Below, one piece after another: positions 1 through 64,000 of a stretch of 64,000 nucleotides of DNA. Within the stretch, counting starts at the first letter, position 1, and every line of letters begins with the position of its first letter. The stretch is from NCBI RefSeq assembly GCF_038595005.1, contig NZ_CP151997.1:2542001-2606000 (forward strand). Direction: 5' to 3'. The DNA comes from Chryseomicrobium sp. FSL W7-1435 (GTDB lineage: Bacteria > Bacillota > Bacilli > Bacillales_A > Planococcaceae). A program made the translations under genes and the position numbers. The notes beneath the pieces are model-generated. The model did not search any database. It saw only the letters and a program-made list of their open reading frames with translations, and had not been told where the DNA came from.

Positions 1-180
1 TGCACGTCAGCAACATCTCGAAGATGACAGGCACACCACAACTATGACAAACAGATGACAGCCATGTCCCTCACCTAACAATAGCTCCTTAAGCCTAGAT
101 TCGAAGCCCTTTCACTTGTAATTCGCTACTCTTTTAAAGTTACGTTATACTATTTTCATAGATAAAAAGGAGAAATGTCC

Positions 181-933
181 ATGCCTATCGGTATTGAAAA
201 GTTAGACACTGCCGTCTATAAAACATTAAATTTATTACCAGATGCCGCATTACTGGCAAACGCCTCGTTTGAAGTTCAGTGGATGAACGATGCTGCAGAA
301 AAGCTACTTGATTTAGTGGCCCCCTACTATGGTTTACCTTCTAGCAAAGAAATGCTTGGTCATTCAATGGATTTCTTCCATAGAAAGCCTAGCCATAACC
401 AAACCATAATGCATGCCTTAACGGACATGCATCGCATGCGTATCACATTAGCCGAGTCTATACATACGGACATTATCATTCTTACCGTAAAATTTGACGC
501 TGCCGAGCCTCACTATCTAGTCATGCTAGCTGATGTGACAACCAAAGCAGAAGAAGATGAAAATCAACAACGACTCATTCGCCAGCTCTCTACGCCCATC
601 ATGAAAGTGTGGGACAATGCGATGGCCCTCCCTTTAATAGGAAGCTTTGATTGGCAGCGCTTTGATCGCATGGTGATTGCCGTATTAGAAGAATGTGCAA
701 AAAACCGCTATGAATACGTGATATTAGATGTTTCTAAGATTGATGTCTCTGGTGATCAACAGAGCTATTCTTTCTTTCAGAAGTTAGCTGACTCTCTTCG
801 TCTAATCGGCGCTCAGTGCGTCTTAGTTGGTGTAACGCCTCGACTTGCTATGGAAATAACTACTCTAGAACGTTCTCTTCTGATTTTTGGATCAACGTAC
901 GATGGTATCCGCTATATAAGTGAACAAAAATAA
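181..933 (+). CDS. RsbR-like PAS/STAS domain protein
   Basis: The 250-residue product has an N-terminal PAS-like sensory segment (about residues 10-125) and a C-terminal STAS domain (about 135-245) introduced by LSTPIMKVWDNAMALPLIG, the signature of RsbR paralogues. In Bacillus such proteins form stressosomes that capture the RsbT kinase and control sigma-B. No rsbS, rsbT or rsbU gene lies beside it, so a stressosome role is inferred from family. An ATG at 175 is only 2 nt from the AAAAGGAG ribosome site (165-172); the ATG at 181 has 8 nt spacing and is preferred. A TATACT box at 146-151 could be the -10 element. Monocistronic, ending at a shared hairpin. Confidence 0.82.
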   Translation: MPIGIEKLDTAVYKTLNLLPDAALLANASFEVQWMNDAAEKLLDLVAPYYGLPSSKEMLGHSMDFFHRKPSHNQTIMHALTDMHRMRITLAESIHTDIIILTVKFDAAEPHYLVMLADVTTKAEEDENQQRLIRQLSTPIMKVWDNAMALPLIGSFDWQRFDRMVIAVLEECAKNRYEYVILDVSKIDVSGDQQSYSFFQKLADSLRLIGAQCVLVGVTPRLAMEITTLERSLLIFGSTYDGIRYISEQK

Positions 934-980
934 AAAACTATCCAGATACTGCACTCAACGTGCGGCACTGGATAGTTTTT
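933..980. terminator. Bidirectional rho-independent terminator
   Basis: Thirteen-base arms (933-945 and 968-980) pair perfectly as AAAAACTATCCAG and its complement. The arms supply a T-run on both strands, so the hairpin serves the STAS gene and the convergent alpha-E/transglutaminase gene. Confidence 0.85.
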
Positions 981-981
981 A

Positions 982-2865
982 TTATTCTCCTGAAAGAAGA
1001 CTTACTGCAACTTTAACATCAATAGAGCTCGCCCCGCCGCGGTAAACACCTTGTACAGGACTCACATCATTATAGTCACGACCTACGCACATGCGGATAT
1101 GATTTTCTAAAGCTTCCACATTGTTGGTCGGATCAAGCCCAACCCAGCCGATTCCTGGTATCATCACCTCTACCCACGCATGACTAGCAGCGTCCCCAAC
1201 TAATGCGGAATCTTCACCTACGTATAGGTAACCACTCACATAGCGGGCAGGGATTTGTTTGGCACGCAATATGCCAAGCATGACATGGGCCATATCTTGA
1301 CAAACCCCTCCACGTAATTCGAAGGAGTCACTTGCTGTTGTTGTAACATCTGTCGCATCCGGATCGTAACTGAAGGTATCGTATACATAGCGCATCACTT
1401 CAATCGCATATTGTACAGGGTTCGTCATTAGACCAATAGCACCGTCCACGCGCTCCATTTGCTTTACTGTCAAATACGTATAAGCTGTGTTGGCTAAGTA
1501 ACCAGCATAGTGTTCTTGGAAAAGGTCTGAATGGAAAATGTCTTTCATTTCTGGTGAATAATCAATTTGCTGGATAAACGGGCTTCGTTGAATGCTGACT
1601 ACCGATGTCGACTTGATTTCCAAGTGTTGATGATGTTCAGCAATGAAGAAGGTTTCTACGTTATTGCCCCAAATATCCGTATGTTCTTTCGTTAAAGACA
1701 TCGGTGTGATATCCGTTCGGTAAGAAAGAAGGCGTTGACACTCATCAGAACGTGGCTTCAATCGAATCGAGTTCATACTTTGATCGACAACCGTCTCATA
1801 CTCAAAGATGTTCGTGTGTTCAATTTTATACTTCATGGCAGTCTTTCTCCTCATTTCTGGTGGAAGCGATTGTTCTTGATGTTGTGAGAAAGTCGACGAT
1901 GAAACAGGTTCTGTTAAATAGTAGGTCTTTGAGAATATTTGACCGATCTGATTACACTTGTCTTGGAAGGTGTTCAAGAAATTAATCGTTTCGTTTGTAT
2001 CCAAATCTTGAATTTTCATTTGGTTAAATTCACGTCTTAGCGCATCCATTGCCTCATAAAGCTCTACAGAGTAATGGGCGACCTTGGCGTTCTCAAGAGC
2101 ATCTACCGCTTCGCGGACGTGGTCCATACAGTAACGAATAGAACGCGGGAAGTCTTGATTGGTTATTAAGAAGGATAAGATTTTCGTCGGATCCATTTTG
2201 GGTGGATTCGACTTTAAATAGGCCTCATAACCGTTCACCATCCGCAGTGCGCTCGACCAATAATAGTAATCACTAGCCTCGTATTCTTTTTCCCGTGTTC
2301 GTGTCTGTTCACTCACGACATTTAAGATGCGTGCAGTTTTCTCGGCACGCTCTAGCCACTTCCCAATCTTCAACATATAGTATGCCACATCGCGTGACAT
2401 TGCTGCTTCAATTATGCCTTGAGCCATATAAGAAGCCTGCTTGGTTTCATTGAAAAAATCACGCATTGTATGAATCGAGTAAGCACGGTCTGGAAGAGGA
2501 TTGGCGGATAAATAAAATTGATTCCAAGCCTCAAACAGATCATTGGGAATGTAATCACGTGTTACACGAGCATTATCCCGTGCAATACGTACACAATTTA
2601 AAGCAGAGTTTGAATTTTCTTCCCCGTATGTTAAATACGAAATCAAATCCTCCACTCGGGTCTTCCCATCACTTTCTAGCTGCTTCAATTCTTCAGCAGT
2701 AGCACACACTTCAAATAAAATGTGGTAGTCTTCTTCTTGAAAAATGTCCTTATTTCCAGCTTCAAGCATCTGCGTCAAATGAACATGCATGATACGGGAG
2801 TGACTTTCCGATCGTTCGATGTTACGCGCCATCCAGTACAGCGCATCTGCTACACGACTAAGCAT
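982..2865 (-). CDS. Alpha-E domain / transglutaminase-like fusion protein
   Basis: The 627-residue product joins two proteins usually encoded separately. Residues 1 to about 320 are an alpha-E (DUF403) domain starting MLSRVADALYWMARNIERSE. Residues 344-627 are a complete bacterial transglutaminase-like cysteine protease domain: an N-terminal beta region, then RGGVCQDMAHVM with the catalytic Cys, SHAWVEV with the His and LDPTNN with the Asp. Start 2865 matches the family start, is served by GGGGGGA and overlaps the upstream stop as ATGCTTAG. An ATG at 1836 opening the transglutaminase part still has its own AGGAG site, so two polypeptides may be made. With the upstream ATP-grasp gene it forms a conserved trio of uncertain role, suspected to be in peptide synthesis or modification. 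Confidence 0.85.
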   Translation of the reverse strand: MLSRVADALYWMARNIERSESHSRIMHVHLTQMLEAGNKDIFQEEDYHILFEVCATAEELKQLESDGKTRVEDLISYLTYGEENSNSALNCVRIARDNARVTRDYIPNDLFEAWNQFYLSANPLPDRAYSIHTMRDFFNETKQASYMAQGIIEAAMSRDVAYYMLKIGKWLERAEKTARILNVVSEQTRTREKEYEASDYYYWSSALRMVNGYEAYLKSNPPKMDPTKILSFLITNQDFPRSIRYCMDHVREAVDALENAKVAHYSVELYEAMDALRREFNQMKIQDLDTNETINFLNTFQDKCNQIGQIFSKTYYLTEPVSSSTFSQHQEQSLPPEMRRKTAMKYKIEHTNIFEYETVVDQSMNSIRLKPRSDECQRLLSYRTDITPMSLTKEHTDIWGNNVETFFIAEHHQHLEIKSTSVVSIQRSPFIQQIDYSPEMKDIFHSDLFQEHYAGYLANTAYTYLTVKQMERVDGAIGLMTNPVQYAIEVMRYVYDTFSYDPDATDVTTTASDSFELRGGVCQDMAHVMLGILRAKQIPARYVSGYLYVGEDSALVGDAASHAWVEVMIPGIGWVGLDPTNNVEALENHIRMCVGRDYNDVSPVQGVYRGGASSIDVKVAVSLLSGE

Positions 2866-4309
2866 GCGCATTCCCCCCATTCTTCAAAATCCACGTATCT
2901 TTGGCACCGCCGCCTTGAGAGGAGTTGACGACGAGTGACCCTTGCTTGAGCGCCACACGTGATAAGCCACCCGGTAGGACATGTGTTGATTTGCCACGCA
3001 TCACAAATACGCGTAGATCGACGTGGCATGGATAGAACTCTTCTCCTTGATACGCAGGAGCTCGTGAAAGTTGAATGGTCGGCTGCGCAATGTATTGATG
3101 AGGCGATTCTTGAATCTTCTGTTTGAAGATTTCAATCAGCTCTTGATCCGCCTGAGGCCCAATCAACATATCATAGCCGCCTGAAGCTCCCACATTTTTA
3201 ATGACGAGCTCACGAATATTTTCTAAAACCCACTCGCGTGTTTCTTGTTCTTCTAACCGATAGGTCTTCACATTCGCAATAATCGGTTCTTCGTTCAAGT
3301 AAAACTTGATCATATCGGGAACATACGAATACATCGCCTTGTCATCCGCAACACCGTTACCGATAGCATTAAGTATAGCCACGTTACCTTTCTTATAAAC
3401 ATCTACTAGTCCCCTAACCCCCAACATGGAGTCTTCGCGGAAAGCGCTTGGGTCCAAGAAATTATCATCGATCCGACGATAAATGATATCAATTCGTTGA
3501 AGCCCACGAATGGTCTTCATATAAATATAGTCATCCTTCACTAGAAGGTCACGTCCCTCTGCTAAATGAATTCCCATTTGTTGGCCTAAAAATACATGAT
3601 CATAATAGGCAGAGTTATACATCCCTGGCGTTAGTAGCACAGCAGTCGGGTTTTCCACTCCTGGTGGTGCATGATCAAGCATCGCTTCATGCATGTAAGT
3701 CAATTGATGTTCTAAGGTATGTACAGGCTCATCTGCAAAAAATTCAGGATACACTTGGCGCATTACATAGCGATTCTGGTAAACATAAGACATGCCTGAA
3801 GGATTGCGTAAGTTATCTTCTAAAACCATGTAATTTCCTTGGGCGTCACGAATTAAATCAATTCCCGCTAAAAATATATGATTGTCGAGTGGTACACGTA
3901 CACCTTCTGCTTGTGCCTTATAATAGTAGGCATTTTTTTCAACAAGGTCACGCGGCACGAGTCCCTCTTGCAAAATCCGCCCCTCATGATAAATATCTTT
4001 TAAGAAACAATTCAGTGCTTCTGTTCGTTGCGCCATCCCCTTTTCAATCATCTTCCAATCGTCTGCGGGGATAATAATAGGAACGGAATCAAACGGCATC
4101 GTGCGTTCAGTACCTACATTTTGGTGATAGACAGTGAATGTAATTCCTTGGCGTAAAAATGACAGCTGTGCCAATTCGTGCTTTTCTTTCAGCGTAGATG
4201 GCTCTGTCTCTGCAAGCTTTGCATGGAAATTTTGATAATGTGGTTTCGGTGAAATTGTCTTATCAAACATTTCATCAAAGAATGGTTCTACTTTATAGTT
4301 TTTAAACAC
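2858..4309 (-). CDS. Circularly permuted ATP-grasp protein (type 2)
   Basis: A 483-residue protein of the circularly permuted ATP-grasp family (DUF404/DUF407). Conserved stretches include NPSGMSYVYQNR, ALLTPGMYNSAYYDH, GRDLLVKDDYIYMKT, YRRIDDNFLDP, VAILNAIGNGVADDK and KNVGASGGYDMLIG near the C-terminus. The family is expected to form amide or peptide bonds with ATP, but no substrate is established. It starts at GTG (4309) with GGGGG seven bases upstream; no in-frame ATG is better placed. Translationally coupled to the alpha-E/transglutaminase gene, the usual partner of this family. Confidence 0.88.
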   Translation of the reverse strand: MFKNYKVEPFFDEMFDKTISPKPHYQNFHAKLAETEPSTLKEKHELAQLSFLRQGITFTVYHQNVGTERTMPFDSVPIIIPADDWKMIEKGMAQRTEALNCFLKDIYHEGRILQEGLVPRDLVEKNAYYYKAQAEGVRVPLDNHIFLAGIDLIRDAQGNYMVLEDNLRNPSGMSYVYQNRYVMRQVYPEFFADEPVHTLEHQLTYMHEAMLDHAPPGVENPTAVLLTPGMYNSAYYDHVFLGQQMGIHLAEGRDLLVKDDYIYMKTIRGLQRIDIIYRRIDDNFLDPSAFREDSMLGVRGLVDVYKKGNVAILNAIGNGVADDKAMYSYVPDMIKFYLNEEPIIANVKTYRLEEQETREWVLENIRELVIKNVGASGGYDMLIGPQADQELIEIFKQKIQESPHQYIAQPTIQLSRAPAYQGEEFYPCHVDLRVFVMRGKSTHVLPGGLSRVALKQGSLVVNSSQGGGAKDTWILKNGGNAHA

Positions 4310-4476
4310 TTCATCGCCCCCAGTCGTCTTAATTTTCTGATTTCTACTTTAAGTTTACCATACCCTTAATTCGATTTTCCTACTCTAAAATTTTTTTAGC
4401 CTGTTTGAAATTTGTCTACTTGTTAAAAACTAGGGTACAGGATAGATAATGAGATTTTTTAGAAGGAGGAAATGAT

Positions 4477-6009
4477 ATGACACAGGATTTCACAAATGAA
4501 CCCTCATCCTATTGGCTGGATGGACCGCAGATTCCTGAATTTGCAGCTCTCTCGAGTTCAATCAATACCGATATTGTAATTGTAGGTGGCGGTATTGTGG
4601 GGATTGTAGCTGCATACCTACTGCGCAATTCAGGTCGCGCTGTCACCGTTTTAGAAGGTGGTCGTTTATTGCACGGTACCACTGGTTTTACGACAGCCAA
4701 ACTTTCTGTTCAGCATGGCTTGATCTACGATGAGCTTATTTCCACTTTCTCGGAGCAAGATGCACGAGCATACTACGAAGCGAATCGACAAGCGCTCGAC
4801 TGGGTTAAAGAAAAAACTGAGGAGCATTCTATTGAGTGCGGTCTAGAAACACGTCCTGCTTATTTATATGCAGAATCTTCTAGTGGTGAACAAAAAATTG
4901 AAAAAGAATTTACTGCTTATGAAAAGTTAGGGATTCCTGGTGCATCCCTGACGAAGAAGACGGATTTACCTTTTCCTATACGAACAGCTCTTAAGCTAGA
5001 GAATCAACTTCAGTTTCACCCTGTCTATTTTTTAACAGCACTTGTTAAAGAAGCACAGGCGGCCGGAGTTAAATTTTATGAAAACTCACGCGCCAAAACT
5101 GTCCATCTTCCTAGTCAGGTCGAGTTGGTAAACGGTCATAAGGTAGAGGCCCAACACGTCCTCGTCACCAGCCATTTCCCATTCAACGATTTTGAAGGCC
5201 TGTATTTCTCTCGCATGAGGGTAGAAAGAAGTTACGCTATGACGCTGCGTGGCAATGTGCAGGAAGACATGGGCATGTATATCAATGTGGAGTCACCGAC
5301 ACGCTCAATCCGCACGGTGCTAGATGCTTCAGGAGAACGGTTGCTTCAAATTGGAGGCCAAGGACATATTTCTGGTCGTCACGAAGAAAACACACGAACC
5401 AATTACGCGAAGCTACGTGACTTTGCATCAAGTTATTACGGAACATCTGAAGTGACGCATAACTGGTCCTCTCAAGACCTGATGCCACTTGATCACTTAC
5501 CTTATATTGGCCAAATGGTTACCGGGATGCCGAATGTATTTGTAGCGACTGGTTTTTCAAAGTGGGGTATGTCGAACGGAGTGGCTGCTGCCCACTTACT
5601 TGCAGACCTAGCTCTTGGTAAAGCCAATCCTTACGAAGAATTATTTTCGCCAACTCGCACAAAGCTACGTCCTAAAGGAATCGGCAACTTTATCAAAGAC
5701 AATGCGGGTGTCGCAAAAGAGCTGATTAAAGGCAAAGTGACGGGAGCCGAAGCGTCGCTTGATGAGCTTGGCCTGGATGAAGGGAAACTTGTTCGGGTCG
5801 ACGGACAGAAGCTTGCTGCTTATAAAGATCCGTCCGGAAATGTCACGTTTGTCAAACCTGCCTGCACACATATGGGTTGTGATGTCGCTTTCAATCAAGC
5901 GGAGCGGTCATGGGATTGCCCGTGCCACGGCTCACGATTCAGTTACCGGGGCGATATTTTAGAAGGACCCGCCACTGCCCCGCTTGAGCAAGTGCATCCG
6001 AAATCTTAG
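4477..6009 (+). CDS. yhfW: FAD-dependent oxidoreductase with C-terminal Rieske [2Fe-2S] domain (YhfW-like)
   Basis: The 510-residue protein has an N-terminal Rossmann FAD site (VIVGGGIVGIVAA, about residues 33-45), a DAO-type oxidoreductase body (VFVATGFSKWGMSNG) and a C-terminal Rieske domain. Cluster ligands are Cys463/His465 (CTHMGC) and Cys481/His484 (CPCHGS); Cys468 and Cys483 sit where Rieske proteins carry a disulfide. Length and order match YhfW of Bacillus subtilis, whose substrate I do not know. The ribosome site AGAAGGAGGAA is well placed. The gene ends exactly where the 125-bp tandem repeat starts, and its stop codon forms the first bases of that repeat, so the last residues may have been altered. 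Confidence 0.85.
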   Translation: MTQDFTNEPSSYWLDGPQIPEFAALSSSINTDIVIVGGGIVGIVAAYLLRNSGRAVTVLEGGRLLHGTTGFTTAKLSVQHGLIYDELISTFSEQDARAYYEANRQALDWVKEKTEEHSIECGLETRPAYLYAESSSGEQKIEKEFTAYEKLGIPGASLTKKTDLPFPIRTALKLENQLQFHPVYFLTALVKEAQAAGVKFYENSRAKTVHLPSQVELVNGHKVEAQHVLVTSHFPFNDFEGLYFSRMRVERSYAMTLRGNVQEDMGMYINVESPTRSIRTVLDASGERLLQIGGQGHISGRHEENTRTNYAKLRDFASSYYGTSEVTHNWSSQDLMPLDHLPYIGQMVTGMPNVFVATGFSKWGMSNGVAAAHLLADLALGKANPYEELFSPTRTKLRPKGIGNFIKDNAGVAKELIKGKVTGAEASLDELGLDEGKLVRVDGQKLAAYKDPSGNVTFVKPACTHMGCDVAFNQAERSWDCPCHGSRFSYRGDILEGPATAPLEQVHPKS

Positions 6010-6313
6010 ATGTGGAAGGCGTTCGCCCAGAAATGCTTCGGGAATCAAGCGTGCGCATAGAGGCGCTCTTTGCCTCTGTGTGTGCGGTTGATTTTCGAAT
6101 GTATTTCTAACGCCTGGAACTCGATTCCATTTAGATGTGGAAGGCGTTCGCCCAGAAATGCTTCGGGAATCAAGCGTGCGCATAGAGGCGCTCTTTGCCT
6201 CTGTGTGTGCGGTTGATTTTCGAATGTATTTCTAACGCCTGGAACTCGATTCCATTTAGATGTGGAAGGCGTTCTAACGCCTGGAACTCGATTGCGTTAG
6301 ATGTGGAAGGCGT
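6006..6313. repeat. Tandem 125-bp imperfectly palindromic repeat, 2 full copies plus partial units
   Basis: Full copies begin at 6006 and 6131, a third start is at 6256 (all TTAGATGTGGAAGGCG), and a short 41-bp derivative leads to a last partial start at 6297. The full copies read the same across their length. Each unit folds back on itself: AATCAAGCGTGCGCATAGAGGC-like bases pair imperfectly with GCCTCTGTGTGTGCGGTTGATT, and outer arms carry GGCGTT and AACGCC. No coding sense is apparent. The structure could be an extended 3' hairpin of the yhfW transcript or a palindromic repetitive element that duplicated. Confidence 0.85.
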
Positions 6314-6327
6314 CGATAAATTCCAAC

Positions 6328-6369
6328 AAAAAAAGTGTAGCTCCTTTAGACCGGGAGCTACACTTTTTT
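6328..6369. terminator. Rho-independent terminator
   Basis: Arms AAAAGTGTAGCTCC and GGGAGCTACACTTTT enclose a short loop, with A and T runs on the two sides. It ends the minus-strand hypothetical gene and may also stop transcription from yhfW. Confidence 0.85.
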
Positions 6370-6829
6370 AGTTGCGTCGAAAGCCTTCTTCTTTTAAGTA
6401 CAAAATAGCGGCTTCTTGCGACTCGAAGCTGTCTTCCAAATTCAGACCATGGTAAATGTTCCATAATTCATCTTCTTGAAGAAGCTTCAACTCTGCACCG
6501 TCTTTAGTCGTCCAGATTTGTTCGCCGCCCGCTTCTTCTTCAACGGATTCTCTCGTTGACAGTAAAGCAATCGAATAGCGAATCATCTCTTTCATCTCAT
6601 CTTCAGAGGCTTCCCGAATATTGACCAGTCCGCGATCGTCTGCTTCATAAGGACCGCCGTCTCCCACAAACACATAGCCGTTCCCGTTTGGATGTAGCTG
6701 CTGTACGACAATCGTCTTGTCGTATTGGCTCTCTTCAAAGTGGTAGTTTAGGCGTTTTAGAGAGATTGATTTTTTCGTAAGCTCTGGAAATGTCTCGATG
6801 ATTGCTTGTTTTTGTTCAAATGTTAGCAT
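6368..6829 (-). CDS. Hypothetical protein, acidic, about 153 residues
   Basis: I do not recognise the family. The product starts MLTFEQKQAIIETFPELTKK and has no membrane segment or signal peptide. It contains a VQQLHPNGNGYVFVGDGGPY stretch suggesting a beta-rich core and a C-terminal acidic helical region. Start 6829 has AAAGAGGT five bases upstream; a longer reading to 6877 adds an implausible basic leader. The gene stands alone between a terminator and repeat element A, and is expected to be cytosolic. Confidence 0.7.
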   Translation of the reverse strand: MLTFEQKQAIIETFPELTKKSISLKRLNYHFEESQYDKTIVVQQLHPNGNGYVFVGDGGPYEADDRGLVNIREASEDEMKEMIRYSIALLSTRESVEEEAGGEQIWTTKDGAELKLLQEDELWNIYHGLNLEDSFESQEAAILYLKEEGFRRN

Positions 6830-6944
6830 AATGGACCTCTTTCTCGTATGGTTGTTTCGATGTAAGTAGTATAGCATACTTTGTGGGTGGCGTCGGGGGT
6901 TAGGGGGTGGTTTTTGGTGTGTGAAGGGCCTGTTGCTTGGGGGG

Positions 6945-7072
6945 TGAGCGAGCGTTCATGGGATGAAATCGGGATTTCATGAGACGCAAGCCGGCTTTCT
7001 TCGACATGCTGCATGGTTTCTTCGACATAATTGGATTTTAATGAGACCAAGTCGTTTTATGGAAACTAAACT
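6945..7072. repeat. Intergenic 21-bp-unit element, copy A
   Basis: About 130 bp: a head GTGAGCGAGCGTTCAT, five units whose GAT/GAC core lies at 6962, 6983, 7003, 7024 and 7045 (spacing 21, 20, 21, 21), and a tail GTCGTTTTATGGAAACTAA. Copies B (8.58 kb) and C (21.96 kb) show the same order and spacing. It lies upstream of one minus-strand gene and downstream of another. Confidence 0.85.
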
Positions 7073-7083
7073 CCCGGCCCCCA

Positions 7084-7116
7084 CACAAAAATCCAGTCCC
7101 CACGAGAGACTGGTTC
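7084..7116 (-). terminator. Rho-independent terminator of the NERD gene
   Basis: Read on the minus strand, CCAGTCTC and GACTGG pair around a seven-base loop and are followed by ATTTTTGT. Confidence 0.65.
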
Positions 7117-7138
7117 AAAGCAAGCACCAAAGATCTTC

Positions 7139-7171
7139 CTAGTAAGAACTTGAGACTCAAGCCCTTACTAG
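7139..7171. other. Perfect interrupted palindrome CTAGTAAG..CTTACTAG
   Basis: CTAGTAAG pairs with CTTACTAG and inner CTTGAG with CTCAAG, leaving a one-base loop and two two-base bulges. It lies just downstream of the NERD stop, before the true terminator, and has no T-run. A related CTTACTAGTAAG occurs near 22130. Function unknown. Confidence 0.55.
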
Positions 7172-7182
7172 AAAGTTCAAGT

Positions 7183-8160
7183 TCATCTATGGTCAAGTTT
7201 AACCTCAAGCCATTTTACTTTAGATGGGCGATGCAGCGTGTATGTCCGGTTCTTTCTGTAAGCAGTACTTCTTACTTCACCTGATTTCACTAAATTCCCG
7301 AGTAGTCGTGAATATAAGGTCGGTAGAATTTGCTTTAAATCGTTCATTTGAAGAGTATCGCCTAGCAAGTCAAATAGCCCAAGAATATTCTCATTCACCA
7401 TATGATTGTTTTTTACCCTGCATTTGGGACATACCCACGTTCTCACATGAAGGTTCATTGGAGAATAACAAGTTAGACAAAGTAACCCTCGGACCAATTC
7501 GGAAGGTGCAATCCCATACCTTTGACAGAGGTCTGGCTGATAGAAAGGGGTTGCTTTTGCCTTTAGGTTTTTCACAAGACTTCCCAAATGAACTTCTTGT
7601 TCTGGCAATTTCAATAATTGGCTTATGTAATAAGGTAATTGTTTTAAGAAAAGGATTTTGTGAGGAGAATTTGAAGGCGCTGCTTCAAGTACTGCTGAGC
7701 GATTGGTCCACACTATCACCGTGTATATTGGCAACTCAGATTTGCTAAGTAGCCTTTTGAAATGAAGTACGTTGCGATCCATCTGAGCAAATGGACAGTC
7801 CATTGCCATCACCTCCCCGTCAAGAGTACGTATCAATTGGGCAGGGTTCTGATTAAAGAAAATGTGTCCTTTAATATTTTTAACTTCAAGTATGAGAATG
7901 AATTGAGAGGTAAAGATGAGGTAATCGATTTGAATTGAAAAAGTATTGGGGATTTTAACATGGTAGTTGTGAAGAACGTAGGCTGGTAGCTGATGGAGAG
8001 CTTCTTGAAGATAGGAGGCGACATCCTTCTCCCCGCTCTCTCCGGCCTGTTTCATTGCAAGAGATTTCTTAATTTGCGGAAGTTTGATGTGACTGCTGGG
8101 CAGACGAGCTGCTAGATAGGTTAAAGCTGGCCGCTTTGGGTGAGTCGTATACAGTTTTAT
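7183..8160 (-). CDS. NERD (nuclease-related) domain protein with apparent ATA start
   Basis: A NERD domain (AGESGEKDVASYL, then FSIQIDYLIF and LILEVKNIKGHI, matching the catalytic D..E.K pattern of the fold) precedes a C-terminal zinc-finger-like segment with CLTC and CPKC pairs. The first ATG is at 8055, but the frame stays open upstream and reads HPKRPALTYLAARLPSSHIK, which matches the usual start of this family. A strong AAAGGAGGA (8167-8175) is followed after six bases by ATA (8160-8158), with no ATG, GTG or TTG nearby. Either ATA is used, or an ATG>ATA mutation has crippled the gene and a weak internal ATG serves. The upstream small membrane gene ends 21 nt away, so they are probably co-transcribed. 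Confidence 0.7.
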   Translation of the reverse strand: MKLYTTHPKRPALTYLAARLPSSHIKLPQIKKSLAMKQAGESGEKDVASYLQEALHQLPAYVLHNYHVKIPNTFSIQIDYLIFTSQFILILEVKNIKGHIFFNQNPAQLIRTLDGEVMAMDCPFAQMDRNVLHFKRLLSKSELPIYTVIVWTNRSAVLEAAPSNSPHKILFLKQLPYYISQLLKLPEQEVHLGSLVKNLKAKATPFYQPDLCQRYGIAPSELVRGLLCLTCYSPMNLHVRTWVCPKCRVKNNHMVNENILGLFDLLGDTLQMNDLKQILPTLYSRLLGNLVKSGEVRSTAYRKNRTYTLHRPSKVKWLEVKLDHR

Positions 8161-8181
8161 AAAAAATCCTCCTTTATCTTA

Positions 8182-8442
8182 TTAGTCGTAATCCAAGTCC
8201 TCTTTAGTCATATACTTGCGCCATGAATTTCGCTGAAAATAAGTAGAAATTACAACAGACCAAAACATTAACAAGAACATATAAAGAACTACCACTAAAT
8301 CATGGTTAGCAAAGTACCCGAATAGAATAATCGTGTAGATAACTGCAATTAGAAGGCTTTCACGAAGAAAATGTTTTAGACCATAGTGACTTTGCATGAC
8401 AAACAAGATAATAGCTATGAGAAAAGGTAAGTGAAAGATCAT
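8182..8442 (-). CDS. Small membrane protein, 86 residues (paralogue of the gene at 24686)
   Basis: Three predicted membrane segments with a charged C-terminal tail (RNSWRKYMTKEDLDYD). The stretch IILFGYFANHDLVVVLYMF aligns with VILFGFFTDHPLAYILYIL of the plus-strand gene at 24686, including the following F-x-RN-W-R motif, so the two are paralogues. AAGGAGG lies six bases before the ATG. Immediately upstream of the NERD gene. No known domain recognised. Confidence 0.75.
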   Translation of the reverse strand: MIFHLPFLIAIILFVMQSHYGLKHFLRESLLIAVIYTIILFGYFANHDLVVVLYMFLLMFWSVVISTYFQRNSWRKYMTKEDLDYD

Positions 8443-8581
8443 CGACAGCCTCCTTACTTGGTATTTTTTTTCATTATAGGTGGAAGCTGTTTAAAACACA
8501 ACTGATTTATTTGGGGAAGATCTTTCTAGGAAGGGCTTAAGCAATCGAAAGGTTTTCATGGTTTCTGCGAAGGATTAGGGT

Positions 8582-8708
8582 GAGCGCTCGTTCATCGGAT
8601 GAAACTGGGATTTCATGAGACGAAAACCGATTTTCTTGGACATACCGCATGGTTTATTCGACATAATTGGATTTTAATGAGACGAAGTCATTTTATGGAA
8701 ACTAAACA
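8582..8708. repeat. Intergenic 21-bp-unit element, copy B
   Basis: Same architecture as copy A: head GTGAGCGCTCGTTCAT, cores at 8598, 8619, 8639, 8660 and 8681 (spacing 21, 20, 21, 21), tail AAGTCATTTTATGGAAACTA. It lies between the upstream end of the 86-residue membrane gene and the 3' end of the flotillin gene. An apparent short reading frame inside it is not considered real. Confidence 0.85.
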
Positions 8709-8744
8709 CCCGGCCCCAACTCACTCCCTCACCCTCACTCCTAC

Positions 8745-8776
8745 TAAAAACCCCCAGCCGACCTCGGCTGGGGGCA
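8745..8776 (-). terminator. Rho-independent terminator of floT
   Basis: CCCCAGCCGA pairs with TCGGCTGGGG; on the minus strand the stem is followed by GTTTTTAG. It lies directly after the floT stop codon. Confidence 0.85.
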
Positions 8777-8781
8777 AATGA

Positions 8782-10344
8782 TTAACTCTCGGATGAAGTT
8801 GGTTGCAGCGTCTTCTTCTCTTCGACAGCGGCTTCTGATTTCTCTGCAAACAAGCCGTCAGAGATTCGATCTAAGCTAGGGCGGATAGTCCCTTTGCCCG
8901 AATAGTTTTCGAGCATTTCTCTGACGTCAATTCCTGATGAGGCTTTCAACGTTTCTTGCAGGGTCGACATCAAGTTGGTTGCATAGGACGTCACCTTATT
9001 GGCGCCGCCTCCTTCACCACCGCCGGTATCGACCACTGTGATTTTATCAATGTTACCAAGTGGAGCCGCAATTTGTTTTGCGTATTCTGGCATCATGCGA
9101 ACGATCATGTCGAGTACTGCGGCTTGACCATATTGCTCGAAAGCTTCCGCAATTTTGCGTTTCGCTTCGGCTTCCGCAAGACCTTTCAAACGGATGATGT
9201 CTGCTTCTGTCTCCCCTTGCGCGCGTTCTGAATCAGCTTTCGCTAGTCCATCCATACGCACTTTTTCAGCATCTGCTTTTGCACGTGCTTCGATAGAGTA
9301 TTTCTCTGCATCGGCAGCCGCGATTTGGCGTGCTTTGTCAGCAGCCGCGTTTTGCTCGATAGCGTAGCGATCGGCATCCGCTTTCTTTTTGACCTCTGAA
9401 TCGTACTGCTTCTCACGACGTAGAATTTCTTTTTCTTCTAACTCGATTTGCTTTTGACGCTCAATAATTTGAACCTGCATCTCTTGCTCCGTTACTTCTT
9501 GTTTGGCGCGTGCCGTCTCAAGTTCGTAAGCTTGGTCAGCCCGGGCTTTTGCAATATCTTGCTCGCGACGGTATTCCGCAACTTTCAACTGGTTGTCTTT
9601 TTCCGATTCGGCGATTTCTGTCGCTCGCTCGAGTTCTGCACGTTGAGCATCTTTAGAAGCTTCGGCACGCTTGATGCGCGTCTCTTTTTCCGCCTCTGCT
9701 GTTGCAATGTCTGCATCTCGTTTCACTTGAGCAATACGTGGTTTCCCTAAAGATTCCAAGTAGCCATTTTTGTCGCGAACATCTTTGATTGTAAAGGATA
9801 CAATCACAAGACCCATTTTCGCTAAATCGTGGGACGCCACACGCTGCACTTCTTGTGAGAATTTGTCGCGGTTCTTATAGATTTCTTCCACAGTCATTGA
9901 TCCTAAGATAGAACGTAAATGACCTTCTAACACTTCTTTGGCTTCATTTTCACGGTCATCTTTAGACTTACCAAGGAACTGCTCTGCTGCTGTGGCGATC
10001 TGAGGAATCGTTCCGCCAATTTTAATGATGGCCGTTCCATCTGCCATAACAGGTACACCCTGTTCCGTGTAGACTTCCGGAGTCGTTACTTCTAACTTGC
10101 TGGATAGTAGGCTAAGTGGTTCTGCTTGTTGGAAGACTGGTAATACGAAGGTACCCCCGCCTCGGATAATTTTGATTCGGTTCCCCGACTCATCCGTATG
10201 TACGGTCTTTGTGCCCAGGTAACTCCCTGTTACGATTAGCGCCTCATCTGGTCCTACTGTTTTGTACTTTGCGACATAGACACCGATGATTGTTAGTAAA
10301 ACAAATCCAACTACAGCTAACACAATCCATAAATCCATTCCCAT
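8782..10344 (-). CDS. floT: Flotillin-like protein FloT
   Basis: 520 residues: one N-terminal membrane segment (LWIVLAVVGFVLLTIIGVYVA), a PHB/SPFH domain (about 30-200), a long Glu/Ala-rich coiled coil (about 220-400) of the flotillin domain, and a variable C-terminal tail. FloT scaffolds functional membrane microdomains in Bacillus. Its ribosome site AGGGGGAAA is good. It follows the NfeD-type gene by 12 nt, as in the yuaF-floT operon of B. subtilis. Size agrees with YuaG/FloT (about 509 residues). Confidence 0.93.
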   Translation of the reverse strand: MGMDLWIVLAVVGFVLLTIIGVYVAKYKTVGPDEALIVTGSYLGTKTVHTDESGNRIKIIRGGGTFVLPVFQQAEPLSLLSSKLEVTTPEVYTEQGVPVMADGTAIIKIGGTIPQIATAAEQFLGKSKDDRENEAKEVLEGHLRSILGSMTVEEIYKNRDKFSQEVQRVASHDLAKMGLVIVSFTIKDVRDKNGYLESLGKPRIAQVKRDADIATAEAEKETRIKRAEASKDAQRAELERATEIAESEKDNQLKVAEYRREQDIAKARADQAYELETARAKQEVTEQEMQVQIIERQKQIELEEKEILRREKQYDSEVKKKADADRYAIEQNAAADKARQIAAADAEKYSIEARAKADAEKVRMDGLAKADSERAQGETEADIIRLKGLAEAEAKRKIAEAFEQYGQAAVLDMIVRMMPEYAKQIAAPLGNIDKITVVDTGGGEGGGANKVTSYATNLMSTLQETLKASSGIDVREMLENYSGKGTIRPSLDRISDGLFAEKSEAAVEEKKTLQPTSSES

Positions 10345-10356
10345 TTGTCTTTCCCC

Positions 10357-10887
10357 CTATAATTTGATTGGTTCGTATTCTTTGACGTAAAACGTCCCAT
10401 CTTCCACTTCTACGACAAGTACAGTCTTTCCATAATCGATTTCTTCATTTTCAAGGCCCGTTGCTCGTTTAGCAAGATTCCCATTGACTGTCTCAAATAA
10501 GATTTCTCCGTACCCATCAGCCGGAATCGGAATAATCACTTTTGCAACCAACCCCGCAAGCGATTCATCCGTGTAGGCGAGTGATACTTCTGCAGAAGCC
10601 ATTGGAAGTAGTACAAAGAAATAAATGACAATGTCGAGAATGAGCGCTAGTACACAGGCTGCGAGTAGCACGACCCAGCTGTTCCAAGCTGTGAACCATT
10701 CCAGCAACAATCCTGACGCCGAAGCTAAAGTGAAGAAAGCAAACACCAGCGTCGGATGCAAGAACGGGATTCCTTCGCCGATTGCTTCTGTGACGTCTCC
10801 AAAAAACAAGTACAAGAAAGTAGCCGCCGCCATTACAATCAATACAAAGAAATAGACTTGCTCCATTGAATAACCGAAAATCTCCAT
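10357..10887 (-). CDS. yuaF: NfeD-like membrane protein YuaF
   Basis: 176 residues with an N-terminal anchor, a central pair of membrane segments (GLLLEWFTAWNSWVVLLAACVLALILDIVIYFF) split here only by reading order, and a C-terminal OB-fold region (GYGEILFETVNGN onward). It pairs with FloT in membrane microdomains. The start at 10887 (MEIFGYSMEQ) has AGGTGAT upstream and matches the known family start; a frame extension to 10926 lacks a ribosome site. First gene of the yuaF-floT operon. Confidence 0.88.
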   Translation of the reverse strand: MEIFGYSMEQVYFFVLIVMAAATFLYLFFGDVTEAIGEGIPFLHPTLVFAFFTLASASGLLLEWFTAWNSWVVLLAACVLALILDIVIYFFVLLPMASAEVSLAYTDESLAGLVAKVIIPIPADGYGEILFETVNGNLAKRATGLENEEIDYGKTVLVVEVEDGTFYVKEYEPIKL

Positions 10888-11050
10888 CGTTATCACCTGC
10901 CAAAATCCGTCATATTTAGTGGTCAACTACTATACGCACGATGTTTCAAAAAGTTTCAAATTTTCCGGGAAAATAATTCAACTCTAGAGAATAGTCTGAA
11001 TTTAAGATATACTTCAATTTGTAAGCAAATTCATCTCAGAGGAGGTATTT

Positions 11051-12364
11051 ATGAAAACCCTTACACGCTTGTCCAATCGTCTTATGGAAAGGTTCTTACC
11101 GGATCCATACATCTTCGTTGCACTACTTACTCTTATTGTTTTTTTATTAGGAATCGGGTTAACTGAAGCAGGTCCACTCGATATGGTGATCTACTGGGGA
11201 GATGGTTTCTGGGGATTATTGCTGTTCACTATGCAAATGGTCATTGTGTTGCTTGCCGGTCACGTCTTAGCCAGTAGCCCACCCATCAAACGCTTACTAA
11301 GTAAAATGGCAGGAATGGCCAAGACTCCTGGCGGTGCTATTATTCTTGTCACTGTCGTCTCACTTTTCGCAAGTTGGATCAACTGGGGCTTCGGTCTTGT
11401 CATTGGTGCCTTATTCGCAAAAGAAATTGCTAAGAAAGTGACAACGGTTGATTACCGTCTGTTAATTGCAAGTGCGTACTCAGGCTTTGTCATTTGGCAC
11501 GGCGGATTAGCAGGGTCGATTCCATTATCCATCGCTACTGCTGACCATCCATTCGAAAGCATCATGGGTATCGTGCCAACAACTGAAACAATTTTCTCTA
11601 CATATAACTTAGTAATTGTGGCTGCTCTTATCGTTACAATTCCTTTGTTAAATCGTTGGATGATGCCTAAGCCGGAAGATACGGTTACTGTCGATCCAGC
11701 TTTACTTGAAGACACAGTGATCGTTGAAAAGCCAACTGTAATCACTCCAGCATCTCGCATGGAAGATAGCTACTTGCTTTCAATCTTTGTAGGGGCTCTT
11801 GGACTCGTTTACTTGGGCTACCACTTCACGACAAAAGGTTTTGATCTAAACTTAAATATCGTTAACATGTTGTTTGTAATTTTAGGGATCATCATGCACG
11901 GCACACCACGTAGTTATTTGGCAGCTGTTAATAACGCTGTAAAAACTACTGGTGGTATTATCATCCAGTTCCCGTTTTATGCTGGGATCATGGGAATGAT
12001 GGTTACGTCTGGACTAGCTGGAGTTATTTCAACAGCGGTCGTCAGTGTTTCGAACGAGCATACTTTCCACCTGTTCACGTTTTACGCAGCCGGAATCGTT
12101 AACTTCTTCGTACCTTCTGGTGGCGGTCAGTGGGCTGTACAAGCTCCAATCATGTTACAAGCCGCTTCTGAACTTGGCGTAGATTACTCTAAAACAGCTA
12201 TGGCGATTGCTTGGGGCGATGCTTGGACCAACATGATTCAACCATTCTGGGCTCTACCAGCATTGGCAATTGCCGGTTTAAAAGCCAAAGACATCATGGG
12301 CTATTGTGTATTTGTATTAATTTTGAGTGGTATCGTCATCAGTCTTGGTTTATTCTTCTTCTAA
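11051..12364 (+). CDS. Short-chain fatty acid transporter, AtoE family
   Basis: 437 residues and about 11-12 membrane segments, starting MKTLTRLSNRLMERFLPDPYIF. Hallmarks of the AtoE family are SWINWGFGLVIGALFAKEIA, HGGLAGSIPL and VPSGGGQWAVQAPIM. It probably imports short-chain fatty acids such as butyrate or acetoacetate with protons. Ribosome site AGAGGAGG at about 11038. Monocistronic with its own terminator; no acetoacetate catabolic genes adjoin it. Confidence 0.9.
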   Translation: MKTLTRLSNRLMERFLPDPYIFVALLTLIVFLLGIGLTEAGPLDMVIYWGDGFWGLLLFTMQMVIVLLAGHVLASSPPIKRLLSKMAGMAKTPGGAIILVTVVSLFASWINWGFGLVIGALFAKEIAKKVTTVDYRLLIASAYSGFVIWHGGLAGSIPLSIATADHPFESIMGIVPTTETIFSTYNLVIVAALIVTIPLLNRWMMPKPEDTVTVDPALLEDTVIVEKPTVITPASRMEDSYLLSIFVGALGLVYLGYHFTTKGFDLNLNIVNMLFVILGIIMHGTPRSYLAAVNNAVKTTGGIIIQFPFYAGIMGMMVTSGLAGVISTAVVSVSNEHTFHLFTFYAAGIVNFFVPSGGGQWAVQAPIMLQAASELGVDYSKTAMAIAWGDAWTNMIQPFWALPALAIAGLKAKDIMGYCVFVLILSGIVISLGLFFF

Positions 12365-12373
12365 TTAGTTTAA

Positions 12374-12413
12374 TTACGTGTTTCCGGTTGTTCCGGGAAC
12401 ACGTTTTTTTAGG
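12374..12413 (+). terminator. Rho-independent terminator
   Basis: ACGTGTTTCCGG and CCGGGAACACGT pair with a short loop and are followed by TTTTTTT. It separates the transporter gene from the nitroreductase gene. Confidence 0.85.
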
Positions 12414-12460
12414 ACAATGCTAAGATGAAAGAGACTTTTAAAAAAGGGAGTGTTCAGCTA

Positions 12461-13192
12461 ATGGTAGTAGAATTGATGAAAGCTCATGCGTCCGTACGTG
12501 ACTACAAAGATCAACCGCTTACGAAAGAACAAGTCGTCGAGTTAGTGGCAGCTGCTCAAATGGCCGCCACTTCCCATTTTGTACAAGCTTACAGTATTGT
12601 TTGGGTCACTGATCCCGACAAACGTACGAAAATCGGAGAACTTTCAAGCAATGTGAATCAAATGGAGACTGCAGGTGCTGTGTTCCTACTATGCGCAGAT
12701 TACCGTCGTCTTGAACATGCAAGTCAGATGCACGGAGAACCCATCGTCTATGATTTGGCGGAACAACTAATCGTAGCTGTTACCGATGTTGGCTTACTGG
12801 CACAAAATCTTGTCCTTGCAGCAGAGTCGAAAGGGTACGGAATTTGTTACATTGGTGGCGTTCGAAGCAATTTGGAGGAAATCAGTGAGCTGGCTCAGTT
12901 ACCGAAGGGTGTATTCCCTGTTTACGGTTTAACTGTAGGGATTCCTAATGAACACAATGAAGTGAAACCACGTCTTCCAGTGGAAGCTATCCTTCATGAG
13001 AATACTTATGATGAAGAAAAGTATGCAACCTTGCTTCCCGCTTATGACGAAACTATCCAAGCGTACTACCAACGTCGCAGTTCCAATCAAAAGAGCACGA
13101 CTTGGACAAAGCAGATGGCGGATTTCTTAAAAGCACCTCGCCGTGCGGAAATTACAGCGTTTTTGAAAAAACAAGGATACGAGATGAACTAA
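12461..13192 (+). CDS. nfrA: NADPH-dependent FMN oxidoreductase (NfrA/nitroreductase family)
   Basis: 243 residues of the NfsA/NfrA class: AHASVRDYKDQPLT at the N-terminus, AAQMAATSHFVQAYS for FMN contacts, ESKGYGICYIGGVR and a C-terminal KSTTWTKQMADFL. These enzymes reduce flavins, nitroaromatics or disulfides. The ATG at 12461 follows GGGAG; an earlier ATG at 12425 lies in the preceding terminator and lacks a ribosome site. The symbol is by family resemblance only. Confidence 0.85.
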   Translation: MVVELMKAHASVRDYKDQPLTKEQVVELVAAAQMAATSHFVQAYSIVWVTDPDKRTKIGELSSNVNQMETAGAVFLLCADYRRLEHASQMHGEPIVYDLAEQLIVAVTDVGLLAQNLVLAAESKGYGICYIGGVRSNLEEISELAQLPKGVFPVYGLTVGIPNEHNEVKPRLPVEAILHENTYDEEKYATLLPAYDETIQAYYQRRSSNQKSTTWTKQMADFLKAPRRAEITAFLKKQGYEMN

Positions 13193-13198
13193 GACACA

Positions 13199-13247
13199 TA
13201 TAAAAAGCAGCTTGTCCGAGTAATTTCGGTGCAAGCTGCTTTTTATA
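13199..13247. terminator. Bidirectional terminator
   Basis: AAAAAGCAGCTTG and CAAGCTGCTTTTT pair across a loop; A and T runs allow action on both strands between convergent genes. Confidence 0.85.
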
Positions 13248-13440
13248 AACGATAACGCAATGTTTCAAAGACAACCCGTATGTGGTTATCCAGTGTACTT
13301 ACCGTCGTTTCCGTTGAGAAAAGATGAGACAGCATATAGACGATGCCGACAATCCCTAGAAAACCGATAACAAAATATACGCTAAGCGTGACAAATCCCT
13401 TCAAAATTCCCAAAAAATCGGACACCATACTGTTCATCAT
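13243..13440 (-). CDS. Small membrane protein, 65 residues
   Basis: One long or two short membrane segments (GFVTLSVYFVIGFLGIVGIVY) followed by a soluble tail. Ribosome site AGAGGTGAA precedes the tandem ATGATG start. The pattern DFLGILKGFVTLSVYFVIGFLG resembles the 48-residue product encoded at 40019-40165. Function unknown. Confidence 0.65.
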   Translation of the reverse strand: MMNSMVSDFLGILKGFVTLSVYFVIGFLGIVGIVYMLSHLFSTETTVSTLDNHIRVVFETLRYRL

Positions 13441-13545
13441 TTCACCTCTATCGTACGAATTGTTACTTTTAGTATATAGAAGAAATATTTCTATAGTGTT
13501 TCAGTACGTTTAAGAGTAGATTTCTTTACAGTATCAAACAGATTT

Positions 13546-16122
13546 TTACAAGCGAGGATCGACAGGATCTGACTCAATGGCGACCACACCAAGGACACAT
13601 TCATGAATACGTTCTACCGACTCTTGATGAATGAGGCGGCGTATCCCTTCCAGGCCAAGTGCATATTCTTCTGACGCCTTATTCTGCTTCTTCTTAAGTT
13701 TGCGTTGCTTTAATTGCGTAAGTACATCTGGCTCTAAATAGTTCATACCATAAATAAGTCTTAAATATTCTTTTCCTCGCACTTTCATAGCAGGTTGTAC
13801 GGATTCGCCTTTAGGAGTCCTTGCATTCCAGTCAAGTGGTTTCACAACAAACCCTTCTCCCCCAGCCTCTGTCAGCTCATGCCACCAATGAATCGTTTGT
13901 TTCACACTTTGCTCGTCGTTGATTAAGCGGTATTCGGTAGCCATAAATACGTCACTCGTATCTGATAATCGCTGACTCTGCTCCATATGCCAAGAATGAG
14001 GTTTCGAGGTAAGCAGTTCGTGTTGGTGGGCAAGAACATGGAATACGGCCACTTGAATGTCCATATGGCTATCTACCGACCAAATATACGGTTTGTATGC
14101 TTGTTGGAAAGCATGTGCGTCTTGTAAGCCCTGTTCCACTTGTTGCGACCAATCCGATACATCGACTGTTGCACCTTGCTGTAAGGCAGAGGCGATGGCA
14201 TGTCTATCAAGAATTGCCGCATTGGCCACATGTGCGTATTCACTAGCAATCAGTTCTCCTGCTTTCACATTCCAAGGAATGATTTCTGCATCAAGAAGTA
14301 TCCAATCCGTTGTAAATTCTGTGAAATAGCCTGCCTCCAACACTGCCGCATGGATACGATCATGCATGAATTGTTTAGTTTCTCCCTCAAAAAATTCCCG
14401 ACCCGTGCGTGTCGTTGTGATAACTGTATCAGAAAACCCTGTCCATTTTTTAGCAGTCTGTTCATCTTTAAACAGCAGAATGACGGCCCGACTTCCCATA
14501 TGTTTTTTTTCGACAATCAGCTCTGTGATTCCTAAGCGTTGGTAATAGGCAATCGCTTCTTCTGGATGCTCAAGATAGTCCTCTCGCTGAGACACAGGTG
14601 GTGGACTCATGGTTGGTGGTAGATAAACGAGCTGCTCCAATGGCAAAGTGGCGTGTGAAAAATGATCAAGAGCAGCCTTCACCTGTTGGTCTTTTATGCG
14701 AATAGCCCCGTCAGCAGTTTTTGCTGTGAAGCCGTTTAACCACTTCTGAATAGCAGGTGGTTTCAAGCGCTTTTCAAACCATTCATCGAGCGGATTGATG
14801 GCCGCCTGTGCATAATCCTGAGATTCCACTTGCACAATTTCTTTTGCTGGCAAACGGAAGGCGGTTAATTGGCCGCCAAACACTGCCCCTTGGTCAATAT
14901 TGATGGTGCGTTGAATCTCAACAGGAACAGGTCGTGGATCGTGTCCCCAAATAACGAGCACTGGTAATTGATGAGCAATTGTCCAATCGCCTCGCTTTGG
15001 CTTTCCGTTTGGTTGCACGCCTACAACCGGACCATAGCGGCAGAAATCGGCAATCCTTGCAGAGTGACGTCCAATAAAGTCATCTCGAATGCCAGCGTGT
15101 ACCGCAACTGCTAATGGAATTCCTTGTTCTTCAATCACATAATGAGACGGAGCTTCAAGCAGAAGTTTCTTCATACGCATTTTCAATTCTCGAACCGCGT
15201 CTTTTCCATGTAGTTTTTCGAATGCTTGAAACTCGGCTTCTACATCTTCATCTCCATGTGTAAGAGTGACCTTTCGACCATCAAGCCAGCGCGCAATCTT
15301 CCACCCGTGGTTGGAATCAATCATATAAGCCAAACCAGCCTCTATATGTTTTTCAAAGAATAGCATAGCGTCAAGGGACCGTGGTCCACGGCTCATGACA
15401 TCTCCAAGAGATAAAATTTTGCGTCCTTCAGGATGTCGGTATAAATTGTCTTCTCCTTTTTGATAGCCGAGTTTATCAAGTAAGAGTAGCCATTCATCCA
15501 TGCACCCATGAATATCGCCGATAACGTCTAAACCATCTCCGATAGGTAGTGTGTAAGGAGATGGTTGGCGAGTAACCATTTCAGTTCCAGTCGAGACAGT
15601 AAACAATTCATCGAACTCTTCTTGTTCAATCGAGCGCAACTCTCCTTTGAATTGTCTTACTTGTGATTGAATCCGGCGATTACCACGAGGATGTTCACGA
15701 TGAAGATCACGGGCTTCTAACTCATCTTGTTTAACAGTAAACAGCATTCCCACAAATGGGAGATGGTAGCGATTCGCTAGTTTGCGGTAACGCTCACGAT
15801 CTACAGCTGCCAAATTGGTTGCATCAATGATGACCAACTTTCCAAGTTTTAACCGCGCTTCTGTCAGCACTTCCATTAAATGAAATGCCTGGTCAGAAAT
15901 TTGAGCATAGCTATCGCGAAGGTAGGCCTGTTTTTGTGGATTCTCATGAGTAGTTGCAGTAAAGGCTTGGCCACTCACTTGTAATCGACAAGCGTCCGAA
16001 CTGATGACCTCATCAGCCGAGATTTGACGAGCGGCTATCCACTGTTTGAGTAGTGTAGATTTCCCACTGTTTGAGGGACCGATACAGAGTACGATACCAG
16101 CATAGGGCAGTTGTATAGTCAC
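13546..16122 (-). CDS. pnkp: Bacterial polynucleotide kinase-phosphatase-ligase Pnkp (RNA repair)
   Basis: 858 residues in three modules. Kinase: P-loop GPSNSGKST at 15-23. Phosphatase: DIH at 203-205, GDVMSRG at 240-246, NH at 271-272, VHAG near 341 and GHD near 393. Ligase: KHMGSR (KxxGxR nucleotidyl-lysine motif) at 540-545 and EGFVVKP near the C-terminus. With Hen1 it heals, marks and seals cleaved RNA. The second Asp of the usual GDxxDRG phosphatase motif is Ser here. The start is GTG at 16122, overlapping the hen1 stop as GTGA with AAAGGAG 11 nt upstream; a frame extension to 16248 lies inside hen1. Length matches known Pnkp (about 870). Confidence 0.93.
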   Translation of the reverse strand: MTIQLPYAGIVLCIGPSNSGKSTLLKQWIAARQISADEVISSDACRLQVSGQAFTATTHENPQKQAYLRDSYAQISDQAFHLMEVLTEARLKLGKLVIIDATNLAAVDRERYRKLANRYHLPFVGMLFTVKQDELEARDLHREHPRGNRRIQSQVRQFKGELRSIEQEEFDELFTVSTGTEMVTRQPSPYTLPIGDGLDVIGDIHGCMDEWLLLLDKLGYQKGEDNLYRHPEGRKILSLGDVMSRGPRSLDAMLFFEKHIEAGLAYMIDSNHGWKIARWLDGRKVTLTHGDEDVEAEFQAFEKLHGKDAVRELKMRMKKLLLEAPSHYVIEEQGIPLAVAVHAGIRDDFIGRHSARIADFCRYGPVVGVQPNGKPKRGDWTIAHQLPVLVIWGHDPRPVPVEIQRTINIDQGAVFGGQLTAFRLPAKEIVQVESQDYAQAAINPLDEWFEKRLKPPAIQKWLNGFTAKTADGAIRIKDQQVKAALDHFSHATLPLEQLVYLPPTMSPPPVSQREDYLEHPEEAIAYYQRLGITELIVEKKHMGSRAVILLFKDEQTAKKWTGFSDTVITTTRTGREFFEGETKQFMHDRIHAAVLEAGYFTEFTTDWILLDAEIIPWNVKAGELIASEYAHVANAAILDRHAIASALQQGATVDVSDWSQQVEQGLQDAHAFQQAYKPYIWSVDSHMDIQVAVFHVLAHQHELLTSKPHSWHMEQSQRLSDTSDVFMATEYRLINDEQSVKQTIHWWHELTEAGGEGFVVKPLDWNARTPKGESVQPAMKVRGKEYLRLIYGMNYLEPDVLTQLKQRKLKKKQNKASEEYALGLEGIRRLIHQESVERIHECVLGVVAIESDPVDPRL

Positions 16123-17456
16123 GAACGTGTCCACTCCTTTCGAGTAAAGATGGCGGCTTGTGTGGGGCAACCGTAGTGTGGATGCTCTTCGCCAATACCA
16201 TAAAATGTGATGGTATAGATTTGATGGAGGTTCATGGTATGGCACCAAGATTCGAATTGTTCACGACTCCATTCGAAACGATGATCTTGATGACGTGTTG
16301 TCTCTAACTGGTAAACGGCATTGTATTCTCGGTTAGGTGTCGTCACAACTAAACGCTTCGGGAAGTAATCGTGCAAGATCATATTGAAAATCGTTGGCAA
16401 TCGATGTTCTTCAATATGTTCAATCACTTCACAAAGCACAATAGCATCTTTGTCTTTCCACTGGGAATCGTAATAAAAAAGGGAACCCCAAACTGCTTCT
16501 GGAACGGAGCAACCAATACGATTCGTCAATGCTTCAAATCGTTTTTGTGCTTTCTTCAATGCTCTTGCAGATGGTTCTACCGCCCAAATGCTTTCCATAC
16601 CCGGTACGTAGGCAAGACGTTCTGCAAGCTTCCCTTCACCTGCACCAAAATCGACTACTGAGCGTGCCCGCTGGACATCTAACTGCTCAGCAATCCACTC
16701 ATAACGAGAATCATTTAATCGAACCTTGGTAGCATCCTGCTTTTGTTTAGGAATAAACTTTTCGATAAGCCCTGGGAACTTTAAATACTTTCGAATGATT
16801 TCATCACGAAGCGGGTGTGACTCTAGCCACTCTGCTCCATAGCGATTAAGTTTTTCAACTTGTTGTTCATCAATATAATGATGCGTTTCGGCATCTAAGA
16901 CAGGAAGCAATACCCAAAGCTGACTCAGTAACACGCTCAGTGGTACAGTTCCCTGTAGATTTAAAAGAAATACAGATTTACGTGGTGTCTCTTGTAAGGT
17001 AGCGTCTTCCTGTGGATAGTCTAAGGTCACTGAATACCCAAGCGGTTCAAAGAGAGCTTCTACTTGTTGCTTTGAATAGGCAGTGGCGACGGGTCCAACT
17101 GTTACATCTAATGGGAATGCATAGTCCACCCACTCCGCCCATTCTTCTTTCACATTTCCATTCAAAGCTGTCCCTAGTGTGCTTCGAATCAAGGATAAAA
17201 ATACAGCACTCGTCACTATATGACGATCATGTATGTAATGAGTGATATCCACTGGACTTTCTGCAGAAACTGTCCACGTCATCGGATCAGTCTCAATATA
17301 CAGAAGCGCATCGACTTCTTCCTCAGTTGCTCGTAAGTAGGTGAAGCGCACGGCTTGTTTTTTTTCATGGCGTTCGTGTCGACGCCCAGGATGCTTAGCT
17401 AGAAGGTGAGTTAACTTCCCTGCGTTTGATCCTGATGTACGAATGCGTAACTGCAT
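16119..17456 (-). CDS. hen1: 3'-terminal RNA ribose 2'-O-methyltransferase Hen1
   Basis: 445 residues. The N-terminal half (1 to about 250) is the Hen1-specific domain that activates the Pnkp ligase. The C-terminal half is a SAM methyltransferase: DFGAGEGK from residue 269, metal ligands in E343-x2-E346-H347, and H392 in DHRFEW. It methylates the 2'-OH at the repair junction so the same site cannot be cut again. AAAGGAGG lies nine bases before the ATG. Two-gene operon with pnkp downstream. Confidence 0.93.
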   Translation of the reverse strand: MQLRIRTSGSNAGKLTHLLAKHPGRRHERHEKKQAVRFTYLRATEEEVDALLYIETDPMTWTVSAESPVDITHYIHDRHIVTSAVFLSLIRSTLGTALNGNVKEEWAEWVDYAFPLDVTVGPVATAYSKQQVEALFEPLGYSVTLDYPQEDATLQETPRKSVFLLNLQGTVPLSVLLSQLWVLLPVLDAETHHYIDEQQVEKLNRYGAEWLESHPLRDEIIRKYLKFPGLIEKFIPKQKQDATKVRLNDSRYEWIAEQLDVQRARSVVDFGAGEGKLAERLAYVPGMESIWAVEPSARALKKAQKRFEALTNRIGCSVPEAVWGSLFYYDSQWKDKDAIVLCEVIEHIEEHRLPTIFNMILHDYFPKRLVVTTPNREYNAVYQLETTRHQDHRFEWSREQFESWCHTMNLHQIYTITFYGIGEEHPHYGCPTQAAIFTRKEWTRS

Positions 17457-17518
17457 ATGAGGGCGCCTCCTTTTTTTCTTTTAGTATAGCAGATGGCTGG
17501 GTATGATTTCCTTATAGA

Positions 17519-17563
17519 AAAAGCCAGTTCACAGACGAATTTGTCTGCAAACTGGCTAGTGAT
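17519..17563 (-). terminator. Probable terminator after the YhfK-like gene
   Basis: AGCCAGTTTGCAGACAAATT and its partner arm (AATTTGTCTGCAAACTGGCT read on plus) form a long stem, followed on the minus strand by a T-rich stretch. Confidence 0.65.
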
Positions 17564-18210
17564 TAAATGCCGCTTTTTAATGCTGCTTCAATCGGGTGTT
17601 TTCCATTGACAAGCTCAATCGCTTTTTTAGATGTAGACGAATCATCCACGATATGCGCTAATGCGTGCGCCACATCGTTACGAGTAATTTCACCTGCTTC
17701 AGCGTCTTTACCCGCTGCATATTTACCTGTGGCTGCATCATCTGTTAAAGCACCAGGTCGTAAAATCGTCCAATCTAGAGAAGACTCTTCCACGTGGTGA
17801 TCTGCATAATATTTAGCTACATAATAAGGTTTAATTTCGTCACTCCAAGTGCTACGATCGCCCACTCCAAAAGCACTTAACATCACATAGCGTTGCACGC
17901 CTGCCTGTTCTGCCGCTTCTACTGTTTTCACCGCTCCGTCTAAATCAATCAATAGTGTCATATCTTGGCCTGTTCCACCGCCGGATCCGGCTGCAAAGAT
18001 AACAGCATCTTGCCCCTTCATGGCTTCAGCTAACTCATCAACTGATCCTTCCAAGTCTGCAATTACGCTAGTAATCCCTTTGTCTTCTAATTCTTTTTGT
18101 TGCTCTTCTTTTCGAACCATTGCAGTGACCTCATGATGTTCGTTCTTGTGTAGCGTGTTGACCAATTCATGGCCGACTTGCCCGTTTGCTCCGATTACGA
18201 ATACTTTCAT
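17563..18210 (-). CDS. NAD(P)-binding epimerase-like protein (YhfK family)
   Basis: 215 residues, atypical short-chain dehydrogenase: glycine-rich VIGANGQVGHELV at the N-terminus, VIFAAGSGGGTG, YVMLSAFGVGDRS and LDWTILRPGALTDD. Resembles B. subtilis YhfK, a putative sugar epimerase or NAD(P)H-binding oxidoreductase of unknown substrate. Ribosome site AAAGGAG nine bases before ATG. Likely co-transcribed with the small membrane gene 40 nt upstream. Confidence 0.85.
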   Translation of the reverse strand: MKVFVIGANGQVGHELVNTLHKNEHHEVTAMVRKEEQQKELEDKGITSVIADLEGSVDELAEAMKGQDAVIFAAGSGGGTGQDMTLLIDLDGAVKTVEAAEQAGVQRYVMLSAFGVGDRSTWSDEIKPYYVAKYYADHHVEESSLDWTILRPGALTDDAATGKYAAGKDAEAGEITRNDVAHALAHIVDDSSTSKKAIELVNGKHPIEAALKSGI

Positions 18211-18249
18211 GTGAAATCTCTCCTTTTATATTCGATCTCACAGCAACAG

Positions 18250-18453
18250 TTAACAGCTCCAGCTTCTCTTTTTCGCTAGATGCGTCACCGACTTCTCCAT
18301 GGCGATATAAGAGACGACGAGAATTCCAAGCGCCGTTAAAGGATGATTTAAGAAAGGAACCGTGGATTTCACAGTCACCCATAGACTCCCAAGCACTAGA
18401 AGAAAACCGCTCAATAGTCCCGTTCCATACAGAAGACTTTTTGTACATCTCAT
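18250..18453 (-). CDS. Small membrane protein, 67 residues
   Basis: Two hydrophobic segments (LLSGFLLVLGSLWVTVKS and PLTALGILVVSYIAM) with a basic tail KKRSWSC. AAAGGTGGG precedes the ATG. An overlapping frame at 18167-18448 is rejected because it lacks this hydrophobic pattern. Function unknown. Confidence 0.65.
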   Translation of the reverse strand: MRCTKSLLYGTGLLSGFLLVLGSLWVTVKSTVPFLNHPLTALGILVVSYIAMEKSVTHLAKKRSWSC

Positions 18454-18537
18454 ATCGTTCCCACCTTTGCTCCTACGCTACCATAGCGCATTGATCTGCG
18501 ACAACTTAAAGGTCTTAGCTCTAGTAAAATAGCGTAA

Positions 18538-18577
18538 AAAAACCACTCACTATTCTATCAGTGAGTGGAGTGGTTAC
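18538..18577. terminator. Terminator
   Basis: AACCACTCACT and AGTGAGTGGAGTGGTT pair around a short loop, with an A-run upstream on plus (T-run on minus), fitting the end of the VanZ-like gene whose last codons overlap the arm. Confidence 0.65.
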
Positions 18578-19064
18578 TAGACTTTGGGTAAAGATAGGTT
18601 CTAATAGGCACTAAAGCATGAACAATTCGGAAAGCCGTGTAACCAATCAATACACCTATCGTATTCAACAATAAATCATCGACGTCAAAACTTCCTACAG
18701 CCATAAACCACTGGGCTAGTTCTAAGCCTAAACTGAACAGGAAGCCAAAAAATAGTGTGAGCAATAGGGAGGGTTTTCTACGAAACAACAATGGAAACAG
18801 GATGCCAAACGGCAAAAATCCTAGTACATTCCCTGCTAGATTAGAGAGACGGACGGTCCAAGGAATTCTGGAGTCGCTCCAATACAAGCGTATCGTTTCA
18901 AACAAAGTAAAGTTATTCGTTGTCCATTCACTTGGCCGTTGTCGTTCAAAAATATTGGTCACTGCACTTTGCGCATCCATTTCTTTGAGCACGACCAGTT
19001 GCACAATGAGAGCGCAGTACCCAAGAAAGGTAAGCCATATAGCGCCGCGTGTAAGTGTTCGCAT
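18558..19064 (-). CDS. VanZ-like family membrane protein (first of two)
   Basis: 168 residues, about four membrane segments, with the VanZ signatures NLAGNVLGFLPFGILFPLLF and LELAQWFMAVGSFDVDDLLLNTIG. VanZ of glycopeptide-resistance clusters gives low-level teicoplanin resistance; chromosomal homologues have no settled role. AGGAG lies nine bases before the ATG. A second member is at 27217. Confidence 0.85.
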   Translation of the reverse strand: MRTLTRGAIWLTFLGYCALIVQLVVLKEMDAQSAVTNIFERQRPSEWTTNNFTLFETIRLYWSDSRIPWTVRLSNLAGNVLGFLPFGILFPLLFRRKPSLLLTLFFGFLFSLGLELAQWFMAVGSFDVDDLLLNTIGVLIGYTAFRIVHALVPIRTYLYPKSSNHSTH

Positions 19065-19089
19065 ATAAGTTCTCCTAAGCTGTTTCTAT

Positions 19090-19569
19090 CTAAATTTGCT
19101 CTTTTTTAGTACGAGCCATAGGGTCATTCAACGTTTTATACCCGTTTCTCTCATAAAATATGCGTCCTTCATCACTTGGCCACACTAAAGCAAACTCTGC
19201 ATCTTGTTCGTCAAGCCACGTATTGACGGCTCCTAGCAGTTGACTGCCAATTCCTTTTGATCGGAATGCCGGTTTCGTATAGACATTGGTCATCCAGTAA
19301 AAGTCTTGAGGCTGTCGTTCAGGACGAAGGACTTTATCAATACGTTGCAGATAGATGTGAGATACAATCTCCCCATTTACTTCTGCCACCCAGATAAACC
19401 ATCGTTGGTTAGTGAAATAAGAGGAGCACTGAGCAGCGAATTTCTCTCGAAATGTTGTTTTTGCCTCATCAGACTGGTCTATCTGTTTATCTTCGGCAGT
19501 GAAATCAAAACGCATATCCGCTAGTACTTCTAAATCTTGTTCACTAGCAAGACGTATAGTGACTTCCAC
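19090..19569 (-). CDS. GNAT family N-acetyltransferase
   Basis: 159 residues with the GNAT motif A (NVYTKPAFRSKGIGSQLLGAV) and motif B (FYERNGYKTL). Starts at GTG directly after the stop of the upstream SDR gene (TAAGTG), with AGAGG eight bases upstream. Substrate unknown. Part of a minus-strand cluster with an SDR and an AAC(6')-like gene. Confidence 0.82.
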   Translation of the reverse strand: MEVTIRLASEQDLEVLADMRFDFTAEDKQIDQSDEAKTTFREKFAAQCSSYFTNQRWFIWVAEVNGEIVSHIYLQRIDKVLRPERQPQDFYWMTNVYTKPAFRSKGIGSQLLGAVNTWLDEQDAEFALVWPSDEGRIFYERNGYKTLNDPMARTKKEQI

Positions 19570-20310
19570 TTACTTGTCCTCTAATAGCTCGGTCACTGAG
19601 TAGATACGGCCATTATCAACGGATTTTTTTAACAGAAAATTAACTAGGGCTTCCGCAACTGTTCGAGGTGCACGAAGATCCCCTTTTTGTTTCAATTCTT
19701 TAAAACGCCCCACATCTGCAAAGGCATCTTCTGAAGAACTGCGAATCGTCTGTTGCATCCCAGTGTCCATGACACCTGGATTATAAGCGATAACCCGGTG
19801 AGAACTGTTTACCTGGTCTAATTCTAAACCAGCGACTTGGGTATGCATATTAATAGCTGCTTTTGTACTGTTGTAGACACTCCAGCCAGAAATTGCTTGA
19901 GAACCTGCGCCAGAAGTAATATTTACGATAGTCAGTACACCTTCCCACTCTTTTGCTTTAGATAGCCAAACATTGGTCATCAACATTGGTGCCAAAACAT
20001 TTACTCGAAAAGCCATTTCAACGCGATCTGCATCTAACTTCCCAACGCGTTCAATCGGGTCAATTACGCTTGCATTGTGAACGATAGTAACTTGCGTAGC
20101 GCCACTCTTTTCAATCTCCTGCCAAATATGTTCTGCAGCTGTGAGCGGTACTCCAGATTGAGACAAATCATAAAGTAATGACGTGAAATTTTCACGTCCT
20201 TCTGTTTCAGAACGGGAAAGCCCGAGGACAGGAATGCCTTTTTCTAAAAAGCTATCGACCAATCCGTCTCCCAGACCTTTTGAAGCCCCTGTTACAATGG
20301 CTAATTGCAT
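19570..20310 (-). CDS. Short-chain dehydrogenase/reductase, YueD-like (benzil reductase type)
   Basis: 246 residues: TGASKGLG cofactor motif, HNAS (NNAG equivalent), Ser in NITSGAGS and the YNSTK catalytic Tyr/Lys, then NPGVMDTGMQ. The closest family I recognise is YueD/sepiapterin reductase-like, which reduces dicarbonyls such as benzil with NADPH. AGGAGG eight bases before ATG. It starts one base after the preceding aac-like gene stops, indicating an operon. Confidence 0.85.
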   Translation of the reverse strand: MQLAIVTGASKGLGDGLVDSFLEKGIPVLGLSRSETEGRENFTSLLYDLSQSGVPLTAAEHIWQEIEKSGATQVTIVHNASVIDPIERVGKLDADRVEMAFRVNVLAPMLMTNVWLSKAKEWEGVLTIVNITSGAGSQAISGWSVYNSTKAAINMHTQVAGLELDQVNSSHRVIAYNPGVMDTGMQQTIRSSSEDAFADVGRFKELKQKGDLRAPRTVAEALVNFLLKKSVDNGRIYSVTELLEDK

Positions 20311-20311
20311 A

Positions 20312-20761
20312 TTAGTTTCCTCCTAATGGTTTTACGTAACACACAACGCGATTCACTTCTTGGAAGCCCAGCCGTTCATGCATGAGCTGGCTATTCGTGT
20401 TTGCTAGTTCCACATCGCTCGCAAACTCCTTGCATTCTCGGTCTCTCGCCCAATTTTCTGCAACTTGTACGAGGTCACGTGCAATGCCTTTGTTGCGTTC
20501 AGATTCCTTTACATATAAACCCTCTAAATAACCGACAGGGGAAGTTTCCGTTCCCTCTACATAATCCCTACGCAATTGAACTTGAGAGAAACCGATTGCT
20601 TTGTCGTCTTCTGAATAAGCGATAAAAAATGTTGCATCATCATTTTTGAATGAATCCTCAATTTCTGATTTCCATTGTTCTTCGGTCTGTCCTGGCCATA
20701 GCGCTTCTAACAAAGGAAGGATATCCAAAGCCTTGGACTCCGTCAGTTCACAAATCTTCAT
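20312..20761 (-). CDS. Aminoglycoside 6'-N-acetyltransferase-like GNAT protein
   Basis: 149 residues that follow the AAC(6')-Iaa/Iy pattern throughout: LWPG near residue 22, FFIAYSEDDKAIGFSQ, LRRDYVEG, SPVGYLEGLYV, the acetyl-CoA loop RNKGIARDLV, ENWARDRECKEFASD and HERLGFQE with a final V.Y.K. Family members acetylate the 6'-amine of aminoglycosides such as tobramycin and amikacin. Whether this copy gives resistance cannot be told from sequence. Start overlaps the upstream gene as ATGA. Confidence 0.83.
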   Translation of the reverse strand: MKICELTESKALDILPLLEALWPGQTEEQWKSEIEDSFKNDDATFFIAYSEDDKAIGFSQVQLRRDYVEGTETSPVGYLEGLYVKESERNKGIARDLVQVAENWARDRECKEFASDVELANTNSQLMHERLGFQEVNRVVCYVKPLGGN

Positions 20762-21117
20762 TCGCCTTCTCCACCTGGGACGTCATGCAAACTGATTTCC
20801 CCTTCAAGAGCGGTCAACATAATTTCATAATCCCCTTTTTGGTAATAGCGGGTCGGCCCTTGATCAGATACCTCTTCCCACCCACGTTGCCAAATGATAA
20901 GTCGGTAACTTAACGGTAGGTCTCCACCTGCACCGGCTTTGTCCCAGCTATAAATAGTCAGGCCTTCCGATTGTTCGATACGTTCAGCATCTTTTGCAAT
21001 AGGAAAACCAGCATGAAAATCAGAAGAACGGTATTTTGTTGTTTGATAGGCGTATGCAATGACTACGGAATTGATTAATAGTAAGGCAATGAACGCAAGT
21101 GGCTTCCAACGTTTCAT
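20758..21117 (-). CDS. Membrane-anchored hypothetical protein, 119 residues
   Basis: An uncleaved or cleaved N-terminal hydrophobic segment (PLAFIALLLINSVVIAYAY) is followed by an extracytoplasmic domain without recognised family, containing FPIAKDAERIEQSEGLTIYS and a C-terminal beta-rich part. AAGGGGAG site. It overlaps both neighbours by 4 nt (ATGA), so it is translated with the 66-residue membrane gene and the AAC-like gene. Confidence 0.72.
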   Translation of the reverse strand: MKRWKPLAFIALLLINSVVIAYAYQTTKYRSSDFHAGFPIAKDAERIEQSEGLTIYSWDKAGAGGDLPLSYRLIIWQRGWEEVSDQGPTRYYQKGDYEIMLTALEGEISLHDVPGGEGE

Positions 21118-21314
21118 GATTTTCTCCCCTTTCGAAAACGGTAGGTTTCAAAAATGGCAAGCGCTAGTAACAGACAAGTGACCAGAACATAGATCCAAAG
21201 AGTACCCACTTCTTGCAGCTGCTCTCTGTAAATAAAGATAAAGATTAGTGCCGCAATGGACACGATGTAATGGAAAAACATCAGCATCAAACGGCGTTCA
21301 GACGATTTATTCAT
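21114..21314 (-). CDS. Small two-segment membrane protein, 66 residues
   Basis: Two hydrophobic helices ([17 protein letters not shown] and [17 protein letters not shown]) with a basic C-terminus FRKGRKS. AGAGGAA site. Coupled to the maltose acetyltransferase-like gene upstream (8-nt overlap) and the anchored hypothetical gene downstream. No known family. Confidence 0.7.
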
Positions 21315-21879
21315 GTGCAGGTTCCTCTACTAATTTTTTTAGAATACGCGCCGGATTTCCACCGACCATCACATCATTTGGGACATCTTTCGTTACAACA
21401 GCTCCTGAGGCCACGACAACTCTATCCCCAATAGTAACGCCTGGCATGATAAGCACACCGCCACCGATCCAGACGTCATCTCCAATACGAACAGGAATAG
21501 CGAACTCGCGCCCAGAAGACCGTTCCACAGGATCTAGCGGATGCGTGGCTGTATAAATATGAACTCCAGGACCCAGCATACAGCGGTCACCGAAGTGAAT
21601 CTCACAAACATCTAAGAATACACAATCAAAGTTTGCGAAAAAAGCCTTGCCTGTATGTATATTGTAGCCGTAATCAACTCGTATAGTAGGTTCAATTATC
21701 GGCGGTTCTTTTGTTTCTCCGAATAGTTCTGCGAGTATTTCATGTCGACGCGCAGTCTCTTCCGGTAGTGTTTGATTGTAGCTATGGACAAGCTGTCGTG
21801 CACGATTTCGCTCAGCGAGAAGTTCTGGATCATTGGCTAAGTACATCTCACCAGCCAGCATTTTTTCTTTTTCGGTCAT
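21307..21879 (-). CDS. maa: Maltose/sugar O-acetyltransferase (Maa family)
   Basis: 190 residues: the N-terminal Mac domain ([20 protein letters not shown]), then hexapeptide repeats forming a left-handed beta helix with [29 protein letters not shown] (catalytic His) and [20 protein letters not shown]. Acetylates maltose and other sugars with acetyl-CoA. Start at 21879 after AGAGGG; in-frame extension to 22047 reads through repeat element C and is not coding. First gene of the operon down to 19090. Confidence 0.88.
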
Positions 21880-21962
21880 GGTGCTCACATCCCTCTTCGT
21901 CATTATCTCGAAAAATGGAGAAAAATACAAAAGAGAGCACGAAAAGTAGGGTGGAAATGTGG

Positions 21963-22090
21963 GTGAGCGGTCGTTCATGAGACGAACTTGTGATTTCTTG
22001 AGATGGAAATTAGTTTTATTCGACATACTACATGATTTATCGGACATGCTGGCATTTTAATGAGACGAAGTCGTTTTATGGAAACTAACC
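21963..22090. repeat. Intergenic 21-bp-unit element, copy C
   Basis: Head GTGAGCGGTCGTTCAT, cores GAC/GAT at 21981, 22002, 22022, 22043 and 22064 (spacing 21, 20, 21, 21), tail AAGTCGTTTTATGGAAACTA. Same order and spacing as copies A and B although many bases between cores differ. It lies upstream of maa. Confidence 0.85.
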
Positions 22091-22180
22091 CTTCGCAAAA
22101 ACCTCTAACCCTTTATTACCTAAAGGTCTTACTAGTAAGGTCTTAAGTAGCCTTGCCTTTAAAGAACTGTGCGCGAAACA

Positions 22181-22218
22181 AAAAACTCTGCCCAAAGAAT
22201 GCTTGGACAGAGTTTTTA
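22181..22218 (-). terminator. Rho-independent terminator
   Basis: AAAAACTCTG(C)CC and GG(A)CAGAGTTTTT pair around an 11-base loop just after the RDD gene. Confidence 0.75.
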
Positions 22219-22221
22219 CTA

Positions 22222-22623
22222 TTAGACTTCGCGTACAACGACACCAAATTTTCGATCGTGTGGAAACTCGCTTCCGTCTGTCCCCTCAAAGCCTTTACGA
22301 TCTTTCAAGTAATCGAACGTGCTTAGTGTATCTCGATAAACAGCCCGCTTCAATGCTTGCTCACAAGTTGGCACACGGCCATCTTCTGTTTCAAGTTTTA
22401 ACCCCATGGCTTTATAGCCAATCGTCTGTCCATTGTTTTTAAATTGTAACGCCTCTAATCCCCACATCACAACTGTTGGGAGCAGTGTCGCGTAAACAGC
22501 TTCTGCTGATCGATTCTTTTTAGTGACGCCTTTTAACGCTGCCTCCAGTGTTAAAGTGACGGCAGTTGCTACTGCTGTATCGATTAATACTGCTTTTGAT
22601 CTTTTTTTCGAAAGTTCTTTCAT
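22222..22623 (-). CDS. RDD-family-like membrane protein
   Basis: 133 residues; KRSKAVLIDTAVATAVTLTLEA near the N-terminus and GQTIGYKAMGLKLETEDG match the RDD family outline, though the usual R-x-x-x-x-x-x-D spacing is only loosely kept. Start at 22623 has AAAGGG; a longer frame to 22824 overlaps the upstream small gene. Function unknown. Confidence 0.65.
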   Translation of the reverse strand: MKELSKKRSKAVLIDTAVATAVTLTLEAALKGVTKKNRSAEAVYATLLPTVVMWGLEALQFKNNGQTIGYKAMGLKLETEDGRVPTCEQALKRAVYRDTLSTFDYLKDRKGFEGTDGSEFPHDRKFGVVVREV

Positions 22624-22832
22624 TCTGAAACACCCTTTCTTGTTTGTCTGAATCGAGAAATTGCCCATAGGCCTGTGCCCACAACTATAGCTTGGAAGAG
22701 GAGAAAGATATCCTTCGATACCATGTTCTCTTTGCCAGGTGTATGAATAGTCAGTAACATGTACCCTGAAATCCACTGGGAGATAATAAGTAACAAAAAG
22801 ACCGTTAAACAAACCAAAATCCAATTTTTCAT
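22620..22832 (-). CDS. Small two-segment membrane protein, 70 residues
   Basis: Two hydrophobic helices (ILVCLTVFLLLIISQWISGY and IFLLFQAIVVGTGLWAIS) and a basic tail. The ATG at 22832 lies five bases after GAGGTGA. It overlaps the RDD-like gene by 4 nt (ATGA). No known family. Confidence 0.68.
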   Translation of the reverse strand: MKNWILVCLTVFLLLIISQWISGYMLLTIHTPGKENMVSKDIFLLFQAIVVGTGLWAISRFRQTRKGVSE

Positions 22833-22875
22833 ACAGCTCACCTCTCCCTTTCTACGAACAAGAGAAAGAAAGGTT

Positions 22876-23274
22876 TCAATCTAGAAATCTTGCACGAACC
22901 GCTACCGGTGGAATCGAGCAAGCTTCTTTTTTACCAAACCATTTGTACCGATTACGTGCAATCAGTCGATAGCCAAAGTCACTCACTAACTTAGGAACAA
23001 ACCGTCCAATTGCTAAGAAACTCCATGGGCGATCCAGATAGCTGGCTACTCGAAAAGCAGCTTCCGATTCGACGTAGACAACACCGTTGTCTATAAACAT
23101 GAAACTGTCGGTATCAGGAGAGATTCCTTGAGCTGTCAATAAATTCTGGGCTTGCTCACTTTGAAGAGAAGCAAAGTGAATCCTGCCTTTTGCATCACGT
23201 TTCCAAATAAACTGTACACTGGCGTCACAAAAATTGCATTCGCCATCATATAAAACAAGTTGGTTGGCATTCAT
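22876..23274 (-). CDS. DCC-family thiol-disulfide oxidoreductase-like protein (DUF393)
   Basis: 132 residues with LYDGECNFCDASVQFIW (C13-x2-C16) and the C-terminal YRLIARNRYKWFG typical of the DCC/DUF393 family; a predicted thioredoxin-like role that is not well characterised. AAAGGAG lies eight bases before the ATG at 23274; the frame upstream has no ribosome site. Confidence 0.85.
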   Translation of the reverse strand: MNANQLVLYDGECNFCDASVQFIWKRDAKGRIHFASLQSEQAQNLLTAQGISPDTDSFMFIDNGVVYVESEAAFRVASYLDRPWSFLAIGRFVPKLVSDFGYRLIARNRYKWFGKKEACSIPPVAVRARFLD

Positions 23275-23394
23275 TTGACTTACTCCTTTGTGACAAACCT
23301 CTTTTTTCCATTTTATCATAGTACGCTTTAGATTTCGTTCCTCAGGTCTTGTAGAATAAGTAAAGCCGCCCACTTTCATAGGGACGGCTCACTG

Positions 23395-23817
23395 CTACTC
23401 TTTGTATTGTTTTACGTGGTTGCGCTGGTTTCGGAAAGACATCATTCCTACTAAAATGACCAGAATACCAACGATGCCAAGTAAGATTGTCCAAATCGAA
23501 AAGCCACTACCATTTGTTTGTGTATAAACTGCTTTCACAAATTGTCCAGAGCTTTCTTCTACCGCGATTGCCTCTCCGCGATCCAGTCCATTAATATCAT
23601 AAAAGAATGTGCCTACAGGAAAAACATTCGATGCCCCGTTTTCTACTTCTTCAGATTGAACCGTTACTTCCCCGATGGCTGTTCCAACATCGCCTGCCTC
23701 TACTGTTTCTGTTGTTACGTCATATACTTTTCCTTCATGAACAATAAATCCAGTAGTCGCAAGGGCGACAGATGTTCCTAACAAAAAACAAATTAGTAAA
23801 CTATGTATAATTCTCAT
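23395..23817 (-). CDS. Exported membrane-anchored hypothetical protein, 140 residues
   Basis: N-terminal signal peptide (IIHSLLICFLLGTSVALA), a soluble beta-rich region (EGKVYDVTTETVEAGDVGTAIGEV) and a C-terminal membrane helix with basic tail. It looks like a surface protein with both ends membrane-linked. The start at 23817 has only a weak GGGTGG site 11 nt away. It is 19 nt downstream of another small membrane gene. No family recognised. Confidence 0.65.
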   Translation of the reverse strand: MRIIHSLLICFLLGTSVALATTGFIVHEGKVYDVTTETVEAGDVGTAIGEVTVQSEEVENGASNVFPVGTFFYDINGLDRGEAIAVEESSGQFVKAVYTQTNGSGFSIWTILLGIVGILVILVGMMSFRNQRNHVKQYKE

Positions 23818-23836
23818 GATGCGCAAATCCACCCTA

Positions 23837-24049
23837 CTATTCAAAATATTTTTCACGTATAAACAACTCGCTAATTTTCCAAACTGTGAATTGTGCAAAG
23901 GTCACACAAAACACCATGACCACTAAACTTATCAGTAAAACATTTCCCCCTGATAAATTCGGCAAGTAAGACGTCCATGCCCACTCGGCCGCTTGGAAAT
24001 AGACATAAATCAACAAAACCCAGAGTACAAACCGAATAAACGAAAACAT
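23837..24049 (-). CDS. Small membrane protein, 70 residues
   Basis: Two hydrophobic helices (FIRFVLWVLLIYVYF and NVLLISLVVMVFCVTFAQF). The ATG at 24049 has AGAGGTG six bases upstream. Probably co-transcribed with the exported protein gene downstream. Function unknown. Confidence 0.65.
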   Translation of the reverse strand: MFSFIRFVLWVLLIYVYFQAAEWAWTSYLPNLSGGNVLLISLVVMVFCVTFAQFTVWKISELFIREKYFE

Positions 24050-24135
24050 GAACGCCACCTCTTCCTACTATTAATCTGCTATTTATAGTAGTTCGAGGTC
24101 GGCTTTGACTTTCCCTCTATTTGAAATTAGAAAAT

Positions 24136-24585
24136 TTAATGATGTTCTGTGTAAATTCCTTCGCCTTGTAGCTCATACCAGATGACATAAGGCGTATGAG
24201 CTATGGCCAAGTGAAAACACTCTTCTTGGATGGGCATTTCTTCAGCAGATCGGTAAGCAGCTGTAACAGATGTCTTCGCTATTTGATGTCCGAGTGATGT
24301 TTCTGTCGCTATGCCTAGATCAATGGTGTCGACTAATTTCCAATGGGTCAATCGGTCTTCGCCCAAAACTAGCAAATGCCGATACCCTTCTTGTTCTAGT
24401 ACTCTAATTATAGCTAATTCTTGTCGCTTAGTTACTACATGAGTATGAATAACGTCATAGTCTTCTGGTAGGCTGAGCTCCTCTTCCCACTCTAATAGAG
24501 CAACCTGCAGTGGCTTAGTAGTAAGTAGCAAGAAACCAACCATGCCTAGAACCATAAACATACACAAGGCTATATAAGGTTTCAT
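24136..24585 (-). CDS. Membrane-anchored hypothetical protein, 149 residues
   Basis: N-terminal signal-anchor (IALCMFMVLGMVGFLLLTT), then a soluble extracytoplasmic part with EGYRHLLVLGEDRLTHWKLVD and a His-containing C-terminus. AAAGGAG precedes the ATG. No recognised domain; stands alone. Confidence 0.68.
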   Translation of the reverse strand: MKPYIALCMFMVLGMVGFLLLTTKPLQVALLEWEEELSLPEDYDVIHTHVVTKRQELAIIRVLEQEGYRHLLVLGEDRLTHWKLVDTIDLGIATETSLGHQIAKTSVTAAYRSAEEMPIQEECFHLAIAHTPYVIWYELQGEGIYTEHH

Positions 24586-24685
24586 TAGAATCTCCTTTTT
24601 TCATCATTTTACCATTTAGATGAATAATTAGTTATACATTAGCGTGAAAATTATGTAAACTAAAGAAAAGTAAAGGAGGGTTTGG

Positions 24686-24925
24686 ATGTTCTGGATACCT
24701 TTTTTGTTATTACTACTCTTTGTAACAGTCCAAGCTACTTCCGCTCAACATGGAATTGTTCGCTTTAGTTTATTGGCGGTAACCTTACATACAGTTATTC
24801 TCTTTGGTTTTTTCACAGATCATCCATTAGCCTATATCTTGTATATTTTAACGATTCAAATGTGGATTCTTTTTGTAGTAACGGTGTTTCGACGGAATAA
24901 ATGGCGAGAAGGAAGGTTTGTCTAA
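24686..24925 (+). CDS. Small membrane protein, 79 residues (paralogue of the gene at 8182)
   Basis: Three hydrophobic segments and a tail FRRNKWREGRFV. VILFGFFTDHPLAYILYIL and the RN-W-R tail align with the minus-strand gene at 8182-8442. AAAGGAGGG lies before the ATG. It is one of the few plus-strand genes in this stretch. Function unknown. Confidence 0.72.
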   Translation: MFWIPFLLLLLFVTVQATSAQHGIVRFSLLAVTLHTVILFGFFTDHPLAYILYILTIQMWILFVVTVFRRNKWREGRFV

Positions 24926-24929
24926 GCAT

Positions 24930-24963
24930 AAAAGTACCCTTTCTCAAATTGAGAAGGGGCATT
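24930..24963. terminator. Hairpin terminator between convergent genes
   Basis: CCCTTTCTCAA and TTGAGAAGGGG pair with almost no loop; A/T-rich flanks on both sides suggest bidirectional use. Confidence 0.6.
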
Positions 24964-24967
24964 TACA

Positions 24968-25393
24968 TTATTTTTCGTAAAGTGCTAATAACGCCTGTTG
25001 AAACTCTGGTTTTACTTTCACAGAATCACGAACGCTTTGTACTTGTTGGATCGCATCTTCCACAGTCGATGCACGTCCCATCTCGAGTAAAACAGCTGCT
25101 GCTACCGTGCCTGTTCTTCCACTTCCGCCTTGGCAATGGAAATAAACAGACTTGCCTGCATCAAAATCTTCTACTATCTGATGGGCAACTTTTTTAATCG
25201 TATTCTCTTGCCCTTCCCCGTCTTCAACAAGCGGAAGTGAAACACTTTCAGACGTCGACAGCGTTCCTTTTTCGTGCGCCTCTGCACGTAGGTCGTAAAT
25301 GACATCCACATTCTCTTTTTCTGCTACTTCACTGGCTGCATCTGCGCCGCCTATATAAATTTTCCCTGGTAGTAATTCGTTGTAGTTTGCCAC
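24968..25393 (-). CDS. Dual-specificity/tyrosine phosphatase-like protein
   Basis: 141 residues with the P-loop HCQGGSGRTGT (Cys87, Arg93) of cysteine-based protein phosphatases and an upstream DLRAE segment. Substrate unknown. It starts at GTG (25393) with AAGGAGG eight bases upstream; no nearby ATG is in frame. Confidence 0.83.
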   Translation of the reverse strand: MANYNELLPGKIYIGGADAASEVAEKENVDVIYDLRAEAHEKGTLSTSESVSLPLVEDGEGQENTIKKVAHQIVEDFDAGKSVYFHCQGGSGRTGTVAAAVLLEMGRASTVEDAIQQVQSVRDSVKVKPEFQQALLALYEK

Positions 25394-25476
25394 TTGGCAT
25401 TCCTCCTTTTTCCCTCTTTCTACTATACCCGCTCTGCGCCTCTCTACGCATTACAAAATCTTCACCCTAACTTTAC

Positions 25477-25860
25477 CTAGTTCCAGCGATTTACGGCAGC
25501 TTCCAGGGTCTCGAGTCTCACAGATCCTTTTTGCATCGGCGGAGGACACTGCTGATTGTATTTAAAGATTTTGTCGTTGATTTGTTTTAAGCGAAGTTCG
25601 CTATCTTTCTTTTTACCTGCTTGGATGTCTGTATTCAGCTTAATTAGGTCATCTCGAATAACGTGTTGGAGTTCTAACCAATATGGTTTGTAGCCTTGTT
25701 CTTTGGCGATACGTTGAAAGTTTTGAAGTACATCTCCTGACAAATACTCTTCTGACAAAGGTTTACCCATTCCAGGAAGATTGTCCATCCCTCCTGTTTT
25801 GGCATATTCTTTTACGATATCACCAATCAAGTCATTGTACTGCGGTTTATCGTTCGTCAT
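25477..25860 (-). CDS. DUF1992 / DnaJ-associated domain protein
   Basis: 127 residues of the DUF1992 family (DnaJC28-conserved domain): DNLPGMGKPL followed by a charged helical region and KYNQQCPPPMQKG. Found in many Bacillales; role unknown. The ribosome site is weak (AGGCGG). Confidence 0.8.
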   Translation of the reverse strand: MTNDKPQYNDLIGDIVKEYAKTGGMDNLPGMGKPLSEEYLSGDVLQNFQRIAKEQGYKPYWLELQHVIRDDLIKLNTDIQAGKKKDSELRLKQINDKIFKYNQQCPPPMQKGSVRLETLEAAVNRWN

Positions 25861-25949
25861 AGTTTCCGCCTCACTTTCCTTCTCTTTAGTAAGTTCGCTA
25901 TGTTTTCTCGAATCCCTACTAATAAAAGTGACAAAAAAAAGGAACTCTA

Positions 25950-26033
25950 CGAATATTTAGTAGCCGCTACTTTCACTTTATTGGCCACTCAAAGTACTCA
26001 ATTAGCCACAGATCCTATCATGGAAACTAAACA
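25950..26033. repeat. Degenerate 21-bp-unit element, copy E
   Basis: Three units with GCC cores at 25963, 25984 and 26005 (exactly 21 bp apart), ending in ATCATGGAAACTAAAC, the same tail as copies A-C. The tail overlaps the last codons of the minus-strand hypothetical gene at 26027. Confidence 0.65.
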
Positions 26034-26440
26034 TCCTCTGCAAACCACTGATCAATGATTTCCTCTATCTCATTTACCTTGAAGTTTGTTAAGCTCCCAA
26101 CAACTCCCGAACCAGAAAACACATACCAAATTTCAAAATTCGTAACAAGTTCTATCGCTCCATCCTCTTCGCGTTCCATTAACCTTATAAGCGACCGGTA
26201 CTCGGAGGAAAAGCAGTTTTCCGTTGTGAGCCCCTCTTCCTCATCCCCGTCAATATCTCTTGCAAATTCTAGAAATAGTCCTTTTTCTCGATACTCTTGC
26301 GGAATTTTATAGTTGCTGGCTAATTCTTCACAAGCCTTTTCCAATTTAGAAATTCGCTCTTTTAGGTACCCATCAAATTCTTCTTTTTCAAATTCCAACG
26401 TTTCAGAGGCCTCATTTTTCTTTCTCTTAAACCATTTCAT
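26027..26440 (-). CDS. Hypothetical protein, 137 residues
   Basis: Basic N-terminus (MKWFKRKKNEASE), then an acidic, soluble, partly coiled-coil region (LKERISKLEKACEELA) and a mixed C-terminal domain with NFEIWYVFSGSGVVGS. AAGGAG precedes the ATG. No family recognised. Its 3' end runs into repeat element copy E. Confidence 0.65.
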   Translation of the reverse strand: MKWFKRKKNEASETLEFEKEEFDGYLKERISKLEKACEELASNYKIPQEYREKGLFLEFARDIDGDEEEGLTTENCFSSEYRSLIRLMEREEDGAIELVTNFEIWYVFSGSGVVGSLTNFKVNEIEEIIDQWFAEDV

Positions 26441-26533
26441 AGTGATTGCTCCTTGTTCAGAAAGTAGCTAACAATTGAATCTTTTTCCATTTTCCGATGT
26501 ATACTAAGTATAAATAAAAAGGGGTGAGTAGCA

Positions 26534-26701
26534 ATGTGGATTTTTGGAGGAATTGTCGCCATAGTCGTCGCCAGTGCAGCCTTAGTAGATTTTAAAAACA
26601 GGAAACGCCGTGCTGATCAACAAGCCATCAACTCTCATGCGAAGCCTGGGGAGAGCGGTAACTATATGATGGGAGACAATCAAACGACGCATGGTCAGTG
26701 A
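26534..26701 (+). CDS. Small single-span membrane protein, 55 residues
   Basis: MWIFGGIVAIVVASAALVDF is an N-terminal membrane helix, followed by a basic then polar tail ending in NQTTHGQ. AAAAGGGGTGA lies well before the ATG. The pattern resembles small hypothetical proteins common in Bacillales; function unknown. Confidence 0.65.
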   Translation: MWIFGGIVAIVVASAALVDFKNRKRRADQQAINSHAKPGESGNYMMGDNQTTHGQ

Positions 26702-26759
26702 GAAATGCAAAAGGCGTGCACACTGACAGGCCTTTTAATTCATTATGGATTAGTAATGA

Positions 26760-27224
26760 TTATTTGCCACGAAGTATTTCTGTGAGCTCATCATCCGGAG
26801 AAGAAAACTCACCCGTTCTTGGATGTACAATCACTTCCTGTTGCTGACCATTCAAAGATACTTGAAACACATAAAACCAATTTGGTTTAAACGGATTCCA
26901 GCCAGCTTCTCTAGTTGCAGGTGTCACTTCTTTCTCCTCGGTATTAACCACTTCTACATACTTTTCAACACTCGCTTTCGCATCTTCATACGAAACGTTT
27001 TGGAACGACAGCACAATGACAATGGCCAGAGCCATTCCCATCACACCATACCGCCACTGGTCCATGTCTTTTAACCAAAAGAGGTAGAGCAAGGAAATCA
27101 CGGTGAGTATATTAAATAAAGTAAGGTTCGTGGTGCCTGTAAAAACTACAGAATCAAACATATACACCACAAGAGCAACAAGTACATATACAGCAACCAA
27201 TGAAAACTTAATAGATTTAGTCAT
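26760..27224 (-). CDS. Multi-span membrane protein with C-terminal PepSY-like domain
   Basis: 154 residues: about three membrane segments in residues 5-85, then an extracytoplasmic region with WFYVFQVSLNGQQQEVIVHPRTGEF, reminiscent of PepSY-type domains. The gene at 36380 has the same length and architecture. GGAGG site before ATG. Coupled downstream of the VanZ-like gene (8-nt overlap). Confidence 0.68.
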   Translation of the reverse strand: MTKSIKFSLVAVYVLVALVVYMFDSVVFTGTTNLTLFNILTVISLLYLFWLKDMDQWRYGVMGMALAIVIVLSFQNVSYEDAKASVEKYVEVVNTEEKEVTPATREAGWNPFKPNWFYVFQVSLNGQQQEVIVHPRTGEFSSPDDELTEILRGK

Positions 27225-27705
27225 TCAATGCCTCCTCGTATCTCCAATTTGAGAAAAGCTTATGCCCCAAATGAAAAATCCCCCATCCCAGCAACGCACT
27301 TGGAATGTTCAAGATAAAATCATCCACATCAAAACTACCTCTAACTGTGAGCAACTGTGTAACCTCAATGAGTGTAAGTATACTAATAAACACGATTAGA
27401 AACGGCCCAACTTTTCGCAGCTTCTCGAATAAAAGTGGCAGAAACAAACCAAATGGCGTAAAAGCAATTAAGTTCCCGCCCAAATTACGGACGATAATAT
27501 CCGTATTCAACGTCTGATTTTGATAGGCTTTTATGTAATCTGAGATCGTGGCGAATGGAATAAAGTTCGCGTTATAGCGAAGCTTCTCCGCCAATGTATA
27601 GTCATAAACGAGGTAACCATGTCGTGAACTTACGAATAGCAAAGCGCCAAGAACTAGAAGGTATAGAATAAAACTTCCCCACATGAAACCCTTAAATAGC
27701 TTCAT
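27217..27705 (-). CDS. VanZ-like family membrane protein (second of two)
   Basis: 162 residues, four to five membrane segments, with [20 protein letters not shown] and [19 protein letters not shown]. Paralogue of 18558-19064. It overlaps the dsdA stop by ATGA and is followed by the PepSY-like gene, so all three may be one transcript. Confidence 0.85.
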
Positions 27706-29012
27706 GTGTGAGACCTACTAGCATACACTTGTTTCGCTTTCGTAAGATATTCTTGCTGCATGTCAGCTGGTACCATTCCACCGCCAGTCGCCCAGATTAA
27801 GTGTATTCCAGATTCATCAGTGCTTGGCACCACGACAGGTCCCAGCATTCCGGCAAATGCAGACGGTTCTAAGAATATTCCTTCTGATTCATAAAACAGA
27901 TGCATCAGTTCAAATAGGCGCTCATCTGAAACTGTAAGGCATCCGCTCATAAACGGCTTCATTACCTTGCCAACAAATCCAGAAGCTCGGCCTACTGCGA
28001 GTCCATCGGCTTCTGTCACGTTATCGAGCCCGATGTCTACTACTGAAACCTTATCATGCAAATTTGTCGCTAACCCGAGTGTCATACAAGGAGAGTGTGT
28101 CGGTTCCGCAAAATAACAATGCACCGCATCACCAAAGGCTAGCTTCAATCCAAAGGCCACACCACCCGGTCCTCCACCCACACCACAAGGCAAATAGACG
28201 ATAAGAGGGTTTTCTGAATTCACTTCAATACCTTGCTCAGTAAATTGACGTTTTAAACGAAGTCCTGCGACCGCATACCCTAAAAATAAGTCAGTAGAAT
28301 TTTCATCATCGACAAAGTGACAGGTTGGATCGTTTTCCGCCTGCTCTCTTCCCCGCTCCACTGCTAAGCTATAGTCCGATGCATACTCAATCACTTCGAC
28401 ACCTTTTTCACGCAACAAGTTCTTCTTCCACGCCTTTGCGTCTGATGACATATGGACCGTTACATGAAAACCTAGTTTAGCGCTGATGATACCGATGCTG
28501 AGCCCTAAATTACCCGTCGAGCCAACAGCAACCGAATAGTTAGAGAAGAACTTCCGGAATTCTTCTGAAGCGAAATTTTCGTAATTGTCCTCGTGACTAA
28601 GCATCCCGGCTTGGAACGCAAGTGTTTCCGCATGCTTCAATACCTCATAAATACCACCACGTGCTTTGATAGATCCTGAGATCGGCAAATGGCTATCAAA
28701 CTTCATCAACAGTTTTCCGGAAATTTGTTTTCCAGAGTAGTCCAATAGAGCCTGATGCATTGCAGCGATTTCTCGCACTTCGGATTCGATGATTCCCCGT
28801 GTTGCAGCCGTTTCCGGAAATGCCTTTATAAAGAACGGGACGAACCGTTCTAATCGCTGTTCCGCGTCTAAGACATCCTCTTCACTCAACAAGCAAGAAG
28901 ACAAAGCAACATCTGTCGGCATCAAATCCGCGTTTAACCAAACCGTTTCTTTTTCCGCTATCAAGTCCTTAACAACTGGGTGCATGATGCGTAAATTCTC
29001 TAACATGTACAT
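27702..29012 (-). CDS. dsdA: D-serine dehydratase DsdA
   Basis: 436 residues of the PLP fold-II D-serine ammonia-lyase family: SGSIKARGG with the Schiff-base Lys116, [15 protein letters not shown], the phosphate-binding CGVGGGPGG and WATGGGMVP. Converts D-serine to pyruvate and ammonia. AAAGGAG lies seven bases before the ATG. No dsdC or dsdX gene adjoins; the downstream partners are VanZ-like and PepSY-like membrane genes. Confidence 0.94.
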
Positions 29013-29030
29013 ATGTAAACTCCTTTATTT

Positions 29031-29444
29031 CTACAGTGAAAACCACTGCAGACCGATATCTTCTAATAAAATGGCAGCAAATAGCGCTAAGATAGCAATT
29101 GATCCTATTCCTTGGACGAGAGAAGCCTTATAAAGGATGCGGTTTTCCTCATGTTTCCATTCCATGAAAATTCGAATAGCGCCAAGCGTAAATGCAGCAA
29201 GAGCTGAAACCATTAATGCTAGTACAGGAATCGTTGGACCCTGACCGATGGAATAATAGGAAGCAACAGGTGGAGTCAAAACAATAATCGTATTCAAAGT
29301 ATAGTGTGAATACTTGTGTGTGGTCGTGTAATAAAATCCTGATTCTTTTTTAGGCACTTCAAAATAGCGTTTCACCGTGACATGAACGAGATATAGTGCT
29401 AACAATGTCAGAGCGACTACAAGTGCAAAGTTCGATACATCCAT
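29031..29444 (-). CDS. DUF4181-like membrane protein
   Basis: 137 residues, four membrane segments. The segments THKYSHYTLNTII and GAIRIFMEWKHEENRILY fit the DUF4181 family of Bacillales. AAAGGGGA site. In a run of small membrane genes continuing upstream. Function unknown. Confidence 0.68.
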   Translation of the reverse strand: MDVSNFALVVALTLLALYLVHVTVKRYFEVPKKESGFYYTTTHKYSHYTLNTIIVLTPPVASYYSIGQGPTIPVLALMVSALAAFTLGAIRIFMEWKHEENRILYKASLVQGIGSIAILALFAAILLEDIGLQWFSL

Positions 29445-29457
29445 TTAAAAGTCCCCT

Positions 29458-29820
29458 TTATTGAGAAGGTTCATCTTTCAGCGTAACGTCCGTATGAAGC
29501 TCATCTTCTTGAATGGCTGCTTTGCTTGCGTCTTCTTGTATCGACATGTAAATTGCGGTATAAGATATCAAACCAACGAACATGGTAAGTACTCCAAAAA
29601 GAGCACAAGCCAAAAATAATTCAACAAGCAAATCCGAAAACCTTTCCGGAGATGCTCCAAATAAGCCAACTACTGAAAATAAGCCGCCAAACTGCATTAG
29701 AAATTTACTATAGTCTGCTGTTGCTTTCAAATTCCATCGATTTTTAATAGATTGGGTAATTGCCGCAATCCAAATGACGACGAACACCAAAAATACAATC
29801 GAAAATAGAGCAATAATCAT
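29458..29820 (-). CDS. Membrane hypothetical protein, 120 residues
   Basis: N-terminal membrane helix (IIALFSIVFLVFVVIWIAAI) and two further segments, ending in an acidic soluble tail. TAGGGGGAA site overlaps the end of the next gene upstream (1-nt gap). No family recognised. Confidence 0.65.
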   Translation of the reverse strand: MIIALFSIVFLVFVVIWIAAITQSIKNRWNLKATADYSKFLMQFGGLFSVVGLFGASPERFSDLLVELFLACALFGVLTMFVGLISYTAIYMSIQEDASKAAIQEDELHTDVTLKDEPSQ

Positions 29821-30033
29821 TTAACTTCCCCCTAAAGTCTTTTTGAAGAAAATAGCATGCACTGTTTTTGGCTCATCAGCAACAATGTCATGAATCAGTT
29901 TTGTAGCACTCATTATAAGTATGAGTAGCGCTAGTACGGCAAATAGCTGCATTAACCATGTGTCGGGAATCCAGAGCCAGTAGAGAATTCCTCCGCTGAT
30001 TATTACAAGTAATGAGAGTAAAAGATACTGCAT
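29821..30033 (-). CDS. Small two-segment membrane protein, 70 residues
   Basis: MQYLLLSLLVIISGGILYW and a second helix LMQLFAVLALLILIMSATKL, then a soluble tail. The ATG at 30033 has a weak GAAGAG site; a TTG at 30057 is the alternative. It sits between two membrane genes with near-zero spacing. Confidence 0.6.
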   Translation of the reverse strand: MQYLLLSLLVIISGGILYWLWIPDTWLMQLFAVLALLILIMSATKLIHDIVADEPKTVHAIFFKKTLGGS

Positions 30034-30043
30034 GATTGTCTCT

Positions 30044-30598
30044 TCAATTCTGTTCAAGTGGCCGTTCTGTAAATTTTATTCCATAATTAAGCGCTGTTTT
30101 ATAGATAGCTCCTCGCTTTTCAAAATGAAGTTGTGGACTATCTTGAATAACCACAGCCTCGCCGTTCTTCGTAATGAATTGATATCTCCCCAGCTCATCG
30201 TCACCATATTCATAAATGATAGCTTCAAATTGATCCATCGTGTACTCTTGTTTATTCCAATAATCTCTTACAGTAATATAATCGGGATGAATGATGACAT
30301 AACTCAATGTTGAGAATACAAAAGCTACGATAGCTACGACGGCCAGTAAAACACTTGCTAAGTACGTCCATTTGCTTCGCTTTATAGCTAATAGAACTAA
30401 TAACGCAAATACTAAACCAAATGCCAATGTGAGTAAGTAATGATTTGCGGTTGGAGCTAGTACGATAATTTGTGCGGGATCATAATAAAAGGTCTGAGTG
30501 ATTGTAATAGGTAAAAAAAGTATAATGATTGGTGATAATAAAACGATGACTATCGCCCACACCATTAAAACGGCACGCGGTGATTTTTCGTGTAACAT
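30044..30598 (-). CDS. Membrane hypothetical protein, 184 residues
   Basis: Three to four membrane segments in residues 10-115, then a soluble C-terminal part (DQFEAIIYEYGDDELGRYQF) that looks like a small beta-rich domain. GAGGGGG site before ATG. Head of the run down to 29031. No family recognised. Confidence 0.65.
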   Translation of the reverse strand: MLHEKSPRAVLMVWAIVIVLLSPIIILFLPITITQTFYYDPAQIIVLAPTANHYLLTLAFGLVFALLVLLAIKRSKWTYLASVLLAVVAIVAFVFSTLSYVIIHPDYITVRDYWNKQEYTMDQFEAIIYEYGDDELGRYQFITKNGEAVVIQDSPQLHFEKRGAIYKTALNYGIKFTERPLEQN

Positions 30599-30731
30599 GA
30601 CAGAGCCCCCTCTTGAATTTTATAACTTTTATACGTTTCACTCTTCAAGTGGTTTCTTTATTTGGAAGCATTTATCATTTAATTGTTTATCTTGTTCTGT
30701 CATACTGAACTCATCAAAGGGGGAATTTTTC

Positions 30732-31094
30732 ATGATACTTGGTTTGCACCATGCACAAATCACGATACCTTCAGGAACTGAGGCAGAAGCTAAAGCATTT
30801 TACAGCGAACTTCTAGGTCTTCCCGAAATCCCAAAGCCGGAATCACTACAAGGGCGCGGAGGTTTTTGGCTGCAAGTCGGCAGGCAGGAAGTTCATGTTG
30901 GCGCAGAAGAGGGATTCGATCGTTCAACGACAAAAGCCCATCTTGCTTATCTCGTCTCGGATCTTGCGCACTGGAAGCACGTGCTTGATCAAGCAGGTAT
31001 TGAAGCGTTAAGCGGAATACCGATTCCAGGTTATGATCGTTTTGAGTTCCGTGATCCGTTCGGTAATCGTGTTGAAATGATTCAACAACTTTAA
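30732..31094 (+). CDS. VOC (glyoxalase/dioxygenase) family protein
   Basis: 120 residues: LGLHHAQITIPSG, AKAFYSELLGLPEIPKP and DRFEFRDPFGNRVEMIQ define a two-module VOC fold with His/Glu metal ligand positions. Role unknown. AAAGGGGGA lies seven bases before the ATG at 30732; the frame extending to 30498 reads through intergenic sequence. Confidence 0.83.
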   Translation: MILGLHHAQITIPSGTEAEAKAFYSELLGLPEIPKPESLQGRGGFWLQVGRQEVHVGAEEGFDRSTTKAHLAYLVSDLAHWKHVLDQAGIEALSGIPIPGYDRFEFRDPFGNRVEMIQQL

Positions 31095-31096
31095 TC

Positions 31097-31128
31097 TTTG
31101 CCTCCTTCGTAAAGAAGGAGGTTTTATT
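31097..31128 (+). terminator. Rho-independent terminator
   Basis: GCCTCCTTC and GAAGGAGG pair with a short loop, followed by TTTTATTTT. Confidence 0.8.
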
Positions 31129-31453
31129 TTGCGCTGCTAGTCACAGTTTTTGAAGAGGTAAATAAAACGAGTGCAAAAACGCCAGCTACTCCGATTAACC
31201 AAAACACACCTGCGAAGGCTAGTTGCAGGCTATTTTCTTCGGAAGCCATTGGTGCAGGGGGCTTGCCTCCAAGTGCCTCGAACAAAAAGAAGAAGGCTGT
31301 CACTGAGGAGATTAAATACAGCAAGAAAGCAAAAGCTGCTTTCGATGTAACTCTTTTTTGTTTCCACCGTACCGCTAGCCAAATTGCGAATAAGACGGAA
31401 ATACCATAAATAAAGGCTTGTGCGACGGGTAGAAATTCTTGTTCTAGTGGCAT
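31124..31453 (-). CDS. Membrane hypothetical protein, 109 residues
   Basis: Three membrane segments (FIYGISVLFAIWLAV, FAFLLYLISSVTAFFFLF and LIGVAGVFALVLF). GAGGAG site before ATG. Convergent with the VOC gene. No family recognised. Confidence 0.65.
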   Translation of the reverse strand: MPLEQEFLPVAQAFIYGISVLFAIWLAVRWKQKRVTSKAAFAFLLYLISSVTAFFFLFEALGGKPPAPMASEENSLQLAFAGVFWLIGVAGVFALVLFTSSKTVTSSAK

Positions 31454-31540
31454 GTTTTCTCCTCTTTTCTAATAGATTATTTCAACAAGTAGATCAATGA
31501 AATTATGTATCTATTTATAGTAATAGTTTCAGCTTATGTT

Positions 31541-31930
31541 TTAGTAAGCAGGGGTAGATGCCCAGAGATAGACCGCTCCAATAAACATTAGAATAACGAA
31601 AGCCACGGTCACCCACGAAATCACTGTCCATTTAGGGTTTTCTCCGTGTTTTTTCTGCATGTATATATTGACTAGCTCAATAAAGAAAAAGCCTATAATC
31701 GGAAAAGTCATAATAGGAAAAGGTCTTTCTGCATTGAATTGCGTCAATCCAACAACTAATATCAGCGCTATTGCTACTCCCGAAACACCAAAACGTATTG
31801 ATTTATGTGTTTTTGAATAATTTTGAGGAGGATTTCCTTCTAAACCCCATCTTCTTTTCAAATAAAAAACTATACTCAAATACGTGATTAAAAAAATTGC
31901 ACCTACGGCAACTACCTGATAAAACTCCAT
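31541..31930 (-). CDS. Membrane protein, possibly DUF4181-like, 129 residues
   Basis: Four membrane segments. FYLKRRWGLEG, NYSKTHKSIRFGVSGVAI and ELVNIYMQKKHGENPKW give the same outline as the 29031 gene, so it may belong to the same family. AGAGGGGAA site. Function unknown. Confidence 0.6.
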   Translation of the reverse strand: MEFYQVVAVGAIFLITYLSIVFYLKRRWGLEGNPPQNYSKTHKSIRFGVSGVAIALILVVGLTQFNAERPFPIMTFPIIGFFFIELVNIYMQKKHGENPKWTVISWVTVAFVILMFIGAVYLWASTPAY

Positions 31931-32003
31931 CGTCTTCCCCTCTCTATTTTCATACTATTCACTCAGTATACTAAATTTGTAGTATTTACCATAGATACCA
32001 AAA

Positions 32004-32032
32004 TAAAAAGTCGACCGTATTTTGGTCGACAG
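32004..32032 (-). terminator. Rho-independent terminator
   Basis: On the minus strand GTCGACC and GGTCGAC pair around a seven-base loop and are followed by TTTTTATTTT. Confidence 0.85.
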
Positions 32033-32566
32033 CTAGAACTTTTTACGTCTTATAAAATAGTAAACGATGATGGCTATACCAATTACTAAAGGAATTCCTA
32101 TCAACCAACAACTAATTGGTGAGCGGTCCAAGGAAAGTTCCACTTGCTCATCAGGTAACTGTCCTTCACCAAGAATTGATAAATCGTCGGCTGCTGAGGA
32201 TGCGAGTGTTGTTCGATCACAAAGACCTGTCGTATAGCCGGTTCCAGCGTCTCGTGCATAAATCAAATAGTCCAGTTCTTTTTGAAATTCAAAGCCACAT
32301 TGAGCAGAGTCTCCATAGGTCACAATAATTTGTTGAGATTTAGTTTCTCCTTTAAATATGCGTGACACTTCGACTAAAACTTCTTTGTTACCTGCATTAC
32401 TTGATTGCTTGATCTCACGCACAGTTCCTAAAATCACAAGTGCGCTGTTTTCTACTTCTTCTTGTACAGAAAATGGTTCCACACAACTACAGGCAAAAGC
32501 TTGTGGCGTAAAGTAAGGAAGAAAGATAGCCAACAACATAATGAATAAAACCAGTCGAATTTTCAT
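32033..32566 (-). CDS. Exported TIMP/NTR-like protein with C-terminal membrane anchor
   Basis: 177 residues: signal peptide ending near AFACSC, a domain opening CSCVEPFSVQEEVENSALVILG, whose CxC start is typical of the bacterial netrin/TIMP-like family, conserved GDSAQCGFEF and GLCDRTT, then a C-terminal helix and basic tail KKF. Likely on the outer membrane face of the cell. AAAGGGGGA precedes the ATG at 32566. Function unknown. Confidence 0.72.
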   Translation of the reverse strand: MKIRLVLFIMLLAIFLPYFTPQAFACSCVEPFSVQEEVENSALVILGTVREIKQSSNAGNKEVLVEVSRIFKGETKSQQIIVTYGDSAQCGFEFQKELDYLIYARDAGTGYTTGLCDRTTLASSAADDLSILGEGQLPDEQVELSLDRSPISCWLIGIPLVIGIAIIVYYFIRRKKF

Positions 32567-32661
32567 CTCGGCAAGTCCCCCTTTTGATGAGTAGACCTTA
32601 TTCAATTGATTTTAGTTACACCTGATTAACAGTTTTGAAAATTTTTATAACCATTTAAGAA

Positions 32662-32703
32662 ATAAAAAGTAGCCCCTCTTAAATTCAACAAGAGAGGCTA
32701 CTG
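32662..32703 (-). terminator. Rho-independent terminator
   Basis: On minus, AGTAGCC-TCTCTT pairs with AAGAGGGGCTACT and is followed by TTTTTATT, ending the small membrane gene upstream. Confidence 0.75.
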
Positions 32704-32733
32704 CATTACTCATATTCTATATTTGCTTTTAGA

Positions 32734-32964
32734 TTAAAGAGCCGAAATCTCAAATCCTAAAACGATGACGCCTAATAGCGCAATCACTGAATAGAAAATG
32801 AACGCTCCTTTTTTCTTATTCCGACGCGCATCTATCGCCGATACTGTAAATAACGTCATCAACAATAACGTCGACAAAATATCTAAAAGTGGATTGTCAA
32901 TCAAATACGACGCAATAATACTAATCAGCGCCACCACTGCAATCCCCATACCAATTTTATTCAT
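32734..32964 (-). CDS. Small membrane protein, 76 residues
   Basis: Three hydrophobic segments: IGMGIAVVALISIIASYLI, ILSTLLLMTLFTVSAI and FIFYSVIALLGVIVLGF, with a RRNKKK loop. GAGGTGGG site. Stands alone. Function unknown. Confidence 0.65.
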   Translation of the reverse strand: MNKIGMGIAVVALISIIASYLIDNPLLDILSTLLLMTLFTVSAIDARRNKKKGAFIFYSVIALLGVIVLGFEISAL

Positions 32965-33114
32965 AGTTTCCCACCTCTATCTTATTGTATATTCTTTTAT
33001 ACGATTGATACTAGTCGAAGTTCCACTAAATTCACTAAGCACTTTACATGACTATATCTCGAATTCGAGCTATGATAATACTGAATTTTCAGATATTTAA
33101 AAGGAGGAAATGAA

Positions 33115-34416
33115 ATGCAGAAAGCAACAGACACTCTTCTCGTGAATACTTTTATCGATGGTGTACTTGATCCTCAAAAAGAAATGCTCGGACCTGTTCG
33201 TGATGGCGGGCACATTATCGCCAATACAGCTCCAGGATGCTGGGGCCCTATGATTACGCCTTGTATCCGAGGGGGCCATGAAGTAACCAAACCTGTTTAT
33301 GTCGAAGGTGCAGAACCAGGTGATGCCATCGTGGTAAAAATCCATTCGATTCGCGTTACTTCTCTTGCAACCGCCTCTGGAAATGATGCACCTGTGGAAG
33401 GTCGTTTTTTAGGCGATCCGTTTGTCGCAGTAAAATGTCCAGGATGCGGCACGATGTATCCAGATACCGTCATCAAAGGCATTGGACAGGAAGCTATTCG
33501 CTGTGCTAATTGTGATGCAGATGTCACGCCATTCGTCTTTACAAATGGCTACACTATTGGTTTCAGTGAACACGGAGATGTGGGTGTCACGGTATCAAAA
33601 GAAGCTGCGGAAACTATTGCTCACGATGGCCGCCACTATATGCAGACACCGGAAAACTCTGTCCAGAACCCGATTGTTACATTCGCCCCTCATGATTTAG
33701 TTGGTGTGGTAGCCCGTATGCGTCCTTTCCTTGGACAGCTTGGAACAACTCCTTCCAAACCAATGCCAGACTCACATAATGCAGGAGATTTTGGATCGTT
33801 CTTAGTCGGTGCCCCGCATGACTACAAAGTGACGGAAGATGAATTGAAAGAACACCGCACAGATGGGCACATGGATATCAGCCGCGTTCGTGCAGGCGCT
33901 ACATTGATTTGTCCTGTCAAAGTGCCTGGTGGAGGAATCTACATTGGCGATATGCATGCGATGCAAGGAGACGGGGAAATCGCTGGACACACGGCAGACG
34001 TTTCAGGAATCGTTCACCTTCAAGTGCATGTAATTAAAAAAGCAAACTTAGATGGCCCCATCCTTCTTCCAAACGAAGAAGACCTACCGTATACTGCTAA
34101 ACCGTTCACAGAACAGGAACGCAAAAACGCAGAAGCTATAGCAAAACAATGGAATATCGCGAAGCTAGAAGAGTCGCTGCCAATTTCAGTAGTAGGATCA
34201 GGTTCAAACTTAAACCTAGCGACTGAAAATGGGCTTGAGCGTGCAGCTGAACTGTTTGGTGTGACTGTGCCTGAAATTATGAACCGGACAACAATCACTG
34301 GTTCGATTGAAATCGGTCGTCACCCAGGTGTTGTCACGATTACGTTCTTAGCACCTGTCGACTATCTGAAAGAAGCCGGATTGTATGACGCGGTTTCCAC
34401 ACATTATCGTTATTAA
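33115..34416 (+). CDS. Acetamidase/formamidase family protein with zinc-ribbon insertion
   Basis: 433 residues of the FmdA/AmdA family: DAIVVKIHSIRVTS, GGGIYIGDMHAMQGDGEIAGHT and AGDFG carry the conserved metal and amide-binding positions; hydrolyses formamide or acetamide to ammonia and acid. Between residues 108 and 133 is CPGC-x18-CANC, a likely zinc ribbon that I do not associate with the short core family. AAAGGAGGA site seven bases before ATG. Monocistronic. Confidence 0.85.
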   Translation: MQKATDTLLVNTFIDGVLDPQKEMLGPVRDGGHIIANTAPGCWGPMITPCIRGGHEVTKPVYVEGAEPGDAIVVKIHSIRVTSLATASGNDAPVEGRFLGDPFVAVKCPGCGTMYPDTVIKGIGQEAIRCANCDADVTPFVFTNGYTIGFSEHGDVGVTVSKEAAETIAHDGRHYMQTPENSVQNPIVTFAPHDLVGVVARMRPFLGQLGTTPSKPMPDSHNAGDFGSFLVGAPHDYKVTEDELKEHRTDGHMDISRVRAGATLICPVKVPGGGIYIGDMHAMQGDGEIAGHTADVSGIVHLQVHVIKKANLDGPILLPNEEDLPYTAKPFTEQERKNAEAIAKQWNIAKLEESLPISVVGSGSNLNLATENGLERAAELFGVTVPEIMNRTTITGSIEIGRHPGVVTITFLAPVDYLKEAGLYDAVSTHYRY

Positions 34417-34452
34417 AAAGAAGCGCTGGGGATTTTCCCCCGGCGCTTTTAC
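34417..34452. terminator. Terminator between convergent genes
   Basis: AAAAGCGCCGGGGG (minus reading) pairs with CCCCAGCGCTT; A and T runs flank both sides. Confidence 0.75.
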
Positions 34453-35177
34453 TTTCTCCAATACTGCGACCCATCGTTTGCACGGTCGAAATAACCGTAT
34501 TCTATCAAGTAACGACGTAGCGATACAAAATCCTCGTGCACACCTTTTAAAATCTCATTCATTTCCTTCTCTGTGTACTGCGTCTCCTGATCAAATCGCT
34601 TCACGATATGATTTAACAAAATCAATTTTCGCTTTTCTTTGCTAGGGATCGTGGATACTTTCCCATCCAATCCATCTTTAAAATAAGTCGCTAATACTTT
34701 TTCTGTTTCATCCGCTGTAATCGCATAACGCTCATCCACTTGTGTAGCCCCCTTATGAACATCAATATAATCATCATTAGAATTTAAATTTTTCATGATA
34801 GCAAGAAAAACTGCCGCTTGCCGTTCTTTTTCCCGAAGCTTAAACCGGTGTTGTCGAATCGTTGAAACACTGTTCGCAGAAGACCTCTTGACTACTTCCT
34901 TGTCCTCATGTCCTTCGTAAAACAGGAAGAGCATTTCTTTTTGTACCTCAGATAACCCTGTATATTTCTTATCGAGCGAAAGAAGCGCATGAAAGACGGA
35001 TTGATGCTCGTCAATGATGTGAAGCTCCATCTTCTTTTTCGCATCAAATAATCGCTCTCCCACTTGAAACACTTCCCCTTTCTGAAATGCTCCCTTACAA
35101 AAGATGCAGCTGAACCATTTTTCGTCTTCTTCGTATCCTCTTTGTAACACTTCAACTGAAACATCAAATTCAACCAC
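34449..35177 (-). CDS. DUF2087 domain protein with HTH, putative transcriptional regulator
   Basis: 242 residues. A central segment SEVQKEMLFLFYEGHEDKEV..SVSTIRQHRFKLREKE has a sigma-region-4-like HTH pattern; the C-terminus KRKLILLNHIVKRFDQ to RYLIEYGYFDRANDGSQYWRK is DUF2087. The N-terminus holds a CIFC pair. GTG at 35177 has GAGGTG eight bases upstream and is preferred over a TTG two codons earlier. Targets unknown. Confidence 0.75.
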   Translation of the reverse strand: MVEFDVSVEVLQRGYEEDEKWFSCIFCKGAFQKGEVFQVGERLFDAKKKMELHIIDEHQSVFHALLSLDKKYTGLSEVQKEMLFLFYEGHEDKEVVKRSSANSVSTIRQHRFKLREKERQAAVFLAIMKNLNSNDDYIDVHKGATQVDERYAITADETEKVLATYFKDGLDGKVSTIPSKEKRKLILLNHIVKRFDQETQYTEKEMNEILKGVHEDFVSLRRYLIEYGYFDRANDGSQYWRK

Positions 35178-35324
35178 TAACAAAGCACCTCATCATTTAT
35201 ATATTTATAAACAATACTATATATAGTTTTGTTAAAAGTAAACAAATAATAAAAATGTTTATTAATTTATAAATACTGATACTTTCATCTATCCTTTTAC
35301 TAGCTAGTAGGCTGGAAAGAATCC

Positions 35325-35505
35325 TCGTGCTTAAGCGACGATTAATCTGATTCTAGCGACGCAAATTCCAAATCTAGCGATGATAAATCTGATTCTAGCG
35401 ACGAATGCCCTCCATCACCTTGCTTAAGCGACGATTAATCCAATTCTAACGACGCAAATTCCAAATCTAACGACGATAAATCTGATTCTAGCGACGAATG
35501 CGCCC
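35325..35505. repeat. AGCGACG array: two 93-bp units of four 21-bp subrepeats
   Basis: AGCGACG-type cores lie at 35334, 35355, 35376, 35397 and again at 35427, 35448, 35469, 35490. Spacing is exactly 21 bp within each block; the blocks are offset by 93 bp. Linkers alternate between AATCTGATTCT and AAATTCCAAATCT. The array occupies the 440-bp gap between the DUF2087 and GNAT genes; I see no gene there. No cas genes are present, so it is not a CRISPR. Confidence 0.88.
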
Positions 35506-35587
35506 GCGTACAAAAAAATCGAACGCTTCAACTTCAAAATGCCACGAGTACAGAGCTCATATCAGTCAAGAAGTGTATTTTTACACA

Positions 35588-35620
35588 TAAAAACACTCTA
35601 AAAATTACATTAGAGTGTCA
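35588..35620 (-). terminator. Rho-independent terminator
   Basis: On minus, ACACTCTAA pairs with TTAGAGTGT and is followed by TTTTTATG. Confidence 0.82.
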
Positions 35621-36118
35621 AACAAACCTAGCCATCAGCACATCATCCATATACGTACCATCTGCAAGCTTATATTCTTTTAGCTTTCGTCCTTCTTCTA
35701 CAAAACCAAGTTTCTTATAGAGCTCAATGGCTCGGGTATTCGATGCAAAAGTAAACAAGGAAATTTTCTCAATCTCCGGGTGAGCACTCGCCCAATTAAT
35801 CAGTTCCTGGACCAACTGCTTCCCGTAACCTTTCCCGCGGGCTTCCGGCTTGATCATGACGCCAAACTTCCCTGTGTGACGCGTTTTCATCCGATCATCC
35901 ACTTGAAAAACTAGCCATCCCACCACTTCGCCCACTTCCTCAGCGACAAAGAGCACTTCACTCGGATGATCCTGTTTTGCTTGAATCCAGGCTCGCTGCC
36001 CTTCAACCGTCTGACGGAACTCCTCGATACTCGAAACAAAATAAATCTCTTCTTTTAAAACTTCTTGCTGGATAACTAACATGGCTTCCGCATCTTCCGG
36101 AACTGCTAACCGAATCAC
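35618..36118 (-). CDS. GNAT family N-acetyltransferase
   Basis: 166 residues; motif A VMIKPEARGKGYGKQLVQEL and motif B NTRAIELYKKLGFVEEGR are typical GNAT. GTG at 36118 lies eight bases after AAGGAG; an in-frame GTG three codons earlier overlaps that site. Substrate unknown; RimJ/YkkB-like by general shape only. Confidence 0.85.
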   Translation of the reverse strand: MIRLAVPEDAEAMLVIQQEVLKEEIYFVSSIEEFRQTVEGQRAWIQAKQDHPSEVLFVAEEVGEVVGWLVFQVDDRMKTRHTGKFGVMIKPEARGKGYGKQLVQELINWASAHPEIEKISLFTFASNTRAIELYKKLGFVEEGRKLKEYKLADGTYMDDVLMARFV

Positions 36119-36130
36119 TGAACCCACTCC

Positions 36131-36364
36131 TTATAGATAATCGAAAACGATGTCGCTCAGAACTAGTAGAGAAGTGACACCTACAATCATGCAGAAAATC
36201 GAGAATACTTTCCGTCCCTCTTTCCATTCATTTAAAGCTGTGACTCCCCATATATAAGGCATCGTAATCATGAAAATCGTATAATACAAATCATTCTGCG
36301 TAAATAAATATGTAATTGCACTGATTAAACCAATTAGCCCAACTAAAAACGTAACTACTCTCAT
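36131..36364 (-). CDS. Small three-segment membrane protein, 77 residues
   Basis: Hydrophobic helices VTFLVGLIGLISAITYLF, IFMITMPYIWGVTALN and IFCMIVGVTSLLVLSDIVF. The ribosome site is weak. Thirteen bases upstream of the GNAT gene, so probably co-transcribed. No family recognised. Confidence 0.6.
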   Translation of the reverse strand: MRVVTFLVGLIGLISAITYLFTQNDLYYTIFMITMPYIWGVTALNEWKEGRKVFSIFCMIVGVTSLLVLSDIVFDYL

Positions 36365-36379
36365 TTAATCCACTTCACT

Positions 36380-36844
36380 TCAACTAGTTAAATCATTTAT
36401 TTTTTCGGTATTTCCTGAGTAGGGATCTACTTTAAACTGACCACCTGTTTTTGTATGTACAACATAATAATTCATTCCAGAAGACTTCTCAATTTCGACT
36501 GTTACGAAATCCCCTTCCTCGTTATGAACTGTCTCCACAATTTCCATTGCCTCCACAAATGTGTACTCCGGCTGAATTATCGGAAACACCAGAAGGCTTG
36601 CAGCAACTCCGACTGAAATTGCCACATAGACAGATTTCATCATGCCGAAGTTGTCGCTCATCCAAGCAATGAAGAACGCAAATAATAGAACTACAGCAAG
36701 CGCGCTAGGAAGCGTTTGAAAGTTGCGAACTGGTTCCAACAAACTGTGTCCAGCTAATGCAGTGTTAAAAACAACACTTACTGTTGCGAGCAATCCAATA
36801 AATCCGCCGAACTTGCCAAGTGCCGCTCTGCGCTCCTCTGTCAT
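36380..36844 (-). CDS. Membrane protein with PepSY-like C-terminal domain, 154 residues
   Basis: Three membrane segments then NYYVVHTKTGGQFKVDPYSG, which resembles the C-terminus of the 26760 gene; equal length and topology suggest paralogy. Overlaps the upstream gene as ATGA with GGAG ten bases before the ATG. Function unknown. Confidence 0.65.
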   Translation of the reverse strand: MTEERRAALGKFGGFIGLLATVSVVFNTALAGHSLLEPVRNFQTLPSALAVVLLFAFFIAWMSDNFGMMKSVYVAISVGVAASLLVFPIIQPEYTFVEAMEIVETVHNEEGDFVTVEIEKSSGMNYYVVHTKTGGQFKVDPYSGNTEKINDLTS

Positions 36845-37227
36845 GACATTTCCACTCCGGAATGCTTTTTATAAAAACGTGATCTCTGAAGTAGCAAATT
36901 AACTAGAGAAAATAATACAGCGTAGATGAGGCCGGCAAGGAAAAACGTAATAAAGTCTAGACTCATCAAAAATAACCATCCGAATAGAGCACCAACTATC
37001 CCTCCCGCCACGGCGTGAAGAACAACGTTCAAGACCGGATTCGTTACCCGCTTCTCCAACCACCAAGAGAATAGAATCCCGATTACGAATACAAAAGGTG
37101 CTGCAAATGCTGAAACAATAAGCCCAATTATGAAAAAGTCCGTCCGCCATTCACTAAATAAAAACGGCATAATGAAAAATCCAAAAAATAGTGTTAACAC
37201 AGCAGCCTCAAGCTTTCGATTTAACAT
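36841..37227 (-). CDS. Four-segment membrane protein, 128 residues
   Basis: Start MLNRKLEAAVLTLFFGFFIM at 37227 has AGAGGA upstream. Four helices, with a Gly-rich AVAGGIVGALFGWLF pair. No family recognised. First gene of the run 37227-35618. Confidence 0.65.
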   Translation of the reverse strand: MLNRKLEAAVLTLFFGFFIMPFLFSEWRTDFFIIGLIVSAFAAPFVFVIGILFSWWLEKRVTNPVLNVVLHAVAGGIVGALFGWLFLMSLDFITFFLAGLIYAVLFSLVNLLLQRSRFYKKHSGVEMS

Positions 37228-37353
37228 GGTCCTCTTCCTCTCCAAATACTCTTCTTACTTATGAATACGTTTTGATTTGTAGGAAGTTTCATACATTACC
37301 AGATTATTCAATATTATTTAGGTTGTTTTGGATATCCTAATATAAAGCTTAAT

Positions 37354-38061
37354 TTAACAACGTACATATCTCCGCTTAAAGCCGAGTTTCCCTCGTGTCA
37401 TCCATTTCTCTATTGAAGCTGATGCATCTAGAATGGCAGGTTTTTTGCCTGGGCGTTCCAACTCAATCTGGCCAATTTCTCGGGCAACATCGATGGCCTT
37501 CTCGTGAAGTGGCATGTAGGAAATGGCCACTGTGTAGACAAAATTGTTTATAGAAGACTGTGCACGTGAAGGGGCCGAATGGATGGTCATCTTCGCAACG
37601 TCTAAGAGTCGACTGATTTTCTCCACATCAAACTCTTCATCTTTTCGGTTTCCGAGTAACCAACAATACGCGCTCCAGCCAGCAGACCGCTTCAACTCTT
37701 CTCCACTCTCGATCCATTTATCGGCGACTTCCTGTGCAATTGGCGACTCGGACAAGGTGACAGCTACCACATAATCTGACAGCATATAAAAATAGGCAGT
37801 TTCCATCCAACGGTCAAAATCTTCTGTCGTCATTGTGTCAGGGTCTGCGATGACTCCAGCAAAGTACATCGCGTCATAATTTCCTGTTGCGTACAACTCT
37901 TCTGCAAGCGCCTGATTTCGTTTGATCACTTTCTTCATCGGCTTCATAGCACCAGTTGCTACACCAAACAACGGCTCTTTTGCACCATTCCCCATATATA
38001 GCTTTTTCGTCCGTTCCGTACCGAGAGATTCTAGCTCATTCATGACTTCTTGAAAATTCAT
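37354..38061 (-). CDS. DNA alkylation repair-like HEAT-repeat protein
   Basis: 235 residues beginning MNFQEVMNELESLGTERTKK, with EPLFGVATGAMKP, YDAMYFAGVIADP, YFYMLSDYVVAVTLSES, WSAYCWLLGNRKDEEF and a basic end GFKRRYVRC. This conserved Firmicutes protein is annotated in the AlkD-like DNA alkylation repair superfamily; it is clearly different from the characterised B. cereus AlkD, so glycosylase activity is uncertain. AAAGGAGGA site before ATG. Monocistronic. Confidence 0.75.
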   Translation of the reverse strand: MNFQEVMNELESLGTERTKKLYMGNGAKEPLFGVATGAMKPMKKVIKRNQALAEELYATGNYDAMYFAGVIADPDTMTTEDFDRWMETAYFYMLSDYVVAVTLSESPIAQEVADKWIESGEELKRSAGWSAYCWLLGNRKDEEFDVEKISRLLDVAKMTIHSAPSRAQSSINNFVYTVAISYMPLHEKAIDVAREIGQIELERPGKKPAILDASASIEKWMTRGKLGFKRRYVRC

Positions 38062-38250
38062 GGTTCTTCCTCCTTTGTTGGTAAGACAACCCTAATTGTT
38101 GTCTCAAATTCTATATATTTTCAGCATACCGAAACAAACAAAAATTGTCTTTAGAATTTCAAGTTCTTTTGATTTACTTCTGTTTAAATTATGGTATTCT
38201 TTTCTCATTGCGCTCATCGAGCAAACACTTTGAGTAAGGGGGTCTTCACC

Positions 38251-39168
38251 TTGAAAATGCGCGTTTCTGCTGTTCAATATCATCTACACACTATCCAAAA
38301 CTTTCAACAGTTCGCCGACCAAGTGACGCATTACGTCAAGACGGCAGTTGAATTCAATACAGAGTTCATTTTATTCCCCGAATTCGTCACAACCCAGTTG
38401 TTGTCAATCTCCGACACGGGGCAAGGCCAACCATTTCAAAATCTCACACTTTATACTGACGCGTATAGTGAACTATTTTCACGTTTGGCTGTGGAGAACG
38501 GCGTCTATATCATTGGTGGAACGCATGTTACTCAAAAGGGTGACAAGGTCTACAATGTTGCTCATTTGTTCTCTCCAGATGGGCATATCGGCGAACAGGC
38601 AAAGCTTCACCTAACGCCAACAGAAGTTATCGATTGGGGAATCACACCTGGCGAATCACTTCGTATTTTTGAAACGCCTAAAGGCAAAATTGCAATGATC
38701 ACGTGCTATGATATTGAGTTTCCGGAAGTTGTCCGGATGGCTCGCGGCATGGGAGCGGACGTAATTTTCTCACCTTCTTGCACAGACGATCGTCACGGAT
38801 TCAACCGCGTGCGCTACACAAGTCATGCTCGGACAATCGAAAACCAAGTTTATGTGGTGACGACGGGAACAGTTGGTTCTCTTCCAACTGTCGACTTTAT
38901 GCGAGGCAATTTTGGTCAAGCGGCTGTCATTACGCCAAACGATGTTCCGTTTCCACAAGACGGCATCTTAGTGAAAGGCGAAATCAACAATGACATGATC
39001 ATCACTGCTGACCTAGACCTCTCTCTTCTTTATGAAGTGCGTGAGCATGGGTCTGTGACGACTTGGCGCGACCGTCGTTTTGATTTATATCCAGACCTCG
39101 GAAAAGTCGAAACAGAAACGTTGCATCCAGCGGAATGGCTGAGCGCTAACAGTAAGGTTCAGGTTTAA
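38251..39168 (+). CDS. Nitrilase-superfamily carbon-nitrogen hydrolase
   Basis: 305 residues with the Glu-Lys-Cys triad: FPEF (Glu44), AKLHLTP (Lys118) and MITCYDIEFPE (Cys152). Likely an amidase; it resembles the C-terminal domain of B. subtilis YhcX. The start is TTG at 38251, eight bases after AAGGGGG, with ATG two codons later; the frame open to 38191 has no ribosome site. Followed at 96 nt by a GNAT gene, with a CCCCTGGGG hairpin between. Confidence 0.88.
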   Translation: MKMRVSAVQYHLHTIQNFQQFADQVTHYVKTAVEFNTEFILFPEFVTTQLLSISDTGQGQPFQNLTLYTDAYSELFSRLAVENGVYIIGGTHVTQKGDKVYNVAHLFSPDGHIGEQAKLHLTPTEVIDWGITPGESLRIFETPKGKIAMITCYDIEFPEVVRMARGMGADVIFSPSCTDDRHGFNRVRYTSHARTIENQVYVVTTGTVGSLPTVDFMRGNFGQAAVITPNDVPFPQDGILVKGEINNDMIITADLDLSLLYEVREHGSVTTWRDRRFDLYPDLGKVETETLHPAEWLSANSKVQV

Positions 39169-39177
39169 TACTTTTTT

Positions 39178-39238
39178 TACCCCTGGGGTTGGTTTAATTA
39201 CAAGTTACCTTAAATTACCAGACAACCCAAGGGGCTTT
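39178..39238. other. CCCCTGGGGTT hairpin element (site 1)
   Basis: ACCCCTGGGGTTGGT pairs imperfectly with ACAACCCAAGGGG (39222-39234) over a 28-base loop. No T-run follows on either strand, so it is not a standard terminator. Related sequences occur at 39946, 46853 and 49409. Confidence 0.6.
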
Positions 39239-39263
39239 CATAAAAAACATAATGGAGTGATTA

Positions 39264-39935
39264 GTGATGGAGTATGTACAAATTTCTGGAATCAACGATC
39301 CGTTGTTTCCGAAGATGCACAAGTTGATGCAGGAAGTATTTCCAGCGGAAGAAGTACTAGAATATAGTTTGTGGGAAGGACCTTTGCAGGATCCGACCAT
39401 TCGTATGTTTGTAGCTGTTGAAGGTGATGAAGTGGTAGGTGCGACGGAATATCGTTTCTATCCAGACCGCAAGTTATCGATGACGGATTTCACATTAATC
39501 GGGAAAGAAGGCATGGGTGTAGGTCCATTCCTTGCAAAGAAACGCCACGAAGATTTGATGAAGCTGTCGTTTGAACATGGAATCGAATTAACTGGAGTTT
39601 TTGCGGAGATCTATGATCCGTATCGCGCAGAGCGTCATGATTTTGGCGGGTTACAGGCTATGAATCCATTTGTTAGACGCGAAGTACTAGCTCACCTTGG
39701 GTTTAAGAGACTAGATTTCACGTATGTGCATCCATCTTGGACCAATGAGGGCGACGCTGTTTCTGAACTGGATTTCTGTTTCTTACCATTCGCAGACGTG
39801 GAGTCAATTCCAGGGGAAGAGATTGCCGACTTTTTGAAAATGTATTATGCGATCTTGTCTGAAAAACCTCAAGCTTGGCAGGATATGATTACTCACCTAG
39901 AGTCAGCTGGTGAAGTTAAGTTACTAGCTTTATAG
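39264..39935 (+). CDS. GNAT-like protein, 223 residues
   Basis: MEYVQISGINDPLFPKMHKLMQEVFPAEEVLEYSLW opens a GNAT-like fold (FVAVEGDEVVGATEYRFYP is strand 4, GMGVGPFLAKKRHEDLM the cofactor helix); the C-terminus carries an ADFLKMYYAILSEKPQAW extension. Its partner is probably the nitrilase gene upstream. It is flanked by two CCCCTGGGG hairpins. The start has GGAGTG. Substrate unknown. Confidence 0.72.
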   Translation: MMEYVQISGINDPLFPKMHKLMQEVFPAEEVLEYSLWEGPLQDPTIRMFVAVEGDEVVGATEYRFYPDRKLSMTDFTLIGKEGMGVGPFLAKKRHEDLMKLSFEHGIELTGVFAEIYDPYRAERHDFGGLQAMNPFVRREVLAHLGFKRLDFTYVHPSWTNEGDAVSELDFCFLPFADVESIPGEEIADFLKMYYAILSEKPQAWQDMITHLESAGEVKLLAL

Positions 39936-39945
39936 ATTGAACACA

Positions 39946-40018
39946 AAACAACCCCAGAGGTTTTCTCACTGAAGAGTATTCTTCAAATTTGAGACAACCC
40001 CTGGGGTTTCATTTTTTA
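39946..40018 (+). terminator. Terminator with CCCCTGGGG-type arms (site 2)
   Basis: AACCCCAGAGGTTTTCTC and GAGACAACCCCTGGGGTT form a long stem with a 22-base loop, followed by TCATTTTTTATT. Serves the GNAT gene and probably also the small minus-strand gene facing it. Confidence 0.78.
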
Positions 40019-40165
40019 TTAAAATAGCGCTATTAATTTGAAGAAGCCCGTAATTGTGTACAAAATGACGGACACACCTAGCGCTCCTAAAAAGAAGTAG
40101 CCTCCTAGTTTTAGAAGATCGAGAACTGCGACAAAAAGGTCGTCTATGAAGAAAAGTACTTTCAC
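40019..40165 (-). CDS. Small membrane protein, 48 residues
   Basis: Starts at GTG with AGGAG eight bases upstream and reads MKVLFFIDDLFVAVLDLLKL then GGYFFLGALGVSVILYTI, a single-span hydrophobic protein. The D-LFVAVLDLLKLGGYFFLG pattern resembles the 65-residue product at 13243. Convergent with the GNAT gene. Function unknown. Confidence 0.55.
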   Translation of the reverse strand: MKVLFFIDDLFVAVLDLLKLGGYFFLGALGVSVILYTITGFFKLIALF

Positions 40166-40185
40166 ATTCCTCACTCCTATCAGAA

Positions 40186-40345
40186 TTATTTCGTGCTAGT
40201 TTCTTTCACAAAGTTAGCAAAGTTCTCTTCCTCTTCTATAAAAGGAAAATGATTACTATGTTCAAATTCCCAAAATGTTGCATCCGGAATCTTTTCAGCA
40301 ATCTCTTCTCATGTATCCTTCTCCCCATCATACCTTTCACCCGAG
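40186..40345 (-). pseudogene. Remnant of an alpha/beta hydrolase C-terminus
   Basis: The minus strand reads GERYDGEKDT, a TGA stop, then EEIAEKIPDATFWEFEHSNHFPFIEEEENF and a natural stop. This is the C-terminal end of proline-iminopeptidase-like hydrolases, including the catalytic His in SNHFPF. The rest of the gene is missing and no start exists. Confidence 0.6.
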
Positions 40346-40461
40346 TTCCCATCAACAGAATTTTCCATTTATTGAATTATTTCATACATAAAAATGTATT
40401 AATATTTTCCCTATTTTCCCATTTTGTGTTACACTCTATAAAAATTCAGTAGGAGGAGTTT

Positions 40462-40638
40462 ATGGAGACAGTCTATTTCATTTTAGTTATCTTTCTGATC
40501 ATGCTCTTCATGATTTCATTCAGTCTTTTTGCTAGAAGACTTATATCCAATAGCAATTATCGTAGGTATCAACTGATTAAATTACAAGAAGAAGTAGATG
40601 AATTAAAGGCACAACTGGCGACACTACAATCTAAATAA
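40462..40638 (+). CDS. Small membrane protein with coiled-coil tail (DUF4083-like), 58 residues
   Basis: METVYFILVIFLIMLFMISF is a membrane helix, followed by LFARRLISNSNYRRYQ and a coiled coil KLQEEVDELKAQLATLQ. The layout resembles DUF4083 proteins. AGGAGGAG lies six bases before the ATG. Function unknown. Confidence 0.68.
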   Translation: METVYFILVIFLIMLFMISFSLFARRLISNSNYRRYQLIKLQEEVDELKAQLATLQSK

Positions 40639-40684
40639 ACCTATCTTTTTAACAGTCTCAGCTGTTACGAGATAGGTTTTAACT
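40637..40684 (+). terminator. Rho-independent terminator
   Basis: AAACCTATCT and AGATAGGTTT pair around an internal CAGCTG-containing stem; TTTTAACTTT follows. Confidence 0.72.
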
Positions 40685-40781
40685 TTATTTTGTACAAGTC
40701 GATGAGGAACAATCAATTTTCCGCACCCTCTCCCCTTAAATATGCTACTCTAAAAAAAACACTACGAAATGAGATGACAAC

Positions 40782-41417
40782 ATGGCCATTGAATCTCCTC
40801 GCTTTGCTGGATCACTACTTGCTACTTCATTCGCCGCTATTCCGCTTCACGAAGATCCAGAGATTTTCAATACGGAACTGATGGATGAAACACTTATTGA
40901 GGAGCGTTATCCGCGTCTGCTTATTCAAAACAGTCTTTTCAAGAACTGCACATTTACAGATAGTGAATTTGTTCAAGCCGATTGGCAGGATGTCCGATTT
41001 GAGAATTGTGACTTGTCCAATGTCACTCTGATGAAAGCGAATTTGACCAGAGTGGAGTTTGTAAATTGCCGGATGACGGGGATTGATTTTAGCGAGGGAC
41101 GTCTGCAGGATGTGCGGCTTGAAACCTGTATCTTGCCTTATGCGTTATTTGGCACGACTCGACTAAAGAACAGTGGGTTTACACACTGTAAATTAGATTT
41201 CACCCATTTTTATTCTGCAACTTTTGATCAGGTCGCTCTTGAAAACTGCTCGCTTGAAGAGGTAACGTTTGAAGATACCAGCTTGGCTGGTGTCGATCTC
41301 AGCACCAATGCATTTGATTCAGTGAAAATCGACTTGAAGGATTTGAAAGGTTGTCAGGTGTCTTCTACTCAAGCTTTACAGTTTGCCTCCTTGTTGGGAA
41401 TCGCCATAAAAGATTGA
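40782..41417 (+). CDS. Pentapeptide-repeat protein, 211 residues
   Basis: A central run of A(D/N)LXX-type repeats (CTFTDSEFVQADWQDVRFEN to CSLEEVTFEDTSLAGVDLS) predicts a right-handed quadrilateral beta helix. The capping end KGCQVSSTQALQFASLLGIAIKD resembles that of Qnr-like proteins, which mimic DNA and protect gyrase from quinolones; members of other pentapeptide groups share this ending, so the role is open. The ribosome site (GAGATGA) is weak. Followed at 51 nt by a small membrane gene. Confidence 0.8.
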   Translation: MAIESPRFAGSLLATSFAAIPLHEDPEIFNTELMDETLIEERYPRLLIQNSLFKNCTFTDSEFVQADWQDVRFENCDLSNVTLMKANLTRVEFVNCRMTGIDFSEGRLQDVRLETCILPYALFGTTRLKNSGFTHCKLDFTHFYSATFDQVALENCSLEEVTFEDTSLAGVDLSTNAFDSVKIDLKDLKGCQVSSTQALQFASLLGIAIKD

Positions 41418-41468
41418 AACGATACCGCCTTCTATCCGTAGAAAAGGAAAGAGGTGGAGGTGAGACGA

Positions 41469-41672
41469 GTGACGATGTTCTTTTTCGTTACAGGCGTGAT
41501 AGGTATTTTAATTTCAGGATTTTGTCTCGGTGCTTGGACAGACAGAGGCAGACCACGCGATAATTCATGGGTGGAAGTAGATTCTCAAAGAGCTATCAAA
41601 ACTAAAATAGGCTTGATTTCTGGTGCCATTGGGTTGGTTCTATTCGTCCTTGCAGTTATACCTACTAATTAA
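41469..41672 (+). CDS. Small two-segment membrane protein, 67 residues
   Basis: Two helices (FFFVTGVIGILISGFCLGAW and IGLISGAIGLVLFVLAVI) joined by a polar loop. GTG at 41469 lies eight bases after GGAGG; earlier in-frame GTGs overlap the ribosome site. No known family. Confidence 0.65.
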   Translation: MTMFFFVTGVIGILISGFCLGAWTDRGRPRDNSWVEVDSQRAIKTKIGLISGAIGLVLFVLAVIPTN

Positions 41673-41681
41673 CAGTGACAA

Positions 41682-41722
41682 GAAAAATATCCATGAAGCT
41701 CCTTAGCTCCATGGATTTTTCA
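41682..41722. terminator. Terminator between convergent genes
   Basis: AAAAATATCCATG-GAGCT type arms pair with AGCTCCATGGATTTTT; T-run on plus and A-run (T on minus) on the other side. Confidence 0.75.
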
Positions 41723-41723
41723 T

Positions 41724-42374
41724 TCATCCGGCAACTTCTGGTGTACGTACTTCTTCACCTGTCCAAGTTGTGATGCCTGTTTTGTTTTCTTTGGCTGCCC
41801 GAATCATAGTTGCCGCAAGCTCTTGAGTCGAGAGTGGTCGTTGACTGCGAAACATACCGACTTTATTGAGTACTTGAATCACTTTTAAGCCTATCTTTTC
41901 ACCTTTGCGGTCACTGTCTTTCCGGTCCAAGATGGGAGGTTGTATAATGGTCACGGCTTCAAAAGGCAGTTTTTTGACCGCTTCCTCTAGTTGACCTTTC
42001 ATTCGAGAATAGAAGACACGTGATTTAGCGTCAGCACCTGAAGAAGATACGAGAATATAGCGCGGTACCCCATTTGCACTCGCTGCATCTGCGAATTGGT
42101 ACTGGTAATCAAAATCAACTTTCCACTGTGCTTCCTGACTCCCTGCGGCTTTGATTGTCGTGCCCAGGCAAGAAAACAGTACATCTCCTTTGACTAGCTG
42201 AGACCAATGCTGCGGTCGATCAAAATCAATCGTGTGAATATGCAGTTTATCGTGTTGCAGAGCCAAGTTACGTCTGACAAAGACGCTGACACGCTCAACA
42301 CTTTGATCTGCCAGAAGTTGTTGGACCAAGTCTTTTCCAGTAGCGCCAGTGGCTCCTATTACAAGTGCGTGCAT
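41724..42374 (-). CDS. NAD(P)H-binding oxidoreductase (HTATIP2-like SDR)
   Basis: 216 residues: ALVIGATGATGKDLVQQLL cofactor loop, DVLFSCLGTTIKAAGS, YILVSSSGADAKS and YSRMKGQLEEAV. Atypical short-chain dehydrogenase family, substrate unknown. ATG at 42374 lies six bases after GGGGGAA; the ATG five codons upstream overlaps that site. Confidence 0.85.
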   Translation of the reverse strand: MHALVIGATGATGKDLVQQLLADQSVERVSVFVRRNLALQHDKLHIHTIDFDRPQHWSQLVKGDVLFSCLGTTIKAAGSQEAQWKVDFDYQYQFADAASANGVPRYILVSSSGADAKSRVFYSRMKGQLEEAVKKLPFEAVTIIQPPILDRKDSDRKGEKIGLKVIQVLNKVGMFRSQRPLSTQELAATMIRAAKENKTGITTWTGEEVRTPEVAG

Positions 42375-42476
42375 GTGGAGTTCCCCCATCCCTCTTCGTT
42401 TTCATTAGTATACGCTATCTTGCACCCAAACACCGCTATAAAACGTCATTACTAGAAGACAGGAAAGGATGATTTC

Positions 42477-43118
42477 ATGAAAAGCCCTTATATTTTTGAC
42501 ATGGATGGAACACTGTTTAAAACGCATTTGATTTTGGAACCTGCACTCGAGGAAACGTTCAGTTGGTTGCGTGAACAGAGTCTTTGGAGTGGTCCTACAC
42601 CTCTTGAAATGTATCAGAGAATCATGGGCGTTCCACTCCCTGTGGTGTGGGAAACTCTCTGTCCAGATCATTCCGATGAGCAACGACAGACTTCAAACGC
42701 TCACTTTCAACAAGCCCTTATAAACGAAATTACTCGCAGAAACGGTTCTCTTTATGAAGGTGTAGAACTGACTTTGGCAGAGCTTTCGAAAACGCATCCC
42801 TTACATATTGCCAGTAACGGAAACATGCCCTATCTCCAAGCGATTGTGTCTACCTATCAATTGGACAGATTCATCACATCCATCAACAGTATTGACCGCA
42901 TTCCTTCCGGTAACAAGTCTGAACTTGTTGCTACAATTGTAAACGCCTATGAGTATTCGGAAGGTTTTGTAGTGGGCGATCGTCTTTCGGATATTCAAGC
43001 CGCCAAAGATAACGGCCTCCAGGCTATCGGTGTGCGCTTTGATTTTGCGCAAGAAGAGGAACTACAACAAGCGAATAAGGTAATAGATCACTTTTCAGAA
43101 CTACTTGCTAAGAAGTAA
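42477..43118 (+). CDS. HAD-family phosphatase
   Basis: 213 residues: IFDMDGTLF (nucleophile Asp8 region), HIASNG as motif II, K in the NKSELV region and VGDRLSDIQAAKDNG as motif III/IV; helical cap between. Phosphoglycolate phosphatase/beta-phosphoglucomutase-like, substrate not determined. AAAGGATG site. Confidence 0.87.
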   Translation: MKSPYIFDMDGTLFKTHLILEPALEETFSWLREQSLWSGPTPLEMYQRIMGVPLPVVWETLCPDHSDEQRQTSNAHFQQALINEITRRNGSLYEGVELTLAELSKTHPLHIASNGNMPYLQAIVSTYQLDRFITSINSIDRIPSGNKSELVATIVNAYEYSEGFVVGDRLSDIQAAKDNGLQAIGVRFDFAQEEELQQANKVIDHFSELLAKK

Positions 43119-43201
43119 AATTGTGTTGACTAGTAGTAAATAAATGGATATGTTGTATGTAAGGTTCCAGATGACGAAAGTTGTCAGGTTAGGAGGCACA
43201 T

Positions 43202-43453
43202 ATGCGTATCATCGTATCCGCACTTTTTGTATCGTTTGTTTTACATATTCTTTACTTCGGAGCTGTTCTCATCGTCGGGTTGTGGGGGACATTTGGTTTC
43301 ATCTCAGAAATGGTGCAATCAGGTGCCTCTCTGCAAGTACTCTCCACTCAATTCGGATTCGCTGGAGTCTTTGACGTTTGGTATTTTGTGATGACTTATT
43401 TGGTAATTGCGGCAATTCTCTACATCTACCGACGAGTTACAGTATCGATATGA
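43202..43453 (+). CDS. Small membrane protein, 83 residues
   Basis: Two hydrophobic segments (IIVSALFVSFVLHILYFGAV and WYFVMTYLVIAAILYIY). TAGGAGG seven bases before ATG. Function unknown. Confidence 0.65.
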   Translation: MRIIVSALFVSFVLHILYFGAVLIVGLWGTFGFISEMVQSGASLQVLSTQFGFAGVFDVWYFVMTYLVIAAILYIYRRVTVSI

Positions 43454-43458
43454 TTTAA

Positions 43459-43497
43459 AAAAAGCTGCTGACCCTTTACTGGATCAGCAGCTTTACT
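43459..43497. terminator. Bidirectional terminator
   Basis: AAAAAGCTGCTGA(C) and (A)TCAGCAGCTTT pair, serving the small membrane gene and the convergent bdbC. Confidence 0.82.
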
Positions 43498-43498
43498 A

Positions 43499-43939
43499 TT
43501 AGACTTTTTTCACTTTCACATGAAGAATTACTAAAATCACTGTCATTAGCGTGAACGCTGTTAAGGCAAGGAACGGAATCGTTACAAAGCCGAACCAATT
43601 GATGTACTGGATGTTACACGGTACTCCTTGAACGCAAGGCTTGATGTTCGCAAAGCCGGGCACTTTTTGTACGAGATAGTGATACAGTGAAATGCTCCCT
43701 CCGATGATGGTGAGAGGCAAAATATAAAGGCGCATTCGGATATCATTTGTGAATGCCGCAATCCCTAGTAGTATCGTCAGCGGGTACATAAAGATGCGCT
43801 GAATCCAACATAGTTCGCATGGGACAAATTCACGAATCTCGCTAAAATATAAGCTTCCGAGTGTGGCGATTAAGGAAATCAACCAGGCAAAATATAAGGC
43901 ATAATCTTCTATGAAGCGTGCATTGCCGGATTTAGTCAT
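43499..43939 (-). CDS. bdbC: Disulfide bond formation protein BdbC (DsbB family)
   Basis: 146 residues, four membrane segments, with CELC (Cys41/44) and CVQGVPC (Cys102/108), the two cysteine pairs that pass electrons from BdbD to quinone. Overlaps the bdbD end by 8 nt, as in the bdbDC operon of B. subtilis. Confidence 0.93.
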   Translation of the reverse strand: MTKSGNARFIEDYALYFAWLISLIATLGSLYFSEIREFVPCELCWIQRIFMYPLTILLGIAAFTNDIRMRLYILPLTIIGGSISLYHYLVQKVPGFANIKPCVQGVPCNIQYINWFGFVTIPFLALTAFTLMTVILVILHVKVKKV

Positions 43940-44624
43940 TGCTCGACTGTCCTTGTTCGATCAGCATAGTGATCATTTCATAGTCGAATGGGTCTTCCAA
44001 AAATACGCCGTTGATATAAATCGTCGGAGTGAATGGAATTCCAAATTCTTCGACCAATTCGTTATCAAGCGTCACGGCTTGCACGATTGGGGAGTCTTCA
44101 CTGGCCATATCCGCGCGCATTTTTTCTACGTCTACACCCGGTGCTGTCGCTTGTGCAATCTCTGCCATCTTGTCGATTGTCACCCAAGGCTCGTCGTGTT
44201 GTTGAGAAGTTGGTTGTGCATCGTACACAGCTTTATTGAAGTCCCAAAAGTTTTCTGGATCTTGTTCAAAAACGGATTCTGATGCCAGTGATGCAATGAC
44301 GGATTCTTCCCCATGGAAAAGAACATTGATGTAACTCAAGTTCGCTTTTTCCGTATCAATAAAGTCTTCTACAATTTTAGGATAAACTGTCTCTCCCCAT
44401 TGCTTACATGATGGGCATTTGTAATCGCCAAATTCAACGATTTCAACTGGCGCATCTGGGTTACCGAGCATCGGTTGACCTTCAGTCGGTGGATACGCGC
44501 GCTCTGTTTCTTGCGGCACTTCAGTTGCAGTTGTGCCGGTATCTCGATTCATATAAAGAACGATGCCCACAATCACTACGGCAAGTGCCAGCGTGACGAG
44601 CATGATTTTTTGATTCGTTTTCAT
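43932..44624 (-). CDS. bdbD: Membrane-anchored thiol-disulfide oxidoreductase BdbD (DsbA family)
   Basis: 230 residues: N-terminal anchor (IMLVTLALAVVIVGIVLY), thioredoxin fold with CPSC (Cys70/73) in FGDYKCPSCKQWGE and the cis-Pro loop GIPFTPTIYING. Oxidises exported proteins with BdbC. AAGGAGGA lies before the ATG. Confidence 0.93.
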   Translation of the reverse strand: MKTNQKIMLVTLALAVVIVGIVLYMNRDTGTTATEVPQETERAYPPTEGQPMLGNPDAPVEIVEFGDYKCPSCKQWGETVYPKIVEDFIDTEKANLSYINVLFHGEESVIASLASESVFEQDPENFWDFNKAVYDAQPTSQQHDEPWVTIDKMAEIAQATAPGVDVEKMRADMASEDSPIVQAVTLDNELVEEFGIPFTPTIYINGVFLEDPFDYEMITMLIEQGQSSND

Positions 44625-44699
44625 GAAAGTTCCTCCTTACAGATGGTGCACTTAGTTTATCATAGGGTAGCTGGGTATGCCGTTACAATTGTGTGACGA

Positions 44700-44792
44700 G
44701 TTTAGAGCCCTGATGGGTTGATTTAGCGACCGTGTTGGTTCCATTAACGACCGAGTAAGTTCACTTAACGCCCCAAATGATTTTATGGAAAC
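44700..44792. repeat. Degenerate 21-bp-unit element, copy D
   Basis: Cores at 44704 (AGAGCC), 44725 (AGCGAC), 44746 (AACGAC) and 44767 (AACGCC) are exactly 21 bp apart and are followed by ATGATTTTATGGAAACTAAT, the tail of copies A-C. Its cores resemble the AGCGACG array at 35.3 kb, linking the two repeat types. Confidence 0.75.
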
Positions 44793-44806
44793 TAATCATT
44801 CCACGC

Positions 44807-44862
44807 CACAAAAAAAGCCCCGACAAGCATCCTCCTCTAAGGACGCTCCCCGGAACTCACAG
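44807..44862 (-). terminator. Rho-independent terminator
   Basis: On minus, CCGGGGAGCGTCC pairs with GGATGCTTGTCGGGG through mismatches and is followed by CTTTTTTT. Confidence 0.72.
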
Positions 44863-44866
44863 GTTT

Positions 44867-45937
44867 CTATTCAAGTGTCAGTTTGTACAATTTGTCATCG
44901 TTGTCACTCGGATCCCCACGACCATCTGTGTTATTGGAGATAAAGTATAGCTCATCCCCGTCTAGCCACACGTCACGGACACGCCCGACGTCCTCAACAA
45001 TCGCGCGGTACTCTTCCGTAGCAAGATCAAACTCTAAAACTGTAGTCCCGCGAAGTGCTGCGACATACACTTTGCCGTCGCGATACGCCATTCCAGATGG
45101 TGCCCAGGTGCGGTCGTCCCCTGAAACAAACAGTGGCGACTCGAGACCTTCTTGCTCATCGGTCCCTTCAACCGTCGGCCAACCATAATTGGCGCCGGCA
45201 ACAATCTGATTCACTTCATCGTTTGCGCTTGGACCATGTTCACTTGCATACAAGTCCCCGTCTCCAGTCCACGTTAGGCCCTGTGCATTTCGGTGGCCCA
45301 TGCTATAGACGTAAGAATCACCGAAAGGATTGTCTTCCGGAATGGAACCATCGAGATTCAAGCGAAGAATCTTCCCAGCAAGTGACGACTCGTCTTGTGC
45401 AAGATTTTCATCTGATGCGTCCCCAGCTGTCGCGTACAATTTGTCATCTGGACCAATTTCTAAACGGCCACCGTGGTGGACATTGCCACTCGGAATCTCA
45501 TCTAGTAATACTACCGTTTCCGACCAGTTATCTCCGTCTAGTACTAGTTTCACAATTCGATTGAACTGATTGCCGTCTTGCTCATAAGTGTAATAGCCGA
45601 ACGCTTCATTAGATTCCTCAAAATCAGGCGCTAAGACAAATCCTAATAAACCTGCTTCAGCTGCTTCCGACAGCGTTAATTCAAGCGAAACACTTTGCTG
45701 TTCCACATTCCCGCCCCCTACTTTCGCAATCGAACCTGGTCGTTCGGAAATATAAAACGTGCCTTCGTGTTCGTCAATCGACCACGGAATTGTTAGATTT
45801 TCTGCAACAACTTCTAGATCTGACCCATTTTTTGTGTTTCCGTCCGTTAGGGGTGTATCGTCCTCAAAAATATTGACCGGCAAACACCCAGAAAGTAGAA
45901 CGGCTGCAGCGGCAAGGGGCACCAATGTCTTCTTCAA
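44867..45937 (-). CDS. PQQ-dependent sugar dehydrogenase-like lipoprotein
   Basis: 356 residues: lipobox LLSGC near residue 18, then a six-bladed beta propeller of the soluble glucose/sorbosone dehydrogenase family, with IPSGNVHHGGRLEIGPD, YSMGHRNAQGLTW, ASEHGPSANDEVN and YGWP. Expected on the outer membrane face; PQQ use is a family property, not shown here. TTG start at 45937 follows AAGGAGGAG; no in-frame ATG is near. Confidence 0.88.
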   Translation of the reverse strand: MKKTLVPLAAAAVLLSGCLPVNIFEDDTPLTDGNTKNGSDLEVVAENLTIPWSIDEHEGTFYISERPGSIAKVGGGNVEQQSVSLELTLSEAAEAGLLGFVLAPDFEESNEAFGYYTYEQDGNQFNRIVKLVLDGDNWSETVVLLDEIPSGNVHHGGRLEIGPDDKLYATAGDASDENLAQDESSLAGKILRLNLDGSIPEDNPFGDSYVYSMGHRNAQGLTWTGDGDLYASEHGPSANDEVNQIVAGANYGWPTVEGTDEQEGLESPLFVSGDDRTWAPSGMAYRDGKVYVAALRGTTVLEFDLATEEYRAIVEDVGRVRDVWLDGDELYFISNNTDGRGDPSDNDDKLYKLTLE

Positions 45938-46023
45938 AGCAGTCTCCTCCTTCTTTGGTATTTAGTATAGCGGAAAAGGAAGGTCTACCTGTAGTGAGAG
46001 GATTATAAAACACGCTTTACAAA

Positions 46024-46064
46024 TCGGAATGATTACGATATATCGTAAAACGTACTTATTACGA
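46024..46064 (+). promoter_or_regulatory. Two tandem Zur-box-like operators
   Basis: TCGGAATGATTACGA (46024-46038) matches the Bacillus Zur box TCGTAATNATTACGA at all but one position; ACGTACTTATTACGA (46050-46064) matches with two changes. They lie just upstream of the zinT ribosome site, so zinc would repress zinT. Confidence 0.8.
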
Positions 46065-46086
46065 TTTACATAAAAGGAGAGTCACT

Positions 46087-46848
46087 ATGACGAAAAAATG
46101 GATGTACTTACTCGCCACTTCCCTACTTACTCTTTTCCTTGCTGCTTGCCAACAAGAAGAAGCGAATGAAGCAGAAGCTGACGAAGCAACACCCGAGACA
46201 GAAGAAACTGTAGAAGAAGAGACAGTTACTGAAGAAGAAGAGACAGTTACTGAAGAAGAATCTGACCACGCGCATGACCATGATCACGCACACGGTGAAA
46301 TGTCTGAAAAAGACCAACAAATCTACAAAGGGTATTTTGAAGACAGCGATATCGGAAACCGCCCCCTTTCCAACTGGGCTGGCGATTGGCAGTCTGTTTA
46401 TCCCTATTTACTTGACGGAACATTAGATGAAGTATTTGAACACAAAGCTGAAGAAGGCGACATGACAGCTGAAGAATACAAAGACTATTACACGACTGGG
46501 TACATGACGGATGTTGACCGCATTGAAATCAAAGCGGATATCGTTACGTTCCATAAAGGCGATGAGTCAGTTACTGGCCGCTACAAATACGACGGTTACG
46601 AGATTTTGACATACGAAAAAGGAAATCGCGGTGTACGTTTTATCTACAAGCAGATGGATGAGAATTCGGATGCACCTGCTTATATGCAGTTCAGTGACCA
46701 CATTATCAACGATAAAGTCTCACATCATTACCATTTATATTTTGGTGACGATCGCGCCGCTCTTCTTGAAGAGTTAGAAAACTGGCCGACCTATTATCAT
46801 TCTGACCTTACTGGCGAAGAGATTGCTGAAGAGATGATTGCGCACTAA
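46087..46848 (+). CDS. zinT: ZinT-domain zinc-binding lipoprotein
   Basis: 253 residues: lipobox LFLAAC (Cys21), an acidic linker with short internal repeats (EEETVTEEE twice), a His-rich stretch HAHDHDHAH, then a ZinT domain (QIYKGYFEDSDIGNRPLSNWAGDWQ, TYYHSDLT and HHYHLYFG metal site). Scavenges zinc at the cell surface, probably passing it to an AdcA/ZnuA-type importer encoded elsewhere. AAAGGAG site; double Zur box upstream. Confidence 0.9.
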   Translation: MTKKWMYLLATSLLTLFLAACQQEEANEAEADEATPETEETVEEETVTEEEETVTEEESDHAHDHDHAHGEMSEKDQQIYKGYFEDSDIGNRPLSNWAGDWQSVYPYLLDGTLDEVFEHKAEEGDMTAEEYKDYYTTGYMTDVDRIEIKADIVTFHKGDESVTGRYKYDGYEILTYEKGNRGVRFIYKQMDENSDAPAYMQFSDHIINDKVSHHYHLYFGDDRAALLEELENWPTYYHSDLTGEEIAEEMIAH

Positions 46849-46852
46849 AAAG

Positions 46853-46882
46853 TTGAGATGACCCCTGGGGTTGTCTCATTTA
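46853..46882. terminator. CCCCTGGGG-type hairpin (site 3)
   Basis: TTGAGATGACCCC and TGGGGTTGTCTCA form a stem with practically no loop; TTTATTT follows on plus. Ends zinT and the convergent metG. Confidence 0.65.
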
Positions 46883-48501
46883 TTTAATTTCTCAACTTCT
46901 TGTGAGATAGCTTTCACATCAATTCTTTCATACAGTGGCTCGATCCCCACTAATTCCACCGGCAAGCTGTCAATCGGTTTCCAACCGTCGTAAATGTCTC
47001 CGGTCATCCGCTCAACCGATTGGGAACCAAATGGAATAAAAGGTTTTGCTAGTTGCGCTAAGTTTTGAATGGCATAGACACATGTAGTGAGAGTTTCTTT
47101 TGCTTTCTCTTCGTCCTCCTTCACAGAAATCCAGGGTTTCTGTTCATCAAAATACCGATTCATCTCTCGAATGAATTCAAACAACATCTCCAATGAACGT
47201 TTGAGTTCCGCTGCTTCAATCAATCGCCCTAGTTCTTTATAAAGAAACGTAATCCTTTCTTTTACTGTAGAATCAACTTCATTGTTTGGAACCTTGCCTT
47301 CATAAGACTTCTCTATAAACTTGAATGTCCGATTGATCAAGTTGCCATACGCACCAAGAAGTTCACTGTTATGGCTATATACAAACTCTCTCCACGAGAA
47401 ATCAGTGTCTCGATTCTCTGGCGCATTCACAGTCAAGAAGTACCGCAAGCTATCTGGGTGATAGCGTTCCAACACATCAGGAACCCAGACTGCCCAATTT
47501 TGACTTGTAGAGATTTTTCTCTTTTCAAGTGTCATGTATTCATTAGAAACGATGGCTGTCGGCCTTGCATCTATCTTTGCACCACTTAGAATGGCTGGCC
47601 AAATAATCGAGTGGAACGGGATATTATCTTTCCCGTGCACGTAGTAGCTTTTCACTCCCGCTTCCCACCATTTATCATGAGAGACTCCTCGATCTTCCGC
47701 GCACTTCCGGCTTGCCGTATAGTAGCCTGCGACTGCTTCTATCCAGACATAGATTTTCTTTCCTTCAAACCCTTCGACGGGAACTGGGACACCATTTGGC
47801 AAATCCCTTGTGACAGCTCTGTCATGAACACCTTCGCTCAAATAGCGTGTTGTCAGTTTCAAGGCATTATCTCGCCAACCTCCCAGTCTTTCACTGGTCT
47901 TGACGAGCTCTTCTAATTCTTTTTGAAATTGACTAAAGGCGAAATAGAAATGGTCTGTCTCTCGGATTTCTGGCGAGTTGCCGCAAATTTTGCATTGTTT
48001 CTCCAATAAATCTAATCGATCTAAGATGGTAGAGCACGTGTCGCACTGATCACCGCGTGCCCTCGCTCCGCACACAGGGCAAATCCCTTCCACAAACCGA
48101 TCAGGAAGAAATTGATTGTCGAAAGCACAATACGCTTGTTCAATCGTCTTTTTATACAAGTATCCGTTGTCTAGAAGTTTGAGAAAGAGCTCTTGCACAT
48201 ACTGATGATGTTTTGAATCGTCCGTGCGTGTGTAGAGATCGTACGTAAAACCAAGTTTGGTAAACGTTTCATTAAATTCCTGATGGTACTGATCAGCAAT
48301 GTCCTTTACCGCCCTTCCTTCTTGGCTGGCTCGAATCGAAATCGGTGTACCGTTACAGTCACTTCCCGATACGTAAAGTACTTCCTGACCATTTTGACGA
48401 TGGTAGCGAGCTAAAATATCGCCGGGTAACAGAGCTGCAATATGACCGATGTGTAGCGAACCATTCGCATAGGGCCAAGCTCCTCCAATGAATACTGACA
48501 T
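46876..48501 (-). CDS. metG: Methionyl-tRNA synthetase, second (MetG-type) form
   Basis: 541 residues. HIGH motif at 17-20 (GSLHIGHI), zinc knuckles C141PVC and C153DTC with further Cys170/173 (CKIC), and the KMSKS equivalent in LEKRKISTS. Charges tRNA-Met with methionine. It lacks the C-terminal tRNA-binding domain of the usual Bacillus MetS (about 650 residues) and belongs to the divergent form known as a second, inhibitor-insensitive enzyme in some Firmicutes. AAGGAGGAA precedes the ATG at 48501. Controlled by a T-box leader. Confidence 0.9.
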
Positions 48502-48511
48502 TCTACTTCCT

Positions 48512-48797
48512 CCTTTTGGGCACAAAAAAAGCCCTCATCGATTGACTCGATTAGGACGAACATGTCGTGGTACCACCTAAATTCGCACAAGACTCACATC
48601 TTATGCCTCTGCCAGTACGTGTACATACTGCTGCTGTTGTAACGAGTGCACGTCTCGGCGCAGCCTACTAAACAGTTCGGTGCGCAGCTCAAAGGCCATT
48701 TTCACTCCAGGTCATCTGCTTCATTTCCACCATCAGAAGCTCTCTATAAGAATTGCTGAACTTACTTTCCTTCTCATCGCTTGTTTTCAATTGTGAC
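48512..48797 (-). ncRNA. T-box leader (Met specifier) upstream of metG
   Basis: On the minus strand the leader holds AATTTAGGTGGTACCACG (T-box, 48566-48583), a terminator made of CCTAATCGA / TCGATGAGG followed by GCTTTTTTT (48523-48555), and a Stem I with an AUG triplet at 48699-48697 in GAAAATGGCC, suitable as the Met specifier. Uncharged tRNA-Met would favour antitermination. A -10 TATTCT (48804-48799) and -35 TTGTGC (48827-48822), 17 bp apart, place the start near 48792. Confidence 0.9.
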
Positions 48798-48886
48798 TAG
48801 AATAGCACTTATTCCCAAATTGCACAATATTGGAATTGAGTTATGCTACACTTTTCATAAAGATATTTATAAACGGAGACAATCAA

Positions 48887-49372
48887 ATGAAAACACAAAC
48901 TACTGTACCCGCATTAACTTTAAAGCGAAGAAACAAACCAGATAAAGAGTTTCTTTTATTCCCTTTAAGCGAAACACTTTACTTACTGCCGAAACCTGCC
49001 GGGTCTTATGTTATAGATACAGTTACAGGAGACTCTTTACTACTGGGTGGATTATTTTATGGCCTTTCTAAATATCTGATGAAAAAAAATAAAGAAAAGC
49101 TAATGTACTACATGGCAGCCTTCCGTGAAGGAAATACTGACTATTTCAACATACAGAAAAAAGCCATCTCTATTCCTTTTAGAGAGATTGAAAAAATCAC
49201 GATTTCTATGAAAAATCCATATAGTAAGGAATTGTGGTATGACAGCAAGTTGACTATACATAGTACCAGTGCTAAAACGTACGACTTTTCTGTGGGTTCT
49301 GGTGAACAACTTTCTGAAGTGGAATCGTTTTGTGCCATTTACCTTTCGGAAGTTTCAATAGAAAAGAAGTGA
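48887..49372 (+). CDS. Hypothetical protein, 161 residues
   Basis: No recognised family. The product has a mildly hydrophobic central stretch (SLLLGGLFYGLSKYLM) and a beta-rich C-terminus (WYDSKLTIHSTSAKTYDFSV) of PH-like appearance. The ATG at 48887 has CGGAGA upstream; an earlier in-frame start has none. Ends at a CCCCTGGGG palindrome. Confidence 0.65.
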   Translation: MKTQTTVPALTLKRRNKPDKEFLLFPLSETLYLLPKPAGSYVIDTVTGDSLLLGGLFYGLSKYLMKKNKEKLMYYMAAFREGNTDYFNIQKKAISIPFREIEKITISMKNPYSKELWYDSKLTIHSTSAKTYDFSVGSGEQLSEVESFCAIYLSEVSIEKK

Positions 49373-49408
49373 GATAGCTCTAGCTTTTGTTTTAATAAAA
49401 CAAGATAA

Positions 49409-49447
49409 GACTTATGAGATAAACCCCTGGGGTTGTCTCATAAGCCT
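49409..49447. terminator. CCCCTGGGG-type palindrome (site 4)
   Basis: CTTATGAGATAAACCCC is followed directly by TGGGGTTGTCTCATAAG; the arms pair over most of their length. No T-run. It lies between the hypothetical gene and the broken GNAT gene. Confidence 0.6.
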
Positions 49448-49550
49448 CCATTTGCTTCGAGCAGTTTCATTATATAGGAATCTAGCTCATCTGACTTCAG
49501 TTCATAATATAGATTGGTATCCTGAATATGTAGCTTTTCAGAGCCCAACT
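49438..49550 (-). pseudogene. Out-of-frame C-terminal fragment after the truncated GNAT gene
   Basis: In another frame the minus strand reads SEKLHIQDTNLYYELKSDEL..LLEANGGL and a stop. It is joined to the broken GNAT coding sequence but is not a GNAT C-terminus. Origin unknown. Confidence 0.45.
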
Positions 49551-49837
49551 AACTTCTGGCCAATTCCTTTTCCCCGATAATCGCTATGAACGACTAAATC
49601 CAAGATGTTCGCGGCCATCACTTGATCAGAAATCACACGGATCATTCCAATCATTTTATCGAAGTCCCACACGGTAAACGCCCATGTCGCATTCTCAAAA
49701 ATCAGCGCGTATTTTTCTTTTTGCCATTCCGGTAGTGGTTTCGCCCAGCCTGCGTCCAGGAAAAGTTCTTCTACACGGTTTGCATCTATCCCATTTGTGC
49801 CTTCACGAATGACGTGTCCATTAAAGTACTGGTACAT
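49538..49837 (-). pseudogene. Truncated GNAT acetyltransferase
   Basis: 99 residues begin a normal GNAT protein (IREGTNGIDANRVEELFLDAGW) and stop directly after the acetyl-CoA loop HSDYRGKGIGQKLVGL. The final strands and helix, about 45 residues, are missing. Probably inactive; coordinates mark the remaining open frame. Confidence 0.75.
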
Positions 49838-49852
49838 GTTGTTCCCCCTTCG

Positions 49853-50089
49853 TCAGTCCTCCACAACCCGATTTCGCTTTTCCTTGCGCTGTTGTTGCTT
49901 CTTAAAATAATCATCGAACCCCATGAACATTCCGAGTCCCACTAGCACAACTCCACTAAGTTTTGTTCCGATCATCTGAACCGTCGAATGCGCTTCGTTG
50001 TTCAAAGCAATCAGTACAAATCCAATTAGTATTAGTAGTGTTCCGAACATCATTAAAAACGCCTTGAATGCACCTTTCATCATTTTCAT
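49853..50089 (-). CDS. Small membrane protein, 78 residues
   Basis: Two hydrophobic helices (FLMMFGTLLILIGFVLIAL and LSGVVLVGLGMFMGF) and a basic tail KKQQQRKEKRNR. AAGGGG site before ATG. Function unknown. Confidence 0.6.
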   Translation of the reverse strand: MKMMKGAFKAFLMMFGTLLILIGFVLIALNNEAHSTVQMIGTKLSGVVLVGLGMFMGFDDYFKKQQQRKEKRNRVVED

Positions 50090-50196
50090 ATTGTTTAACC
50101 CCTTCCCCTAATCAATCATTCTCTATATATCCTAAATTCTAGAAGTAATTCTAATCAGTATACTTCTGTATCCATTTTCTGTATACCAAATTCATG

Positions 50197-50349
50197 CTAT
50201 TTCTCATTTTTCCCAACGACAGGAAAAGCCCACAGAAATAAAATCTTGCTATCGCTGCCTTCACACATATCTTCATCTACAACCCCACCAGCTACAAAAT
50301 GGCCAGGATTCTTTTGTTGCCAATGTTTATATGGGAAATAACATTTTAT
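50197..50349 (-). pseudogene. Coding-like remnant in frame after the LysR stop
   Basis: After the TGA that ends the truncated LysR frame, the same frame reads on as KCYFPYKHWQQKNPGHFVAG and ends FLWAFPVVGKNEK before a stop. It has no start codon. The composition looks coding, but no family is recognised; it may be the tail of a deleted gene. Confidence 0.4.
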
Positions 50350-50580
50350 TCACGCTAACCAAATAGAAAAAGAGAAAGAAGATGCTAAACTATGTGCACC
50401 TTCATTAGAAACAACAACTCCTCTATTCGTTCTAACGAAAATGGTTATTTTAATTTCCTTTTCCAAATCCTTAATCGCATTTGATAAACTCGGCTGATAT
50501 ATATATAAACTTTTAGCAGCTTCATTCATAGATCCCTTATTTGCTACTTCTAATGCATATCTTAATTGCTGTAGAGTCAA
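50350..50580 (-). pseudogene. Truncated LysR-family regulator (HTH only)
   Basis: MTLQQLRYALEVANKGSMNEAAKSL to TNRGVVVSNEGA is a LysR winged HTH; the sequence then switches to an unrelated SLASSFSFSIWLA and stops. The effector domain of about 200 residues is absent. TTG at 50580 lies seven bases after AAGGAG. Confidence 0.8.
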
Positions 50581-50856
50581 ACCAGACACTCCTTTTTAAC
50601 ACTATTAAACTCCCAAAATGCTATGCTCTTCTTATAATATCTAGTAACCACACAAAAGCATTTTATCACTTTCCATTTCTTCTTATTTATTATCTATCAT
50701 TCGTAAAAGCATATTTGTATAAAAAAAAAGAAGTGAAGATGCTCACAACCAAGCTTCTTCTCTTCCTATAATTTTTGGTGTGTAAGTTGAATTTCTTTCG
50801 ATATTTCAGAATGATTTTCTACCATCATCACTTTAAATACTTCTTAGTTTACAACT

Positions 50857-51249
50857 TCATGAACGTGAGTTTCTCAGCATTTTTTTGTGGAATCTTGGCT
50901 TTACTTCAGCAAGCAAGATAGCTACGAGGATCAACGCAGCGCCCATAAGCATACGACCTGTCAGTACTTCGTGCAAAAATAAAACGGACAACAGCATGCC
51001 GAAAACGGCTTCTGTTGATAGAATAATGGCCGCCTTTGTGGCTGTGGTATATTGATGGGCCATATTTTGGAAAAGATAGGCAATAGCTGTCGAAAAGACG
51101 GCTAAATAAACAAGTGAATACAAAGCTTCCTTGAATTCAAAGTCCAAAATTTCAATACCTTGGATTGTTCTATTTAATCCATTACCGCCTGCTACAACCG
51201 AAAACTTTTCTGTAACTGGCAACTGCAACAAATCCATTACAGTGATCAT
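50857..51249 (-). pseudogene. PucR N-terminus / EamA C-terminus chimera
   Basis: Residues 1-40 (MITVMDLLQLPVTEKFSVVAG and NGLNRTIQGIEILDFEF) match the start of PucR-type purine catabolism regulators. From residue 44 (YSLVYLAVFSTAIAYLFQNM to LIGVAI-like LILVAILLAEVKP) it is the last four membrane helices of an EamA/DMT exporter. The frame is intact, so a product may be made, but neither half is functional by itself. The AAGGATAAGAG site serves the PucR start. Confidence 0.82.
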
Positions 51250-51295
51250 ATCTCTTATCCTTCCTTGTAGTCATATAACTCAATTATAAAGTATT

Positions 51296-51316
51296 GCAGT
51301 ATTAGTTATATACTGC
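51296..51316. promoter_or_regulatory. Perfect 7-bp inverted repeat upstream of the PucR-EamA chimera
   Basis: GCAGTAT and ATACTGC flank a seven-base spacer, 47 nt before the start codon. It could be the operator of the former pucR-like gene. GCAGTAT recurs at about 51416. Confidence 0.45.
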
Positions 51317-51425
51317 TTATTACTAAGTCTATCAACTCTACACTAAATAAACCGGCAACTATTTTTGTAAATAAAACAGTTCGTAAAAGTAGATTTAAAC
51401 GAACAAAAAATGAATTGCAGTATTC

Positions 51426-51453
51426 AAAAAGACCAATCATAATGATTGGCCTT
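51426..51453 (-). terminator. Rho-independent terminator of mazEF
   Basis: On minus, CCAATCAT and ATGATTGG pair with a short loop, followed by TCTTTTTGAA. Confidence 0.8.
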
Positions 51454-51464
51454 CCTTCCTTTCT

Positions 51465-51833
51465 TTACCCTATAAAAGTAATGGCATCTATAATAGCCTT
51501 GCATTCTTCAATCAACTCATGATCGGCCTCGTCTGTTAATCTTGCAGCTCGGGCCAATGGATCAATTACTTTTATCTTTTCGCACAATACATATCCAGTT
51601 GTCTGATTGTGTGCTGCGCTATTCTTGTTATTCTTAGTTCTTCCATTTACCGGTACATGAGTTGGGTATCCTTTATTCGTATTAGTGATTGGCAAAACCC
51701 AAATTAAATCGGTCTCTTTATGTACATTTTCTTCTGAAACTACGATGGCTGGACGATAACCTTGCTGTTCGTGTCCTTTTGCTGGGGACATGTCGACCTT
51801 TATAATGTCACCAACTTTAAAAAACCTTGTCAT
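51465..51833 (-). CDS. mazF: MazF/PemK-family endoribonuclease toxin
   Basis: 122 residues: GDIIKVDMSPAKGHEQQGYRPAIVVS opens the PemK/MazF fold (catalytic R in GYRPA), then LPITNTNKGYPTHVPV and a final EECKAIIDAITF helix. Cleaves mRNA unless bound by its antitoxin. GGAGGAA lies before the ATG at 51833. Antitoxin gene is 83 nt upstream. Confidence 0.92.
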   Translation of the reverse strand: MTRFFKVGDIIKVDMSPAKGHEQQGYRPAIVVSEENVHKETDLIWVLPITNTNKGYPTHVPVNGRTKNNKNSAAHNQTTGYVLCEKIKVIDPLARAARLTDEADHELIEECKAIIDAITFIG

Positions 51834-51916
51834 CACTATTCCTCCAATTAAATAGTGCCTGTACTATTCCATTAAGGATTAAGTACAGACACATAATCTT
51901 TAAGCCTATTAACTGA

Positions 51917-52198
51917 TCACCAGTCTTCTTTTCCAACTGGTTCTACTTCATCCCAAAGTGATTCAGGTTCAGGCTTTCCGCCATTGTAACCAACAAATAA
52001 CTTTTGAAACGGCGTTAACTTGCTTTTTCGAACCAACGAAATTCGATTGGGTTCAATCTCTACATCAAATACAGCATCATCAGTTGCATTGAATCCGGCT
52101 TCCTCGAGGATATCTCTTGTAAGTCGAACTGCTTTACTGTTACCCCAATTCTGAAGTTTAGCCTCTCGGTGACTAACTTTTTGCTTAACTTGCGGCAT
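51917..52198 (-). CDS. mazE: MazE-type (AbrB-fold) antitoxin
   Basis: 93 residues: AKLQNWGNSKAVRLTRDILEEAG is the AbrB/MazE DNA-binding swap hairpin; the acidic tail (EPESLWDEVEPVGKEDW) would wrap the MazF dimer. ATG at 52198 with GAGGAG upstream. First gene of the toxin-antitoxin operon, presumably autoregulated. Confidence 0.9.
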   Translation of the reverse strand: MPQVKQKVSHREAKLQNWGNSKAVRLTRDILEEAGFNATDDAVFDVEIEPNRISLVRKSKLTPFQKLFVGYNGGKPEPESLWDEVEPVGKEDW

Positions 52199-52544
52199 GT
52201 GAATCAACTCCTCAGAGTGCTATTTATATACTTAGTATATACAACGTATCTACATTCTGCAAGCAAAAGCTCCTTTAAGATTCTTTCTATAATGGAACTC
52301 GATTAAAAAAGGCCAGCCTTTGCAAAAGACTTTTCTAATCAATCCAGCTATTTATTTTACTTCTGATAATCCAGCAATATGTAAACTGTTTAAGCATGCA
52401 TGTTGAGCTCTCGTTAGAACGTGAAAGTCTACTGAAACTTCTGCTTTATGCTCATCTTATTGGATACTATTTAAGGGTAAGCAGCGACAGTTACTGCTAA
52501 TCCTTGATTATTGGTAAACTTAATGAGAAACGAGGTGACTTATT
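52199..52544. other. Gene-free interval
   Basis: 346 bp upstream of mazE and the DUF1905 gene. It presumably holds both divergent promoters. An AAAGGC/GCCTTT hairpin with a T-run on minus lies near 52305-52322. I see no gene or repeat in it. Confidence 0.5.
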
Positions 52545-52823
52545 ATGATCAAAATAATTGATAATCAGAAACTCGAATTGCAGTACAAAAAAGGATTTGG
52601 AGCGTGGACGTATCATATTAGACTTCCTGGCACGGCCAGTATTCAAGGGAAATGGGGATACCTAAAGGTGTCTGGTACAATTGATGACTTTGAAATAAAA
52701 AGCATTAATTTGGCTCCAAGAAAAAATGAAGACAAGATTATTTCAATCAATCAAGAAGTTAGAGACGCAATTGGCAAAAGTGGTGGCGATATGGTAATGG
52801 TCACTTTATATCTGCATGATTAG
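52545..52823 (+). CDS. DUF1905 domain protein
   Basis: 92 residues: GFGAWTYHIRLPGTASIQGK, KVSGTIDDFEIKSINLAPRK and EVRDAIGKSGGDMVMVTLYL follow the DUF1905 pattern. Small beta protein of unknown role. Near its ATG is GAGGTGA. Confidence 0.8.
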   Translation: MIKIIDNQKLELQYKKGFGAWTYHIRLPGTASIQGKWGYLKVSGTIDDFEIKSINLAPRKNEDKIISINQEVRDAIGKSGGDMVMVTLYLHD

Positions 52824-53258
52824 CCTACTAAGAAGATAAGCAAATCGAATTCCCAGGTTAGACAAAAGGTTTTCTCAAAGTTCCTCATTTAGGAGCTCTG
52901 ACCATTCATCATATGGTTTTTTGCTACTTATAGAGTTTTATGAATTAATATAACTTCTTCGTGACATCGATTATTTAGGTGTCACTTCAAGAGATAACAT
53001 GAACCAATTTCAAGCTATATTTTGTACCGGAGTTTTAAAAAACCAGTAGCCTTCTATAAGGATTACTGGTTTTATAATTATATATTTCATTTAGAAAGAC
53101 TTCCGATAAGGGGTCATATGTAAACTAATCACCTCTATATCTTTCATAACTCAGTTTCATATTTGACTGAACCTCAAACTGGCATCTTCTGTTATAGTAT
53201 TCTATGTTTATACTAATATAATAGATATTTTAGAAGCGAATGAAATGAGTATGAAAGC
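52824..53258. other. Gene-free interval with one hairpin
   Basis: 435 bp. A terminator-like hairpin lies at 53036-53078 (AAAACCAGTAG / TTACTGGTTTT with TATAAT following). No gene seen; the remainder is AT-rich and may be debris of the rearranged zone. Confidence 0.5.
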
Positions 53259-53366
53259 ATGGAGCATATATTAGTGATTGAAGATGACGAAAAAATCCAA
53301 GAATTTTTGACAAGTGCTTTATTAGAGATTAATGCTGATTTCCGTATCTATTTTGTAACGATTTGA
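53259..53366 (+). pseudogene. Response-regulator receiver N-terminal fragment
   Basis: 35 residues, MEHILVIEDDEKIQEFLTSALLE, are the start of an OmpR-type receiver domain with the acidic DD pair, then an unrelated NADFRIYFVTI and a stop. The phosphorylated Asp and all later parts are missing. Confidence 0.7.
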
Positions 53367-53728
53367 AGAAAATGAAGTGGTTTTACTTAGATATACTACA
53401 GTTAAACCTCATATGGGATGATGAAGGTTCGATTGCATTTAAGATTGGTGAACACCAATTAAGTATAGATTACAATGAAGATTTTAATCCACCATCAAAT
53501 AAGTTTGCCATTCAACCAGGTTGGCAAGGTGGAACAGAACCTAGGATAGGTTGGTCTTTAGAGTGTGATAGAGAAGATTTTAATGACATTGTCCATTCCA
53601 TAGTAAGTAATCAAATACCAAGATATTTTATTGAGCCAAAATGGAAAGGGTATTGGAGTTTTCCTGTTTTAGATCCAATGAATCATACGATAGAAATTAC
53701 TTGTACAGAAAAGGATCTTCACCTATAA
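53363..53728 (+). pseudogene. VOC-family protein lacking its N-terminal strand
   Basis: About 121 codons: KMKWFYLDILQLNLIW is the VOC helix/strand that normally follows about 15 residues opening the fold; DREDFNDIVHSIVSNQIP and FPVLDPMNHTIEI are typical later parts. The first strand is missing and the frame begins with TTG inside the response-regulator fragment with no convincing ribosome site. Deletion junction near 53363. Confidence 0.6.
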
Positions 53729-54094
53729 ATCTTTAAGTGAAACAAGCTGTTTAACTTATTTACATTTTTCATAAACGGGTGCTTTAGTTGAATAAAACAT
53801 TATTATTTAATAGAACTTCCATAAAAATGGAAGTTCTAATTTTTTACCTTATATCAACAATAAACATTAACATAGGCATGTATTAAAAGAATCTAATAAG
53901 AAAAGAGAAGAAGCTTTTTTGACTTCTTCTCTTCCTATAATTTCTTCTATGTTAACTATATTTAACTATCCAAAGTCTTAAAACCTTTGTTTGACTTTAA
54001 TCTCATTTAAAACGATACCTCAAAAGTTAAAGAATTCAACTTTTGGGAGGCAGCACTTCTCGTGTACGACTTTTAAACACGGGGTTTGACAGGT
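53729..54094. other. Gene-free interval with a strong terminator
   Basis: A hairpin with arms TAGAACTTCCAT and ATGGAAGTTCTA followed by ATTTTTT lies at 53810-53848, stopping plus-strand transcription. A second AAAGTT/AACTTT inverted repeat lies near 54019. No gene seen. Confidence 0.65.
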
Positions 54095-56215
54095 CTAATT
54101 CTTTAGCTTTAATGTCATCGCATTAATAGCCACGATAACGGTGGATACGGACATCAGAACTGCTCCTACTGCAGGAACCAACGTAATTCCAATGAAAGCT
54201 AGACCCCCCGCAGCTATGGGAATGGCGATAAAGTTGTATCCGGCTCCCCACACGAGGTTCTGTTTCATTTTACCGGTTGTTTTGTTGGCCAATTCGATAA
54301 AGGATTCAATATCTCCTGGATCCGACTGAGTCAAAATCACATCAGCGGAATCAATGGCGACTTGCGTTCCCGCACCGACTGCAATACCCACGTCTGCTAT
54401 TGCAAGGGATGGTGCATCGTTTACGCCGTCGCCGACCATAATGACCGTTTGTCCATTATTTTTCAGTGATTCCACTAAATCATATTTATCTTGCGGCGAT
54501 TGATTGGCTCTGTATTCAATGCCCAGTTTCTCTGCTACTCCTTGGGCAGCCGTTTCATTGTCGCCTGTAGCCATAATCGGTTTTATATTGTAATGCTTCA
54601 ATGCCTGTATCAGCGTTCTGCTCGTTTCTTTCAATTCATCGCCTAATGCGACCGTACCGATCGGATTCCCGTCCTCAACCAGTATACTTAATGTTGCCCC
54701 TTTGGGAACATCCACCGCTACATCTCTTCCAAGTGCCTTTTGGCTGATCAATTCGTATTTGCGGCCATTGGCGTTACCTTCTATACCCGCACCCGACACA
54801 ACATCAATCGAATCAAAGTGGACAGGCTGAATCCCTTGTTTCTCAGCGTATTGGACTATTGACTGGGCGATTGGGTGGCTGGATCCGCCTTCAATCCCTG
54901 CCATTAACGCCGCGATTTCGGCTTCGGTATGTTGACCATCCAGTGTTTCCATGTTCAAAACTTTAAATTCGCCAGTAGTCAACGTACCCGTTTTATCCAG
55001 TATCATTACATCAGCCTTACTTGCTAACTCCAATGCTTCGCGGTCTTTCACCAACAGCCCGCGGCTTGCACCTAAACTGGTGCTTCGTGCAATAACCAGC
55101 GGAATGGCAAGGCCGAGAGCGTGTGGACATGCAATGACTAATGTCGTAACCGTAAAAAGAATAGCGGTTTGAATGTCAGCAATGTACAGCCAAACGACAA
55201 AAGCGATGAAAGCCACCGCAATGGCGATATAAAACAGCCAGCCGGCTACTTTTTGAGCAAGATTTTCAGCTCTTGAAGGTTGATCCTGCGCTTGGCTTAT
55301 CAGGGTTTGAACTTGAGAAATGAACGATTGGTCGCCGGTTTCCTGTACTTCAAGATATAAGATGCCTGCACCGTTCGTGGAACCGCCGATTACTTTGTCT
55401 CCGGCTCCTTTTTCAATGGGTTTAGATTCCCCCGTCAGCAAAGCTTCATTGATCCGGGAGGTGCCTCTTTTGATGATGCCATCGGCAGGGACATTTTCTC
55501 CGGCCTGAACCCGTACAAGGTCTCCGACTTTCAGCTCATTTACGGGACGCGTCTCAATGGCATCGTCTTCCAATACCACATGTGCATCTTTCGGCACCAA
55601 TTCAGCGAGCGATTTTTGCGCGTCTCCTGCCTCTCCGACAGCCTTCATTTCGATCCAATGTCCAAGGAGCATGATCAACAGCAAGGAAGCAAATTCAAAG
55701 AAAAAGTCCATGATGTGTTCGCCAGTCACATAGCGTGCCAGCACCGCATAAATGCTATACAGATAGGAAACGGACAACCCTAAAGAAATAAGGGCCATCA
55801 TACCCGGCGCTTTTTGCCTGAATTCTTCTATAGCCCCCTGAAAGAAAGGTTTCCCCCCATAAACCAATAAGATGGTTGCTAATCCTGCGACCACAATATC
55901 CGAGTATGGAAAAGTGAATTGAAAGGGAAGCCGAATGTCCATCATCGGCGACAATAACAGAATGATGATGCCAACCGGCAGCGACTTCAAGAAAATCTCT
56001 TTAAAATTACCGTGGTGATGATGGTCGTGATCATGCCCGCTGTGATCGGAATGGTCATGATGTTCATGGTTCTGGGAGGGATTGCTGTGGTCTTGAATGC
56101 CCTCTTTTACTTGAGCTTCATGATAGACATGCCCAACATGTTTGGAATGGTCCATTTTACTGTGATCTGCTTGTTCGTCGTGATGGTGGTGATGGTCTTT
56201 TTCACTTTTAGCCAT
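54095..56215 (-). CDS. copB: CopB-type copper-translocating P1B ATPase
   Basis: 706 residues: a His-rich N-terminus (residues 8-70, many HH and HDH groups, no CxxC), TGES at 261-264, CPH metal motif at 363-365 (IACPHALG), DKTGT at 407-411 and GDGVNDAPS. CPH marks the CopB subgroup, thought to export copper or silver. AAGGAGG eight bases before ATG. 133 nt downstream of copZ on the same strand. Confidence 0.93.
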   Translation of the reverse strand: MAKSEKDHHHHHDEQADHSKMDHSKHVGHVYHEAQVKEGIQDHSNPSQNHEHHDHSDHSGHDHDHHHHGNFKEIFLKSLPVGIIILLLSPMMDIRLPFQFTFPYSDIVVAGLATILLVYGGKPFFQGAIEEFRQKAPGMMALISLGLSVSYLYSIYAVLARYVTGEHIMDFFFEFASLLLIMLLGHWIEMKAVGEAGDAQKSLAELVPKDAHVVLEDDAIETRPVNELKVGDLVRVQAGENVPADGIIKRGTSRINEALLTGESKPIEKGAGDKVIGGSTNGAGILYLEVQETGDQSFISQVQTLISQAQDQPSRAENLAQKVAGWLFYIAIAVAFIAFVVWLYIADIQTAILFTVTTLVIACPHALGLAIPLVIARSTSLGASRGLLVKDREALELASKADVMILDKTGTLTTGEFKVLNMETLDGQHTEAEIAALMAGIEGGSSHPIAQSIVQYAEKQGIQPVHFDSIDVVSGAGIEGNANGRKYELISQKALGRDVAVDVPKGATLSILVEDGNPIGTVALGDELKETSRTLIQALKHYNIKPIMATGDNETAAQGVAEKLGIEYRANQSPQDKYDLVESLKNNGQTVIMVGDGVNDAPSLAIADVGIAVGAGTQVAIDSADVILTQSDPGDIESFIELANKTTGKMKQNLVWGAGYNFIAIPIAAGGLAFIGITLVPAVGAVLMSVSTVIVAINAMTLKLKN

Positions 56216-56291
56216 TCAGTACGCCTCCTTCAAAATAGTGCTTCTTTATTCCAATTACCCTTATGACATTCTTAACAGCCACAAAGCCCCC

Positions 56292-56314
56292 AATATACTA
56301 CCGCGGCGTATATT
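56292..56314. promoter_or_regulatory. Inverted repeat upstream of copB
   Basis: AATATAC and GTATATT flank TACCGCGGC in the copZ-copB gap. It could be a second regulator site or a promoter element for copB. Confidence 0.4.
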
Positions 56315-56324
56315 TCTTTTAAAA

Positions 56325-56352
56325 GTAAAGAGTGCTGTGAAAGCACTCTTAT
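56325..56352 (-). terminator. Hairpin after copZ
   Basis: On minus, AAGAGTGCT and AGCACTCTT pair with a five-base loop, followed by TACTTTT. It may attenuate transcription into copB. Confidence 0.65.
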
Positions 56353-56552
56353 ACGACGGCATATCCTTGTTCTTCAATCGCTTCCTGAATTTCGTTTAAT
56401 GATGTCTTGCCAGCGTCATAATCCACTGCCACTTCACCTTTTTTTAGATCAACTGCCACAGATGAAACCCCTTCGAGTTCACCGACGCCAGTTTCAACCG
56501 AGTTTACACAGTGGCTGCAGGACATGCCTTGTACTTTTAATGTTTCAATCAT
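56349..56552 (-). CDS. copZ: Copper chaperone CopZ
   Basis: 67-residue HMA domain: VQGMSCSHCVNSVETGVGEL with the CxxC copper site and a final EEQGYAVV. Delivers copper to transporters or regulators. AGGAGGA site. A CsoR-like operator lies 39 nt upstream. Confidence 0.95.
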   Translation of the reverse strand: MIETLKVQGMSCSHCVNSVETGVGELEGVSSVAVDLKKGEVAVDYDAGKTSLNEIQEAIEEQGYAVV

Positions 56553-56590
56553 TCTTATTCCTCCTAGAGTAGTATTTCCATAAACTTAAC

Positions 56591-56607
56591 ATACCTCATG
56601 AGGGTAT
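56591..56607. promoter_or_regulatory. CsoR-like copper operator
   Basis: ATACCTCATGAGGGTAT is an inverted repeat matching the TACC-N7-GGTA type of CsoR operators. It lies between divergent copZ and the csp-like gene, so one copper-sensing repressor could control both. No csoR gene is in the window. Confidence 0.65.
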
Positions 56608-56897
56608 ATCAAGTTCTCAGTTTCATTTTTACTTTGTCTTTGTTTTCTGGACGCCCAAGGAATTTACTGTGACCAAAAAGAAAAAACCACCCTATTGATT
56701 TGATATTCGATTACTTTTCTATAAACGGCCGACAATGGGCTATCACCAGATATACTTTTTGTTTTTTTCGGAAGGAGTTTGCTGTTTCGCCAATAAATTT
56801 GTGCAGTTTCTATGGAGTTTCGGTATTTCCGTTTAGTCTGGAAAGTAGAGGGAATATTAGAAACGGAAGCAAAAATATAAAAAATGGAGGTTTTAGC

Positions 56898-57230
56898 ATG
56901 GCTCATGAACAACATCAGGAATTGATTCAGGCATTGCACGATTGTGCGGCGGAATGTAACCATTGTTTTGATGCTTGTCTGCAAGAAGAAGATGTGAAGA
57001 TGATGGCCCAATGTATTCGATTAGACCGTGAATGTGCAGACATTTGCGCATTTCTGGAACATGCAATTACCCGCAATTCGCCGTTCGTTTCCGAACTGGC
57101 AGCCGTTTGCGCAACCATTTGTGAAGCATGTGCAGATGAATGCGAGAAGCACGCCGACCATCACGACCATTGCAAACGCTGTGCGGAAGCTTGCCGCAGA
57201 TGTGCAGAAGCTTGCCGTAACGTTGCGTAA
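56898..57230 (+). CDS. Four-helix copper-storage-like protein (Csp/DUF326)
   Basis: 110 residues with many Cys in helical CxxxC or CxxC spacing: CAAECNHCFDAC, CADIC, CATICEACADECEK and HCKRCAEACRRCAEACRNVA. Csp3-like proteins store many Cu(I) ions inside a four-helix bundle in the cytosol. ATG at 56898 has TGGAGG nine bases upstream; a frame upstream to 56700 is not coding. Divergent from copZ. Confidence 0.9.
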   Translation: MAHEQHQELIQALHDCAAECNHCFDACLQEEDVKMMAQCIRLDRECADICAFLEHAITRNSPFVSELAAVCATICEACADECEKHADHHDHCKRCAEACRRCAEACRNVA

Positions 57231-57289
57231 TTTACCCGAAAAGGCTCATTGGAGATATTTTCCGATGAGCCTTTTATCTTTATCTAGTA

Positions 57290-57967
57290 TTATTCCATTT
57301 CATTGATCCATTTGTAGCCAATCCCCCACACGGTGATAAAATGGTCATTGATTGGAAATCCAGATTGCCGAATTTTTTCCCGCACATTCCGTACATGCGA
57401 ATCAATGGTCCTTCCTTCCGTCTCCGAATCAAATCCCCAGATCAACTGGATCAGCTGTTCCCTTGTGAACACTTTATTGGCATTTTTCATCAGATGGCCC
57501 ACCATCAGAAATTCTTTTGGCGTCAATTTGATGAAATGTTTGCCGTATGTGAGTTCAAACCGGTCCTCATCCCATAACAATCCATCGACTTCAATAGTGC
57601 TTTTCGGGGTTCTTCTGCGCAACAACGCGCTCATCCGGGCCAGTAATTCTTCTTCATTAAACGGCTTCGTGATGTAATCATCTGCACCCAGGTTCAGCCC
57701 TTTAATGATATCCTTCTGCTGTTCCCGTGCCGTCAGCATGATAATCGGCACATCCGAAAACTTCCGGATTTCCCGGCACAGCTCCCAGCCGTCCATATCC
57801 GGCATCATGATATCCAACAAGATAATATCGAAATTTTCTGTTTCCAGACAGGCGAGGGCTTCATGGGCTCCCAGTGCTTTTTTACAGAGGTACTGATGCG
57901 GCTTCAAATGCAAAGCCACTAAATCCAGCATTCGTTTTTCATCATCAACCAATAGCACTTTCTGCAA
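57290..57967 (-). CDS. OmpR-family response regulator
   Basis: 225 residues: receiver domain (DDE near 8-10, phosphorylation Asp52 in LLDIMMPDMDG, TKPF) and winged-helix DNA-binding domain (LTPKEFLMVGHLM to TIDSHVRNVREKIR). TTG start with AAGGGGGGA five bases upstream; overlaps the kinase gene end by 23 nt. Nearby copper genes suggest a metal-stress role. Confidence 0.92.
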   Translation of the reverse strand: MQKVLLVDDEKRMLDLVALHLKPHQYLCKKALGAHEALACLETENFDIILLDIMMPDMDGWELCREIRKFSDVPIIMLTAREQQKDIIKGLNLGADDYITKPFNEEELLARMSALLRRRTPKSTIEVDGLLWDEDRFELTYGKHFIKLTPKEFLMVGHLMKNANKVFTREQLIQLIWGFDSETEGRTIDSHVRNVREKIRQSGFPINDHFITVWGIGYKWINEME

Positions 57968-59348
57968 GCGAATCCCCCCTTTTCAATTCGATCCGGACGG
58001 TTGTCCCTTGTCCGTACTCACTTTGAAGCGTCATGAGGCCACCGTGTGATTCGACGATCTCTTTCGCAATTGCCAATCCGAGACCGCTTCCTCCGTACTG
58101 TCTGGATCTGGATTTATCGACCCGATACAATCTTTCAAAGACAAAAGGAAGATCTTTTTCCGGTATGCCCTCTCCTTCATCACGGATGCTTATGGTAATG
58201 GTATCTTTATCTTGGACTCCCTGTAATACCACTTGTGTTCCTTCAGGAGAATGTTTGCGGGCGTTGTCCAAGACATTCAGCAATACCTGCTGAAAACGTT
58301 CGGGATCAATGAAGGCGACAATCTCATGTTCACAATGGACAGCAAATGAAATCTGTTTCTCGTCAAAAGCTGGCCGAACCAAGGCAACGACGGATGCAAA
58401 AAGCATCTCCAGTGAAAATTCCTCTTTTTGAATGGCGAACTGGTTATGATCCATCTGAGCCAGCTCAAACAGCTGCCGGATCAATTCCGTCAAATGGGCC
58501 GTCTCTTCCCGGATGATGCCAATGTATTCCTTTTTCTCTTCCTCGGATGCATTCGGCCGGCTCGCGATATCGGCATATCCTTTGATATAGGTCAACGGCG
58601 TCCGCAACTCGTGCGAAATACTCGCCAAAAATTCATTCCGCTCATTTTTTAAACGTTCCAAGTCACTGGATAGGGCAGTGATGGCGTTCGCCAGCTCTCC
58701 CAACTCATCGTTTCGGCCAATATTCAGGCTGACCTCGTGGTGCCCTTCGCTTAACTGTTCCGTCGCTTCTTTCATCCGAATCAACGGCAACGTAATCAAT
58801 CGGGATAGCAGAAAAATTGTGATGACGGTCAACCCGACAGCAATCAGGCCAACAATCAGGAATTGGTTTCGCAAATGACTGACCATCCCTTTGATATGAT
58901 TGGTTTCCGCAAACATGAACACGTGGCCTCTATGTTCTCCTTCAATGGTGATTGGGCTGTCCGTCGCAATAAACTCTTTTTTGTCCCATCGCTCTTCCAC
59001 GACCTTCCCTCCCTGCAGAACCTCATCAAAATCGGTGTGTTCCAGCACTTCCCTCATTTCGGGTTCAATTGAATCGGAGTGGGTCAATTCGTTGCCATCT
59101 GCATCCGTAATGATCACGATGAAATCGGAAGCCGACTCCATCAAGGCCACATGGTTCAATGTTGCCGGTTCAAAACTGTCTTCCAACACTTCGCTGTGGG
59201 TATTCCCTCTTGCGAGCAGATTCGTCATGACTTCATCCACCCGTTCATTGACGAAGGTAACGTACAAGGTCAGAAACAAAACCGATTCAATGATGACGAT
59301 AAAAACAAAAAACAGCAAACCGATTTTTAATGCAAGTCTATTTAACAT
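57945..59348 (-). CDS. Sensor histidine kinase
   Basis: 467 residues: N-terminal membrane helix, extracytoplasmic sensor (about 35-160), second helix (LIVGLIAVGLTVITIFLLS), HAMP, H-box His246 in SISHELRTPLTYIKGY and an ATPase with NVLDNARKHSPEG, DEGEGIP and GGSGLGLAI. ATG at 59348 with AAAGAGGGA upstream. In B. subtilis terms it is like CssS/PhoR-type kinases; signal unknown. Confidence 0.92.
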   Translation of the reverse strand: MLNRLALKIGLLFFVFIVIIESVLFLTLYVTFVNERVDEVMTNLLARGNTHSEVLEDSFEPATLNHVALMESASDFIVIITDADGNELTHSDSIEPEMREVLEHTDFDEVLQGGKVVEERWDKKEFIATDSPITIEGEHRGHVFMFAETNHIKGMVSHLRNQFLIVGLIAVGLTVITIFLLSRLITLPLIRMKEATEQLSEGHHEVSLNIGRNDELGELANAITALSSDLERLKNERNEFLASISHELRTPLTYIKGYADIASRPNASEEEKKEYIGIIREETAHLTELIRQLFELAQMDHNQFAIQKEEFSLEMLFASVVALVRPAFDEKQISFAVHCEHEIVAFIDPERFQQVLLNVLDNARKHSPEGTQVVLQGVQDKDTITISIRDEGEGIPEKDLPFVFERLYRVDKSRSRQYGGSGLGLAIAKEIVESHGGLMTLQSEYGQGTTVRIELKRGDSLAESAIG

Positions 59349-59451
59349 GGCGTCCCTCTTTAAGAGCAATTGGTTAGTAGCAAACAAGACACAGACCACT
59401 GCCAAAGGTCGTTGGATTTAATTAGGCTTTCAAGCAGATAGCTGGTTTTCT

Positions 59452-60360
59452 CTACTTGATTTTCCCCTCTTCCAGCAGCGTTTCCCAGGTCTGTGATCCG
59501 TCTTCCGACAAGTAAGCATTGCCCTGGAGTGAGTAGATCGCCAGTTCCCTTTCATCAGTCGGATTTTGTGCAATAAAAGCGATGGCATCTTGCGGAAGAT
59601 CCGGTATGTTCACCGTCTCCAGTTCTTCATTTTCCATAGTATACTTCACCAAAGCCGCCGCTGTCCCGTAGCTTCCGAAATACAACTGGTCTTCGGTGAA
59701 ATGCACCGCTGTGCCTGTTTCATTTTCCGATGTAATCGCCTCAAAATTTTCGCCGCCATCACGTGAGAAATACACACCTGTAGAAGTAGCTGCAGCAACG
59801 AAGTTCGAATCTGTCGGATGAAGGGCGAGCGCCATCACTTCTCCTTCTAATCCTGAAGCTTTGACCGGCTCCCACGATTCTCCTATATCGTTACTTTTGT
59901 AGAACCCTGCTTCGAGCAAGGAGTTTTTTGCTGGATTGAGCAGGAAAATATCGTGGCTGGTGTACCCTACAGCCATCGCATGAAAGTCCGTTTCTCCTTG
60001 AAATGCAATCTCTTCCAAGGTTTCTCCGCCATCTGTACTCCGCTGAATCCCAAGCGGATTGGGCAAATCCGAATCTGCGCTCGGGTGTCCCGAAGAATAA
60101 AAGCCTTCATCTACAGCGTTAAAGCCCATATAATCGAAAAAATTATCCGCTGTTTCAAACCATTCGCCATCACGATAAATTTTTGGACCGCTGTGTGATG
60201 CAAAATACAAATCGTTCCCACCTCCTGCATAGCCCATACCGTGGACGTGGCTCAGTTCTCCTTCAAACGGAACTTCAAATGAATCCGCTGTATCGTTGCT
60301 GCATCCTGCCAGCAAAAGCAAAGCCGACAGTACCGCTATGCCCATTCTCTTTTTTTTCAT
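59452..60360 (-). CDS. F510_1955-family BNR-like lipoprotein
   Basis: 302 residues: lipobox LLLLAGC, then ELSHVHGMGYAGGGNDLYFASHSG and repeated S-x-D-G-G-x-x-W/F motifs (STDGGETL, SNDIGESWEPV, SRDGGENF and SEDGSQTWETL), a sialidase/sortilin-like beta propeller. Expected on the cell surface; role unknown, but often near copper genes. GGAGGG site before ATG at 60360. Confidence 0.8.
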   Translation of the reverse strand: MKKKRMGIAVLSALLLLAGCSNDTADSFEVPFEGELSHVHGMGYAGGGNDLYFASHSGPKIYRDGEWFETADNFFDYMGFNAVDEGFYSSGHPSADSDLPNPLGIQRSTDGGETLEEIAFQGETDFHAMAVGYTSHDIFLLNPAKNSLLEAGFYKSNDIGESWEPVKASGLEGEVMALALHPTDSNFVAAATSTGVYFSRDGGENFEAITSENETGTAVHFTEDQLYFGSYGTAAALVKYTMENEELETVNIPDLPQDAIAFIAQNPTDERELAIYSLQGNAYLSEDGSQTWETLLEEGKIK

Positions 60361-60718
60361 GTAGATGCCCTCCGAATATGTCAATTTTCTATACTTTCCA
60401 TAAGTATCAACCTCTTATAGCTTAACGAAAAAGTTTCGACTTTTTGTGCAGATATCTTGATTTCAAACAGGTAATTCATACCCTTTACTAATTGCCCTAA
60501 AAGAACAGACCTTCCAAATCCCTCTTTCCTATCATGATTTATCAATCAACTACTCCACATTGTTCTTCTATACCATTTTCAGCTTTTCTAAAGATAGAAT
60601 GCTTAACAAGACATGCAGGCATTGGCCATACTAAATTTCAATTTGCCTTGCCACTTGTCGCTCCCTGTTCATTCTAACAAGCATGCCCAAACATTAAAAC
60701 AATCATTTGAATATATAA

Positions 60719-60782
60719 TTGACAATCTAGCGAAATCATTGTACACTTTCACCAATCAATCAAACGTTCGTTTGAATGTATA
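60719..60782 (+). promoter_or_regulatory. Promoter and CadC-type operator of the cad operon
   Basis: TTGACA (60719-60724) and TACACT (60742-60747) are 17 bp apart. Just downstream, TCAAACG-TT-CGTTTGA (60768-60783 region) lies in an AATCAATCAAACGTTCGTTT context, an inverted repeat of the ArsR/CadC operator type. Cadmium binding to CadC would release it. The rest of the 60361-60832 gap holds nothing else obvious. Confidence 0.75.
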
Positions 60783-60832
60783 ACTATCAGAGGGTATCAC
60801 TTCACACTAGGATATCCGTAAAGGAGATGAGG

Positions 60833-61450
60833 GTGCTGTTAACCACGATTTTTACCGCGGTTGCCGCTTATGTGGCGACCAGCATTGATTACGTCATTAT
60901 TTTGCTGATCCTGTTTTCACAAACGATGAAAAAAGGCCAGTTAAAATCCATTGTCATCGGACAATACCTAGGAACAGCCATCTTGGTGGGCGTCAGCCTG
61001 TTGGCTGCGTACGGCCTGACGCTTGTGCCGTCCCACTGGGTGGGCTTGCTAGGGCTCATTCCGATTTACCTGGGCATCCGGGTCTGGAAGCGAGAAGAAG
61101 ACGAGGACGACGAAGAGAATCTCCTGTCCCGTTTGTCTTCCGGAAACCCCAATCGCTTGTTTGTCACCATTACAGTCATTACCCTGGCGGCTGGCGGCGA
61201 CAACATTGGCGTCTACATACCCTACTTTTCAACCTTGAATCCAAGTGAAACAGTGGTGATGCTGGTTGTCTTTGCCATCCTGGTCGCCGTCTTGTGTTAC
61301 CTCAGTTACCGGTTGGCAGCCGTTAAAACGATTTCTGAAACGATAGAGAAATGGGAACGGTGGATTGTGCCGATTGTCTTCATCGGGCTCGGCATCTTGA
61401 TTATGGCGGAGAATGGGACTTTCCGTTTCCTTTGGGGATTGGTGAGTTGA
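60833..61450 (+). CDS. cadD: Cadmium resistance transporter CadD
   Basis: 205 residues, five to six membrane helices: TTIFTAVAAYVATSIDYVIIL, IGQYLGTAILVGVSLLAAYG and TLAAGGDNIGVYIPYF are CadD hallmarks. Starts at GTG six bases after AAAGGAG; an ATG two codons upstream overlaps the site and 60776 is too long. Size matches staphylococcal CadD. Visibly more GC-rich than the chromosome to its left. Confidence 0.9.
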   Translation: MLLTTIFTAVAAYVATSIDYVIILLILFSQTMKKGQLKSIVIGQYLGTAILVGVSLLAAYGLTLVPSHWVGLLGLIPIYLGIRVWKREEDEDDEENLLSRLSSGNPNRLFVTITVITLAAGGDNIGVYIPYFSTLNPSETVVMLVVFAILVAVLCYLSYRLAAVKTISETIEKWERWIVPIVFIGLGILIMAENGTFRFLWGLVS

Positions 61451-61545
61451 AGTGATTCTTTGCACTCTTTGTTTTATATAGAAGAAAATCACTTACTTGA
61501 AAAAACGAATGAGTAAACAGAAGTGAGAAAAAGGAGTGAATGAAA

Positions 61546-61911
61546 ATGGCAAAAGAGATTTGTGATGTGGTCTGTGTAGATGAAGAAAAGGTGGAACGAG
61601 TCCAGCAGCAACTGTCTGAACAAAATCCATTGGAAGTGGCGAAGATCTTCAAGGCGTTGTCGGACGATACGCGTATCAAGATTGCCTACGCCTTATCGCT
61701 GGAGGACAAACTGTGTGTGTGTGACGTTGCGAATATCATCGGTTCATCTACCGCAACCGCCTCCTACCACCTGCGACTACTGAATAATATGGGGTTGGCG
61801 AAATACAGCAAGGAAGGCAAGTTGGTCTACTACTCACTGGATGACGCGCATGTAAAACACTTGGTGCAAGTGGCCTTCATTCATCAGAAGGAGGTTGTTT
61901 CCGTTGGTTGA
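61546..61911 (+). CDS. cadC: ArsR-family cadmium-sensing repressor CadC
   Basis: 121 residues: N-terminal CDVVC pair, winged [24 protein letters not shown] with the metal-binding CVCD, and a C-terminal dimer helix. Represses the cad operon and is released by Cd, Pb or Zn. ATG at 61546 is nine bases after AAAGGAG. Its stop lies within the start region of cadA. Confidence 0.92.
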
Positions 61912-64000
61912 AAAAACGAAGGAAACAGAAGACAAAACGGTCTACCGGGTTGAGGGCTTTTCGTGTGCGAATTGCGCCGGGAAATTCGAGAAGAACGTCA
62001 AACAGATTCCCGGTGTCCAGGATGCCAAAGTGAACTTTGGGGCTTCGAAAATTGCGGTCTACGGCGAGGCGACGATCGAGGAACTGGAAAAAGCCGGCGC
62101 TTTCGAGAATTTGAAGGTCGCACCGGAAAAACCGAAACGCCAGGCGGCTCCTGAAGTGACCGTCGAAGACAAAAATGTCTTCCGGGTCGAAGGCTTTACA
62201 TGCGCGAACTGCGCCGGGAAGTTTGAGAACAACGTCAAGCAGATCCCCGGTGTCCAGGATGCCAAAGTGAACTTCGGGGCTTCAAAAATTTCCGTTTACG
62301 GGGCAGCGACCATCGACGAATTGGAGAAAGCCGGTGCGTTTGAAAACTTGAAGGTGGCGCCTGAAATTACAGGACGTCCAGCTATCACGAATACCGGAAC
62401 CGAAAAAGCGCCAGCTCGAACAGAGAAGAAAGTGCCGTTCTACCAAAAGCACAGCACCTTGCTCTACTCCACCCTCTTGATCGTGTTCGGCTACATTTCC
62501 CAGTTCGTCAACGGCGAAGACAACCTGATGACGTCGCTCCTGTTTGTGGCGGCGATTGTCATTGGCGGGTACTCGCTCTTCAAAGTCGGCTTCCAGAACC
62601 TGATTCGCCTGGATTTCGACATGAAGACCCTCATGACCGTTGCGGTCATCGGGGCAGCCTTTATCGGGGAATGGGCGGAAGCGGCCATCGTGGTCATCCT
62701 CTTTGCGATCAGTGAAGCACTGGAACGCTATTCCATGGACCGGGCGAGACAATCCATCCGTTCGTTGATGGACATCGCTCCGAAAGAGGCACTGGTCCGG
62801 CGGAATGGCCAAGAACAGTTAATTTCGGTAGACGACATTGTGGTGGGCGACACCATGATTGTCAGACCGGGACAGAAGATTGCGATGGACGGCACGGTGA
62901 CCAACGGGTATTCGGCGGTCAATCAGGCGGCCATCACCGGGGAATCCGTGCCGGTCGCCAAAACGGTGAATGATGATGTCTTCGCCGGTACGCTGAACGA
63001 AGAAGGTTTGCTGGAAGTCCAAATCACCAAACTGGTCGAAGACACGACCATTGCGAAAATCATTCACCTGGTCGAAGAAGCGCAGGGCGAACGCGCCCCT
63101 TCCCAGGCATTTGTCGATAAGTTTGCGAAGTACTACACACCGATCATCATGGCGGTTGCCGCACTTGTCGCCATTGTCCCGCCCCTTCTGTTCGATGCTA
63201 GCTGGGAAACCTGGGTCTATCAAGGACTGGCTGTGCTCGTAGTAGGCTGTCCGTGTGCATTGGTCATTTCGACGCCGATCTCAATCGTGTCCGCCATCGG
63301 GAATGCCGCGAAAAAAGGCGTGCTGATCAAAGGCGGCGTATACTTGGAGGAAATGGGTGCGCTGAAGGCCATCGCATTTGACAAGACCGGCACCCTGACC
63401 AAAGGGGTTCCCGTCGTAACGGATTTTGAAGTCATGAACAAGCAAGTAAACGAAAAAGAGCTGCTTTCCATCGTGACTGCGCTGGAGTACCGCTCGCAGC
63501 ATCCCCTTGCCTCCGCCATCATGAAAAAAGCGGACGCAGAGAACATTTCATATTCTTCGGTATTGGTCGAGGACTTCTCTTCCATTACCGGAAAAGGGAT
63601 TAAGGGAACCGTAGAAGGGATCACGTACTACATCGGTAGCCCGATTCTGTTCAACGAGTTAGGCGCGGCGAGCCCCAATGCGAACTTGGAACAGACCGTA
63701 ACGGCCCTGCAAAACCAGGGCAAGACCGCGATGATCATCGGGACGGAACAACACATTTTGGCGGTCATCGCCGTGGCCGATGAAGTCCGGGACTCCAGCA
63801 AGGAAGTCATCCAGAAGCTGCACGACATGGGCATCAAGAAGACGATCATGCTGACGGGTGACAACAAAGCGACCGGTCAGGCCATCGGCCGAGAGGTCGG
63901 CGTCACCGAAATCCAGGCCGAGCTGATGCCGGAGGACAAATTGAATGTCATCAAACGCTTACGGGCCGAGTACGGCAAGGTGGCGATGATTGGAGACGGC
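61904..64000 (+). CDS. cadA: Cadmium-translocating P1B ATPase CadA (partial, runs off the end)
   Basis: 699 codons are present. Two near-identical HMA domains (CANC at 21-24 and 100-103, period 79 residues), then membrane helices, CPC in [21 protein letters not shown] and the window ends at IGDG (start of GDGVNDAPA). Exports Cd2+, Zn2+ or Pb2+. TTG start at 61904 overlaps cadC by 8 nt with AAGGAGG nine bases upstream. The C-terminal helix pair lies beyond the window. Confidence 0.95.

Follow-up and report, generated by a model that had tools for sequence, protein, structure and literature searches.

STAR and REP elements are short interspersed intergenic repeats whose functions are unclear. 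Iterons are known to bind protein cooperatively through direct repeats about two helical turns apart, and repeated binding sites at a similar distance are a known design at the ends of Tn7- and Mu-like transposons. The STAR elements of Staphylococcus aureus are interspersed intergenic direct repeats of unknown function (PMC3532100). REP/BIME elements also are intergenic, lie mostly downstream of genes, occupy convergent or co-directional gene pairs, and are built from several modules (PMC3733652). The literature searched, which covered few subscription journals, contains no description of gene-end arrays in which conserved words of 7–9 letters recur at 21-bp spacing. Such an array lies at positions 35334 to 35496 (plus strand) of the 64,000-nucleotide stretch analysed here (the window), which comes from a 2.71-Mb Chryseomicrobium chromosome (Planococcaceae).

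This array, hereafter type A, contains eight AGCGACG-like cores in two blocks of four. Block 1 (35334–35403) has cores starting at 35334, 35355, 35376, and 35397; block 2 (35427–35496) has cores at 35427, 35448, 35469, and 35490. Between them is a 23-bp linker (35404–35426, plus strand), nearly free in sequence but invariant in length across the loci compared. The core-to-core intervals (21, 21, 21, 30, 21, 21, 21) reproduce exactly those given in the first-pass annotation. Its core word holds at five of the eight sites, with one mismatch at each of the other three (AGCGATG once, AACGACG twice). Its "exact 21-bp subrepeats" do not survive: the six 21-mers inside the array are only 62–95% identical (mean 77%), and exactness resides in the spacing alone. 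The two 70-bp blocks match at 65 of 70 positions with an offset of 93 bp, and Tandem Repeats Finder reports a period of 93 with 93% matches and a score of 313. All eight positions of the lattice are filled in the real sequence, against at most two in 20 shuffles of the window.

The array sits between the 3' end of a GNAT acetyltransferase gene (35618–36127, minus strand) and the 5' end of a DUF2087-domain gene (34449–35183, minus strand), the latter about 150 bp away. An intrinsic terminator of the GNAT gene (35619–35592, minus strand) faces the array, which is positioned beyond it in the direction of GNAT transcription; the cores read antisense to that gene. The array had been described as filling the gap before this terminator, but 95 bp separate the last core from the terminator end.

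Cores and spacers have changed at different rates. With one vote per locus, information content in type A is 1.79 bits per core position, 0.79 per position of the 21-bp spacers, and 0.43 in the 23-bp linker, against a shuffled-column baseline of 0.22. In C. aureum, whose counterpart of the DUF2087 neighbour shares 90% identity, the orthologous array departs from that in the window at 3 of 56 positions within cores and 57 of 130 within spacers; the latter number is an upper bound, as the two arrays can also be aligned with paired compensating gaps. At the dGK-dnaX locus, the orthologous arrays differ at 7 of 56 core and 39 of 130 spacer positions. (Because of duplication within a locus, these counts are less than fully independent.) Around the array in the window, the flanking sequence shows 13 alignment gaps for 69 substitutions, yet every interval length in the array is kept, and a single interval change, of one base, is seen across ten type A loci (at L134). 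Core identity and spacing therefore look constrained, whereas spacer sequence does not appear to be.

Pattern and similarity searches place the 93-bp four-core module (21+21+21+30) at five loci in the window genome and five in C. aureum. Counting degenerate in-phase cores, core numbers are 8, 8, 8, 16, and 28 in the former and 8, 8, 12, 12, and 16 in the latter. The count is a multiple of four at all ten loci, with a partial module in addition at the 16-core locus of the window genome. At the window locus itself there are two blocks in the window genome but three in its C. aureum counterpart (L038). Gain and loss therefore involve entire blocks: the type A module grows and shrinks by whole-module duplication inside a locus.

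Outside Chryseomicrobium, eight species of a second Planococcaceae genus (g14) carry AGCGWCG pairs at 21 bp in abundance. Elsewhere they are near control level (261 family genomes, 399 class genomes), and the single pairs in two further genera (G018, G069) apparently lie in coding regions. The g14 genomes also have spacings of 19 and 20 bp, and many of their arrays come after the terminator of an upstream gene that reads in the core's own direction, the reverse of the arrangement in Chryseomicrobium; the two AGCGACG families are therefore only possible homologues. Several g14 arrays (L135–L143) begin 20–60 bp past the upstream gene's terminator, and arrays of this set mix cores in phase (AGCGACGGAAAG, AGTCGTGGATAG, AAAGCTGGATAG).

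The first-pass annotation had suspected a wider superfamily, and the array indeed is part of a larger class of 21-bp arrays with other copies in the same window. An inventory drawn from pattern searches contains about 40–50 intergenic elements per genome in which 4–5 units of 21 bp precede a common 3' tail, ATWTTATGGAAACTAA. A search for this tail (ATTTTATGGAAACYAA, one mismatch) returns 40, 52, 11, and 8 matches in four Chryseomicrobium genomes, with at most one in the control. Nearly all tail loci read have the 4–5 units ahead of the tail; the matches that are not elements are L294, L295, L308, L314, and L326. At least eight kinds of core occur: TTARCGMCC; TTCATGAGACG/TTATTCGACATAA; TTTGTGCCC; TCTAGAACAAGTAA; TCTTCTACCGAAA; ATTCTGACGTTAGC; TTCGRCGATTGTGTCG; and TATTGGCCA. 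Arrays of TTARCGMCC cores (type B) terminate in the constant tail. Type A does not have it and instead has a weak tail of its own, as read by eye. Among the loci read outside Chryseomicrobium, no tail match is associated with an array.

Six elements are seen in the window, all on the plus strand. Besides the type A array, these are a type B element at 44724–44796, with cores at 21 bp and its tail at 44774–44796; three type C elements with tails, their starts approximate, at 6953–7070, 8589–8706, and 21972–22089; and a degenerate element of the TATTGGCCA kind with a variant tail, TCATGGAAACTAA, at 25954–26031. Elements of types C and F recur with the same unit order, and thus have been copied as wholes. 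Some slots hold more than one whole element head to tail, all in one orientation and sometimes of mixed type: L287 (2021, 2231), L298 (2070, 2302), L244, and L318. Many elements have, at their head or following the tail, a palindromic module resembling AAGTTCTTGCTAGCAAGAACTT (L281, L285, L299, L318, and others), making modular mosaics. A perfectly repeated 125-bp unit (2.2 copies, 100% identical) at window positions 6006–6313 contains TTAGATGTGGAAGGCG modules, which also lie beside several 21-bp elements.

The spacing extends beyond the genus. An unbiased scan examined 20-kb blocks at unselected positions, together with the window, for any tandem period of 12–40 bp in intergenic DNA. In Planococcaceae (127 kb of intergenic DNA), period 21 accounts for 10 matches against 8 for the 28 other periods together; at the same threshold, other families (106 kb) have none at period 21. 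A looser threshold, with its higher background, gives 13 against 63 over 28 periods in Planococcaceae and 4 against 17 in other families. The cores of these arrays vary by genus (GTTGAGCGAATTT, GTTAATRGACAA, and TTTCGATAAAA are examples), and what stays constant is the 21 bp, or about two helical turns. That related bacteria share this spacing while using different words suggests a spacing-dependent job. It also provides a simple search rule for a whole bacterial family: a 21-bp lattice in intergenic DNA.

Location is the other constant. The tail-side gene has its 3' end toward the element at 66 of 85 tail-bearing copies; 41 of the 85 are flanked by convergent genes, 5 by divergent ones. That gene's terminator is within 130 bp of the tail in 45 of 80 cases, against 13.4 in shuffled sequence (these orientation and terminator statistics rest on a simple ORF and hairpin caller). 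Type A copies mostly face gene ends. Moreover, different core types use the same slot in different species. Downstream of dGK is type A in the window genome, type B in G002, and in C. aureum both, with A ahead of B; downstream of FMN_bind_2 is type B in three species and type A in C. aureum; and downstream of clpP is type C in the window genome and a AGCGACGG array in a g14 species. The neighbouring proteins at these shared slots are 86–99% identical. Twenty proteins flanking tail-bearing elements are functionally unrelated to each other, and mostly metabolic or housekeeping.

How do these arrays compare with described elements? Like STAR, they are intergenic direct repeats with locus-specific spacers, and they share with it a short conserved motif, a terminal signature on one side, and copy number that varies from locus to locus (PMC3532100). 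They differ in dimensions (the STAR core is 14 bp and GC-rich, with spacers of 40–44 bp, compared with the 21-bp spacing here), in having many exchangeable core types with one tail, and in sharing slots between species, whereas no STAR neighbourhood is common to two staphylococcal species (PMC3532100). The window contains no match to the STAR core T(G/A/T)TGTTG(G/T)GGCCC(C/A) at one mismatch or fewer, and none to the STAR start signature GTGGGACAGAAATGAT at three or fewer. Like REP/BIME, the tail-bearing types prefer gene 3' ends and convergent regions, type A mostly faces gene ends, the build is multi-modular, and RAYT-like genes exist in the genus. The repeat unit differs in lacking a palindrome: no inverted repeat or palindromic unit of 20–40 bp is present in the array. 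Mobilisation by RAYT also was considered and rejected. Each of the four Chryseomicrobium genomes has solo Y1 (RAYT-like) transposase genes (L353–L358), and GGTGCCTGTCACC/GTGCCTGTCCCC repeats flank some of them; it is GGTGCCTGTCACC-type repeats, not 21-bp arrays, that lie beside these genes. With the STAR core and signature, the REP palindrome, and the RAYT association all absent, the 21-bp arrays resemble STAR or BIME in working but are members of neither.

The reading we prefer, with a probability of roughly 0.48, is that the window array belongs to an interspersed, non-coding kind of intergenic element typical of Planococcaceae, in which the cores are putative phased protein sites and the array a putative gene-end boundary. 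The data show the family itself, its spacing, the conservation of cores over spacers, the position at gene ends, and the use of one slot by different core types; the binding and boundary roles are inferred. The element is STAR/BIME-like, and its cores probably are such sites, as judged from conservation and spacing. Conserved cores exactly 21 bp apart would present sites for a DNA-binding protein on one helix face within a block. Where transcription units end, the bound array might then form a boundary that restrains read-through or handles supercoils, in line with a hypothesis put forward for REP/BIME repeats. The first-pass suggestion of a protein-binding array is compatible with the conservation of cores over spacers and with the fixed 21-bp spacing. 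Several features count against this explanation. The 30-bp step corresponds to 2.86 turns, so that successive blocks are on different helical faces. The g14 arrays include the 19- and 20-bp spacings, and many of them are oriented the other way relative to the nearby terminator. Furthermore, a single binding protein shared by all is hard to reconcile with radically different cores at an identical spacing. A stronger version, which we consider unlikely, is a lineage-wide system of gene-end boundary arrays in the Planococcaceae. Its fixed elements would be the 21-bp spacing and the post-terminator slot alone, with one core word replaced by another from lineage to lineage, and even in orthologous slots, as though every core type had a cognate DNA-binding protein. 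The conserved feature is separable here: the core word differs by type, and between sister species within one slot, but spacing and location persist. Function thereby becomes testable by swap or deletion of a defined array of 100–200 bp.

The main rival is a real, if doubtful, possibility: the arrays may be intergenic satellite DNA, selfish or neutral and without host function, which spreads through recombination and slippage, is tolerated where it sits behind terminators, and is homogenised by concerted evolution. Blocks do duplicate within a locus, whole elements are stacked and dispersed, and copy number is strongly species-dependent (8 to 52 tail matches). The unrelated neighbouring genes fit as well, and harmless insertions survive in promoter-free slots. 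However, a satellite does not readily account for orthologous arrays that retain their cores while spacers turn over, for interval lengths kept although the flanks gain gaps, or for a shared 21-bp period in genera whose cores are unrelated.

Alternatively, each array could be the transposase-binding end of a non-autonomous mobile element mobilised in trans, with multiple sites as in Tn7- or Mu-like transposons. Dispersed copies, a constant tail with a type-specific head, and repeated sites spaced like those of known multi-site ends all recommend this reading, but we regard it as quite unlikely. Neither a paired end nor a terminal inverted repeat is seen; no transposase is encoded among the 3 proteins at the window locus or the 20 proteins flanking the tail-bearing elements sampled; RAYT genes bear other repeats; and type A has no match in phage or plasmid records. 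The tail pattern is likewise absent from viral contigs. (Three AGCGACG cores at 21-bp spacing occur in six IMG/VR contigs, L339–L344, possibly by chance or in coding sequence.) Relatives were checked for the array inside an insertion sequence or a coding repeat, and it was in neither. In an empty-site comparison of the window locus, the stretch comprising the array together with half the DUF2087 gene had no match in G002, and in G003 the match was limited to the GNAT gene.

The two other interpretations raised at first pass, a 3' RNA zipper and iterons, fare worse. An RNA element, whether a zipper, an sRNA, or a transcript-end structure, would gain from the array's closeness to a terminator. 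It is nevertheless very improbable: neither strand folds better than shuffles (z of +1.65 and +0.62), the array lies past the terminator with its cores antisense to the gene, and Rfam has no match at the site. (The sole Rfam match in the window is a T-box leader RNA, RF00230, at 48549–48786 on the minus strand, with 111.7 bits.) Iterons of a plasmid or phage, like a decayed coding repeat, are scarcely credible: direct repeats at about two helical turns and spacings all divisible by three are what one would expect, but the arrays are chromosomal and at numerous loci, no replication initiator gene adjoins the one in the window (its neighbours are GNAT, DUF2087, and acetamidase/formamidase), and no frame is open across all ten type A loci, the neighbouring genes and the stops in all six frames of the array together ruling out both at this locus.

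Two further tandem repeats in the window are coding in appearance. At 46207–46260, a 21-bp repeat, ACTGAAGAAGAAGAGACAGTT (96% matches), reads as an acidic coding repeat and is probably unrelated to the intergenic arrays. A 237-bp tandem duplication lies at 61928–62366, and its consensus looks like a heavy-metal-associated (HMA) domain (VEGFTCANC).
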